The notes under the pieces are model-generated. The model searched no databases. It was not told the DNA's origin and worked only from the letters and a program-made list of their open reading frames with translations. A DNA stretch of 64,000 nt, from positions 82,566,644-82,630,643 of the forward strand of contig NC_088295.1 of the NCBI RefSeq assembly GCF_032854445.1, in the 5' to 3' direction. Of the stretch, positions 1 through 64,000 are shown in pieces. Position 1 is the stretch's first letter. Each line of letters begins with the position of its first letter. The position numbers were made by a program, and so were the translations under genes. The DNA is from Liolophura sinensis. Its lineage: Eukaryota > Mollusca > Polyplacophora > Chitonida > Chitonidae.

Positions 1-344
1 GGATATATGTAGTTAACGATGTCATACCAACAAGAACCTACAAGGCTATGGCTAGGTAATTTGTTTTTAATCCTTGTGTAATTTTTCAGTACTGCGGAAT
101 TCGTCTACATGTATGTGTAGATTTGAGCTTAAAGCAAAACAGAAGATACAGGTAATAAAGAAAGAAGGAAAGAAAACCCCCAAACACAAGGTCTAAGTAG
201 ACCTTTTGAAGTGTGCTTCGTTGTTTCCACCTGAGTATTTTCATACATGCACATGTAGTTCCCACAAGCATTTTGGAGTTGTATTTGAGACTTAGTACAG
301 GTCTGTTTATGGTTAATTAATAAGAAAATGATTTTTTATTCCAG

Positions 345-1146
345 AATGCTGAAGAATCTGCTGCATATTCTTTTGTCAAAGACCAGTTCAGGAAATTCCA
401 AGTAACTGGAGAAAAAACATGCAGGGCCTCAAATGAAGTTCAGCATGTGGCAGAAACATATATCTGTTTTCTTCAAAGTGCTCGAAAATTTGAGGTAAAT
501 TGTGGAGACCAATTATGGTTGGATGTTGTGGAAGTATTCGCATCTAACAGTTGCCTTTAAAAACAAAACAAGAAAAATGCTGAAAATTTTACCTGTTAAA
601 TTTAAGAATTGGACTTTAGGAAATGAAAGCGAACAAATTTGCCTTTTGATACATAATGACATAATATACAGAATTTGCTAAAAAGTGTTTGAAGGAATAT
701 AATTACTTGCCATATATGTGTTATGTATAAGACATCCATTGTTTGGCTCAAAATGAGTTCTGATACAAGCTCAATTTGCTGGTGTTACATTCAGCCTCAC
801 AATAGTACATCACTTACAAATTATCCTTGTATATTACAAACTCTGATTTGACATTTTCTAAGCATTAATTTGTGGAAGTTTTGTAAGGTTTGTTTATTTT
901 TAGTATATGGTATGCTTAGAATATGTTATATAAGTATAATATTACAAATTAAAAATTGTATTTAGCTTGAACAGAATGCGTCACTGACTTAAAATTGCCA
1001 TAACAGGTGATTCCCATCAATTGTGTGTTTTATGTTATCAGGAGCTGAACATGCAGTATAAGGGTAAAGGGGAGGCAACTGTGGAGGACAGTGCTCATCG
1101 TGTTGGTTTGGCAGTCCCAGGTGACATACCAGATTGTGAGAAATGA
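345..1146 (+). CDS. FMC1: FMC1 homologue (mitochondrial complex V assembly factor), 3' part, two exons
   Basis: Two exons are visible: 345-494 (50 codons, acceptor TTTATTCCAG, donor GAG|GTAAAT) and 1042-1146 (34 codons plus TGA, acceptor TTATCAG), joined in phase 0. The first contains the stretch AYSFVKDQFRKFQVTGEKTC and then an AETYICFLQS segment. The second contains YKGKGEATVEDSAHRVGL. From knowledge of the family, these line up with the C-terminal two thirds of animal FMC1, a small LYR-type matrix protein needed to assemble the F1 part of ATP synthase: the VTSEKLC, ATYLCLL and GKGE..VE.SA..VGL landmarks recur in the same order. The N-terminal exon with the LYR-like part is not in the window; a GT site at position 56 was tested, but its phase-0 frame ends in a stop. 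The gene runs tail-to-tail with the six-domain cysteine-rich gene that follows. Confidence 0.88.
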
Positions 1147-1599
1147 CAGTTATCCAGACAGTGTCACGGGAGACTGATGAAGAGACTGCTGAAGAGACGG
1201 CTGCTGTCACTATACCGATGATGAACGCTGTCGTATTAATAGTGAGACATAACCTGATCATACAAGGAGGTCTCAGACTAGTTTACCCAGAATGTTCTGT
1301 TGTGAAGTGCTTGATTTATTGCTACAGTTTTGAAGGTTGTTGAACTCTGTGTGCGTGTTCCGTCAAGATGAAAATTATTACTCTGTAAATATACAGTGTA
1401 TATAAAATTTCGATTTCTTATAGGCTGAAAAATGTTTTTTGTTGAGCCTATCGTGAATTATTAAAGTTATGAAATTTACTAACACTCAAAGTTGTACAAA
1501 GGTCATTGAAGGGGATGGGGCAGTCTGTTATCTAGAATACTGAAGTCCCAAAGTTCGTCCTGTGGGAAATTTTGTCAGTATACTTGCACATGGTCAATG
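1147..1599 (+). other. Probable FMC1 3' UTR and intergenic spacer
   Basis: No coding signal. An ATTAAA hexamer near 1458 is a possible polyadenylation signal for FMC1. Confidence 0.35.
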
Positions 1600-1705
1600 G
1601 TATTCCCCAGATATTCCAGTTTTCTCCACTCTGAACTGACTGCCATTCTAAAAGTGAAAAATTCTTGAGTATGGCATTAAACACCATTATAATAATAAAC
1701 AAAAA
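1600..1705 (+). repeat. SINE-1 relic, 3' half
   Basis: Diverged copy of the SINE-1 tail: a TTTTCTCC block, then AAATTCTTGAGTATGGC and an A-rich AATAATAAAC end. Plus orientation, 5' truncated. It lies between FMC1 and the convergent cysteine-rich gene. Confidence 0.5.
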
Positions 1706-1842
1706 AATCATTACCTTAGAAGCCCCTACTTTCTGGATAAATATAGAGCAAATGCATGCAGCTCAAAATATGTGAGTGTCACGAATAGGACTCTTTATCT
1801 GACTAAAAAAAGGCTCATAAATATTTTTTTTTATTATTGAAC

Positions 1843-1848
1843 TTTATT
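1843..1848 (-). promoter_or_regulatory. Poly(A) signal of the six-domain cysteine-rich gene
   Basis: AATAAA on the minus strand, about 55 bases past the stop codon of the gene at 1902-2656. Confidence 0.5.
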
Positions 1849-1901
1849 TAGCGAACATTGACACAGCAACAAGCGGTCAATCATTAGCTTGTGACCATGT
1901 T

Positions 1902-2656
1902 TTACGACCCGACTAAGCACCTGCAGGTGCGCGTGGATGTGCTACAGGTACCCACGTGAGTCTCCCAGCAGTGGTGGATACAGTCCATGGTCGTGCGACA
2001 GCTGACGGGTTTGCCGCTCACGTGAGGATCACAGGCACACGTGGAGTCTGCCCGGCACACGCCTTTGTGGGAGTTGGGACAGTGCAGGCTGCAATCCAGG
2101 CTATTGATGCAGTAGATGGATTGTTCTGTTGTGGCAGACATGCGGGTGGTGGTGGATAGAACCGCTTGAGTACTGGGCAGTAGCCAAGCGGGAATTGGAT
2201 CACAGGAACACGTTTGGTCGGATTTGCAGCTGCCTCTGTGAGTTACTGGACAGTGGATCCGGCAGCCAAAGTCAGAGTTACAACGGATGGTTGGATGGTA
2301 GTTGCACGTACATGTTTGGTTGTTGGAAACTTCGGTCTGGCACTTACCCACGTGGGTGAAGGGACAGTGGATTTTACAGTCCAGGTCGTCGTTACAGAAA
2401 AAGGTTCCGGGGATCGGGTTACAGGCACACTTCTTTGAGTTACAGACCCCTTCGTGCGTGTACGGGCAGTGCACCCTACAGTCGCTGGCGTCGTTACAGA
2501 AATAGGTGGGGTTTATGTTGCACGTGCATTGCCTGTCTGTACACTCTCCCTGATGGGTGATAGGGCAGTGGATGCGACAGTCCTCCTCATTGTTACAATA
2601 GATGGCTGAAGGAGGGGCTAGCCACGGAGATCCAGAAACGGTGACAAATACTACAG
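1902..2656 (-). CDS. Secreted six-domain CS-alpha-beta (defensin-like) protein, main exon
   Basis: A single 755-base exon encodes about 250 residues with six tandem cysteine domains. Each has six cysteines spaced C-x5-C-x3-C-x7-C-x(4-8)-C-x-C, with CRIHC- or CRVHC-like cores, a conserved THxG before the fourth cysteine and CxC endings. CxxxC plus CxC is the hallmark of the CS-alpha-beta fold of invertebrate defensins, and CxxHC is common in mollusc and arthropod defensins. Domains 1-4 are joined by short proline-bearing linkers; a serine/threonine-rich linker of about 20 residues separates domains 4 and 5; domain 6 ends in CRCLVGS. The in-frame ATG at 2675 is not the start: TCTCTTTCAG just after it is a splice acceptor and the exon begins at 2656 in phase 1, as in the paralogues. 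The first residues continue a signal peptide core (VVFVTVSG). Exon 1 is unresolved. A multidomain protease inhibitor of the oyster cvSI type is the main alternative. Confidence 0.8.
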
Positions 2657-4014
2657 CTGAAAGAGAAAATGACATGGAAAATAATATGGATTAGAACCTG
2701 AAATGTGTAAAAAAAAAAAAAAAATAGCCACAGGCTAGCCCGAATGAAATGTGTCCGACAAGCCTGTAAGGGTTTCAACTTTTATCATTTCCAAGATAAT
2801 GGGGAGTAAGCAAAACCCAAGATGGAACAAAAGTGTATTACGTGACTCACACGATTCTACTATAGATATAGCTGATCAATTTTCATTGTCTCAAAGAGAA
2901 CAGACCAAGTTTTCAGTATTTAGGAAATGAACAAGAATAAATGTAGCTGGCCACCATTCCACGCGATACCTGGAACGTGTGTAACGGCCATGTAATTAAG
3001 AGCAGATGAACTACATTGATTTTTCATTAACCGATCGTCTTTGTTAATTCCCGTGTCGAGAAACGGTTAGTATTACAAGGTATGTGATAAAGGATTTTAA
3101 AATAGAATAAATGATGTGATCTGAGCGTGTAATAAGTTTCGCTATTCCAGCGGTTGCCGATTCTAATGAAGAGCTAGGGTGCATAATTTAAAATTCATGC
3201 TAGGTGGCTGATATGAAGAAGTAGTAAGAGTGTGTATGAAGAATTGACAGTTTTGACATCGACAAAGTCGTTTTTTTCCCAGTATCACAACCAACTTAAC
3301 ACTGCCAGATGACTGCCGCATGTAAATTTAAAATTCACATCAAGTTCTGTCACATCAAGGTTTTTCACTACCAATTTTGCAAATTTTGGAGGAAGGCATG
3401 TGTATACTATCAGTCTGCAAGAGTTATAGCTATGCTGTAGTCGGTATGAAAGGTTTCGTTGGGTGTAGGAAAAAAAATCAAGTAGGACAAGATGAACAAA
3501 TGAAGAAAAGCTAAAGGTTAGCAAAAATGGTGCGTAATTGTCAGACAGTTGTTTAACGTTACTTCTTCAGTTCAAACTTTGGAGTTACTTTGTTGATGAA
3601 TACGATCTTTTCAAATGTTGAAGTTGTCTTTAATATAATGGTATTGATGATACTTTACTGCTGCCAGGCGCAATGTGTGCAAGTACTTGGCAGTGGAGTT
3701 TTGATATGGACAGGGTATTTCAGTTCGAAGATCTCGAACAATTTCACATCCCATCGCGAAAACCCACCAGTTAATGGGTTGATGCCCATCCTATACCCCA
3801 TTTACTCAATGCTGGATCTTAGCTTAATCCTGGTCTTTGGATTGTGTATGCTGTGAATTAAACTATCGTGCCACAAAGCTCAGTGTGTTACGCGGCACTG
3901 CTCATTATTGCTCTCTGCTTGGTATTTCGCTAGGGTTACATCAACGCAGATGCAGTTTCAACGGTGTAAGCCTCATTGCGTTTGAATGCTGTCTACATCA
4001 ACGAAGATGTGTAC

Positions 4015-5149
4015 TTGCCATTAGATTGAACAAAACAACGAACATGTCACTTATTTTGTCATGTATGTAACTCGGCATTTATAGGAGAACCCCTTAGGAG
4101 TGGTTGGAAAGGTGAATACTGTGCCTGTATGAATCGTCTTTGCTTGATGCAGCATCATATTGGAAGGGTGATGTTACAATGAGTTGTGATATAGCCATGT
4201 CATACTGTTGACAGCAAAAACAAGCATGGAATTACAGGTACACGCCGTGCTTCGCGTGACCTGATTGGCGGTCATCAACATTTGAATAAATATCATTTGT
4301 TAATAGTGTACTCAAAGTTAACAATGTACTCTGTATAATTAATTTAAAAACTTTTCACTTATTAATTGAACCCATTGGTGGAAGGATTGTGTATATAATT
4401 ATGCAAACAGATGTTTGTCATGTTTACTCGAGACCTGTTTGATTCTGATCCCAGCCTAAGTTTCAGAAATAGGGGTATTTATACTCTTCCATTCACTAAC
4501 TTGAAACTCGTTCTTTACGGATTGCCGTCCTCAACGTGCCTAAGCTATAGTTTGCAAAGACATTTAACTTTAATTTGTGATTTAACAAATAACAAAACCG
4601 GCATCAGCTAATTGGAAAAGACACGAACGTATAAGTTCATATGTAATGATGAAACCGTGGAAACGTACAGCAACAAAGGCCTGGGCTGACATTCCTGCAT
4701 GACACGCAATTTCTTATGTCATGAAGGTGTTCGTGTAAAAGACTTGCCTACTTGTTCTCCAGACAGAATCAGATTGGAGAGAAGCGTGACAGCACATGAA
4801 TCAACGCTCCAGCTTACAATATCTTGGGCCAGTACACACAGATCAATTTCAACGAATTTCAGTTAGAAATCTTCGTGCAGTCCATGATGACACTGTTGCT
4901 GTCATTGAGGCCCAAGAAGGTCACAGTTGTTATTAACTTTCCTATTGTTTCAACAAGTTTACCATCTAGTGTGAAGTTCATGAGAAGTCACCAATATAAT
5001 GATATTCTAATTCACGTTTCTTCAGTAATGTTAGAAACATGATAAACATCTATTTCCTTGCGTTTACACACAATACCGCTGTCGCGAGATGTTATCACTT
5101 AAATAATAAACTAACGGTAATATGGTATCTTACTGAGAACGATTTTCAT
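4015..5149 (-). other. Candidate first exons for the six-domain gene
   Basis: Two minus-strand candidates fit the phase-1 acceptor at 2656. (a) 4015-4045 starts MFVVLFNLMA, is 31 bases long (paralogues have 34) and lies 32 bases downstream of a TATAAAT (4077-4083), but has a weak donor (CAA|GTACAC). (b) 5134-5149 encodes MKIVL with a good donor (CTCA|GTAAGA) but no TATA box. Either would complete a plausible signal peptide. The sequence alone does not decide between them, and neither may be right. Confidence 0.2.
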
Positions 5150-6856
5150 TTTAAAGTCTACTCTAAATTCAAAAAATTAATGTAAAGCAGTGTCAAGAGA
5201 TGTCTTTGCAGACCATTTTCTGACGTAGGTATGTTTCCTGCTAATCAATTCTTTTCTCATGTATATGTAGGCCCTATCATTGTTTACGGCTGACATTCCA
5301 CTGTCCACTGATATTCGTGGACGTATATGTGTCTTTACCACAAACCATATGGTCGTCGAAACAAGAATATTATCTTGAGTGGAAGTAATTAAGGGAATAT
5401 TAGGTATTTGCCGGTGTGAGTGGCCTATGAAGGTGAGCCCGTAACCTGATATGCTTTCGCTGCAGCTATTGGCATATAATGTGTGCTAACTTTACTGCTG
5501 GGTACTGAGATATCGCAGATATGTCCTGGCGCACTCTTTGGCATTTATATATTACCTATTCCATGACTGAGTGAAGGCCAGTGGTTTGCTGCCTCTTCAG
5601 TCCTTATATAACATTTGGTTAGACTGAATTTTGACTACACTGTTTTAATTCAATTCGTAGTATTGAAAATAAACTCTTTTTAATACAAAATATATCATGG
5701 GCCCAAATATCCTGCCTCTCGCACATAGCATACGGTATGTTTACAATGACCGATTTGCATTCCTGCGATGGAAAGGTCAACATGTAAGAATATATAAGAT
5801 TGGTAAATTATTGAAAAATTAACGATTAACTTCCAGTTTGACTTCATATGAATAACCAAATAGTTCACGTGCAATTTAGTACGTGTTTAAGTTCCAGTTT
5901 TTCCGCTTACCTGCGACAGTTATTGACATGAATAATGTCATTATGTTGCTCTGATGTCAACACTGCGTATGGTTCGTGTCGCCAATGCCGTGGCCTCTGG
6001 TCACATTGATGTCAAAAGATAACGGAAGGCATCGGGCCGTGAGGATTGTACAGCTGGCTTCCTGAGCGTGACTATTGTTCACACTTTCATCTGGAGTCCT
6101 ATCCAATACAACGCTGTTTCCACAAGTCCTTCGACAAAACAAGGGAGCGGAATACATTTTCCATATATCAGTTCATTTATTGGGTCATTGCAATGTAAAC
6201 ATGTGCGTGAAGTTACACATAACTGTGCATTGCAATCCGTTAAAAACCCTTCCATGTCTTTGGTATTTGTTTTCCGCTGTTCCAACAGAAGATCCACATA
6301 TTGAAAATAAATGCTGTTTTCATAAAGAGTAACTCTTGAACAGTAAAAAAATTGCACGAACCCTAAAGGTACCCAGCAGTGTGTGTTCTGAATTCATGCA
6401 TGCTGGAATTGTCCATCCATCAATCATTGTATGAAAATAGAACTTCTGTTACTCTTTTTCTTTTTGTTATATATAATTCTATGAAAACAGGCCCATTTCT
6501 GCATGTGGAAAACACCGGGATCTATACACTAACAATCCTGAATATGTATAAGAGAATCCTTACAGTCATTTGTAAAAATCGCTAGGCCACGGAAGCCACT
6601 TTAATGTTATAGCTTAGTTTAAAAACTAACAAGGGATGCATCATCAAGAATAAGCGTTAGGAGGTATGCTGGTACCTGTGCAACAAGGCGACATATCCGC
6701 GTTCATACACACCATGTAGACAGACGTTGGTAGTCATCTGATTAGCCTACTGACCTATATGAAGGCGAACATGTGGGGGAATATCTCCAAGTGTGTGCAT
6801 TAGTACTTGTATTCAATTTACTAACGCCATTCAAATGTGATTTTCAATATTTAAAT
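5150..6856. other. Gene-free stretch
   Basis: AT-rich sequence with short spurious frames only. I see no conserved exon, RNA gene or recognisable repeat. Confidence 0.4.
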
Positions 6857-7016
6857 CTTCCTCTCCTGCTGTACGTGGAAAGATCTGCCAGCAACCTGCG
6901 GACGATCGTGGGTTTCTTCCGGGCTTTTCCAGGTTTCCTCCCACCATAATGTTAGTCGTCGTCATATAACTGTAATATTTTTGAGTACGGCGTAAAACGT
7001 CAATCAAATAAATAAA
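6857..7016 (+). repeat. SINE-1, 5' truncated
   Basis: Begins CTTCCTCTCC, contains the CCTGCGGACGATCGTGGG and TTTCCTCCCACCATAATG blocks and ends in GAGTACGGCGTAAAAC and AAATAAATAAA. This is the 3' two thirds of the tRNA-derived element whose full copies lie at 15.7 and 39.5 kb. Confidence 0.8.
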
Positions 7017-7148
7017 CTATCAAACTAAACATCGAATAATGTATGCAACCCCGAAATCGTAAAGCACTTAAGGAAATATCGTTTTCGCCATCGTTCCATA
7101 CCCATAACCCACAATGAATGCTTTCTTCCCAAGAGTGCTCAGCGCCAG

Positions 7149-7327
7149 GGGCCGAATTCTCAAAGTCATTTCTGACCTAAAATCTTTCCAAAACGCTCAG
7201 TTTTTTTAATACTTAAAGTTGAAATTTGGATACATCTGGCGAATTGTACTTTATAAAACCGAAAAATCAGCTTTAAGATTATACTTCAAATTTTGACTTA
7301 AGTGAGAATTGTCTTGTGGAATCGGTT
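7149..7327. mobile_element. MITE-like element with imperfect terminal inverted repeats
   Basis: The left end GGCCGAATTCTCAAAG resembles the reverse complement of the right end (CTTGTGGAATCGG), with A/T-rich non-coding sequence between, giving an element of about 180 bases. No transposase is present. The inverted repeats are imperfect and I could not define a target-site duplication. Confidence 0.4.
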
Positions 7328-7704
7328 GGCGATCTTGGGCGAGAACTAAGCTAAGAAAGGTTCATATACATGTAGACAGACCGACTGATGCCCGATAAAC
7401 TCTTGTTAGGATGACTTCGATACAGATTCTCTCATTGACACAAATCATTTCCAAACTGTTAGCAAGAAGAACTCGGACTATCCAGATTTTAGAAAGAACA
7501 CACTTTTCTATGTATATTAACGAACTCCATCTCTAGCTGGAATGATCCAGAAATTTAATGTTTTATCTCATTTAGAATTGTACTGTTAACAGGTGACAAA
7601 TTCGGATTTCTTCAATATCTTTCGAAATAGAGATTCACTTGTACCAAAATTGTGCAGGGGTTCGTTTTAATATCAACACAATGTTATCACAAGCGGATGT
7701 GATT

Positions 7705-7800
7705 TGATTGATTTTTTGATTTGTGTTTACACTGCCCTGACAACATTTCACTTATACAACGGCGGTCAGTTTGGTGCGTGGAGTGCTGGGGATATACCAT
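7705..7800 (-). repeat. SINE-1 relic
   Basis: Diverged minus-orientation tail: TTGATTTGTGTTTACAC followed by CATTTCACTTATACAACGG and GCGGTCAG, matching the SINE-1 tail read in reverse. Confidence 0.5.
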
Positions 7801-9039
7801 TGGCCTTTAGAAAATTCTCACATCAAGCGAGTTCAATGTTTATGCCACACTTCTGGAAGTCTAGTATCACCGACATGTCCTACTGATGTAATTACTCCTC
7901 TGTGTTGGAATTATTCGATATTCATTTAAAACAGTTCCAAAAATTTCACTTCAATCTGGGAAGGTTCTGAAAGCGTGCTCAGTGGATTAGCTGCATGTGC
8001 TTTTCTATTTGTTTTTGAAACTTAGATTTAGATTTGATATTTTGAATTTACATGTATATATTTTTGATTCTTGTTGTCAACTGAATGACGTAATATATAC
8101 AATGAACGTGCGGTAAGCAAAAATTAGCTAGAAACCGTGCAGTTTTGTTTTTGTTGTGTATCTGTATTTCTTTTCGTGCTAGATTTCAATGTGCATGTAC
8201 GTGTGAAGCAATCACGGTGGGTTGATTCCACGGCGTAAGCGTGGTCAAGCCTGCCAATCACGACAGCACATGTGTTAGACATTCGAGCGTTTTTGATGTT
8301 TGCCACCATCATACGGTTTATAGATGCAAACAAAGTTGCAAAGCTTTCCAAACCTGTTAATTGTACCGATTTCTAAACATTCTTCTCTGGCACTGAATTG
8401 AGTTCATTCGTGTGATAGACAACAACGCATGTCTTCTTTACGGACTAAGGGACACTGATATACAGTTAATACTCAAAGTTATACCCAAAGTGGGATATTT
8501 ATGCACCGATGTTCTTCTTGCTTTGGATTCAGACTTAACGGGGGACTGTGTTTTTTAAAATAATATGTTTATTGTTTTATAAATTATACGTAAATGTATC
8601 GACGTCCGAAACCTCATTCCATTTAGTGACAATACTGTGTTAAACTAGTTCAAGATGTCAGGTATCAAACTCAGCGTCGGAACGTACTTGTTGGGATGTG
8701 ACGTTACGCTGTTGGATATTCTGACAAGATATTCAAGTGGTTGTCATAGAAGAATTGTGAGGAAGATATTTATTGTCACAACATCGTTACAAACGTTTGA
8801 GCCATGAACACGCCTTGCCAAGGTCAAACTGCAAAAAGGGGCACTACAGCATGGTATGGTTTAGGATCTTGCGTATTTACATAACGGAATAAGGAATATT
8901 CCAATGGCTGTGCATGTTATTGGCTATTCCAGGAATGATGAGTATATGTCATGCACGGTCTTGATTACACCAGCTTTATGAATACCAACTTTTGTATAAC
9001 GACTTCCGCTTTGATGCATTTGGTCCAAATTAAGTGTTG
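7801..9039. other. Gene-free stretch
   Basis: No exon or RNA gene seen. Only short open frames without conserved content. Confidence 0.4.
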
Positions 9040-9378
9040 ACCGCCCCCGGTGGCTCATTTTGTGAAGCTTCCGTTTCCGGGGCGGTCGATCCATGGACAA
9101 TCTTGGGACGGGTTACACCCTTAAAACCATAAAAGAGGAAGTTGTAGCTTCCTCACTTGGCATTCGGCAATAAGCGGAGGTTCAACCACTAGTTGACCCG
9201 TATCCGTACAATGGCTCGGGTGGGGTGGCTCACTTGCCTTCGGTAAGTCGTCTCAGTGAAGCAGCACTAAATAAAGGAGTGGTGGAAATCAAGAAGGCAC
9301 ATTACATGCACTATAAGGACTCCTTCGTCGTCATATGACTGAAAGCTTGTTAAGTACCTCAAGCACTAACTTACTCCA
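9040..9378 (+). repeat. SINE-2 (tRNA-derived), near full length
   Basis: The diverged head has a tRNA-like GGGGCGGTCGATCC block. The body has AGAGGAAGTTGTAGCTTCC and GTTGACCCGTATCCGTACAA, and the end is CGTCGTCATATGACTGAAAG with CAAGCACTAACTTAC. The same blocks recur at 25.1, 27.6 and 38.0 kb. Confidence 0.75.
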
Positions 9379-10115
9379 ATTAAGTGTTTGGCAAGAAGGG
9401 TTCGAATCGCCAGTTTCATTGATTCAGTTTATAAATTTATTGTTAACAATGAATCAAAGAACGACGCTATGTAGAGACTAATGGTGAGCAGCCAGTGCTC
9501 GGCTGAAACCATGATGCAGTAAATCGATTATTGCATCGATTACCAACTTGTGCTGAATTCATCAAAATTGTTCTAAATATAATATTCGCTTACTTGCCCG
9601 AAGCGTTCGCACCATGGTCTACGCTACAATACACAGCAACTGGTGACAAATATGATGGGTAACACCAGTGCAGCAATCCCGGCCCCATTTATAAAATTTC
9701 AAAAATACACCTTGATTTTCCCGGGCGTTCCGTGGCGTGACTTATACAAATGTAATATTTTCTGTCTAACGTTCACACTTAGGTAAAAACACATATCACG
9801 TATTATGAAACAAGGATTTAATTATGTTAAGTACAATCACGAAATTCCGACACCGCCACAGTCCTTCAATCTTTCCATTTCTGAAAAAAATAAAAGTAGC
9901 GCAATTTAGTTATGCGTTCCGACTGTCTTTTCTTGAGAATGTGAATCGTCTGGATAATTCTCAAGATTAAGTAAATATTGTAAACAAATGATGGCACGCG
10001 CACTAGTGGAATTAATTTGACCTATTTGTTCCCCAGATTGAAAATATATTCAGACAAAAGGAATACTTTAGCTAATCCAGTCTGGATCTAATTTTCAAAC
10101 AGCGAGCTCACGTGT

Positions 10116-11011
<896 letters not shown>

Positions 11012-11060
11012 GTTGACTCGTGCGAACTACAGATAGATGGCCATCTCAGAGCATTCAGAT

Positions 11061-11079
11061 ATTTATACTGTTTGATAAG
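11061..11079 (-). promoter_or_regulatory. Core promoter: CTTATC-N6-TATAAAT
   Basis: The minus strand reads CTTATC (11074-11079), AAACAG, then TATAAAT (11061-11067), 50 bases before the ATG at 11011. CTTATC is the reverse of a GATA core. The arrangement is identical in the 14.3 and 23.3 kb paralogues. Confidence 0.65.
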
Positions 11080-11456
11080 AAATCTGTGTTATCTCTGTCT
11101 GTTGATGTGTGGTAGAAAATAAGGAATTAAGCCAAAAGTTTAAAAAGCTGTTGGTTTTTACGCCTACTTGGGAATAGATACGATATCAGAACAGACAGGC
11201 ACTTTGTTCGTGACACTTTGTACGATTAGACCTCTGTCATCGTCTCAAGCGCTGTTTATTAAAATCATATATCTAAAAAAAACTGACTTTAACATTTGGC
11301 ACCGTTGTGTAAGCAAAGCAGATAAGCATCACGTAGATGACAGCTTTATCTGTAACACTTGTCTTCGATGTCATGTTTCATCAGCCAATAATGACTGTTA
11401 TTTGTAGTAATTAATCCAACTGTCCTAAAGGAACAGAAAACAATAATTGAAGAAAT
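11080..11456. other. Upstream flank shared with the 14.4-14.7 kb region
   Basis: Non-coding. Several blocks, such as ACATTTGGCACCGTTGTGTA, recur slightly diverged upstream of the 13.8 kb paralogue (ACATTTGGCGCCGTTGTGTA), so the duplication included upstream DNA. Confidence 0.5.
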
Positions 11457-11679
11457 CTGAGTAGAAGGACTATGCATGGAAAACTGTATTTAAGAATGCA
11501 TGTACTAGTTTATGACATTTGTTTGTTTTTTTTTCACAGAAGAGTACAGTCCTTATTGTAAAGTGGGTTTGAAGGAAGTCTGACTAGAAGGATTATGCGT
11601 GGAAAACTATGTAAAAATACATGTACTAGTTTGTGACATTTGTTTTTCAGGAGTGCAGTACATATTGTAAAGTGGGTTT
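11457..11679 (+). repeat. Tandem duplication, two copies of about 105-115 bp
   Basis: Copy 1 (11457-11572) and copy 2 (11576-11679) share TAGAAGGACTATGC/TAGAAGGATTATGC, CATGTACTAGTTT, GACATTTGTTT and TATTGTAAAGTGGGTTT in the same order. Non-coding. Confidence 0.75.
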
Positions 11680-13800
11680 TTTTATATTAGTAAAATGTTG
11701 TGAAGGGACAGCTCACCTTATTACATGAACATGAATTTGACTTCACCTCTCTCACAAAATAGTACAAATATTTAATTACAATTGTTCGTGATCTCTGTTG
11801 ATGCTTACGTCCTATTCTGTCCTCTTGATAATATTGCTTAATAATATTGATCACCTCGAGATTTTCAATTTATTCACGTTCAGAAGTGTCTTGGGTTTGT
11901 ATTTTCTAATTTGCAACTCTGTCCACTTGCTTTGTTACTGTGCAAGCAAATTACATTCTAACTTGTCCTATATTAAGGTAAAGGACAAGAAGCATAACTT
12001 TCCACGGTCAACCTGATTCTTGTATCAATGACCAAACGCACAAAAAGCTGTTATTTCTGTGTTCAAAAGACGATCCTGCAAAATTTTCAGTAACCCCTTA
12101 CAATATTCATTGTTCACCAATTTTGACGACTGAAACAATCAGTAAAATCTGTACGACAGCTGGAACTTTTCAACTGATACTTAATGTACGGTGGAGTATT
12201 AAGAGCAACATGTTAAGGTACTGATACCAAATAAACCGTTGAATATAACATATTGAAACACACTGGATTCAGTATGTTAAACAATATTGTTCAATATATT
12301 CAATATGTTAAAATTCATTTTCCCCAGTGTACATTATAAATGTACACTACGGTTTCGTTTATATTGGAAGGATTTGAGATTTATTTAAATGTGTCATAAA
12401 CTGTTGACGCTAGAAATGATTAAAATATAAAAAGACAACATGCAGCTGTCGAACAATAGGCCTATATACATGCATGTCAAGGAAAGTAACCTTAATCTGT
12501 ACGTATATATAGCGAGAACCCGAACAGGTAAGTAACCAGATCATTTACTATAGTAGAAACTTAGGAGTTAGAATTACGTAGCTACGTAAAAGCTCTCAGG
12601 GATGGGAGGTTTTAAAAGTATTGTGACCAAATGAAGAATACAATGCAGAACCTTCCCGGATGTCTCCATTCTCTCTCTAGATTAACAGGCTGGTGGAGAA
12701 AGTTTATATTAAGAGTATTTTTTGGCCAGAGCATAAGAATGGGCTGATGCCACAATGATCATTGCTTAATTTGTGGATTAAAATGTACGTGTGTATTAAT
12801 ATGAAAATTTTACAAATATAAAACCAGCTCTCCTGCAGTTATGGTTGCCCTACGCAATCGGAAATGTAAACGGATGATCACCCTCACTTAGCTTGCAAGC
12901 CATGTCCCGCCATGCATCTACGAAAATTTCATGTCCGTTAACTGTGCATTGGCCTGGTTCTTATAGGTATTCAAGCACGTACAGCCATCGAATGAAGCGG
13001 CATTGCTTTGTATTTTACCTGTATTTGAAATGATTACTCCACATTTCCTCTGCGCAAAAGTGACAAACCGGCAGGTAGATGTAGGAAACCGGAAAGGGAG
13101 ACGGGGAACCCATTATGCATGTACATGTACCTCGTCAAATGTTTGACAAGCTGGTTTCTATGCAGGTTGCGTCGTCTATTGCCCATGAAATGGATCTTCA
13201 TATCCTTCAGACGTCTTCACAATGTAGATCCGGAACGCTGAGCAGTAAACGCTACTCATTGCTCGTGGCACGAATTGGTAATGACTGCTTTAATGGCTTC
13301 TAGCATTCGTTTTTAGGTATATTTAGTCGAAGCAATCGTCTGCTCAAAACATCAAAGCAGAAAATCGTTCCAACTAATATAGAAACTTATCAACAAAAAA
13401 GTGTAGACAAGGTGCTATTATCAAACAACAATTTAGTTAGATTAGGTTTGTACAATGCTGTTACATTGACGAGACACCCACACAATTTCCGTCCTTCTAC
13501 CTGTAAAAATAAAAAGGAAGGTGTGTCAAAGAATTGCACTGGTTTTGTCTTCCCATCATACATACATTTGTATCTTCACCAGATTAGCATCTTTCGTGGG
13601 AAAAATGGAAGCACACACAAATACTGTTTTAAGTCTTAATTAATACTCTAACAGAAATGTCAAGAAATAATCGATGTTATGAGACATTTCGACACAGAGG
13701 CGAGTCATGGATGGCATTGCTCGTTCACTATGTTGCAAGGTTAAAAAACGTGAATAACGACAGTGGCTTTACTGTCCATTATTTAAACAGCAATGAGATT
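11680..13800. other. Gene-free stretch between two paralogous peptide genes
   Basis: No exon seen. It holds the inverted-repeat cluster at 12.25-12.35 kb and otherwise unstructured AT-rich DNA. Confidence 0.4.
12247..12348. repeat. Inverted-repeat cluster
   Basis: AACATATTGAA (12247-12257) is mirrored by TTCAATATGTT (12299-12309). Next to it, AGTGTACATT-ATA-AATGTACACT (12326-12348) is a perfect hairpin with 10-base arms. Possibly the end of a degraded foldback element. Confidence 0.6.
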
Positions 13801-13820
13801 CTGAGATTGGTCTCACATGT

Positions 13821-14303
13821 TTATCCGAAGTGGGAACATCTGCAGTTCCCGTGGTAACAAATACCAAACAGCTCGTGGTTGTGACGGCAACTCCTCAGAC
13901 AGTCCAGTTCAGAGTTGCAGGAAGAAGGCGTGGAAGCCTCGCAGTGGTGGCACATGTTGTCCTCTTTGCTACAGAAGCCACGTGTTCCCGCACAGTGGCG
14001 ATCACAGTCGCGGTCATCATTGCAGAGAAAACCCTTGGCTGTTGTTGTGTCTTGTGCCATAGCGGCAACGACGACTGTTAATAAAGAATGATAATATTGT
14101 TGGACAATATAATTAATAAATTTTCATTGTTGGGTCACATCAAAACATTTTTTTTTCAATAAAGTATTGTGCAACTTTTGAATCCTCAACACCTTGAAGT
14201 AACAATCAGTTAGGGGTATCCGTTGTTTATTGGATATTAATAATTACTATTAAAATTTACTGGACTCACCGACAAAGAGGCACAGAACGGTGAAAGGAGA
14301 CAT
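13821..14303 (-). CDS. Secreted two-domain CS-alpha-beta (defensin-like) peptide, 95 aa
   Basis: Exon 1 is 14270-14303 (MSPFTVLCLFV plus one base, donor G|GTGAGT). Exon 2 is 13821-14074 (acceptor TTATTAACAG). Phase-1 junction, 95 residues. Same design as the 10.1 kb gene: signal peptide, DTTTAK propiece, acidic domain 1 with CxxC ending (CHHC), basic domain 2 ending CRCSHFG. Relative to that gene, about 12 substitutions fall in the signal, both domains and the inter-domain linker (LTA versus STP), while every cysteine is kept. The intron is only about 200 bases because it lacks the TA tract. The high identity, same strand and shared flanks indicate a recent tandem duplication. Confidence 0.8.
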
Positions 14304-14352
14304 CTTGGCTGAGCTGAAGTACAGATAGTGGCCCCTCTGAGCGAGTTCAGTC

Positions 14353-14371
14353 ATTTATACTCGTTGATAAG
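14353..14371 (-). promoter_or_regulatory. Core promoter: CTTATC-N6-TATAAAT
   Basis: The minus strand reads CTTATC (14366-14371), AACGAG, then TATAAAT (14353-14359), 50 bases before the ATG at 14303. Same six-base spacing as at 11.06 and 23.29 kb. Confidence 0.65.
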
Positions 14372-15065
14372 AAATATGGGTGAACTTCGTGTTATTACTG
14401 GGTGCAGTCTTCGGGTTTGAACATAAAGTGAAAGATCAATCCGCTGATTTTACTCCATGACAGATAAGATATCACGGATGACAGGTTATTTTGTCCGATT
14501 AGGCCTCTGACATTGGCAAAGTTAAATATTTATGCCAATCACAAGCTCCAAATGCTGACTTACATTTGGCGCCGTTGTGTACGCAAAACAGTCTTGAAGC
14601 ACTTAACCTTTACTTTTGCATGTAAGACAGGTGTAATGTTATGTTCCATCTACAGTACTCAAGACAGCGTACGTTAGGACTGTAACTCGGGACACTCTGA
14701 AATGTGGACTTTAGCTACAAGCTGTATAGTTTACAAGAGGGATCACTTAGTGCTCAGCAAATATTTCACTTTGTTTATTCCCGAGAAATGATTCTCATTT
14801 CCTGTTGATATGATTTCAATTGAACTGTTCACTTAAGGCTGCCTGTGAACATTGATTATCTTGACCCTGTTTATAAAACACCTGATTACAGGTTATCCAT
14901 TTTTTTAAAAATGTTCCAAGTGCAGAATCAAACAGAAATCTTAAACAGTGTAAATAGTCGAAAGGGAGTGGGTTGTAAGTCCGGTTTGAGCAGAAATTCT
15001 GAGTAAAGTATGGAGCTTGTTCTGACCTGTACACTGGTAGAATAAGTTCATTCCATCTGCAAGTT
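14372..15065. other. Upstream flank of the 13.8 kb gene, then gene-free sequence
   Basis: The first 300 bases resemble the flank at 11.1-11.4 kb. No exon seen in the remainder. Confidence 0.4.
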
Positions 15066-15155
15066 CGATATTTTTATTTATTTATGGATTAATTGGTCTT
15101 TTACGCCGTACTCAAGCATATTTCACTTACGCGACGGCGGCCATGAGTGTAGTGG
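15066..15155 (-). repeat. SINE-1 fragment (tail end)
   Basis: Reverse-orientation tail: TTTATTTATTTATGG, TTTTACGCCGTACTCAAGC and TTTCACTTACGCGACGGCGG. It stops at the GGCCATGAG block. Confidence 0.75.
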
Positions 15156-15285
15156 AAAGGCTTTAAGTTTTATATATGTAAAAACTAACATTAGCAGAAT
15201 TTAGACATCGAAATGGTCTCGAAAACACCGGTAATGGTTAGCGATTTCAGATGAGTAGCGTGTTTTCTGCATTGTCAACTTGACA

Positions 15286-15347
15286 TCAGCTTCTCTTCAT
15301 TTCCTGAACGAGAAGTCTGAATTCTATTGTCATAGCGACAATGACGA
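15286..15347 (-). pseudogene. Relic of exon 2 of a CS-alpha-beta peptide gene
   Basis: The minus strand reads TTTTGTTGACTG and then TCGTCATTGTCGCTATGACA, matching the exon-2 start of the paralogues (acceptor then VVVAAVAQ). The acceptor AG has become TG, and the frame leaves homology after VVIVAM and ends at a TGA after about 20 codons. No cysteine domain remains. It lies in line with the other members on the same strand, as expected for a dead tandem copy. The match is short, so chance is not fully excluded. Confidence 0.5.
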
Positions 15348-15699
15348 CAGTCAACAAAATAGAATGCAATTGATTCGATTGAACTTAGAATTTGGTTATT
15401 TCAGCCAACAAATGTGTTCAACATGGATTTTGATCATGTTTATATTTTAATAGATTAAAGGAGAAGAAAACTTAAAACAATGGCACTATAGGCTGGAAAG
15501 AGCATATCTTTTCTCTCTGGGGGTGCTGGCTGCATAATTTTGTGATTGTTCCTCGCCATGCACGTTAAATCTGAACACGGCAAAGCTAGCATAAATCGCT
15601 GAGTTCATTGCGTCCTCCATCTTTAACACCCTATTATTTATGCTGGGGGTGTGATGCCTCTCAGCCAACGAGAGTCATTAAAATTGTCGGCTTGTTCGT

Positions 15700-15960
15700 T
15701 TTTTTTTTTGATTTGTGTTTTACGCCATACTCAAGAATATTTCACTTATACAACGGCGGCCAGCATTATGGTCGGCGGAAACCGGGCACAGCCCGGGGGA
15801 AACCCACGACCATCCGCAGGTTGTTGACAGACCTTCCCACATACGGCCGGAGAGGAAGCCAGCATGAGCTGGACTTGAACTCACAGCGATCGCATTGGTG
15901 AGAGACTCCTGGGTCATTACGCTGGGCTAGCGCGCTAACCAACTGAGCCACGGAGGCCCC
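15700..15960 (-). repeat. SINE-1, full length
   Basis: Best full copy in the window. Read on the minus strand it starts GCCTCCGTGGCTCAGTTGG (tRNA A-box region), then GTTAGCGCGCTAGC, GTGAGTTCAAGTCCAGCTC (B-box region), GGTTTCCCCCGGGCTGTGCC and AGTATGGCGTAAAACAC, and ends in an A-rich tail. It is a tRNA-derived pol III SINE, comparable to SINE families reported from molluscs. Confidence 0.9.
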
Positions 15961-17489
15961 CGACATGTTCGTGTAAATTCAGAACCTACGTCCAACATTC
16001 CGGCTGCCCGATCGTCAAACGGAAAACGAACTGTACTGTTCGTTACCTTCTGGGAAGAAGAGTTCTACCGGAAATGTGCGAACTGAACTTCGGCGGTTTC
16101 CGACTGGAATTCTCCTCCTAACACAGAAGACTTCGGGACTAGTTCTTAGGCAAAATGGAGTCGCCCACAGGGCATTTTGGCGCCGACTTTATTTATAATT
16201 TATCAACTTGAGGTACATATTAGAATTTTTTATGGCATGCACCTGCGAGGATATGCATACTCTTTTCAATGGTATTTGATATTTAAATTTTCTTCTCCTT
16301 TAAATGCATGCTTTTGGATATAAAAAACAAATTTGCACTGGAATAAATTTAGCAGACATACTTTCAGACCTTCTTTAGAACATTAATATGAAAAGACACA
16401 ATACAATAAAATGTGGTCCCAAATATCCACCCCACAAAAAATACAAGACCCGAAAAAAGTATTAAAGACCATATTTGCAAATAAGTTTTCACACTTTTTG
16501 GCATCATTTTTATGTTTTCTTCTCCTTTAAGTGTAGTTGGATTGTCAAGAATGTTCTGAAAAATTGTTTATCAAGTTCTTGCAAACCGTATCATAGGTGA
16601 AGAGGTCATGGTTAGGTGTACTTATATTCTGAACCCGAATACGGTCTGTTTTATCCTGGAAGTGCCATTATCATTTCTGTAAGCATTACCGGTAGGCTAC
16701 AATGGTGTAGGGAGTCAGTATCCAGACCGTGTAGTCTGTGGGTAGCATTTGTCCTCTACCAGAACTGGACGGGAGTGTGGGCAGTTGCATAAAATGAATC
16801 TTGTGAGCCAGTCCTTCGATTTGATATAAAATTTGAAAACAAAAAATAAATGAACTCTTCGAAACAGAGAGGAAATGACTACAGAGCCTAGAGGTCTAAA
16901 CTGTATGCGGGTAACGGTACATATTTATTAGTACAGCAAAAACGTCAAGACAAACGTAAATGAAGTCAGACACGATATCTGTTCTGATTGTTTTAGATCT
17001 ATGCGGCTTTGCGACTTCAGAGTAGATGAACATCAAGAATATTTGTTTTCACTGACATAATTAACGATGTAACATATACAGGCTGTTCAGACTTCTTTTG
17101 GCTTCGGTACGCTTTGGTGAAAACATGACTAATATTGTCTAGAAATGTTGTCTAGTAGTGCTTGTTAGCTAACCATACATGCCTGCTACAATTAAAACAT
17201 TGCTGGACCTGGCATAAATTATCTCCCCTTCCTTCACGTGGTGCATAGCTAAGCAGTGGGTGCGGCAGTCAGCTGTCGATCGTTTAGCTGGGTTAGCATA
17301 TGAGATAAGCCACACTTTGGTACCAGGTTTGTCTTGACAAGTGACCTTGGTGACTAGTTTTATCTGATGCTGATGGCGTCTTTTTATAGGCATAACTTAC
17401 ACCGAAGCCATGCTTAAAGTTCAACGGCCTTTGGAACACTATTAAAGTATAGTTGGTTACTAAATTTCTTGTCTGAAGTGAAATATTTA
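15961..17489. other. Gene-free stretch
   Basis: No conserved exon or RNA gene seen. Confidence 0.4.
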
Positions 17490-17725
17490 AATTTTTTTAA
17501 TGTTGTTTCACGCCATACTCAAGAATGTTTCATTCAGGATCAGTTTTATGGGTGGAGGGAATCGGATAGCCCGAAGTAAATTGCACACCTTTGGCAAGTT
17601 GATGAAGAACTTTCCTAGGCGTGACCTACAGATATGCAAATCACATTGGTGGAAGGCAAGTGCTCTTCAACGGACACAAGACTTGGCAAACAGCCACCTG
17701 TTCGTCGTCGAACTATGATAGTGGT
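17490..17725 (-). repeat. SINE-1, diverged
   Basis: TTTCACGCCATACTCAAG followed by GAATGTTTCATTCAGGATCAG and degenerate body blocks in the order expected of a reversed SINE-1. The open frame here is repeat-derived. Confidence 0.6.
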
Positions 17726-19365
17726 GAAAGAAATCTATCTTGATTAAAACACAATTTATGTTCGGTGGCGGTGATGGGATTCAACACTTTGCTGTGTGTT
17801 ATTGTGGGAGTAATCAGTGGTATACAGTACAACCCCCAACGGGTTCAGTAAAGTATTTTGGCATAAGTGCACGTCACATGTGGCAAAGTTCGTCATTAAA
17901 TTGCCAGATAGCTTACTTTATACCCAGGGGCTCCTGTTTCCTCCAACTAGAAATGCAGAAATAAACTGAGAAATGCTTGAACATTGCGTTAAAGCAATGA
18001 ATAAATTGATGATCCAGTTAGGACACTAATTCATCAGGCTTGCTAGCTTACACCCATCTCATAGAGCGGGATGTTTCCCGCTGTCCTAAACTACTTAACA
18101 AACTCAAGAAACTAAAACACTGACAAGGTGTTTCCATGGGGCATTTTCCTACTGACACATTGTCACTTTTTCTTTTGTCTAATGTGAGGCTGGATCAGAA
18201 TTTAACTTATCTGAAAGTCAGCAATTGCAATCAAAACTTTTCATTTGAGCCATTGTATTTTAAATGAAACAAAGGGTCACAGTCTTTGCGATAATACTGC
18301 ATTATATAACACATTCTTCGAGACAAGAAAGCAACCTTTACAAAAGCAACGACTACAGGTACAACTACATACTAATAATATTTTATCCGGATTTGGACGC
18401 TGTAAGATACTAGATATACATATTTGTAATTATTTGTACTTTTTGTATATTATTGTTGTATTATTTGTCTATTTTGTTAAAATATATGTATTGAATATAT
18501 TCAAGCGACTTCGCGTTTCATTGTTTGATCTTGTGTAAGGCCTATCGCTTATCTGAGAGTTAAACAAGCCAGTTATTTCTCATCTGTAGTCTCCGACAGT
18601 GGTGCCCTTACGCTATGCACAAATCGAAATATTCCAACGAGCCTCGAGCTGTCAGGAATGTATAGTTTAACAGTTATACATCTAAACATTGAATACGCTT
18701 AATACAATATGGGAGATGAACATGTCATTGGTGGCAAGCTAACGAGAAGCACAAGCGAATTGTGTATATAAATTTCAAATGCTGCATATTGAAAACTTAG
18801 CATTGTTACCACATATTAGAGGATATCTTGGGCAGATACTAAACAATTCTGGAAACTGGATAAGGTCATACACTGTTGGTATTATTGTTCCAAGATAGTA
18901 TCACCAGACAAGTGTATAGAGCGATAGGTCGATGACATGGAGCGATGCCGTAAAAAGTGTCCAGTTATAAAATTAGAATTCATTCCCTAGATTAAGATCG
19001 TAAAACAATTTGACTGAAGTCACCGGGAGCAGACAACTTCATTTTCCCTTTTCTGAAAAAAAGAGAAGAGGTTTATTAGTTATGAATTGAATATAAAGTG
19101 TTGTTTAATAACAGTTACAAAGTTACAAGAGAATATAACAGAACTGAGCTGTATATAAATAATGGATGGCATTCCAAAAATTGCTAAATAAATAAATACA
19201 CATAGTACAAAGTTAAAAAAATACACATAGTATAATGTTAAAAAACTTTTTTTAAAATTTTTGTTCGAGAGTTTGGATTAACTAATGTAACACTGGAGTT
19301 TAACTAATGTAACACTGGAGTTAGCGTTACACGGAAACGGAAATTACAAAATTGTTCCAACCTTT
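17726..19365. other. Gene-free stretch
   Basis: No exon recognised. A short direct duplication (TAACTAATGTAACACTGGAG twice) occurs near 19277-19320, just past the end of the single-domain peptide exon. Confidence 0.45.
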
Positions 19366-19532
19366 TTATCCGAAAATGTAGGTACACCTGCAGGTATGAT
19401 TACTGAGGCAGTGACCGCCTATGGAACCGAGGTGACGTCGGCAGCTCACATCACACTCGGTCCTGGTGCAAGGGCTTTTGCTTGTCGTTGTACCTTGTGT
19501 TGGTATGCCTTGTGCCACAGCGACAACGACAA
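19366..19532 (-). CDS. Single-domain CS-alpha-beta (defensin-like) peptide, exon 2
   Basis: A 167-base exon with acceptor TCTTTTGTCAG and phase-1 start, encoding VVVAVAQ, a propiece of about 12 residues rich in threonine, and one six-cysteine domain: C-x4-C-x3-C-x10-C-x5-C-x-C, ending CRCTYIFG and TAA. The start and acceptor match exon 2 of the 10.1, 13.8 and 22.4 kb genes, and the domain matches their second domain (CRC..FG end), so domain 1 is absent. The predicted mature peptide is basic (about five K/R against two D/E). I found no matching exon 1 with TATA box in the following 3 kb, so the copy may be orphaned or use a distant exon. Confidence 0.65.
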
Positions 19533-19797
19533 CTGACAAAAGATTGTGAAAGGTAATTAGTGATAATTTAGTGAATCACGAAAAACAGGTTATCTCATAA
19601 TATTAAGGAAGGCATGTTGGGCACTGCATGCTATTTGCAGACATCCAATTTTCATTATACAACAACAATCACACACTGTGGAATGATGTGCACAGACTGA
19701 TGATGCTAGGATTGTGTTTTAATACATGTTTTAATTCTTTTCAAGATGAAGATGACCTGTTTAACTGTAGGTGTTTCTTACTCCTCAGTACATAAAG

Positions 19798-19800
<3 letters not shown>

Positions 19801-19829
<29 letters not shown>

Positions 19830-19830
19830 G
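19801..19830. repeat. (TA)n microsatellite, 15 units
   Basis: Short uninterrupted AT dinucleotide tract. Confidence 0.9.
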
Positions 19831-20640
19831 GTAAAATCGCCGACCTAATAGGACTGACAGTGCAAGCTTAATCCCGGCCTTCGACCGATATTTTTTCGCG
19901 TGGATTTTATGACAATACAAGACAGCTCTTGCGCATAGAGCATAGGGGTTGAAAAGCACTTGTGCTCCCCAAAATTTGGTTCTCCAGTAATACGACAACA
20001 CATCGCTCGTGAGGATGAACCCCGATAATTTGTCATCAGCCGGTGAGTTGTATTTTCTTGTCATTTCCTTTTTCCATAAGACTGAAAGTCATTGTCTAGA
20101 TTATAAATTCTGAGTATTGCATTACACCATCAATCAGTCTGCTATAGGTCAGCCGCAGATTAGCCAACGCTGCGCTGTGGGCTTCTTTTTCTTACATATA
20201 ATAGCTAAATTTTATACAGAAGAGGTACTTAAGCTTCAATGTACAGACCAGGGGACGATCAGCGCATGATGTAAACTGATGTTTTACGTTACATTGCTCT
20301 GAAATCAGCCTGTTCAGAATTTGCACCAAACATATATCAGACTTGGAAACGTCGTTTTGCATTTTCTGGATGTGTAGTTTGATTGTCACATGTAAAAGTC
20401 TCCACATACGAACAGTTGCATGTTTGTAACACACTTATCAGTCAACAATTTACAACCAAACATGCAATATCTTGTATATTTTCTTGTGTATATTTTCCTT
20501 TTATTGTGAATTCCTCGTGATTGCATATGGATAGATCAGAAGTTGTTCAACCTGTCAGACACCGATATGGAACATTTGATTTATTTATTTGATTTGTATG
20601 TATTTTACAATGCACTATACTAGCTTATACTAGCTTTTTT
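19831..20640. other. Gene-free stretch
   Basis: Only a short SINE-1 tail fragment (about 20110-20142, ATTCTGAGTATTGCATTAC) is recognisable. Confidence 0.4.
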
Positions 20641-20850
20641 TATTTGTTTATTTCATTCATGTTTTACGCCGTTGTCAAAAAAATTTCATTTATACGACAG
20701 CAGCCAGCATTATGGTTGGAAGAAACCCGGCCGAGCCCCAGGGAAACCCACAACTATCCGGAAGTTGCTGCAAGATCTTTCCACATATGGTCTGAGAGAA
20801 ATCCAGCATGAGCTGGGCCTAGACTCACAGCGACCGCATTGGAGAACATT
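20641..20850 (-). repeat. SINE-1, nearly full length
   Basis: TTTTACGCCGTTGTCAAAA, ATTTATACGACAGCAGCCAG, then GAAACCCGGCCGAGCCCC, ATCCAGCATGAGCTGG and CTCACAGCGACCGCATTGG. The tRNA-like 5' end is truncated. Confidence 0.85.
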
Positions 20851-22427
20851 TGATGAAATGGTCGCTAGACTAAGAAGATTATGTTTCCCCTTTATCAATT
20901 TATGTAATTCTTCCCAAACATCGTTTAAGCTGTCATTATAAACTAGACGCAGGTGTCACGGGAGAAATACGCGATAGTGTCACAGAGGCACAGTGCATGT
21001 AAACGAAATAAAACAGCGCATCTCCTCGGCACACCTGTTAATGTTATAATTCATCTATTTATTCAATTTATTGTTGCCTAACGATATACCCGAGAAGGGT
21101 TTATTTACATGAGTTTTGCGGGTAGCAGGAAATGTCCGGCGTAAAGCGCCAACCTAAGGCAAGTTACAGTCGAGCATTCCCACATGTGACGCATTGATAT
21201 GACCATCGTAGATAATGGTGGAAGAAAAGTCGTCTTCAACGAACGTCAGACTGAAGCATATATACATGTATACTTATATACGTTCGTGAGTGACATAACC
21301 GTGAAGAAATAACATTTACTTGTTGCATGTTATTTACTAATCAGAAATATTATGTACAGGAAAGTGTTTAGATGTAGTGCCTTTAGCGTTTTATGTCTTT
21401 AACGTTTGCCCTTTAATGAGTTAGTACTTTAATGGGTAGTTTTCATATTCACTTAAAAAATGTTTTAGTCCATTTTCAAGAATATTTCACCTATATAATC
21501 GTGATTGTAATGGTATTTTTTACTTCAGAAAGAAATGTAAAATAGCACGTAACGCAAACTGTATGTGCAAACTGACTATTTATACTATTTGACAGAAGGC
21601 AGGGCACAGTGACTTGTAATAAGCTCAGAATTTATTGATAGCATGGAGTTTGCAAAATAATATCAAAGAATCAGCGGCTTCACCACATGACGTCATTTCC
21701 GTCATCTGAAAAATAAGAATGACTTTGTTACGGGTATACTGACAGATTGACTGACTGATTGTAGTTTACTCTTATACTTAAGTATTGCTCTTCTTATACG
21801 TTAACTTTCAAGTTTTGTGTGTGTGAAAAAAAACAAAACACATGTCCCAGACTACATCACCGACATTTGGCTAGTTACTCACATACTTTCGCTCATGTGG
21901 CGGACGTATATGCACACTACATTTGTGGAAGACAAGTAGTCCTTAACTGACGGTAGATTGCGCAAATAAACACACGAAAGTCGCCGACAGCTTATCATCA
22001 CAAAGTCCTTTTATACAGAGAGGGCACATCTACAACTTCCATATCCAAGGCCTGATTTGAACCGGGCACCACGTGTGCCCTGGCCATTGAAAGGCAAACT
22101 CCGAAGCCAATCGCACATGGCTCGTTTCTTGTAACCTGCAGTGGGTTGTGGGTTTCGCCCTACCCTGTATTCTCCCACCATTATGCTCTCCACCGTTGTA
22201 TAAATGAAATATTCTTGAGTATAAATAATTAAGTATAAATTACACTACACTGTTAATACTAAGTGGTTTCCAACCCTTTGAATTACACATTTGTAAGTTT
22301 CATTTTTTCCAAGGGTTTTGATATTGTGATACTTTAGCTGCGTACTTTTGAATCAACTCCATTAGTGGTTTTATCAATCTTAACCAGCTTAAGCTTAACC
22401 GTAAAAGATGACAATTTCATACCGTTT
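20851..22427. other. Gene-free stretch with SINE-1 fragments
   Basis: Contains SINE-1 tail fragments at 21465-21525 (minus) and about 22125-22235 (plus). A minus-strand TATAAATAG near 21573 resembles the peptide-gene promoters, but no ATG exon follows it. Confidence 0.4.
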
Positions 22428-23231
22428 TCATCCGAAGTGAGAGCATCTGCAGGTTCCATCACGATGGCAAATCCCGAATAGCTCATGGTTATGGCGGCAA
22501 CTCAGCAAACAGTCTATTTCGGATGTACAGGAAGTTTGAGTGGGCGCTTCGCAGTGGTGGCACATGTGGTCGTCCTTGCTACAGAAGCCGCGGTACCCCG
22601 AGCAGTGGCGGTCACAATCCTGGTCATCATTACAGAAGAAACTCTTGGAAGTGGTTGCAGCTGGTGGTGTTGTTTCTTGTGCCACAATGGCAACGACGAC
22701 TGACAACAAAACGCGATCATGATTTTATGGTATAGTTTTAATGATCTTCCAAAATAATTAGCTTTTACCACCGAAGAGAATAGTTTCGTTATTGGCCTCT
22801 ATTTCAGGCTCGAAAAGCTACTTGAACAAGAAGAACACATTGTTGGGTAATAAGACAGAATGATGTGTCGCACGAGTTAAATTCGTATAGAACTGGTTCA
22901 TTGGAAGAAAGCATTGTTCTTGAATAACTGTAGCCAATCAGTTTCTAACTACTAATGTACGTTTAGTTAGGCTTCAGGTAGCTTCTGGTTTAATGTACCT
23001 GGCAGGTGGTAAGTGTTCACGCCTCGACCCAGAATTCTGAGGGCCGTGATGGAAGCCGCAAAAAGCTCCACTGCCGCGTTGAAGACCAATCGAATAAGTA
23101 AATTAATAAAGTCACCACAGAATTCAAATGATCTTCTTTTTTGTTGATATTGTTCCGATACGCATGTTTCACTTAGACGAAAGGGATAGAAACTCACCGG
23201 CAAAAAGGCACAGAATAGTAACTTGAGACAT
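22428..23231 (-). CDS. Secreted two-domain CS-alpha-beta (defensin-like) peptide, 101 aa
   Basis: Exon 1 is 23198-23231 (MSQVTILCLFA plus one base, donor G|GTGAGT). Exon 2 is 22428-22699 (acceptor TTGTTGTCAG). Phase-1 junction, 101 residues. The propiece is six residues longer than in the 10.1 and 13.8 kb genes (ETTPPAATTSK). Domain 1 keeps C-x5-C-x3-C-x6-C-x6-C-x2-C with core CDRHC and end CHHC. Domain 2 keeps C-x5-C-x3-C-x9-C and ends CRCSHFG. The intron is about 500 bases. It is the most diverged of the three two-domain copies in this group, but the precursor layout is conserved. Confidence 0.8.
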
Positions 23232-23287
23232 CTTGGTATACAGTTAACTCTCAGGGAAGAATTTTCCAGGCACATACGGGTGCATGA

Positions 23288-23306
23288 ATTTATACTGTCT
23301 GATAAG
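23288..23306 (-). promoter_or_regulatory. Core promoter: CTTATC-N6-TATAAAT
   Basis: The minus strand reads CTTATC (23301-23306), AGACAG, then TATAAAT (23288-23294), 57 bases before the ATG at 23231. Same spacing as the two paralogues, although the further upstream flank is not alignable. Confidence 0.65.
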
Positions 23307-24269
23307 AGATCTAGTCGAAGTCTGGATTGAGGGTGCCGCACCTGGATTAAAAATTTAATTTACGGGTAGGAAAGTGGAGCATGCCTTTGGCACTTTAATA
23401 TCCTGGAATACAAGCATTTGTTTTACATTTGGTAACTAAATTCAAAGAACTAAAATATCTGCTTTGATAAAAAATTGATAAAAAATAGCATTTGTTTTTC
23501 ATCAGTTAGCTAAATTCAAACAACTAGATACTCTGGTTGACTGAAGAACTCGGAAATCAATCGTGGAAATTTGATAAAAAATATATGAAGCTTACTATGT
23601 AGAAAAGTAGACCAGAGTCTTGGTGACTGTATTGTTTCTGTACTACATTTACACATGAGACAATCCGCATTATCTGATTATTGTATATTTGGCTGAATTC
23701 CTGGTCTTTCCCTGCTCTCTGAAGATGCAAAACATGTGTGTAATTAGTGTATAATCTGCAGGACACATGCACGTAAAAAGTCACACGTGTAGCTTGTATC
23801 TTTTACTGACCTAACCCTATAATCTTATCAATATGTGCAGCTGCCAGTTATAATACCCCATTACAAAGAAAGACCGCTTATTTTAATAACCATGGATTAC
23901 CTGTTATACTGTCAACCTCTTTACAGCCACACCGGGACTTGTCGACGGTACATGTACCTCTGTAATTAAGCTTTTTCTTTTGAAAAATCGATTACGATTA
24001 AGGTTTCTTTTAGCCTCGGGCTCTTGACAAGTGATATATAGGTGTACACGTAAGCCAACTCTTACGTCCTTGTAGATTTCTGTTTATAATTGTTTGACAA
24101 ATGTATGTGGCACACTGCTGGAACCACTGTCTGATAACTACATTTAAAGCTAAACTATATATACGATTTGATTAAACATTCTACAGCATACTAGGTGGTA
24201 GTTAGATGAATAGAAAACCTAAATCTTATCAGGTTGATAGAATCTTGGTAGAAGGGAAAGGAGCGTTTA
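23307..24269. other. Gene-free stretch
   Basis: A short direct repeat (GATAAAAAATTGATAAAAAAT and GCATTTGTTTT blocks, about 23400-23530) is the only structure noted. Confidence 0.4.
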
Positions 24270-24495
24270 CCCGTTGCAGTTAAGGTTGAAAAATAGCAAC
24301 ACAAAAGCCCATACAAATAGCACCATGGCTTCAACAGAATTAGCTAAAAAATGCAGTGATTTTATGTGCAATTATGAGAACTCACTGATGTAGAATTACT
24401 CAAAATGATGTGTTGTCCTCACAAATAATGAAAACACTACAGAGGGGCAAGGCCTGGGCGATGCTTAGTCAATTAGCAGAACTCTGGAACAATGG
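24270..24495 (+). repeat. Dispersed repeat R3, copy 1
   Basis: Shares AAAATGCAGTGAT, TATGAGAACTCACTGATG, GGCAAGGCCTGGGCGATGC and TTAGTCAAT with the copies at 27.3 and 58.9 kb. Non-coding, unknown class. Confidence 0.5.
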
Positions 24496-24694
24496 TACAT
24501 GGGAGTCACACGAGATGCTGAAACAACGGCAACTTGTCACCTAGTTTCATGACTGTCTCTTACTTATTTTTGGATTACTAACATTCCGACATTTTGTGAT
24601 ATGGTGGAAAATGACAGCATATTAAGCTGATCACTCTACTATGAACTAAAACAGATTGATGACATATGCGTTTCTGTTTAGGCACTCTGTACAA

Positions 24695-24960
24695 TATAAA
24701 AGACTAGAGTATAAAGAGCAGAACCAAAGCAGCGGCAGTGCAATGGTTGGCAAATGGTCACACATATTTGGGTAAAATATGCCTCTTGTCAATTTACCTC
24801 GTTTAAGATTTTATGCCAGCTTTTCATGCAAGTGTTTTAAAAGTAGACACACTTCTACACCAGGGCTTAAGCAGAATTAGTAAATAAATATGCAGTTAAT
24901 TGCAATTATAAGACGTCACTGAGGATATTCAAGGCATCACATTCAGTTCAAATATCAAAC
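24695..24960 (+). repeat. Dispersed repeat R3, copy 2 (5' part)
   Basis: CAGCGGCAGTGCAATGGTTG, CTCTTGTCAATTTACCTCG and TAATTGCAATTATAAGACG resemble blocks at 58.72-58.90 kb (CAGCGACAACAGTGCAATAG, CTCCTGTCAATTTAAGTC). Confidence 0.45.
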
Positions 24961-25129
24961 TCGTGAATGAATTCCATGTCGAATAACATGGCGTAATAAA
25001 CATGAGTGCATAGGTTGCCCTATAGTACTAAATTAAGGGGAATTGGATACCTGTCCAGCGATGACACAGATCATCTCAGATACTGTCCATTGTTGCCAAC
25101 ACGTTAGTAATATATTTACTCAATTTTTA

Positions 25130-25470
25130 GAGTGAGTGAGTGAGTGCTTGGTGTTTAACGTCGTACTCAACAAATTTTCAGTCATATGACGACGAAAGAT
25201 TCCTTAGAATGTAAGTGATGTGCCTCCTTAATGCAGGACGGATTTCCACCGCTCTTTGATCCAGTGGTGCTTCACTGAGACGACTTACTGAAGCCAAGTA
25301 AGCTGCCCCGCCCGAGCCATTATACTGATACGGGTCAACCAGTCATTGCACTATCCCCTTCATGCTGAACGCCAAGCGAGGAAGCTGCAAATTCCTCTTT
25401 TGAAGTCTTAGGTGTGAGTCGACCCAGGAGTGATCCTGGATCTACCACTCCCGAAGCGGACGCTCTATCA
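25130..25470 (-). repeat. SINE-2, full length
   Basis: From the reversed tail GAGTGAGTGAGTGAGTGC through TTTAACGTCGTACTC and TCATATGACGACGAAAG to the tRNA-like head, which reads on the minus strand GATAGAGCGTCCGCTTCGG and GATCCAGGATCACTCCTGG. The head looks like a tRNA but is part of the SINE, not a tRNA gene. Confidence 0.85.
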
Positions 25471-25879
25471 ATTTTTAGATAATTATAAAGTAAATGTACA
25501 TATATATGAGTAAGTGTACTCAATTTTTGAAATATTGTAGAAACTTGGAGTGAAGACGCTCAATATCCTTGGCATATTAGTTTCTGAGTCAGTAACTTGT
25601 GACGAAAATTGAAATGATGACATTTTACATAGAATCTAAAAAATATTTCAAGGCATAATATGTTTACGACACATGCCAGGACATTTGATAAATTGTTATC
25701 CAGATACAGATAGGCCATACAGACAGCATGACATGATGCTTTTGTTATTCTTGTAACCCGCAGCTGTGGGTCCAAATATGAAGTATCGTCATTCAGGATT
25801 ATCTGTTTTCTCCTCTAAATACAACTAAGACAAATGGATAGACTGATGCTAAATAACAGCATCGATATTTGAACATATA

Positions 25880-26062
25880 TGAGCAAATATTTCGATCGCG
25901 CTGGAAATATTTCAACGGTGGAGAAAATTATTTACACCGCGGTGGAAATATTTGTGCTGGTAAAAAAATCATTTCCTCATAAAAATGATTTCCTGTGTGA
26001 AAAATATGACTACGATTGTGAAAATGAATTTTCTTCGCGTAAATTTATTTTCTGTGTAAACC
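25880..26062 (+). repeat. Degenerate 17-24 bp tandem array with open frame
   Basis: Successive units alternate A-rich blocks and TTT runs with GCGCTG, CGGTG or TGTG ends (for example GGAAATATTTCAACGGTG, GGAAATATTTGTGCTGG, AAAAATGATTTCCTGTGTG). The units drift gradually along the array, and a 62-codon frame stays open through it. Looks like a diverging minisatellite. Confidence 0.5.
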
Positions 26063-26829
26063 AATAATCTAACTTTACCGATAAACAGCTTGATAAGCCG
26101 CCTTTATAGCAAGTATATAGAAAAGAGCAAAAAAAAAATCACATGAAATTTCATTGCACTAATAAGCCATCGTAGACAAGTGCTCTGCAAGAAATACATG
26201 TAAGGCAATTGTGAAGTAAGTTCTGACGTGCCATTCATGTGTCTTAACGTCTCATGGAAGATCTTTAAAATAACTCTATATACTATTATATCTCACAAAC
26301 ATTTAATTGAATGAAATTAATTTCCGTAATTGTCTCGGTGTTCCCTAAAACTGAATTTTCACTGTTACATTGGCGTTAAAAGCAACAATGATTTATTTAA
26401 TTCTAATATTTATAAAGGTTACTGTTGTATTCATGACATGTTTCGATGTTCATTGAATTCCTGGAATTTTTCGTCAATGATATAACAAAACACAGATATT
26501 CCAATATGAAAGGATATCTCACATCCATATTTTTGATATGCAGAGATAGCTCTAAAGTACTCTTTTCAAGGTTCGACTCATTTCATTTATCAGCATTTAA
26601 AGGATGATGCATCTTAGCTGGACCCTTTTCTGTACAAATATGCAAGGTCTGCTGTTACGACGCTTTTATGACAAAAGTGCTAATTACAATATTTAAGGTG
26701 TGAATTGTCCTATGTGCATAGTGATATACCAAGGACACTTGCATGTGGCGTATACGTGTATATATCTCGATTATTTTGCAATTTTTAGATCCTATAAAAA
26801 TGTGTAAAATGTGATGAATTCAATCTACG
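26063..26829. other. Gene-free stretch
   Basis: No exon or repeat recognised. Confidence 0.4.
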
Positions 26830-27058
26830 TCATGCGTGTAATCATCCAGGAGTCTCTCACCAATGCGGTCGATGTGAGTTCCAATCCAGCTCATGCTGGC
26901 TTCTTCTTCGGCCCTACGTGGGAAGATCTGATAGCAACCAATGGAGCGTCGTGGGTTTTCCCCGGGCTCTGGTCAGTTTCCTCCCACCAAAATGATGGCC
27001 GTCGTATAAGTGAAATATCCTTAAGTACGGCGTAAAACACCAATCAAATAAATAAATC
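26830..27058 (+). repeat. SINE-1, head-truncated
   Basis: AGGAGTCTCTCACCAATGCG, GTGAGTTCCAATCCAGCTC, GTTTTCCCCGGGCTCTGG, CCTCCCACCAAAATGATGG and AAGTACGGCGTAAAACACC, ending AAATAAATAAA. Confidence 0.9.
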
Positions 27059-27294
27059 TTCAACATCATTTTAAAAACTAGTGTATTAGAGATACTCCAT
27101 CATTCAGCCTAAATTTCTTAAATTGTGTAAATGAGTATTATATAAAAGAATACTGCATAGCGACGACAATATGATACTTGGTAAATTGTCATGCGCAACC
27201 CGTGATATCAGTTATGGTTTTATTCTGACTGTTCATGTTAATGGTTAAAAACTGGCGATGTACGCACCGTCAGCGCTATGGTTTAAGTACAGTT

Positions 27295-27455
27295 ACATGT
27301 AGGTAAGAAAATGCAGTGATGTTAACTGCAATTTATTTCACTTTCAATACACTGGTTTAGAATTTTTTAAAGTGCCGTGGCGTTATCACATTTAATGAAC
27401 ATGAAAGCGATACAAAAGGAGAAGGCCTCCGGCTTCAGCTGCACTAATGTATATA
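27295..27455 (+). repeat. Dispersed repeat R3, copy 3 (partial)
   Basis: AAAATGCAGTGATGTTAACTG, TTCAATACACTGGTTTAGAA and GAAGGCCTCCGGC match the R3 copies at 24.3 and 58.9 kb in order. Confidence 0.4.
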
Positions 27456-27624
27456 ACATTCAAATATGGACAGAGTGTTCAATACCTCTGGCGTATTTAT
27501 ATCTGAATACACTTGCCCCGGAGCTAATCAGTGTTTAAGCATTCATGTTTTGTGATCCAGCATGATGCCTTTGTGAGAGATACCTGTATTTGTGTATGAC
27601 CTGGATATTATTCTCTTACTGCAA

Positions 27625-27870
27625 GTGAGTGAGTGAGTGCTCGGGGTTCCAGGTCATACTTAGCAATTTTTCAGTCATATGACGACGAAGGAGTCCTCAT
27701 AGTGCATGTATGTGCCTCCTTGTTGTGGGACGGATTTCCACCGCTCTTTTATCTAGTGCTGCTTCACTGAGACGACTTACCGAAGGCAAGTAAGGCACCC
27801 TGCCCAAGCCATTATACTGATATTGGTCAACCAGTAGTTGCACTATCCCCTTCATGCTGAACGCCAAGCG
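27625..27870 (-). repeat. SINE-2, head-truncated
   Basis: GTGAGTGAGTGAGTGCTCGG, CAGTCATATGACGACGAAGG, GGACGGATTTCCACCGCTC and CTTCATGCTGAACGCCAAGC. The tRNA-like head is missing. Confidence 0.85.
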
Positions 27871-28204
27871 AGAAAGTTAAGGATGTGAACCAAACTGAAA
27901 AACAATGCATGTTCGTCTCATCCTGAAAAGGGCAAATTTGAATCCTAATTGCACAAGTCTAACATACAATGTCTTTGTCCAGGCCTGCGCTGACCAGATA
28001 AACATGGCTTCTTATGCACACTCTATGTATTACGGCATACCTAGCAAATGTGTCGGCCGACAATTTAACAAAACACGCACTTTTCTTTCCTGATATTTCT
28101 ATCCATGTTCCGTTATCCTTATCTGAAAATTGCCGCTGTGATGCGATTCTTCTATTTAGATTATTATCTAGTCACACACAAAAACGTTAGCTTTAATCCG
28201 CTAT

Positions 28205-28385
28205 GCACTTCACGATACTGACCTCTGTGAGGAGTGTATTGTGGAGGATAGTACTGACCATCTGCCTTTTCATTGTCACCGCCGTACTCATGCTAACCAT
28301 TTATTTTACAGACATTTACTTGCCATTAGTATTATGTCGTCTAATACAAGATATATCTTATATAAGATTCACAAACATTTATAAT
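28205..28385 (+). pseudogene. Possible C-terminal relic of a non-LTR retrotransposon ORF2
   Basis: One plus-strand frame (not the overlapping 100-codon frame) reads HDTDLCEECIVEDSTDHLPF, then HC and about 35 more residues, and stops at a TAA. The C-x2-C...H-x4-C pattern with acidic residues resembles the cysteine-rich end of many LINE reverse transcriptases. No RT or endonuclease motif is visible upstream, so this is a fragment at best. Confidence 0.3.
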
Positions 28386-30534
28386 TATGTACAGTATTGC
28401 CCAGTCCTGATATACTCTACGCGTATTGTTCGCGGATCCTACGCGCACCTTGATCGGATGCCATGCCCATCATACGCAAATGGTACACTCAATTTCTCTA
28501 TATGATCGGCGAATGATGCGAACATCTCCTTCAGAGATAACGCCCTTTCTCACCGAGAAGTGCTGCATCTATAAGGTGTGAAAACAACAGTATAATATGT
28601 CTTCACATATAAATGAATTGCCTAAATATGCAAGCGACACTAAGGGTAGATAAACAATGATGTGTTGAAAGTTGTTACTTATCAAACTTACAGTCCATTA
28701 ATACAACGAATGGGCTAATCGTGGATAGAGTATTAATATACCATATTACTCAGTGAGGATACCGATAAATTACTACCCCAAATAAATATTCCCTTACTCT
28801 GTGAAATGTGGGAACATATATAGTTTACTTGATAGTTAAATTATTGATATAAAAGTTAGGTAACTACATGTCACCGAACTATAAGGACATGATCTGTATT
28901 ACATGAATGGTAGAGGAACACGTGCAAATTTTTAGCGCATGTTTTTACACGAAACTCGTCTGTTAAAACAAGTTACATTTCCATATATGACACCTAAAGA
29001 TTGTTACGATTATTAACGTGAAATATACGATTCAGTCAGCTTGTGGGTCAATTAATGTAGAGCATGGGATACAGCCATATGATCATGGTAAGAGAAATAT
29101 CGTCAAATAAGATACATTTGTTGTTTAAAACACAAAAATCGGATGTTGTCTAGATTTTGTATAAAATAAAAGCAGTGGTTTAAATATAAATACACATTAA
29201 AATGATTTATAGCTTAACTATTTTGTTGAAATATAACGAATATATTATATTTGAAGGCGGTTTTATAAGCGTGAAATGTTCCTCAGAATAAAAAGGAGAC
29301 AACTTATTCACAGAGAAAAGATGTTTTAAATTTAAAGACAAACGTATTATTTATCTTTACAACGTACCCTCAGTATATATGTGTAGAATTCATGCAACTG
29401 GAGATTTGCAATTTTGCTGTGGATATCTGTATTATGATTAACGTATCCTACAAGTGTTTTGTATTTCTGTTCAATCATTAAATACGGTATTCTTTAACAA
29501 AATTAAACTCCTGATATTCTAATGAAAAACTCGTTCACCAACAATCGCATTTAACGATTTGTTCTTAGTTAAACTCAAAGTTTTGTATAAGAAATGTATA
29601 AGAATTCGAATACAATAAAATGAACATAGAGAGTTGCCGTTAATGTGAATTTACAGAGAAAGTAACATTTCAACAGGAGACGAATGAACAGTTTGCATGG
29701 TAAATTAAATCAAATTTATTGATGTTATCTTAATTTTTTGGAGGTTTATTACCATATGATTTGATCATTAAATTTCAGTTGGTGACCGTAAACATTCAGT
29801 AAATAGGACAGGAATATCGGATACTAGTACTGTAACACTGGATTTCTTTGTAAATTGTTTACCTATGCTGGGATGCTATACATCATATTTGAATATTTCA
29901 TTATATATGACTTATTCGATGCCATGTATTTGGACTCTATTATTTCACCCTTCCAAGGACGCACATTTTATTTTAATATTACATGTGTATGGCAATCAAA
30001 TGTAACCATACCCACAGATTAGCCATCTGTTGATCCTGTGCTATAAGCTCAGAACAGCTCAGTCAGAGTGGATGACATGTTTACAAGTGTCTCAGATGTC
30101 TCCAAGGCAATTCTCTGCTCCGTCCTGCCTTAAGGATACACCCATGGCACATGCGCATGATTAACACACGTCATGCGTCTTTGCCTGCCGGCTGCCGGCA
30201 TAGGCAAACTCCTTAGATTAATAACTACGCGTCCAATTGCCAGTCTAAGAAGCAAACCTGTAGGGATTGGGTTTAAAGTTCTTTTGATGGGGGAACAGTT
30301 AAAGATGTGTCAGAATATGGAACAATAGCTACAAGCCCAGCATATTAGTGGACATTTACACCGGTCATGATTTTCGGTCATTATTTATGAGATGTCATGG
30401 GCTTAGAGGTTATATAAAATATCTCACCTTTCTTCTATTCCACGTACATATTTTATGTTTGCGGGGATTTTGTCATACGAAAATAATTTGCAACAATTTT
30501 CCATCATGTGCTTAGTCCATTGTTCATTTAATTC
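28386..30534. other. Gene-free AT-rich stretch
   Basis: No exon, RNA gene or recognised repeat. Confidence 0.4.
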
Positions 30535-30775
30535 ATTCATCGTTTGTTGTTTAACGACATACTAAAGAACATTTCACTCATACGATGGTAGTCATAATTA
30601 TGGGCCGAGGAAACAAGTCGCCTGGGTAAACCACTGGCCTTTGAAAAGTTATTGACGAACTTTTCCACCTATCACGTACAAATACGCGCACCATATTGGT
30701 TACTTGTACATGGCGGGTTTTGAACCCGCGCCGCTTGTCAATACGTTGATACAGCGCCTTTAACAACTAAAGCAC
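30535..30775 (-). repeat. SINE-1-related element, diverged
   Basis: GTTTAACGACATACTAAAG, CATTTCACTCATACGATGG and GGGTTTTGAACCCGCGCC (B-box region on the minus strand), followed by an A-box-like region. Head more diverged than in other copies. Confidence 0.65.
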
Positions 30776-31686
30776 AGTTCGCACCTTGTTTTGTAAAGCC
30801 TAAAGACCATGTGTTTGTATTCATTCATGTTTTGACGTCCTTAATTTTTCCACCATATACCAGACTCAAGCTGGCCGATGTTTTATATAACCTGACTTAA
30901 GGTTGAGTGAGAGAGACGATTGGACAAGCGTACATAGATGTGTCAACACATATGTAAGTGATTGCATTGACAGATGCTTTAACAACGTCTGAGAGAATGT
31001 CTTGACGTTCCAATAAAATATATTTAATTTTTTTAAGTTTTAAACTCCCAGTAATTATGACTAACGCTCTTTAGAGAAGATAACGGTAAGTCTCAAGTGG
31101 AAAAAGCTAAAGAATACATCCTCGTTTAAGTTTTGTTTAGGGTAGATGTGTTGGTTTACTATATGTTTGAGAATGGAGGCCTTAAACTAATCAAGAAGCT
31201 GTAAGGTACATACATGTGGCGCTTTCACATCGACTACTTTTCCGTCAGCAATTAAATGTCAACAGAAATAATGTTTATTATAGCCTTCTTCCAAATGCCG
31301 AAAACCTTCATCCAGGGCTAAATCATTTACAAAATGTTAGGGTTTAAACTATAACACAGTGTACTATGCTGTTCTTAAAAGTAACGGAAACTCCTTGATT
31401 TCTAAGTTAAAATTGGCTTGGTGGTGACTATAACATCATAGGTATGTACTTTCATATGCAGATTTTGAATGTTCATTTTATGAGATACAAAGCCCTCCTT
31501 TGCAAAGCCAAAAAACTGCGAACTGCAAACTGCGAAATGTTTGAAAGAATTGAAAGTTTGAGCTGCACGGTCATTTCTACTTTTCAGCTTTCCAGTTTCG
31601 ATTTCCTAGGCACTACTGGATATTAGTGTCGGCCTGTATACATTGTGTAGCGGTTAGTCCAGTGGAATACAATAGAACCAGCTCCA
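30776..31686. other. Gene-free stretch
   Basis: No exon or repeat recognised. Confidence 0.4.
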
Positions 31687-31735
31687 TCTAACATCTTGTT
31701 GTCTCCCCCCCCCCCCCCCCCCACCACCACCACTT
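31687..31735 (+). repeat. Poly-C tract followed by (ACC)n
   Basis: A run of about 18 C residues followed by four CAC/ACC units. Confidence 0.9.
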
Positions 31736-32260
31736 CAACTGACCTGTGGCTAACTAGATCAGAAGTGATATATGTTTTCTGTCCGTTAAAAGGTATGTGC
31801 TGGAATGTCGTTCCAATGCACATATGGGTAAATAGCAGACTTTCCTAGTAAATGAGAAATCGGGTTAGGATGTGATTACTGAATGTGGTAAGATTACATT
31901 GCCCGCAAGTCATACACTGACAAAACAAAAACAGAAGGTTTACATTTAAACGCGTGATAAACATCTCAGATAATAAACGTATTTATCCAACAACATGTTT
32001 AATTTGTAATCATGTTAAGCACACACTCTATAAACACTTATTGAACACACTTTAAAATCTGAAAACTGGGTGTACATGTAATTCGTCTATGTGTGGCTCA
32101 GAACACGGTTATAAGCCAGGCACTGGTTAACATGATCTGTCCCTTGGTGGTCAAAGTTATTTAGAAGTAACCTTGATCATTACATTCATACAATAAGTCT
32201 AAATATTTATAATATAACTGCCTGTATTTATATCTAATGTATTTATGAAATAAAGACATG

Positions 32261-32373
<113 letters not shown>

Positions 32374-32661
32374 AACCAAATTTAACTTGAACCCAAAGAT
32401 CTCTCAACAAGTACTTTACGAAGCAAACAACCAGAGCTGTAATTGGAAATATACATATGTGTACTAGGCTTGTACATGTATCAGATTACTCTGACAGCGG
32501 CGTGGATTAACGCGCTGCAGTTATCTTCCCAAAACTGAAGGTAGTAAGATCGATATTTTTCACACGCGCTGTTGTAAACCAATAGCAAAACTGGCACAGT
32601 TTTATCGCTTTCAAGAACGGATTGTTATGTGGAAGAAAATGGCTTTCCATAGACCTCTTAC

Positions 32662-32742
32662 TAAGACAGTCTTTCAGGTCATAATTCTTAAATTCGAATG
32701 CAAGACAGTCTTTCAGGTCGTAAATCTTAAATTCTAATTCAA
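32662..32742 (+). repeat. Tandem duplication, two units of about 41 bp
   Basis: AAGACAGTCTTTCAGGTC plus a variable AT-rich part and TTAAATTC occurs twice in succession. Non-coding. Confidence 0.8.
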
Positions 32743-35700
32743 TTTCCAAAATACCTTACAACGGTGGAATAAAAACTCTCACCATCTTCATTTTTGCAGT
32801 CGAGAGGAAATGAAATTGTCGCTACAAAGTGATCTGCGTCATGAATTAGGAGAGCCAATCACTAACGAAGACAAGATGTTGTGAATGTTTTAGAAAGTTA
32901 TGGCTGTCAATGACAGCTTCAAGAGATCAGATGTGAGTTACCATTTGCTGTTTCTGAAGACAAATGCTATTTTAAACAAAGACAAGAAGAATTATGTTAG
33001 ACCAGACGTTTCATAGCCGCCATTGTCTATTTTTCTAAATGCGGCTGTAGCAGCAGGGATGGGTTTAGTTCAGGAATGTAAATAGACGACGTTCGTCAAT
33101 CCAATAGGCGAATGTGTTGAAGAAAAGCAAGGTTAAAGCTTTGAAAACACAGGAGGAGGCGAACATCTTCCAGTCCTTGTTTAATGTCTCATTTGCATTA
33201 TACTAAGCCACCTCAAAAATTTCATTTGGTCAAAACAGTGACCTTCACATCTCTGATAGTCGGTTTATGGAAAGCCTGCTCATAAATCAAATGAAGTCTG
33301 ATTGCAAACAGAAATACTTAACAGCTCTTCACACTTTCAATTTTGTTCATGTATTTAAATGATTTTAAGCTTATAGGAAAACGACCAAAGCGCAGTGTAG
33401 GCCAAAATTTGTCGAGAGTTATCCCTCAATCTTTCCTACTGCAAGCTGAGGTACCGGCGAACGCATTTGTATGATATAAAATACCATATCAAGTGCTAAT
33501 GGAAGTATCCATACTCTGGATTTTTTTGCTTTCCTTTAACCACTGAAAGGTCAAAGTGGTTAACCTGTTATCTTCGAAGTCTTTGCACTTAAGGGATATC
33601 AGCAAATGTCGTGTTCAGTGGATCTGTTTTATCGGCCTTTATCAGACAAGGCCTGTGATGGACACAGGCTGTTGTAAATCTTATCTCATAGACTGTTCGC
33701 GCAAGTCAACAAATTAGTATCCCTTTAGCAGGTTTCGAGGATGAGAACCGGGTTATAGACAGACATTGTTGGACTGTAGAAAATGTAGCATGTGAATATT
33801 CAAACGCTTTGAAATGTTGCACTAATAACATAACACTTAGCTTGAATAGAGCAGGCAATGTTACATGGAAAGGATAATTAAGTATCTTTTACGAATTATG
33901 AGTGTGCGTGGCAACTCATGCAGCCTACGGTGAAGGCCAAGACATTCATGGTCGTCAAAACTAGAGCGATATGATACGTATCCAGAAGGCCAATTAAAGG
34001 CTTTGTTTGTTTAGAAGGTCACGTCCCATCGGGGAACTGGCACACGCCAATATAACAAGCACGAACCAAGGTAACGTCACTTTTAACGCTATGTCGGTAA
34101 CACCACAACAGTGTAATCGTGTAATTCACATGATATATTTGTATTATCATAACAATTATAGAGTTTTCTGATTAGAACGCCATGGCGTCAATGGCAGACA
34201 CAATGCACTATTTCGTTCAGGCTGAAAACACTCTTAGAAATTAACATGATTGCCCATTTTGAAATCTTTTCCCCGAAGCCAACATAACCTTTCCACTGAG
34301 AAAACGTTAATAGACCATTGCATGATTGTGTGCTGATGGAGGATATGGCGATAATGTGCCCATGCATTGCCATTTTCTTGTTGTTTAACACTGTCAAAAA
34401 TCGGAGAGCAAGTGATCTTCACTTTCATTCAAATGGCTCAGTTAACAAGCTAGCTCTCGGAATATGTACATTGTTAAATATAGGTCTGCTATTAGCGTGA
34501 ACTTCTGTTGTGATTCTATTTACGTTATATTCCGATAACCACCCATTGAGGTGTTTTGTATTTCACACAGTCTTTGTACACCAAAGGAAGTGAAGGTATT
34601 TTAAATGGTAATGCAAAATCATTCCTGAAATATGCGGTCAGCTACAAAAAAAGATGTAAATGTGACGACTGAGCGGAGTGCGTGCTAGACAACCCACATA
34701 CCAGGCCCTTTATATCATTAAACAACGCCTCTGCTTGTTTACAGTCGTGACTGAGTGGGCGGTTCTTGTCTCAAAGATAGACTTGTCTAACGATATCTTC
34801 TCCCATAAGAAGGCAATGAAGAAACACGTGCTAAATGAAGCAATGATAATAAAGTTCTTATTTATGTCAAAATATGTATCATAGAAGAATTTGGTTTGAC
34901 GCGTTTCAGTTCTTGTTACTCAAAACGTACATGATCTGTTCTCTCCGTTTGCGGTTCATAGCAAAGTTGCATTCCACTTAAATTTAACCTGAACCCATGA
35001 GTTTGAAGGGATCTGATTATTGTAGAGCGCAATTGCAGGGTTATAAGCCCTCATCAAATTTCACTAGCCCAAAATTTCACTGTGGTTTATACACCAAAGT
35101 ACACGTAGGCTTAGTAGGTTCCTATGGACACAATTTTGCATTTTTCTTTTGTGACGAGCAAATCTGATCACTCAGGAATATGACTGTATTCAAATATCAC
35201 TTGAGATACACTTATAAGTCAACTTATATCAAGCCTATGTGTTTCGTACATAAAAATTCGAATGTACCCAAGAAAAATAGTTAGATGGTTGTGTTATTTA
35301 TCCAACACTGGAAACTGCTGAGTTGAGTGAAATAGTACCACCAAAAATTAAGCCAGTGACCTACATGACCTATCTTAAGACTAGGATACACAATTCTTAT
35401 TGAATGTTATTGAAACCAACAATAAATGTCGATTTATTTATAGTCATTATGGTTATATATTTGTTTGACATGGTACAGGGTCTAGTGTACGACTTCCGGC
35501 AGGGCGACGGACGCCGATAAACGAAAAACAGAATCTTCGTCGATACGAATACATGCTCGCAACACTAGAAAGAAGTTTAATAGCTTAACGAAACAGATAC
35601 ACTTGTTTATAAGGACATGTGCCCCTACCAAAATTTTTGTTAGCAGTTTTCGAACTTTACCAAGCCCGTCAGCTTTTTTTCTCGCCATTAGCCGTTTTGT

Positions 35701-36769
35701 TACCCGCAATAAACCTATTTTTTAATCATTCCCTGCCCGAATCACTGGAAATGCGACCATTTTGTATCATGAAGCTAAAGCGTGGGAACAGACAACTCTA
35801 AATTTGTTAACATAATTTGATCCACAGTTTATGAACTAAGTACTGTGCTTCACAATAGCAATGCTCTAGTCGCGTTTACATACACAAATAAAAGAAAACC
35901 TTATACGGATACGCTAAAACACACCGCGGCAGTACACTCTAAAAGTGGAACTACTTCGGTATAAAATCGGTTTTTACTCTACCTCAGAAATGCCCCCATA
36001 GAACTCTGTCCACTTCGTTTCCAGGCCCCTCAAACCCACTGACATTTATATAACAATGTTATTTTAAAAAATGTGATGTGGACACAGTACTCTTTTCAGC
36101 ATAGCCGCATCCAATGTCATGAATTATTGATAATCGTTTTAACCAAAGACAGAAATAACCCCTCGGCTATATCTTGATACCAGAAGACCATCAGACGTCA
36201 TGTTGTTTTGGATGACCAGTGTGCAGCATTGTCTTAGGAGCCGGCATTCATCACTGCACTGGATATCATGCAGCCATTGTATGTGCAGAAATACTGCTTC
36301 ATTCTGCCTATCTCTCATCCATCCTTTCAATACAGCGTACACTTCCACTGTCTTTCATAGTTCACCGCTTCAAATCTAAGTTTCATGAGAAAATGTATGA
36401 TATCAGCCGGCAAAATTTGTTTTTATTTGACTTTTGTTAAACACCATACTAATTTTTTAAAATTATACCATATCTTCAACGAGCGTTAGACCGCACCAAC
36501 GACGACACGACCGTCGACGATCGCTTATTGTCACCGTCTCTGTCATTTGTCCGTGGCATTCAAATGGAAGAACATTCTTCCTCGCCTCAGCACGCATTTA
36601 GTTATAATAATTCCCATTCCTAATGTCAATCTAGAGAAGATGCGTAGCGTGCTTGTCTTACTAACATCAACTCGCCCTGTGTCCCATGGTTCTATGTCAC
36701 CTGTTTGTGGATTGTGCACATGTTTGTGGATTTCCTATTGTTTTTTTAGCCTTGGCTCTATCACCACCT
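32743..36769. other. Gene-free stretch
   Basis: Several frames of 60-75 codons, none with splice context, repeats of a family or recognisable protein content. No RNA gene seen. Confidence 0.4.
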
Positions 36770-36965
36770 CTGTCTCTGTGGACAAGAGGTTAGAGCGTCC
36801 GCCTCGAAGTCGGCGGGAGGGGGGGGGGGGGGGGGGCTTGGATCGTCGAACCCGGGTCCGGTCAGACCAGACGCTTAGCACAGGGAGATTAGACCTAGAA
36901 AGCTGGACTTGTTGGCCTGGTAATAGCGTAATGTGACTGAGTGAGGGGTCTGATATTTTCAGCAT
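36770..36965 (+). repeat. SINE-2-related element with internal poly-G tract
   Basis: tRNA-like head GGTTAGAGCGTCCGCCTCG and GGATCGTCGAACCCGGGTC, interrupted between the boxes by about 18 G residues (36818-36835). It ends near GTGACTGAGTGAGGG. Confidence 0.65.
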
Positions 36966-37107
36966 ATGTACAACTACAGCACTTTGACGGCATTGCCTCG
37001 CCCTTCCACGGAAAGAGACAGTATATATACACATACCTATAATGACTTCTCATCGCCATATGACCTCGTCAGAGGTTAAGTATGTACCCCAAGCATACAT
37101 TGCCTAC

Positions 37108-37131
37108 ATACATACATACATACATACATAC
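37108..37131 (+). repeat. (CATA)n microsatellite
   Basis: Five to six CATA/TACA units. Confidence 0.9.
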
Positions 37132-37139
37132 AGACCTTG

Positions 37140-37410
37140 GTTATGTGTTACCAGTTTTTGGGTTGTTCACTCTTTCCCTATCGTTTGTTAGCTCAGGTAA
37201 TCAGCAATTTGTGGATTGTACGCCCTTTTCTTATCGCTCATTAGTCCAGGGTATCACCAATTTGTGGGTTGTGCGCCCTTTCCCTATGGCTTTCTAGTCC
37301 AGAGTCCCTTGGTAATATGTTACCAGCTTGCGGGTTATACACCCTTTTCTTTTTGCTTGCCCAGAGTACCCTGGTTCTGTGTTAGCAATTTGTGGTTTGT
37401 AACCAAGTTA
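37140..37410 (+). repeat. Tandem repeat, about 60-65 bp unit, 4-5 diverged copies
   Basis: Each unit has CAATTTGTGGGTTGTGCGCC or a variant, CTTTTCTTATCGCT or a variant, and a TAGTCCAGGGTA or GCTCAGGTAA end. The open frames here are repeat translations. Confidence 0.7.
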
Positions 37411-38044
37411 ACCCAGTGTACACCGCTCCGTATGGCAAGCTGACCCTGTTTACACAGGGGATCTAAGAACTGCTACAAGGTACACGCCATATGAAGCACT
37501 CTTCCGTATATTGCTGTACAATTAGGGATAATTTACATTGTCACAACTGTAACTATCCCTCTTGTCACAAAGTCTCAGAGGAACCGTTTTGGTCTTTGTA
37601 CAAATACCTGTCCACATTTACCATACATAAGACCTAAATTAAACAAAAATGTTTTTTAAACGAACTCTGTGTAAACCTCCTCCGTAGAAAAGAGAACATG
37701 TAATTCCGTTTATGCTGAAACAATTTATTGTCACTTACGTACGTACATTGTCAACAAATATAATAAACTTTCTCCTTAATGGGACCGGTCTGCCTGAATA
37801 AATTATAAAATAAACAGAAGTGCATTAGTCCCATGCTGAGGTAAACGAGGTGTGTGCTTATTATTTACAGATAGATAATTTATTATTAAATTGACTGTTC
37901 TTGCAACAAATGGTTATTTTGAAAAGCGCACATGCATATTAATAAACGTGACTTTAGCTTACGTTATTGACCCATTATTAATTTCACTAGATCATGCTGA
38001 GTATACGTGCTGTACAGTAAATAGTTCATATGATTTTCCTTTTC
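37411..38044. other. Gene-free stretch
   Basis: No exon or repeat recognised. Confidence 0.4.
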
Positions 38045-38392
38045 CTGTCAGCCTTTGTAGTATGCATCAGGTAGAGCGTCCGCTTCGGGAGCGGTAGATC
38101 CAGGATCAATCCTGGGTCGAGTTACACCTACGACTTTAAAAGAGGAAGTTGTAACTTTCTAGCTTGACGTTCAGCATGAAGGGGATAGCGCAACGACCGG
38201 TTGACCCGTACCAGTATAATGGCTCGGGCGGGGCGGTTTACTTGTCTTCGATTAGTCGTCTCAGTCAATAAAAGGGCGGTGGAAATCCGCCCTGCAACAA
38301 GGAGGTACATTACATACACCCTAAGGATTCCTTCGTCGTCATATGACTGAGAAATTGTTGAGTACGATGTTAAATCCCAACTCACTCGTATG
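38045..38392 (+). repeat. SINE-2, full length
   Basis: Head GGTAGAGCGTCCGCTTCGGG and GATCCAGGATCAATCCTGGG (tRNA boxes), body GAGGAAGTTGTAACTTTC and TTGACCCGTACCAGTATAA, end CGTCGTCATATGACTGAG with ACGATGTTAAATCCCAAC. Confidence 0.9.
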
Positions 38393-38792
38393 CATTAATA
38401 TGCCAAATAAGATTCTGGACTGATTCACGGCATGCGACCATGATTGTGTTCATGGATGAATAAGTTGAGGGCGGTTCGGTGAAAGGATAATGCTAATAAG
38501 AAGGAATATATTCCATTGTGGTGGAATTGGGAGCTCCCTACTGCAGGAGTAATGAATGATTATTAATTAACGCCACATAGACAAGATTTCAGTCTTGCTG
38601 TGGCGAAAACAGGATCAGACCAGAAATCACCTTATATGGTTTCCGGTATGAAAATGAGAACATTAAAAATCAAACAAAAGCAAACGGAAGATGTTTTTCA
38701 AAATCACTAAAAAGAATCTCCTGGAATTGGCTAATCCAGATAAGTGAATATAGAGTGTACAGTTCAGACATTATGTTCAAAGTTACCTGGTA

Positions 38793-39220
38793 TCAGGGCC
38801 CCCACCAGTGCGAGCCGGCAAGACATCGACATTGGTTGTTATCGCGGCATCGGCCAATATGGCGGGCGCAGTGGATTGCGCAGTCGTGGTCATCGTTACA
38901 GTATATCACTTCTCCGTGATCTCTCACGCATTCACAAGTGTGATCGTTCGCCGTGTCGCACGTGCCTTGATGGGTCTCGTCACAGTGTCTGCGACAGTCG
39001 TCATCGTTGTTACAGAAGATCGGTGCTGGTGTTGTGTGTTGACACTTCACGGCCGCGGCTGCTGTAACATAATACCAAGAAAACTGCACTCTACCATGGA
39101 GTGTGGGTGTAACTAGAGCTTAATTTTCCAAACGTTTTACATATTATTATATTATATGACAGATGACTTAGAGGCACATAATTTACCGAAAACAACCAAT
39201 AAAGTAATTAGTTTCCACAT
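38793..39220 (-). CDS. Secreted two-domain CS-alpha-beta (defensin-like) peptide, about 100 aa
   Basis: Exon 1 is 39187-39220 (MWKLITLLVVF plus one base, donor G|GTAAAT). Exon 2 is 38793-39061. Phase-1 junction, about 100 residues. The acceptor is a tandem CAGCAG, so exon 2 can start at 39061 or 39058 and include or omit one alanine. After the signal peptide and a KCQHTTPAP propiece, domain 1 is C-x5-C-x3-C-x7-C-x8-C-x-C (core CRRHC, end CEC). Domain 2 is C-x5-C-x3-C-x6-C-x5-C-x-C (end CRCLAG). Both domains resemble the six-domain protein more (DETHQG/THxG motif, CxC in both) than the 10-23 kb group. A TATAAAT lies 47 bases upstream of the ATG. Same intron position and phase as the other members despite the 15 kb gap. 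Confidence 0.8.
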
Positions 39221-39266
39221 ATTTTCGAGTGAGCACTGAAATACCTAATGGTTGGGAGAATGTGCC

Positions 39267-39273
39267 ATTTATA
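39267..39273 (-). promoter_or_regulatory. TATA box of the 38.8 kb peptide gene
   Basis: TATAAAT on the minus strand, 47 bases before the ATG at 39220. It lacks the upstream CTTATC found in the other three promoters. Confidence 0.55.
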
Positions 39274-39533
39274 GGAGTCCCACTCCCTTGAGATTTCACC
39301 TACACAAATATATCAGTTAATCAGAGACCAGGTGACACACTACTCCCCCGACTCCCACGCTGAGTATTTTACTGTTTCCGATGTCCAAACTCAAGCTATG
39401 AATAAAAGTACGCTTCGATTCACAAAACAATTTTATTCATATGAAGAAAAATTGCAAATTCCACAAAATAAACAAGGATGTCTTGTGTCCCTTTCTCCCC
39501 ACACTTTCATGTATTTCGTCAGTTTCAGGTTTA

Positions 39534-39796
39534 GACGCCTCCATAGCCGAGAGCTAGTGCAGTGCAATGACTCAGGAGCCTTTCACCAGTGTGGTCGCCG
39601 TGAGTTGAAGTCCAGCTCATGCTGTTTTCCTCTCCGTACGCAAGTGGGAAGGTGTGTGAGCAACGTGCGTATGATCGTGGGTTTCGGTCACTGCCCGGTT
39701 TCCTTCCACTATAATGCTGGCCCCCGTCGTATATGCGAAATATTCTTGAGTTTGGCGTAAAACACCAAATAAACAACAACTAAATAAGTAAATAAT
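39534..39796 (+). repeat. SINE-1, full length
   Basis: GCCTCCATAGCCGAGAGC (A-box region), AGGAGCCTTTCACCAGTG, GTGAGTTGAAGTCCAGCTC (B-box region), GGTTTCCTTCCACTATAATG and TTGAGTTTGGCGTAAAACACC, ending in an A-rich tail. It accounts for most of a 142-codon open frame here. Confidence 0.9.
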
Positions 39797-41634
39797 TCAA
39801 ATTCAAGTTTGACTGAAAACAAAATGAATAACTGAGCTTTTTTATACGGTCTTAATATGACAGGAGCTGTGGTGTAATTCAGTTTCATGTTTCAAATGAC
39901 CATGGGGAAGGTTTATTCCATTTGAGCTGTAGTGCAATATATGTGGAAATAAAGTCTTGCTGAGACAAATGACACGTGTGTCCACGATAGGAATTTGGAG
40001 GAAGATAAGTAAGCCTAGAGTAAAGCAATCCCAGTATATACATATACAACGATATGTTGTTGTATTTTAAGACAGAGAAGAGCGATGAATACTTTAAATA
40101 GGCAAACTGAGTAAAGGCCTACAAAATACTGTATAAATACAAATACACTTTAAGTTACATAGTACACTCATGTTAGCAGTAAGTTTATATTCATTTTCGC
40201 CGTAAGTTTACATCATGTTGATATACGTTTTATTGGAGTTAAGGGCAATTTAGTTGTGAAAGAATTGGAGAGTCGATGCTATTTTTACATCACCTTACTT
40301 AATGGGCACTACACAATTAGCTGTAAATTTACAGGTATCAAAAAGGTTATTTATCTACGTGAAAATGTTGCCCAAACTGCCAGAAATTTTTACTTACATG
40401 TAAATATACTATTTTTTATTACTGTCCGTCTCTTTTGTAATCGGGAGATATTTTAGAGATGACTTGTGAGCGTATGATACATTAGGAGCTTGCTGACCAA
40501 CAGTTTGGTGTGCAGACTTCTGAATAAAGTCTTAGCTCTTAGATCGTAGGTTCACTGTAGAGGTAGAAATCAAATTTAATACGAGTAAAACTAGCAGTAT
40601 TATGTATCACATGGGACCGGTAGATCCAATATCTTCAGGTTTGTCCGACAATCATCCATGCCGGGTGTACGGAAGTCCTTTATCATAAGTTTGACCTGAC
40701 CTCCCGAATGGTCACCGTTTTGAAAAATGTGACAAATAAAACTTGTACCAGACATTGTTCGATCTCGATGTGACTGACGACAAAGCATGAAAATATTCTG
40801 CCGTTGAGTTTTAGGCCAACATGTAAACATTTCAGTAACAGGCATAAGAACTAAAGCTGTAATAAACTGACAACCTTTTTATTTTATGTATCTAAAATCA
40901 GATACGTATTTGTCCATAACCTTGAGCGAAAGTAAAGAGAAATTTGATGAATACTGTTATAGGTGTGCTAACTTACTCAGTTAAAGCGATGTGGTAAATT
41001 ATATATCACACTGCAGCCTGATGCCCATTAAGACTTTTTTCAGCGAGTACTATGCGCGCCATTATTGACAGTCTGAAGGGTCAGCAGGTTCTCAACAGAA
41101 TGCAGTAATCGCCATTAAAGGTGCTTTACATGATATGTTGCTTATATTACTTTTTGTTTTTCATTTCCAAAGTAAAATCAGGTCACTTTCGTGAACTCTA
41201 AACTAAAACAATCGACTATAATGTGCATTGACAATACATAGGCTGTCCCCTACATCCACTCATGTACTGCCTATTGTTTTCCTTGGACCATCCTTTCAGA
41301 TTATGTGGAATTAATGTTAACCAATATTAACGTGAATGTCTCCCAATGCTAATAGCCTCGATCCACGTTCCCGTTTTTTGGCTCGCATTTTAGCCATACG
41401 CTGTCAGTTAATGCGCGACAGATGGCCAAGTTTTACAAATGATTCAGCTGATTAAAATATGATGCGGCGACATGTGGGCAGCCTAATGAAATGATCGCAA
41501 CCATTTCATATTAGTGTATACCATGATATCACGATATGAGGGACCTCGCTGACTGCATTATCTATAGCGACGCTCTCCCCGATAGGCGCTTAAACCGATG
41601 AGATTACGGGCTCTAAACCAACTCCTTCTGGTTC
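39797..41634. other. Gene-free stretch
   Basis: No exon or repeat recognised. Confidence 0.4.
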
Positions 41635-41965
41635 GGGACCGTTGTGTTGGCAGAATGATTAAAGTGCCCACCGTGAAGTCAGGAGACGATAGGATCAAAC
41701 CAAAACTTTAAAAATGGCACTTGATGAACGTGGCGTTCAGCACTGAGAGGCTACCTGGTTGGCCAGGTATCAGCATGTGACTGAGTGGCGTGTCATGTCT
41801 AGTGTATTCGGCATGATATATCAGAGGCGGCACGATATTAACGACATGTACTCGCCCTAAAAAAAGAATGCACAAGAAATGTACAGACACCTGATGACTC
41901 ATCGTCGTCATCTGACTGAAAAAATTGCGACTTTAAAAGATTGACATTAAACCTCAAGCATATAT
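41635..41965 (+). repeat. SINE-2-related element, diverged
   Basis: Degenerate tRNA-like head, GGCGTTCAGCACTGAGAGG, GTGACTGAGTGGCG, CATCGTCGTCATCTGACTG and GACATTAAACCTCAAGC in SINE-2 order. Confidence 0.65.
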
Positions 41966-41994
41966 ATGAGTGAGTCTAGCTACATGATATACTG

Positions 41995-42115
41995 CAATAT
42001 ACTATTATAGAAAAGTTCCATTCAGTATGTGTAGCCAGACACCAGTTGTGTCCAATATATTGTGTAACCAAACACGAATTCCGTACAGTAATTGTGTAGT
42101 CAGACAAATGGTGAG
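41995..42115 (+). repeat. Short tandem repeat, three units of about 33 bp
   Basis: TGTGTAGCCAGACAC, TGTGTAACCAAACACGA and TGTGTAGTCAGACAAAT recur with intervening TTCCATTCAG/TTCCGTACAG blocks. Confidence 0.55.
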
Positions 42116-45100
42116 TTAAGGAGAATTAAAGGATGGTCACTGAGCTAACAGAGTTATCTCTTGCGTCAATGTCAAATCACCTACACCAGTCCTACCTGGA
42201 AACTTACAATAGTTGGAGGTGATGGGCTTGGTCCATTGAAAATATTTGCTATTAACTAAACTCTCGATTAGACTTTGCCAAAAGAATCGTCAGTCAAATT
42301 AATAAAAAAGACATGTGAATTTTTTTTCAAGAGATCGCAATTCCTTGGATATCATGCTAAGCTACAAAAACCCTGTAGTCCGGAAGCGGAGTAACATACT
42401 GTGGGCGGAAGGGTCGGCGCACTCGCAGGACCTCCCACACCTCACGTATTATATGCAATAGTCCGGTTGATACGACGACTTAGTTTAAATCCACAAGGCG
42501 CAATCGAATCTAATCCCTCATGCTAAATTACTGACACAACAATTCCAAGGAGAAACAGTAAACGCTGAGTTACAATGAGTCTTAATTCTCACATAAACTT
42601 GAGAGCGTTAAAGCTTCAGGGCAATTCTGCAATGTATGCGCAATCTTCCAGACGCATACAGTATTTCCCCCAGCTCAAACACGGCGTCTGGTGCACTGCT
42701 CTTCAACCATTACCTTCGAAAGACCTAGGTGGGTTTATCGAAAATGTTGATGTATGATTTTAAAATTTTCTCATCATGGATGTAGGTTCTTTTGCTGAGT
42801 GTTGTTTTAAATTTTTGTAAACTTATTAACATATTAAATTGTCTCGCCTTGACGGAAACGATGAAAGGCTTTGAAAAAATATGTACTACTTCCATTTTTG
42901 CATATTGACAATTACCATCTTTTGTAATAAAAATCGTACTAAACTCTATTCAGTAGTGGCGAAATCGTGCGAATGGTCATTCTCACAAGCCTTTTTCTGC
43001 CCCTTTCCTTTCTTCTTGAGCAAACATAACTGCAAATTCAAATACAATGACATTAAACATTAAGAAAGAATCACTCGATTACCAGTTGGAATGCAGTCAA
43101 TACTGAAAGCAACATTTATCAAGATAAACGTCTTGCTGCACAAAGCATTCGAGCTTTGGCAGAAGATGGAGAGCACGATTGATGACATTTCGTCCTCCAG
43201 ACAGTGAGCATACATGTATATTGGTAACCAAGCGTAACCAACACTTTAGAGAGGCTTATGTCGGGATGTATGCTGAGTTTCTATGCAGACCTTGTCATTC
43301 AGTGTTGATACAAGTTTACTGTAAACTAATCTCTACAATTATTACCGTGTCTCGGACAAATTCATAGCGTGGCTCGACACCTAACCAGGTTATGTATCTC
43401 TGTCAATCCTTGATCGTGACGTGGGGAGTTAATCATACACGTCTACCAGAGTCAGTCGCTATCAAAAGACAGACTGCTGTCAGCCATATGTGTACATTAC
43501 TTCTGGGTTACAGGGCCATGTGCTCCATCTGCCCTCAACTATCATGCTCCAATAGTCATTTGTCTTTGATCTACCTCATACACAAACCGTTGTATGACTT
43601 TATGGGTTATGGGTATTCAAAGCTTTTGTAACAAGGATACAACGAAAACAATCCCGATACCAGCAAACATACTATGCCATATGACAGCATGGAACTGTCC
43701 TTCGCAATATTTGTAGCACGTCATTACATGCACCAATATTTTCCTTCAAGGCATAATCAAAAATTAAAAAAATAACAATCTGGGGTCTAACACTTGGGAA
43801 ATTCTGGTTTTATTTGTATTTCTGATGGAGTTAGTTGTCATTTATTGATTGTGTCTGATATCGTGCCATTCTGTAGCGTTTAAAATTAAAGGCCGTCATA
43901 GATACATCCAGTGTATTTCAGCCCACCTTGAAACTGAAAGGGATATTAATGATACCCTAGTGGCGTATATCTTGCCCCAAAGTAGAAAGAGCACCAAACT
44001 GGAACAGGGAAAAAGAAGGTAAAGCGAAAGAGAAACTCCGCGATTTCTGGAGTAAAAGAAGGGCGGCCATGGCGTACACTGGATGGTAAGAGAAATGCAG
44101 GAATCTGTTTTTGGAAACGTCACGGAAAGAGTGAAGTGAAAGGGAAAGTGAACACTTGTGAGGAAGAATGAAGAAATGATGTGTCACACACTGGTTGGCG
44201 AGAAGGAAAGACGAGTGTGTTAGAAGGCATACGGTCTTAAGTCTCGATTGTCAATAACTCTTTTCAACTATAGTATATTTCTTTTACCGAGTAGCCTATA
44301 CTCAGCTGTCTGTAAAATCAGTCATACTCGCTACCAAGATTGCCTTCAGTCAGTGACACGTAACAAAACAAGTTCTACCAATTGGTATGTTGAATGTCCT
44401 TAAAATTACAAGGAAACGCAATTAAAGTACTTCAAACGCTTCTAAAACATTATAAATGCTTAAAATACTTCTAATTCATCATGTTAAACATTATAAGCTT
44501 AGTTTCGACACCAAGAGCTAATTGCCTCGAGTGACGTCATAATTATTCAAAAGCAAGTTTGATCCTGGACAATGGGCGTGGAGAGAAATTTGTTTTACAA
44601 TGGCTGCACCAACAAGCACAGCCCACACTACCGTCTCTGCGAATACATTACATTGCTTTAATTTCCTAACATCCATCTCGAAATCCACACTGCCGTGAGA
44701 TTGTATACTACAAGAGATAAAATAAAATTCATTTCTTATGGTCATACTATACTAAAACGTGTAACCAATATCAAATATGACAGTGCTAATAACAGGGTTT
44801 ACAGTTAAGTTGATAGCATATGAGGTAACTGGTGTCGCCCTCCGTCAGAACATGTTGAACTCCGCCTAATACCCAACATGCAAATGGTTTTGAATAATTT
44901 TGATCGAGGCGATGGGCTCTTGCTTGCAAGCATATGAACTTTTCAACATGTTCACATATAGAGCTTGTGTTGTTACGAGTCAGTGACTAAAGGCAGTTTT
45001 GGTAACGACTATGACTGGTTTTAAATATAGGCAACTCGCTTAAAGAAAAAGACTATAATAAGAATGTGTTTCAAACTTTGAATTACAAAAGTACTTTTAT

Positions 45101-47110
45101 TGTTGAATGTGTTGAGTCAAAGTTTTGAATATCATCATATCATCTGTCTAAAAAGATGTATTTTTAGGAATATAATCTGAACATCATTTGCTGATTGTAT
45201 GTAAAAATAAGCTACGTAAGTTATACAAAACGCAGATCTGAGATCTGTTTCATTCCTCGTAGGCTACCTTTCAGGAATACAGAACTGTACTCGTCCGTTC
45301 ACTAACCTGGAACGCGATCTTTTCGAGTGCGTTGTCCTCAATATGTCAAAACTGTACGCTACGAAACATGTTTCTTTTAATCTTGTAATTCTGTCTTTAT
45401 ACCACCTAGTTATTCATCATTAATAAAGGTCATAATTATCACAAATGTTCCTGGCCGCGCTCGTCCTCGTCAGGAGAGACGTAAATTCGTGGAATATTTG
45501 AATGAAACCAGGAATAGGTACATCATTAAAAGGGCGAATGAGAATGTGATGGAACTCTATACACTGATCTGTGTGTTAATAATACACAATAGGAAATGTA
45601 AGCTATTGTCGTGAAAAAAGTAACAGGGTCATAATTGTGGGGATAAGACAGTCTACAATGGCAACGTAGTCACTTGATTAGAAAATACCGATTGTAAAGT
45701 TCTAATGCTGGCCCGTGGATGCGTCGGTCAGATTTCTGTTAATTCCGATGTTATGATCTTTATTTTTGGGGGTTATATGAATTTCAAATTATTGTAAGAT
45801 CTCGGAACACCTGCTTTTGAGATGTAAATCATTGGCACTTAGAGGACGGTGCAGGAGAGGGGACTGACGTGTAAAGATTCAGAGCGGTTAATGTAGAACC
45901 TAAATTGGGAACATGGCCAACCGTTCTCAGAGCTAAAGAAGACGTAACGTGTTACCGACTACAACATCAGGTCATCGTGCAAACGTGGGTTAGTCTTACA
46001 GTAGAGAGAATCTTGTAAGGAAACAACTCATTAGGCCGGCGAATTCCTGGAAACCATGGATACAAAGCATAACACTGACACTTCCTTGATTATTTTGTAG
46101 TAGCATTAACCTCAAATTGTCCAGGCTTTGTCTCTAAAATGTGACTGTGCCCTGCCCACAGACCGTGTTTTCTTTGATGGTTAGATAGACTAACAGTATT
46201 GGGGCTATATTTCTTTTAGGCATAACGTACAGTAATAATTAACAAAGTTACCAGCCATTACAAAAACAATCAAGTAACACAGGGAGATGTTTATCTACAA
46301 CATACATATATTCGATGACTCGACAGAGCGATGATAATGTGCGCTTTGTGTGTAATAAAGTCAACAAATTTGGGTCTGGTCTGACCCGGAGTTAAACTGT
46401 CCCATGAGTGTCAACTTCGTTATAACGACCGGCTATTTGAGAGGGAAATCTAGCACACCTATTCTTTGGGTAAAATTGCTGAAAGGTTTCAATTTATCAC
46501 ACCAGTTTATCTCACTCTACACAAATCACCAGTTCATTAAATTGATGGAAACAGCTTTCAAAGGCCAATCTATCATCGCAAGGAGAGGCGTTTTCACTTT
46601 GGAGTAAGTGAGTAATAATGTTTGTATTATATATCTATATATATGTGTCTTTATGTGTATTGCCTGTTGTTTGTGTTTTATGCTTAATGCGCCTGTAGAT
46701 TCCACCCAAACGTTGCTCTCATTGAATTTTCAAGTGTTTTTCGGCTCTCATCCATAATAAACACATTCGTCAGTAAAATAAGACACCATGTCACCCAAAT
46801 GACAAGTACAGACTCCCTCATGCTCATGTGGCGCACACATCGATTTGAAGGAAATGAGATGTCTAAACTGGATGGACTTGTCCATTGCCTGCTTCAGTAC
46901 GTACTTCTGATCAGATGTAGGCTTATTTGTTAATCGTTCAGGTGCGTCAAGGGCACCCTGCGTCATTTCAAAGTTCTACCTGTACATGCTAGCCAGAATG
47001 ACCAATAGCGCTCTCTGGATCTTGACACACGTTAATTGAGGGTGATGCTGGCCTGGATTCGACGTCTTGCAGCTCTTCCATTTTGATTGGACAATGTTGT
47101 TGTTTCCAAG
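42116..47110. other. Gene-free stretch
   Basis: Many spurious frames of 60-90 codons, none with splice sites plus recognisable content. A TGACGTCA (CRE-type) palindrome lies at about 44531. Confidence 0.35.
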
Positions 47111-47341
47111 AACGGGGCTAATGTTGGGTGGCCCGGGTGGTATAGTGTGGGCACTGAGTGGGTGGTTGATCAAGTTATAGAGGATGGACGATGCCAGGGG
47201 CAGACGTGCCGGAGCAATCCCCAGTGGGAACAACCAGTTATAACTGACTATGAGAGTCAAATCGTTACTGTAACAACCTTTACTGTATCAAGATCATTCG
47301 GCATCTTGTACCAAATTCCCAGTCTCCGTGGAAGACTCAAG
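47111..47341 (+). CDS. Possible orphan internal exon, 77 codons, unknown
   Basis: A 231-base open segment bounded by a pyrimidine-rich TTGTTGTTTCCAAG acceptor and a good AAG|GTAAGA donor, phase 0 at both ends. The translation is unusually protein-like: NVGWPGWYSVGTEWVVDQ near the start, two cysteines (CQGQTC), then a polar alternating stretch (IVTVTTFTVSRS) and IPSLRGRLK. I do not recognise a family. No partner exon was found nearby, so it could be a relic, an exon of a distant gene, or chance. Confidence 0.25.
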
Positions 47342-47642
47342 GTAAGAAAGGTTTCAAACTTACATTTTTAATTCAACTGAATAACGGATCTTGATTTTGG
47401 GGGATAAAAGATGTCAGATAAGATGTTTATGGTAGATTGTACGTCTGTGCTTTAGTTATTAACTTCTCACCATACCCATACTGTAAGATACCTCTGCCCC
47501 TATCTTATGGCGATATCATTTCAAAACCATGGAATTGACACTTCGTGATTCAGTGAGTAATCATACATTTACTTGGCACCCGATCTGGTTAATTCTTTGC
47601 CAATGAACTGATAATAGTTTTGTGGATTAAACAAAAGGTTTT

Positions 47643-47695
47643 CGTAAGTCTCAATAAATTGTTGAGAACGACGTTAAACCCCAAGCACTCACTCT
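47643..47695 (+). repeat. SINE-2 tail fragment
   Basis: AAATTGTTGAGAACGACGTT followed by AAACCCCAAGCACTCACTC, the 3' end of SINE-2. Confidence 0.8.
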
Positions 47696-48124
47696 TAATA
47701 TTTCTTTGAGTAGCAGTTTAATTTTTTTTACATTGTACATATTTGTTTAGCTTCTCCCTCTTTGCTTTCTTCTTTTAGTTTTGACATTTCCACTTTTTGG
47801 GATTACTCTTACCGACTTTTCAAGTCAAAGCAAACATAAAAATATGCCAGAAAAATTTGTTTGCTTTCCTTAAAAATTGCTCACTACTACAATGTAATCA
47901 CGTCTCATTGGTGGATGAAGCCGGAGTAAACTACCGGCATTTGGCAAATTTTTTGTCACACTTCAAACGTCTGACAGGTGTTTTTTTTTAATTGAGGCGA
48001 GTGATCATTCTTGGTGTGAGACTACACGAAAGCACCGTCGACCGCCATGCGCCACCAGGAGCAATAGACGATTTTGAAGTCTAAATCTTATTACAAAGAC
48101 TGGTGCTTTTGATATCAAGATTTA

Positions 48125-48365
48125 TGTATTTATTTATTTATTTAATTGGTGGGTTACACTCTGCTGATGAATATTTCACTTACTCGACGGCGGCCAATTT
48201 TATGGTGGGAGGAAACCGGACAGGGCTCGGGAGAAACCCATGACCATCCACAGATTGCTGACAGGCTTTCTCGCATACAACTGGATAGGAAGGCAGCACA
48301 GACTCTACTTGAACTTACTGTATCCGCACTGATGAGAGGCTACCCGGTATTAGTTTGTGCTAGCA
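48125..48365 (-). repeat. SINE-1, nearly full length
   Basis: Reversed tail TTTATTTATTTATTTAATTGG, TTTCACTTACTCGACGGCGG, GGTGGGAGGAAACCGGACAG, GAGAAACCCATGACCATCC and ACTGATGAGAGGCTACCC. Confidence 0.85.
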
Positions 48366-50541
48366 CGCAAAACACTCGGTCATGAAGTTCTAGGATATCA
48401 TGATAACCAATCATGTAAGCAATTTTATCTAAAATACACGCATAACACTTCTTGTGCTGCAAAGAGCAACGCTTGACTCCTCTTCTGGTCGATTCGCATT
48501 TTCACTAAAAATACACTGAACCGTGTTAAAAGTTACGGATACTTGAAACAATCACTTATTATTTTTCTGACGAGTGGGCTTATTTAAGTTTTTCTTGACT
48601 TTAAAAACAGTTACATTCAATTGTCTGCACTTCTGAGAATAATTCCTGGCATATGGCGTTCTCGGGCTGTTAATGACCTCAAAGTGACGCCAAAGCCTTT
48701 GATGACTTTGATTCATTGCTCTACTTTATGTCAAACCAACAGCCGCCTGCAATACCTATAGGCATTGAGGGCTTTATTTCTCCAGACCCGGCTTTTGTGC
48801 CTGACGGGCGGTCCTTCTGGAAGCTGCATGATGTTTAATTAATTGGGCCCAATTCGCTTCCACAGACTCGCCACGTGTAACAGTAAGACGGGATTTTGTC
48901 AGACTTGAAGGTCCCGCAGGAGTGCTCTCTCCTCTGATTCACCAACAAAACAGTCGCAGTAATTTCCTCCTAGGTGCTGGTGAAGTTGGGTTAAGTGTCA
49001 GTTGCTTCTCCAGTAGGTAATAATAAGAGTAAAGCCAGTCACTTCAGTAAGCACGTGGGGTCCTTCGTGGACGGACTCCTGGATATGAACGACGCTGAAT
49101 ATGACAATTTACATTCAACATAGGGAATTACTGACGACATTCTGGACGGTGCCCACTGATTTGCTGCTTGTGTAAAAGGTTTAGTGTCAAGATTTACATG
49201 AAAGACAAAATGATGTCAACTTAATTTTTGGCAGCAAGATCTTCATTGTTCAGCTTAACTTTCCCGAGAGAGGGGACTGTAGAATGAGAATGTAAACTTT
49301 CGAGAATCTTAAGTCCGATTCAGGAAGGCGAGCGGTACATCCGGTGATCCCGTGAGCTGTTGCCTTCTTATCATGATTTTCATACATGGTAAAGTAATGA
49401 CTGTGCGAAAAGGTCTTTTATGATACATTTTCAGCATCTGGTTTTATTTTAAGAAAAAAAGTACAACAGTGCAGAATGTGTGTATTACATTTTTTGTTCC
49501 TTACTGTATGTTTTCAGTCTTTTACTAAGTACACACCTACTTAGAAATTAACACTGTCAGTCCTCCAACCAAATTGCCCAGGAAGATTTACTGACAAATT
49601 AAGTGTTTTTTGCTGAACCATTCTATCTGAAAGAGATTCACGTTGTTCGTTGTTTTCGTCTGTTAATGTTTCTTTATGCTAAGTGCATATATAATTCAGT
49701 CGCGTTCCGCAAAATATGATGTTGACGTTTTTTTTATTTCTTAGTGAACAAAAGGAAGCCATCACAACAGTTAAAAAAGCGTAAAAATCTGCAATGTTTT
49801 ATACTTGAGTTGATATTCTATGTGAATGATATCCAGCCTGTCTGTTGTCAAGAAGGGAAAGTAAGACACAGACATATTGTTAGAAGTCGTAATGTAGGTG
49901 GCTTCCCGTAAGGTAATTCATTCAAATGGTGAAAAATAACACCAGAACATCGTTCTTTCGAAGCCATATGTTATTTCGGAGGGCTAATGGGCCAATCCAA
50001 TTTGAACTATTTAATAGTAGGTCACGTCAGTTTGGATTAAGCGTGTAAATGATTCCATGACGGCGGTTGTGGAGATAATATGGATGTCCAAATGTCAATT
50101 CGTTTTGTGCTAATACTAACTGGCGTGTGTTTTATGTTTCTTGTCACATAGACCATAGGCTGTTGTATTTAGGGACTGGTATACTTAGTGGTAACTGTAG
50201 TTGTCTAGAAGGAGAGTGTCTGGATGAGATGATTCCTAAAGACATATTTGTTCTGTGTCCTTGCCGTAATGACAGTCACATTGGCCCACTGGATAGCCGC
50301 GTATGAACAAATAGGCTTCCTCATGTTGAGATGTTTTCTCTCTACTTAATATCCCACTGCAAAATAAATACGAACAAAATTATGACCAGATTTTCCAGAT
50401 TTTATTCCTTACGGCGTTTGGCGCAATCAATTCATGTTCAAGAATCTTATAATTTTAACAAAGAATACACACAAAACTGACTGACAATCAGGACAATACG
50501 AACATCGCAAACGTTTAGGTTGTCTTTATTTCCATTTACAG
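48366..50541. other. Gene-free stretch upstream of the neuropeptide gene
   Basis: No exon seen. 48.6-49.0 kb is less AT-rich than its surroundings and contains the perfect palindrome AATTGGGCCCAATT. It may hold regulatory DNA. Confidence 0.35.
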
Positions 50542-50561
50542 GTCTGTTGAAGTCATCAAAA

Positions 50562-51584
50562 ATGAACCACTCTACACTTTTCACAGCCATAATTTTGCTG
50601 AACCTCATCGCCATGGTCCGGTCTTCACCCATTTACGCTGAGGTATGTATTTATTTATTTACTTGATTAGTGTTTTACGCCGTACTCAAGAATATTTCAC
50701 TAATACTAGGTGACCAGTTGGAAGGAAAGCGCGCCTAGCCATCTGCAGGTTCTAAGGTATGCCGAGAGGCTTGGTTTAAACGCCATAGTGTTGATTTTGG
50801 TGAAGTCAGTGTCGCAGATTGGTTGTTCATTGGAATACATCAAACATTGAAGAGGGCGAAATCATTCCGATATTCTATTTTCGTATGCTGATCACTAACC
50901 TGTTAAAGAAATGTTCCAAACTGAGCAGTCAGTAAAATATGCGCAACTTTTTGATTTTATTTCATTGTTTTGGAGGTCTCCGAGGCCTATTAGTTAGCCT
51001 GCTAGCGCATCACAATGACCTAGGAACCTCTGAGCAACGCGATCTATGTGAGTTAAGTCTAGCTCATGGTAGCTTCCTCTCCGGTCGTATGTGGAAAGGT
51101 CAGCCCAATTTCCTCCTACCATATTGATGTCCACCGTCGTATAAGTGAAATATTCTGGAGTAAAATGTAAATCTCCAATCACATCAATAAATATTCTTTT
51201 CCGATAAACAACACAAGCTCAAAGTGTGATATGTTGGTACATGTACACGTTTAAGCGTATGCGTACTTATTTATCTCGTCTATAGGTGTTCCGTCTTCTT
51301 TTCAGAGAGAAGAGGAGGTATTACCAGAGTTTGTTCCTCATGGTTTCGAAGATTTAATGCTCAGGCGGCCGGGAGGTGCAAAACGGAACTTTCCGGGAAA
51401 CATATTCCATGGTGTTAGAGGAAAGCGGCCGTACAAAACCACATTTAGCTCCTTACATCAGAATGAACTTTTGAAAACGATGAACAAATTCAACAGACAA
51501 TTAGCGTTGGCGATTTTAGAAGCTAGACAACAACGGAAAGGATACAACAGTGACCAGCATTTAAATGACGACGAATTTCAATGA
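50562..51584 (+). CDS. Neuropeptide precursor, tachykinin-related (FxGxR-amide) type
   Basis: A signal-peptide exon (50562-50642, starting MNHSTLFTAI; an upstream acceptor TTTCCATTTACAG implies a 5' UTR intron) ends at a strong donor GAG|GTATGT. The second exon (acceptor TCTTCTTTTCAG at 51307, stop 51582-51584) encodes an acidic spacer, an RR site, GGA-KR, then NFPGNIFHGVR-GKR: an 11-residue peptide with C-terminal FHGVR and an amidation/cleavage site. FxGxR-amide is the protostome tachykinin-related signature. A helical C-terminal region with LLKTMNKFNRQLALAILEAR and RK follows. Only one FxGxR copy is present. Exon 1 ends in phase 0 but the neuropeptide frame needs two carried-over bases at 51308, so a small exon of 3n+2 bases, an alternative donor (for example before GTCTTC near 50621) or a sequence error must be assumed. 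The intron holds two SINE-1 copies. An ELH/CRF-like reading of the C-terminal helix was considered but fits less well. Confidence 0.6.
50645..50770 (-). repeat. SINE-1 fragment in the neuropeptide intron
   Basis: GTTTTACGCCGTACTCAAG then AATATTTCACTAATAC, truncated within the body. It begins three bases after the splice donor. Confidence 0.8.
50970..51190 (+). repeat. SINE-1 in the neuropeptide intron
   Basis: GGTCTCCGAGGCCTATTAG head, GACCTAGGAACCTCTGAGC, GTGAGTTAAGTCTAGCTC, GCTTCCTCTCCGGTCG, TCGTATAAGTGAAATATTC and an AATAAATA tail. Confidence 0.85.
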
Positions 51585-52246
51585 GTGAGATACACATTCT
51601 GGAAAACCATCTGACCTATTATAACCAATTCGTCATCGATTGCTGTAACCTGGAGGGTTGTTGTGGAAGTTATTATTTTTGTTGGGGCATCTAGGGAGTT
51701 GAAATCATGCTCACTGGAGTATAAAGTATGAAAGGGTCAATATCATTTATATGTTCCGTGCGTGTCGCCTATCATTTAGTTTGAACAGCACTCACAAACC
51801 ACGTGGCATCCCATGGAAACTATCCCTCATAGCACTCTCAAAATACGTGACTTCCAACATTCCATCTCTGTCTCAACCTTAAGTTACGTCTTCATTCTGT
51901 CTTTAAGCGGTTATGTGTTATCATTAAGTATGACCCATGCGATGGACATACAGATTAGCCCTGTAGCAAAAGTTTTGCCTTGCATTAACTTTGTGTGTCC
52001 ATGGATGTGCAGTAATGAATTTCTAATCTAAAGTGTTCTTTATCGCTACGTTTCATTGCTTGCTAAAGGACAAGTTTTGATCAGTGTCTCGCAGACATTT
52101 TTTGAATTGTTGGCAAGAGATTTTCTCTGAAAAAATGGGCATCCTCTGTTCGACAAAAGCAATTCTTAAGATGGATATTAAACTGTCAGACCTAGGTAAC
52201 TCTTTGACTGAGATTGTTTTCTTTACCTTCACTAATTGTTCGTGTA

Positions 52247-52252
52247 AATAAA
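52247..52252 (+). promoter_or_regulatory. Likely poly(A) signal of the neuropeptide gene
   Basis: AATAAA about 660 bases past the stop codon at 51584, followed by T/G-rich sequence. Confidence 0.4.
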
Positions 52253-52350
52253 ATGTTGTTTAACTTTGTATAGCCAATGGTTTCATTTTCTTGTTAAATC
52301 ATGTTAACCGGCAAGTTTATCGATCTACAGAGGGAGAATTCTGGATCAAC

Positions 52351-52521
52351 TGACTCAAAAATCTAAGTTGAGGTAATTCAACTCCCCACTCTCATATAGC
52401 CTGATTACCCGAGTCATGACAAACTACACTGAATTTTCCGACTAACAACAGGTTTGGCGACTTCTGAATCAACAATGTAACAATGTATTTCATGACTCAG
52501 CTGACCTCGTCATATGACTCA
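52351..52521. promoter_or_regulatory. Cluster of TGACTCA (AP-1-type) motifs
   Basis: TGACTCA occurs three times within about 170 bases (near 52351, 52495 and 52514), with nearby ACTCAG and GAGTCA half-matches. Function unknown. Confidence 0.3.
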
Positions 52522-54244
52522 GTTTTCTGAGTGCAATTGGCTCAGTTGTATAACTCAGATTACTGAGACAGTTGACAGTTGACTTTTTCTCCGTGCACAG
52601 ACTGCCAAAGCTCATCTCAACATTTTCCCTTTAAACATTTCCGCATGTAAGCGGAGCTGCGTTTATAAATATGTTGTATATATCTTTCCCTCCGTCATGT
52701 TAAAAATTATTGGAACATCTACCGAACTCGTGTGTTGTTTATTTTTACCTGGGACTGGCAAACCTTATTTTACCATAGGTAACATTAATAAGACAACAGC
52801 CCTTTGTTTTCGCATCGAACTTGTTTTCATACAGCTTTATACAGTTGTAAAGAAAATAAACGCCGATTCACTGGCTTGTATGTGATTCTGATGGCTTTTT
52901 CTGTGTTGTAAAGACAGAATTTATAATCAATTTTTAACGATGTGGATTAATCATGGAGATAATTTAGTGAATTGTTTAGTCATGAAACCACAAATACTAG
53001 AAATTTGATGTTTGTTCACGTCTGGAAATTAATATTTCATAACTTTCATCTGATGAGCGTGTTTTGTGTAAACTAACTCTATCACTGTTATTCCCCCACG
53101 GTTGTGTGTCTGGTTTGCATTTAGAACCACATCTATTTCCTTCTGTCTTGTTCGTACTTGCATTTAGGGCGTATCTTTTTTCGACTTTGCGTATGTAATT
53201 AAAGATTCAATTGTAAAAAATACTTTCGCGAAAAAAAAACAAGCAAAAAAAACAAACAAACAAACAAAAAAAAAACACTTTGGAAATTCACAACTAAGGC
53301 ACGCAGTCATTTCCTGGCTACAACGACTAACATGAATGACTTCGTGGTTCAAAATATAGGTGAACTCATCCCATGGCAGGCATGTTCCCTGGCTGACTTC
53401 TTTCATCTGATTCAAATAAACTTGTATGTGCAGTTCATTCGGGAAAATGGCAGGTGAATAATGATTTATGACTTATATATGACCGAGGACATATGTCCAT
53501 GTGTAATGTGGGCATATATCACCGATCTCACGGGAAGACCTTCAATTATTCCGTTTGCACTGTAGATTTGTAATCAATCACAATATTAATTTATAGTGAG
53601 CATGTAACTCTGTAAGGTACATGAATCTGTCTTGTTGCTTGATCTGCGCGAGTTTTAAAATTTGTGGAGAACTGACTGTGCGAGTCAGCTTAGGGTTAAT
53701 ACCTCCTATTCCATGCTCAAAAGTCTTTGCCACATAGATTGATTACGAGTTGATCAATATTCACCTGAGTTACTCGTGTTAAGTAATAGACGCAAGACAT
53801 ATCCAGTAATTAATGAGGCCAACTTGGTGGAAAACAGCGCGTCTTCTCAAGCCCACCAAAAAAGAAGCGGACAAAATTAACAGTGGAACCGGCGATGCCG
53901 GCATATGCGGTATACTGAGAAGTGAACCTTCTACGGTGACAATGGGCTTAGACACGAGCACAAATCAATATACGTTTTGAGACATTCGTTTTCTGGAGCG
54001 TTTTATGTCTTTCTGCATGGATGAAATGGACGGAGCACTATAATTTGACTTATTGCCTGCAAGCATGTATATCGCCTAAGGATAAGTGTTTGGGGTTAAG
54101 AAGGTATTGGAAGAAATAGATACAAAGAATCAAATTGTCAAAACAGTAAAATGCTGTCAGCAATTTCCGAGCGAAAACTGAGCACTCAAGAAAATGAATG
54201 AAGACTTTTTTTATAATTATATTTATGCTTGGGAAATGCATAGC
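52522..54244. other. Gene-free stretch
   Basis: A low-complexity A-rich block at about 53228-53275 (CAAA units) is the only structure seen. Confidence 0.4.
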
Positions 54245-54593
54245 CCCTGTACATGACGCTATATCCACTTTCACCCTGTACATGACGCTATATCCACTTT
54301 CACCATGTACATGACGCTATATCCACTTTCACCATGTACATGACGCTATATCCACTTTCACCGTGTACATGACGCTGTATCCACTTTCACCTTGTACATG
54401 ACGCTGTATTCACTTTCACCCTGTACATGACGCTATATCCACTTTCACCCTGTACATGACGCTATATCCACTTTCACCATGTACATGACGCTATATCCAC
54501 TTTCACCATGTACATGACGCTATATCCACTTTCACCATGTACATGATGCTATATCCACCTTCACCTTGTACATCACGCTGTATTCACTTTCAC
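54245..54593 (+). repeat. Minisatellite, 29 bp unit, 12 copies
   Basis: Unit TGTACATGACGCTATATCCA followed by CTTTCACCC. Copies differ at a few sites (first base of the CCTG/CATG junction, TATA versus TGTA, CCAC versus TCAC), with variants shared between non-adjacent copies. No 29-base frame gives a plausible protein. Confidence 0.95.
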
Positions 54594-55142
54594 TGCAGAC
54601 ACTGGGTTTAGGCAACTAAAGCTCATACTTCAACCCAAAAGTTTTCCCTTTTGCCCCAAACCAAAGGTTTTCATTTTCTCTATTAAGAACAGTCCGCTTA
54701 AGCTGATGGCAAATCACATAAATGTATTGATGTGCGTGCTGATTGTCACGCAAACCGAACACAGCCAGTGGCTAAGGCAATGTTAAATATCTATCAAGGG
54801 CGATGTTATCATGTCGTATATTTGCGAAATATCGCCGAATTAATTCATTACCTGTTGGGCAAACATGCTGTCATAAGCATCTTACTAGTCGTATACAAAC
54901 TATCCCTAGGGTTCTGTACACACACCACCCTTGGTCGTTGTGTATAGAGATATTAAGAGTTGCTTTCTGTGCCTTTTGTCTTCTTGTCCACGCCCAGGCA
55001 ATGCTGACACAACGCCTAACTGAATACTAATTCCACGACGATCACTCTCACGATCACCTGACTGACATATATCTTTCGTATAGCTGTACCCAAACCACAA
55101 AGAATAAGAGAACTCAAGTTTTTCACAAAATATCACATTTGT
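54594..55142. other. Spacer between two minisatellites
   Basis: No exon or repeat recognised. Confidence 0.4.
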
Positions 55143-55590
55143 AGATGATCTTGCTGTTTTATGAAATAGGATATCTCCAGACTATCTTGAACTTTTATGA
55201 AATATGATATCTCCAGATAACCTTGATGTTTTATGAAATAGGATATCCCCAGACTACCTTGATGACTTCTCCTGATGAATTTGGTTCTTTAGAAAATAGG
55301 GCGCCTCCAGATAACATTGATGTTTTACGACACAGAATTTCTCTAGATGACCGCCAATTAGTGTTTTATGAAATAACTCAATTCCAGATGATCATAAGGT
55401 TTTGTATACCAGCACATCTGCATATGACCTTGGTATTTTATGAATCAGCACACCTTGAGATGATCCTAGTGTTTTATGAAATCATGTATCTCCAGATGAT
55501 CTTAGTGTTTTATGAATTAGCACATATGATGATCCTAATGATTTATAAAATCGTGTCTCCAGATGACCTTGGTCATTTATTAAAAAAGGA
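55143..55590 (+). repeat. Degenerate satellite, about 36-39 bp unit, about 12 copies
   Basis: Unit: GATGATCTTGATGTTTTATG, then AAATAGGATATCTCCA, with strong drift. Part of it is read by a 156-codon frame whose translation is a 12-13-residue repeat (LVFYEIxxLQMI), an outcome of unit length and not evidence of a gene. Confidence 0.8.
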
Positions 55591-57317
55591 CATCCACAGA
55601 TTGGCTGCGTTGAGTTTGCAGCCTAATCTACACTGCGTCTTGGTGTCGTGCTCACCTGACAATTTGATCTGTACATCGATATCCAAGAGTTAAATCGGAG
55701 AAGTTCAATCTGTAGACCTAGAAGTTATCGATGTCATTTTTTCTGGAAGAAAATAGATTATCGCAAAAAGAATGAGTATGAGAATAATTGTCAGCCTGAG
55801 CAAAACCGATTAAAGCAGAAAGGCAAATATGTTCCGTTTAGAGCAGTGTAACAATAACAAGAAACGGTTGTAGTTTTGAAACTCTTCAGTAACTCAATAG
55901 AAAAAAAATATTGATTTATTTTATGGACGTTTAACTCCTTAGACAAGAATACATGACATATGTTTGAATTGAACGGGCATGCGGTGGAACTGCAAAATGG
56001 TGTTTATGGTTTGAACACCTAGAAGGGTAATGAAGAGTAAGATTCAAGTTTTTGTTTGTTTTCTGATGTTTGAAGCTAATTTCCGACTGTTCCCATAGCA
56101 ACAGACCACTGGCTCAGCACAGAAAAAATAGTCCAGAATTGTTATTTTTTATTCTGTTTACGTTTTCTGAGATTTATTGACTTAACAGTCGAGCTGTATT
56201 TCCATGCTTGTACCAAGGAACTGTAATAACTCGCTACACTGCATTACATCTCCTTCATCCCTTAACATTATTGGCATCCTCACCAGAATTCCAGGAATTC
56301 CAAATGAGCATCATCATGACAAACATCTGAGATGAAAGATACGAGATCAGTAAAAAGTCAGTGACTTTTTTTGGCAATTTAAGGTATTTAGAAATATACC
56401 CCTAAGCACTAAAATCGGTTATTTATATGTGTTCGGGCGCTTTAATTAAACTTTGTGCATACAGCTCCTGCATCCAGTTTGCAGATTATAAAAAAGTAGG
56501 TCATTAAGGTTTGTTCTAGTTAGTATTCGTCCTTGTCTGTAAGATGTCTTGATGCCATATTGGACTTGAGGGCAGGTGAGTTAAAGAGCAATTACTGTAC
56601 AGAATTAACAACAAAGGGTTTGCTGTCTATGTCTACAGGAGTCGAACCAGGTGCCACTCGTGCTGTGGCTTTGATGTTGGGCAGCACCTGACTGTTAAGT
56701 AGAGCATCCACCCATATATAAACCCGGAAGATGAGACCTTAAGATGCCATCCTGGCCTACCTTTTCTGGACACTGTGTACGTCTATTTCACTTGATCATG
56801 GCTTTATCTGTATTCTCTGAAAACGAATAAACGTATATTTAGAACTGCGAATACTTAGAATATTATATATTGATAACTTTATGAAGCGGTTAGAAGATTC
56901 AGACAACATACTGCTTTGTAACAGCCATCATGTGTGCTGAGTTGGATCGATATCGTCAATTCACCCCAGCCTCAAGCTGTGTACATTTTACTTTAGCATG
57001 CATCAGTAAATTAAGTTAAGCCGCATTCGCATGGTTTGATTTGTCGTTTCAACTGGCCAAATTCGGCTAGTCGAACGAAAATAGAACACGCTATTTCATA
57101 ATTCCTGTTAACGGTGGATTCCTAACAAAATGCATAAAATAACGTTTGTCTTTCTTTCCTTCGACTTGTCGAATTCCATGTGGCACTGCGACATCGAACG
57201 GCGTGAAGACGGCTTTACACAGAGAATGGCTACAGATAGTGATACAATAGGTGTAAACAGTAAAATGTCGAACTTCCGTACCCAGAATACCAGATTTGTT
57301 AGGGACTTTGATCTTAC
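55591..57317. other. Gene-free stretch
   Basis: No exon recognised. A possible tRNA-like SINE remnant lies near 56.63-56.72 kb (GAGTCGAACCAGGTGCC and AAGTAGAGCATCCACCC). Confidence 0.35.
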
Positions 57318-57530
57318 AATTTATTTATTTGTTTGATTTTTGGTTTTACGCCGTATACAAGAACATTTTACTTAAACGACGGCGGTCAGAATTATGGTGG
57401 AAGGAAACCGGACAAAGCCCGGGGGAAATCCACGATCATACGAAGGTTGCTGCAAACCTTCTGATGTACGGATGGAAAGGAAGCCAGGATAAGCTTCACT
57501 TGTGTTCACAGCGACAACATTGGTGGGATT
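57318..57530 (-). repeat. SINE-1, nearly full length
   Basis: TTATTTATTTGTTTG tail, TTTTACGCCGTATACAAG, AACGACGGCGGTCAGAATTA, GGGGGAAATCCACGATC and CTCACTTGTGT-type head region ending before the A box. Confidence 0.85.
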
Positions 57531-57724
57531 GATCTTACAAAAAAGAATTACATGTATACTATGAGGTAATTTCACTTTTTGCATTTGAACACCCCATGCC
57601 ACAAGCACCACTGAGTTAAAATCTAAAGTAGAAATGTTTGCGCGATGTTTTAAATTGCCGCAAGCGTTTTATTGTTTTCTCTCATTTAAATTACTCCTTG
57701 ACCACAATTCTGTTTTTGTTTTAG

Positions 57725-57855
57725 GAAATATCCCTCTTGCAATCATACCTTCGTCAAAATTAATCCTACTGGAAGAATTCGGTAGAATTGTAACCACGAA
57801 CGACCATAACACGAACGAAAATCAGCTGGGTCTTGGTCATTCTAGAAATAAATGA
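57725..57855 (+). CDS. Possible orphan terminal exon, 43 codons
   Basis: A strong acceptor (CTGTTTTTGTTTTAG) precedes a phase-1 open segment ending in TGA. It reads NIPLAIIPSSKLILLEEFGR and ends LGLGHSRNK; an AATAAA overlaps its last codons. No family recognised, and no upstream exon of matching phase identified. Confidence 0.2.
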
Positions 57856-58714
57856 CAAGCGGTTTTGTTACATTTCAATAACATATCAGCCGTTCATAAT
57901 TTCCGTACATAATTTGGTTGAAAAAAACTATATTGCATTTGGTTGTTTGCGTTCATTAATCTAACGCCCGGAATGGATGGAGAGTCTTGCCCTTCCTTAA
58001 AGCCATGGCTTGATATTCGTTATGTCAGAGAGACGATATTCGTCTTATAGCCACATAATGTACGTTTCCTTGTTCACTGTGCACATATATGATGTACATA
58101 TATATATATAGGTCTATCTGTTCTCTTTGAGTTGACGGACATTAACCATCTCTGCCTTACTGCATGCCGTTGTTGCAAGTACATGCAACCTGAAAACTTT
58201 TATAGAAGCCTGTTGCTTGTAAATGGCCGATACAGGCTCTAAATACTTACCATTGATCAAAGTAATGTACGGTTTATATTTGGAATTTGGTTACATGATG
58301 ACCTGCCACATACTCCCAATGCTATCGTCAGAAGCTGGCGTTTAGATCGCCCAGGTGCTTGATCGTTGGCATACAGATCATTTATTTAATCATACCATAT
58401 GTTTCCAAGGGAACATGCCACCTTGCCTTTTCAATTAGTCTAGAACGAAACGCTACAAGCGTCACCTTGTAAAATATAGCATGATTTTTGTGTACTGGAA
58501 GATCAAGTCTATCATGCAGTAAACTTAACTGTTGACGCATACTTGGACGTGTCCTCAGGTCGCAGTGTATGCGTAAAATCAAGCCTGTGCGGTCGGAATC
58601 TATATTTTTTGTTTGGTTGTGTGCAATACAGGTGTGTGCACTCTTTAGTACCATCGAACTGCATACGTTTTAACTAGGAATACGGTCATAATAAGAAAAA
58701 CTATATCATAAACA
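57856..58714. other. Gene-free stretch
   Basis: No exon recognised. Confidence 0.4.
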
Positions 58715-59020
58715 GTAAAACTGGACCAGCGACAACAGTGCAATAGTCGTCAAATGATGAAAAAGAAGGATCAAAATTTGGTGAAGTACGGTCTCCTGTC
58801 AATTTAAGTCAGGGTTGTATTCTAGATGCTCATGAAAATGATAAAAGAGCAACAATTTCAAGCTCCCTAGCACAAAATAAGCACAGAGGTTCATTGCAAT
58901 TTATCAGAGGTCATTGGTCTAGAACTGCTAAAAATGTGTGATGACATCTCATTTAACATATAATAACATTAAAACAATGCAAAGGGACCAGGCCTCCGGG
59001 ATGCTTAGTCAAATAACAGG
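58715..59020 (+). repeat. Dispersed repeat R3, longest copy
   Basis: Contains both the 5' blocks seen at 24.7 kb and the 3' blocks (GACCAGGCCTCCGGGATGC and TTAGTCAAAT) seen at 24.4 and 27.4 kb. About 300 bases, non-coding. Confidence 0.5.
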
Positions 59021-59088
59021 ATGGTGGATTTATGAACGAATTCCTGAAAGTAATAACATTGGTTTTATTATTTTTTTTTGTACACATG

Positions 59089-59190
59089 GGCCTCTGTGAC
59101 CGAGGTGATAAGCATGCCAGAGCAGCGCAATGGGGTCGCTGTGATTTCAAGTCCTGCTCATACTGGCTTCCTCTCCGGCCGTAAGTGCGT
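59089..59190 (+). repeat. SINE-1 head fragment
   Basis: GGCCTCTGTGACCGAGGTG, GGTCGCTGTGATTTCAAGTC, ACTGGCTTCCTCTCCGGCC. Ends abruptly after the tRNA-like part. Confidence 0.8.
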
Positions 59191-59199
59191 AGACCTGTC

Positions 59200-59515
59200 C
59201 ACAGGTATGGAGACAAAGCCACAAAATGCAGACTAAATGTTAAATCAACATAGGATTTTGACACAGGAGAATAAAACAGCAGGATAACATAACAGCCAGA
59301 CATCATCTGAACAATATTCTATAATAGTTTTAAAGCCTTGGGTACGGTGTGAATATAACAGGTACATACAGGTATGGTGATAGTGACAAAACGTAAACGA
59401 AATACTTAATCAGCTTACAATGTAAATACAGGAAACTAGAACAGCATTCGTGTTGCAACAGTCAAACATTGTCGGAACAGTATTAATTCTTTAGTGCTTT
59501 AAAGTCATGCTTAAA
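59200..59515 (+). repeat. Diverged tandem duplication, two units of about 145-160 bp
   Basis: ACAGGTATGGAGAC/ACAGGTATGGTGAT, GTTAAATCA/CTTAATCAG, ACAGGAGAATAAAACAGC/ACAGGAAACTAGAACAGC, GAACAATATTC/GAACAGTATTAATTC and TTTAAAG occur in the same order in both halves. Confidence 0.6.
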
Positions 59516-59927
59516 AGATGGCTTATAAAGCCAAACAGCCATTGTTTCCTTGAACAACATTCAACCATTTCAACTGAGTACCATCGGCGTGCTCTTTGTT
59601 TGTTGTTCTCATTCAATGTTGCCTGTATCCAGAGAACGTTTCTGTATCTTGTATACGTTTCTTGAACAACACACATCGTGTAAATACATGCCAGCGATTA
59701 TTTAGGTACAGCGACTAAAATCGGCTCAGCAGGAAATTTGTTTTATGAAAATATGATGACATTTGTCTGTAAAAATAATAACCAAAGTGTGGGACATAAC
59801 TGTTTTCTAACCATTCCTGGAGTTTTAGGGAGGAAATAGCTTCCGAGGAAATGCCCAATACTAATTCCAAAAGTGAGTGAAATGCCTTGTTGAATTATTG
59901 AATCAACTAACATTGTACACTGTTACC

Positions 59928-60067
59928 CACGACCTTCCGCAGGTTGCAGCAGGCCTTCCCACGTACGACCGGAGAGGAAGCCAGCATGAGCTGAACTTGA
60001 ACTCACAGCGACCGCATTGGTGAGAGGCTCCTGGGTCATTACGCTACGCTAGCGCGCTAACCAACTG
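59928..60067 (-). repeat. SINE-1 head fragment
   Basis: CGACCTTCCGCAGGTTGC, GGAGAGGAAGCCAGCATGAG, TTGAACTCACAGCGACCG and TAGCGCGCTAACCAACTGA, the tRNA-like half in reverse. Confidence 0.85.
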
Positions 60068-61002
60068 AAGTGCGTATTAAGGAAGTGAAGTCAATATAAT
60101 ACAAGCTTATTGCCAATACATGTACCATACAGCATTTGTAACCAGTAGATCTTATAACTGGTGAATATGTGCAATATCCAGAAAATGTAATGTCGAATAA
60201 CAAAAATATGAGTTGACACTTTAAATCCACTCTTTATAATTACATACGACATATCATTAAATTGTCAAATGGAAAGGTCACAGTATTTTGAGACCTTGAT
60301 TTTGCAAGCTTACGGTTTATTTACCCAGCAATGGTTTACTTCACACGGTTTCTGGTAGCTCATTTTGAAACAAACATACACTTAATTTGAAATAACTATT
60401 TTAATTAGTTTGCAATTACAGCCCTAATTGCAATATTATTTCAACAACAGGTTGCAGTTGCGACTCCTTTTGAAATAATTCATGAAATAAGAAATTTATT
60501 TCAATAAGGCTCTGGGAACTCCAAACCCAAAGCTTACTGAAGCAACATTTTCAAAGAGATATGTGTAAGTATAAATTAAAGTTTATATTCAACGGATTTG
60601 AATTTCACCCCATATCTCAGAAAGCCAGATTCCACTTTTGCAGTGCTCAGTTTCACAGCCACACTCAACTTTTTACCTTCATGGCGAAAGTCAAGATTAT
60701 GCATGATGTAAATTGGAGTGCCCGGAGTGGTGCCCAATAAATGTTTCGTTTTACGACCGTAGCTAATGCTACAAGAGCTGGATTTGAACGCGGGACGTCA
60801 CTGATAAATAAATAAATCCTAGCATTACTTGCACCATCATCAAACTGTGTCTACTTACACTACATTGAAGTATAACCACATATCAGTTCGGCGTGACCAA
60901 AAATAATCATTAGCGATGTATGATGGAAGATTACTGATATTACGGGATAATACGTAAGGAGACAGTCTTGAAGTTGATCTCAATTTCTGATCCAGGAACA
61001 TC
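60068..61002. other. Upstream region of the 61 kb secreted-protein exon
   Basis: No exon recognised. Pyrimidine-rich CTCAATTTCTGATCCAG at 60980-60995 is a plausible splice acceptor just before the ATG at 61003. Confidence 0.4.
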
Positions 61003-61065
61003 ATGGGCAAACTGCTGGTGTGTGTTCTGGTCGTGTTACTCAATACTGTTCAGCTTTACTGCAGG
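61003..61065 (+). CDS. Signal-peptide exon of an unidentified secreted protein
   Basis: The 21-codon segment starts MGKLLVCVLVVLLNTVQ, an excellent signal peptide (MGK, long leucine/valine core), and ends at a consensus donor AGG|GTAAGT in phase 0. An acceptor (GATCCAG) eight bases upstream of the ATG suggests a 5' UTR intron, the same layout as the neuropeptide gene at 50.5 kb. A candidate continuation is 62171-62218. No family is recognised. Confidence 0.5.
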
Positions 61066-62170
61066 GTAAGTACTCTGATGTGAAGGTATTATACATTTCA
61101 ATGTATGATCAACCACAACTCATCATTCCCTGCTCGGCAATCCACGGCTACATCACGTATCCCTCCTCTTGAACGAGACATTTGGTTTTAGCTGCGACAA
61201 GCAGTTATTTAAGTTGCTCGGCCTGTTTGTCTGTATTATATGAACCTGATGAATCATGTGTGAATAATATGTATGTTACTTGTCCATACCTACGGCCTCA
61301 ACCTTTGGCTCAGCTTCTAACCGCTGTCATCGCATCCAGTTTAGTATTTGTTTTTTCCACAGTCTAATTGGGCGCGAGATATCTACAGGTTTATATTCTG
61401 GATTGTGTATATTCTACTTTGTGTTCAAGGTTGTACACTTGAGATATAATGCTATTAATGTGTTCGGACTGCCGCTTTAGTTGGAGTTCAGCTTCATAGA
61501 GCTAAAAATCTAAGTTCCTAAGTCACAAGGCGCCACTTGGCTGAAACATATTTCAGTCGAAATCAGGATACTCAAGCTTTCTTAAAAGTATCATACTTTA
61601 TTATTTCAATGAGTTTTCACAGAATAACTTGTGGAACAAAATGACAAAACTATACAAATGGCTGATGTGCATCGACGCCGCCATATTGATAATTTCATCC
61701 AATTAAACACGTCGGTATCAGACTGCGCGGCCTAAGTTGTAACGTAGCCTTCACCCACTCACTCCATGAACTGACATGGAACTATGTTGAACTATGATTA
61801 AACAGAACTACTGCACAAGACATCATTTTCAGGCCACCACAGACGTCAAACTAGTTGATTTACAAGCCGTATAATATTTAACAACGATAGGCCTATCACA
61901 AATTACATCAGACAGCAGCATACTGTCTCGGCCAAAACCGCATTCATCTCCCCGAATACATTTTTTTGTTTCTAAATAACACAGTCAGTGCAAAATTGAT
62001 TAGGGATGCCGAAGGTTTATGGGAATGAGAAGACGGCATCTCTGTGGACCACACTTAAAATTAAATCTTATGTTGCATTTTTTTCTCTGAATTTAATACA
62101 AATGAATTTAAATTTTGCTCCTTCGTCTTTCTCGCATTCATGGGATGTTTTTTTCTGTTTTCTGTTATAG
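61066..62170. other. Putative intron, nothing else recognised
   Basis: An acceptor-like site near 61188 (ATTTGGTTTTAG) precedes a 60-codon frame, but its phase does not match the 61065 donor. Confidence 0.3.
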
Positions 62171-62218
62171 CATACAGTAAAATTCTTGAAACGCCGTGTT
62201 CAAGCCGAGGTGTTTTGA
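62171..62218 (+). CDS. Candidate second exon of the 61 kb gene
   Basis: A strong pyrimidine-rich acceptor (TTTTCTGTTATAG) is followed in phase 0 by HTVKFLKRRVQAEVF and TGA. Joined to the 61003 exon it would give a 36-residue precursor with a KRR cleavage-type site. The length is very short, so either the splice is wrong or further exons exist. Confidence 0.2.
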   Translation, partial: HTVKFLKRRVQAEVF

Positions 62219-63211
62219 CGTCCGCGATGACTGGGTCAGTACTTCGTTCATCTTAGAAATCACCGCTAAGAAAATGAAGCTTGAAATCCAGTGACAGTCG
62301 ACTGCCCATATCAGCCTCAATGGTACTTAGATTTATTTCCATTTTTCCGGATTGAGCATGAATCTAGCTGTACAACAGTCTTATTGTAATTTTGTTAACA
62401 TTTAATAGGGGGCAAAACCAACACCTCTCCGGAGGCTACGAGCATGACCTGAACCATTAATACTCGGCCGTGCATCTGCAGCTGGACTGTTTACACATTG
62501 TCACTGGAGTTCCTTGTAACTGCTGTAGTGGGCCTACAGTATCAACAGTCCAAGAAATATTCTTCCAGTGTGTCCAGTTTCACTTGAACCTTCATCGCCG
62601 AAGTCCACTTTTATCTGGCATGAGCTACTGCTTAAACCATCAAACAGCTAGAGTAGGCGTGACGTCACCTTGCTCTCGATAATGGAGACGTGCTGAAGCT
62701 GTGTCAAGACAAAGTTTCACTAAACTTTTACTGGGTTGAAAAATAAATGCAAAGAAAATAGTCTTTCAGTGGACATAAACATTAGTTAGGGGCTGAATTT
62801 CACTTTAAACTGAGGAAAGAGCCACACAAGCCTCGTCGACCGCTTCTTGTCACCAAGATCGATCAAGCAGTGAAAGCGAAAGGATCTATAAATTCGTTAG
62901 TTGCGTGGTTGAGACCTCACCCCATGTGTCGCAAAACGATTGAAAGGTACATTTAACGACTTTTAAAACCGTCCACGACTTCATATTCCTAACGAATGGG
63001 GCTTCTAGATCTGACTTTAATCAAACTGTTTCTTCAGGTCCAACAAGGCAAGTCCATATATTTGCACTGGGAGCTGATAATTATTGTACGTCATACATCA
63101 TACTTAACTCAAACTTGACTGTATGGGTACCACAAAAACCGCATGATGTTTCCATGCAGACCCATTAGTTCCCCCCAGACAAACTGTGGCCCAGTAGTAC
63201 ATAATTTTCTT
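62219..63211. other. Gene-free stretch
   Basis: No exon or repeat recognised. Confidence 0.4.
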
Positions 63212-63410
63212 CTATTTTATTAAATTTTTACGCTGTACTCAAGAATATTTCACTTATATGACGGCGGCCAGTCTTATGGTGAGAAGAAATGGGGGAACTC
63301 GGAAGGAAAATTCACAACCATCTGCAGACTGCAGACAGACAATCCCACGTGCAACCGGATACGAAATCAGCACAAACATTGTGCTTCGCTACCACGCTAA
63401 CCACTACGCC
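63212..63410 (-). repeat. SINE-1, diverged 5' half
   Basis: TTTTTACGCTGTACTCAAG, ATATTTCACTTATATGACGG and CGGCCAGTCTTATGGTGAG, with a degenerate head region ending ACCACGCTAACCACTACG. Confidence 0.8.
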
Positions 63411-63687
63411 ATCAGACTCCAGATGATGGACAATTTTACACAGTTTAATACTACAAAGTAAATGTACAAATAGCCTGTTGAGAGGCGTTGAAATTAAATG
63501 AACGTTTATTCAGGACAAAAACATTATCACAGAGAATCGGTCGTCAGGTGTACTCATTGTCTGCTTAGCAATCGGCCTAAGCCCCTCTATACAACGGATG
63601 CAGCTGCGTCAAGGCATTTAAATTAGGAGATGTATAAAAGCTCTGGAAAAATAAGAAAACTCGAAGTGAAACTATATAAGCTACAAA

Positions 63688-63794
<107 letters not shown>

Positions 63795-64000
63795 GGTTTA
63801 ATAAATGGTTTAATACTATTGATTCTATATGTTTCAAACACGCAAGATTTGTTTCTCTCGGACAGCTGTACACCCTCTTCGTGTATGTAGTATTCACCAG
63901 TCATATTTATACCAGATTTAACCTCAGTGTACTAAGTCAAACCATGTGGCCTGAGAATAATAGTTTAGGTAATAAAACAAAATATACGTCTAACATGCAA

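Follow-up and report, generated by a model that had tools for sequence, protein, structure and literature searches.

The locus

The window analysed here, a 64-kb stretch at C1:82566644-82630643 of the chiton genome, carries on its minus strand a gene whose terminal coding exon supplies the last part of a probable signal peptide and, after it, six cysteine-rich modules in succession (Table 1). All six lie within one stop-to-stop open reading frame of 262 aa (1902..2690), the acceptor TTTTCTCTTTCAG stands directly before the exon start in phase 1, and the frame closes with TAA. A preliminary description of this DNA had placed the exon at 1902..2656 and counted six consecutive modules in a single exon; the acceptor and its phase bear out the boundaries, and open reading frame and pattern scan agree on the count. 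Compared as DNA with the 609-Mb, 632-contig genome, the exon has a single match, itself. Tandem Repeats Finder reports a 12-nt tandem repeat at 2665-2690.

Scanning the 64 kb for first exons gave five candidates, three of which are the exons 1 of the neighbouring genes g10, g13 and g22, while one, near g19, lies inside a TA repeat and was rejected. Between 2657 and 9900 only the candidate at 5941-5911 passed the filters, and joined to the six-module exon it would give a putative precursor of 261 residues. Alternatively, the gene may be intronless and start at an in-frame ATG (MSFSLSAVVF). The hydrophobic leader suggests that the chain is secreted.

The gene lies in a same-strand cluster that the preliminary description did not include. 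Four neighbours there have two modules each and a fifth has one; of this small local family the six-module gene appears to be the largest. In all six genes the exon-2 acceptor is in phase 1 and falls within the leader or signal peptide. Genes g10, g13 and g22 also have exon 1 in common, and each has a TATAA box 56-63 nt ahead of its ATG; these conserved minus-strand TATAA core promoters lie at ~11067, 14359 and 23294. When a promoter/exon-1 profile is made from the three genes, it recovers those three and not the six-module gene, g38 or g19, so the promoters of the latter may have diverged. For g38 and g19 no exon 1 was accepted, either with two filters or with this profile. In g19 one diverged module is fused to the same leader as in the two-module genes, which looks like a loss of module 1. 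Counted from an assumed mature-start Q, the two-module paralogs have 77-83 residues and 12 Cys (4/4); g38 carries a 13th Cys just before that Q. Between g10 and g13, dN is 0.061 and dS 0.590 (dN/dS ~0.10): both modules are kept under purifying selection.

Table 1. Features of the six-module gene and its paralogs in the window
Feature	Position	Strand	Remarks
Six-module gene, candidate exon 1	5911..5941	-	MTLFMSITVA; donor G|GTAAGC, phase 1; no TATA box nearby
Six-module gene, terminal coding exon	1902..2656	-	phase-1 acceptor CAG|CT at 2656; stop at 1902-1904
Module D1 (Cys1-Cys6)	2520..2597	-	pattern scan
Module D2 (Cys1-Cys6)	2421..2498	-	pattern scan
Module D3 (Cys1-Cys6)	2304..2396	-	loose pattern; 9 residues Cys4-Cys5; one N-glycosylation-type NQT
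Module D4 (Cys1-Cys6)	2202..2282	-	pattern scan
S/T-rich linker D4-D5	2112..2201	-	30 residues; residues 153-169 under pLDDT 50 in chain model
Module D5 (Cys1-Cys6)	2031..2111	-	pattern scan
Module D6 (Cys1-Cys6)	1917..2000	-	pattern scan
AATAAA poly(A)-type signal	1843..1848	-	~54 nt past stop of six-module gene
Second AATAAA	1830-1835	-	downstream of six-module gene stop
g10 exon 1	10978..11011	-	11 residues; TATAA box 56 nt upstream of ATG
g10 exon 2, two modules	10116..10369	-	ORF, acceptor, profile
g13 exon 1	14270..14303	-	MSPFTVLCLFV; TATAA box 56 nt upstream
g13 exon 2, two modules	13821..14074	-	ORF, acceptor, profile
g19, leader and one diverged module	19366..19532	-	open frame; gene or remnant
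g22 exon 1	23198..23231	-	MSQVTILCLFA; TATAA box 63 nt upstream
g22 exon 2, two modules	22428..22699	-	ORF, acceptor, profile
g38 exon 2, two modules	38793..39061	-	ORF, acceptor, profile

On the plus strand the six-module gene has a tail-to-tail neighbour, with exons at 345-494 and 1042-1143 in frame and a stop at 1144-1146. We take these exons to resemble the mitochondrial assembly factor FMC1; Pfam gave no match for them, and the name is unconfirmed. Rfam and tRNA scans of the window returned nothing.

Cysteine pattern and composition of the modules

The spacing that covers all six modules is C-x5-C-x3-C-x7-C-x(4-9)-C-x-C. The slightly narrower form proposed earlier, with 4-8 residues between Cys4 and Cys5, holds for five of the six but not for D3, which has nine. 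In a six-frame scan the strict pattern occurs six times in the window (five modules of the chain and one of a neighbour) and not once in 100 first-order Markov sequences of the window's length, and the loose pattern occurs 15 times compared with 0.05 per Markov sequence.

The mature chain has ~242 residues, including 36 Cys and 15 His, and a mass near 26.6 kDa. Four of the five inter-module linkers are 7-10 residues long, and the S/T-rich linker reported between modules 4 and 5 is present at 30 aa. As had also been stated, no dibasic site separates any two modules; the mature chain contains a single dibasic pair (KK at residue 66), which sits in the hairpin of D2. The acidic character, on the other hand, needs correcting: the chain is near neutral (pI ~6.5, net charge -3.2 at pH 7.4) rather than strongly acidic, and its single modules range from -3 to +1 when K, R, D and E are counted. 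The two-module paralogs are more acidic, at -2.2 to -7.1. For the chain, the one protein for which this shift was computed, the net charge changes from -3.2 at pH 7.4 to +13.6 at pH 5.

In the loop that leads up to Cys4 the six modules share the frame C-x2-H-C-P-x-T-H-x-G-x-C, with two invariant His and one exception each at P and T. Among the six, His10, His15 and Gly17 are identical in 6/6 modules and Asp6, Pro12 and Thr14 in 5/6, whereas loop positions 13, 16 and 18 show 6, 5 and 5 different residues. Positions 3-5, 8 and 9 are variable as well, with 4-5 different residues each.

Assignment to the CS-alpha-beta fold

The assignment of the modules to the CS-alpha-beta fold, made in the preliminary description, is supported by motif, profile and predicted fold. 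In the available text of PMC5116183 the fold is defined by a C-x3-C and C-x-C pair (the CSH motif) with a third pair C1-C4; the disulfides of the superfamily are C1-C4, C2-C5 and C3-C6, and the n-loop of insect-type members spans 4-16 residues. All six modules of the chain have the C-x3-C plus C-x-C frame. Across the 14 aligned modules of the family, C-x-C occurs in 11, with C-x2-C in g10a, g13a and g22a, and the GxC (gamma-core) element, a Gly two residues ahead of Cys4, occurs in all 14.

One module is predicted as a helix followed by two strands (pLDDT 85), and the predicted models have the topology of scorpion toxins, a helix and then a two-stranded sheet, although the match scores are weak for a module of 34 residues. 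The solved structures nearest to the module model are scorpion K-channel toxins and defensins, all with weak scores at this length. For the whole-chain model against the PDB there were 45 matches at E up to 10, none below 0.001 and the best at 0.56, and no tandem CS-alpha-beta structure was among the matches listed; phmmer with the whole chain against the PDB gave 0 matches. In Pfam nothing exceeded the curated cut-off for the chain or its paralogs. The best Pfam match of the chain, Nodulin_late (E 0.057), and the Toxin_2 matches of g10 (E 0.013) and g13 (E 0.021), also below the curated cut-off, were read as shared cysteine spacing and set aside.

Comparison with tandem cysteine-rich proteins

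Architecture of this kind has been described in two quite different settings. In the wasp Nasonia vitripennis, nasonin-2 and nasonin-6 have 4-5 CS-alpha-beta repeats with no protease-processing signals, according to the available text of PMC2853521, and the chiton chain, compared by architecture, is alike in both respects. Nasonin-1 and nasonin-2 have a phase-1 intron after the signal peptide, and the nasonin family is likewise tandem-duplicated (PMC2853521). The nasonins are insect proteins of net positive charge, however, and nasonin-6 has one exon per repeat, from which its authors infer exon duplication, whereas the chiton chain is near neutral and has six modules in one exon.

The second setting is molluscan. 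The mCRP-I precursors of Mytilus have 2-5 knottin modules that all lie in one last exon whatever their number; exon duplication or shuffling is disfavoured by the authors, who suggest looking at replication slippage (PMC10138031, available text). Like the six-module gene, they are molluscan, keep their modules in one last exon and form a local gene cluster, and a 'pearl necklace' model has been proposed for them. They differ from it in the knottin fold, in other cysteine arrays, in a mature peptide encoded by the fourth exon, in a propeptide and in their slightly cationic nature, with a pI of 7.2-8.8 (PMC10138031). The chain instead has the C-x3-C/C-x-C frame, a modelled helix and just a short leader before the first Cys, so that by description it stands apart from CRP-I.

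Elsewhere, concatenated CS-alpha-beta defensin domains are found in the plant protein MtDef5 (PMC5700942) and the fungal bizyarsin (PMC5234102); as far as the available text of these sources goes, both have two domains rather than six, and MtDef5 is highly cationic. Scorpion short-chain K-channel toxins and the trypsin inhibitor ToPI1 match the topology of the module, including its short n-loop, but are single-domain venom peptides, and their demonstrated resemblance to the chiton modules is that of the cysteine frame. A molluscan CS-alpha-beta chain with six modules was not among the matches listed from the open-access literature. The six-module gene combines the fold known from Nasonia with the exon layout known from Mytilus and goes one module beyond the largest chain described in either; because both elements were already known, the chain is not a new category.

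Its interest lies in that combination. In the available text of these sources, described tandem CS-alpha-beta chains end at 4-5 repeats (Nasonia) and single-exon strings use another fold (the Mytilus knottins). Genes with one, two and six modules and a common intron phase, three of which also share leader exon and promoter, offer a test of module growth within a single exon, and the cluster allows one to ask whether concatenation brings avidity, several specificities or several products.

Comparison with molluscan I84 inhibitors

The molluscan I84 protease inhibitors have 12 cysteines, ~8 kDa (published range 7.1-9.3 kDa), a pI near 5-6 (4.98-6.11) and a first intron inside the signal-peptide region, and they occur in tandem clusters; their genes have three exons, with six cysteines each on exons 2 and 3, and their array is CX5-8CX4-5CX7-9CX4CTC-X6-23-CX5-7CX3-6CX5-8CX4CXC (PMC9198434, available text). 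The two-module neighbours resemble I84 members (cvSI, scSI) in their hydrophobic leader, 12 Cys, ~8-9 kDa, similar pI, signal-peptide intron and tandem clustering. With the mature start assumed as above, the pI falls inside the I84 range for 2/4 paralogs and the mass for 3/4, with g22 at the edge. The six-module chain, with its 242 residues and 36 Cys, lies far from the I84 size of ~70 residues and 12 Cys.

At the level of cysteine intervals, D1-D2 of the chain fits 10 of the 11, including C-T-C, while the chain's remaining four adjacent pairs fit 7-9 and the four paralogs 5-8. None of these nine (five adjacent chain pairs and four paralogs) fits all 11, and interval 2 (Cys2-Cys3) fails in every one, being Cx3C here and Cx4-5C in I84. 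The first intron agrees with I84 in lying in the signal peptide, in phase 1, but the exon layout does not: all modules of each gene in the cluster are in one open exon with no intron between them. The two published I84 motifs, joined by one X and compared as motifs alone with the module profile, score 4.3 bits, which 173/2000 cysteine-preserving shuffles reach, and 572/2000 such shuffles reach the score of motif 2 alone. Since the Cys2-Cys3 interval fails in 9/9, the intermodule intron is absent and the motif similarity does not rise above the cysteine-preserving null, we do not file the chain under I84.

Possible functions of the chain

We tentatively favour a secreted, uncleaved, inhibitor-like defence protein with several heads, a reading that leads the others while falling short of confidence. 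The product would be one secreted chain of ~242 residues, six CS-alpha-beta beads on a string with three disulfides each and a flexible S/T-rich hinge after the fourth; the cysteine frame comes from the sequence, fold and hinge from prediction. Such a chain would most likely stay whole and serve host defence outside cells as a binder with several heads, each bead presenting to its target the helix-to-strand loop C3-P-x-T-H-x-G-x-C4, in which the frame is nearly constant and the x positions differ from bead to bead. For a secreted six-bead string without dibasic sites between the beads, a multivalent extracellular effector is the best reading. The most plausible target, by analogy with the molluscan I84 inhibitors, would be a microbial or parasite protease.

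Both parts of this reading go back to options that the preliminary description had left open, and each survives in part. The uncleaved chain, there set beside a polyprotein, is compatible with the absence of dibasic sites between modules. The inhibitor role gains some weight from the I84-like size, cysteine number and first intron of the two-module neighbours and from the 10/11 intervals of D1-D2, and loses by the Cys2-Cys3 interval, the exon layout and a motif similarity no higher than the null. A further caution comes from sCRP-I H1, a single-module peptide that inhibited 0/4 proteases and 0/4 bacteria in the available text of PMC10138031.

The same constant frame and varying x positions could belong to a lineage-restricted, multi-headed recognition protein, with several targets or target variants per chain and the His acting as a pH or metal switch; we consider this unlikely. 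A membrane-active antimicrobial array, in which linked modules kill through local concentration and may be acid-activated through the 15 His, is likewise unlikely. It would need a pH-dependent charge, which the computed shift to +13.6 at pH 5 provides, and the gamma-core-like GxC element is in every aligned module; the bi-domain MtDef5 permeabilises fungi and oligomerises (PMC5700942), and the nasonin repeats are discussed by their authors, in the available text, as a route to oligomerisation (PMC2853521). Yet many proteins turn cationic at pH 5, and at physiological pH the chain is near neutral to acidic.

That the secreted chain is then cut up into its single modules by proteases independent of dibasic sites strikes us as rather improbable. 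Prolines occur in several linkers and the model of the S/T-rich hinge has low confidence, but four of the five linkers are just 7-10 residues long, dibasic sites between modules are absent, and g10 and g13 hold both of their modules under purifying selection. Improbable, too, is a channel-directed chain whose beads would act on eukaryotic parasites or predators as scorpion K-channel blockers do, gaining avidity by repetition. The authors of the Mytilus CRP-I study consider an action of these peptides on eukaryotic parasites possible (PMC10138031, available text). The best sequence and fold matches of the chiton proteins are mostly short scorpion K-channel peptides, in line with the sub-threshold Toxin_2 matches of g10 and g13, but these matches track the cysteine frame. 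Blockers of the alpha-KTx type use a pore-blocking lysine, and no lysine is conserved across the 14 aligned modules.

We give little credence to a structural or carrier role in mucus, egg capsule or shell matrix, or to metal binding through His, with the modules as inert protease-resistant beads. The 36 Cys and 15 His in 242 residues, with two invariant His per module, would suit it, but the cysteines of a CS-alpha-beta module are expected in disulfides, leaving only the His for metal, and the gastropod multidomain metallothioneins are a different type of protein. A split of the exon into separate products by a consensus donor GG|GTAAGT at 2347 inside D3 is very improbable indeed, as the frame stays open through six modules conserved as protein and the bases of the donor code for the invariant Gly as well.

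Age and origin of the modules

Among the 21 pairs that the six modules form with one another and with g38a, at 22 codons each, dS is inestimable in 14, which we read as saturation, and lies between 0.71 and 1.65 in the other seven, while dN takes values of 0.22-0.61; D1-D6 (dN 0.61, dS 0.71) makes the weakest case. With dS at such levels and dN lower, the modules seem old and mostly held as protein, and the absence of any DNA-level repeat of the modules in Tandem Repeats Finder fits old duplications. The tree of modules suggested in the preliminary description could be built (15 rows including g19), but only 1/12 inner branches is well supported and branches are long, so that it gives no order of internal duplication. 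From the layout of the paralogs, the six-module gene probably arose by multiplying a module inside the last exon without new introns.

Distribution in the genome

A protein search of the 609-Mb genome with the six-module chain (E up to 0.001) returned the chain itself, g38, which is thus the only paralog it recovers, and one spurious match on C8 (E 1.5e-4), which falls in a low-complexity repeat with many CKLHAKL-type peptides. The g10 query, run at E up to 10, finds g10, g13 and g22, and the g38 query, at the same limit, finds itself and the six-module chain. Single-protein searches of the 609-Mb genome, insensitive across these two subgroups, thus found no family member outside the window. 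Because the six-module and g38 queries missed g10, g13, g22 and g19 within the window, and g10 missed the others, equally diverged members elsewhere would be missed too; a single cluster is what the searches saw, which does not prove it. The module profile found no further copy at E <0.01 within 50 kb on the left side or 70 kb on the right side of the window. Weaker profile matches occur at 17172-17396 of the window (E 0.066), where Pfam has no match, and at L003 9633-9791 (E 0.047). In the prokaryote genome collection 10 stretches fit a pattern and 0 were confirmed.

A few further features were noted. L016 (G000:C8:56790004-56790312) is a long tandem repeat that reads as CKLHAKL-type peptides in several frames. 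Eight molluscan haemocyanin beta-sandwich units follow one another at G000:C8:37880506-37891931 (L025-L029 plus another three matches), and the open frames that hold them are long, at 429-529 aa. The haemocyanin family was matched in 0/14 control genomes; its presence here most likely marks the animal as a mollusc that bears haemocyanin. Finally, a dispersed repeat lies at 15590-15901, 20624-20941, 39531-39779, 57257-57532 and 58953-59318 of the window, and also at L016 1113-1355; it occurs on both strands and on C8 as well, its frames read roughly '...KPTT..RLL.DL.TYG.R..QHELDLNSQRPHW', and it is perhaps a short mobile element.
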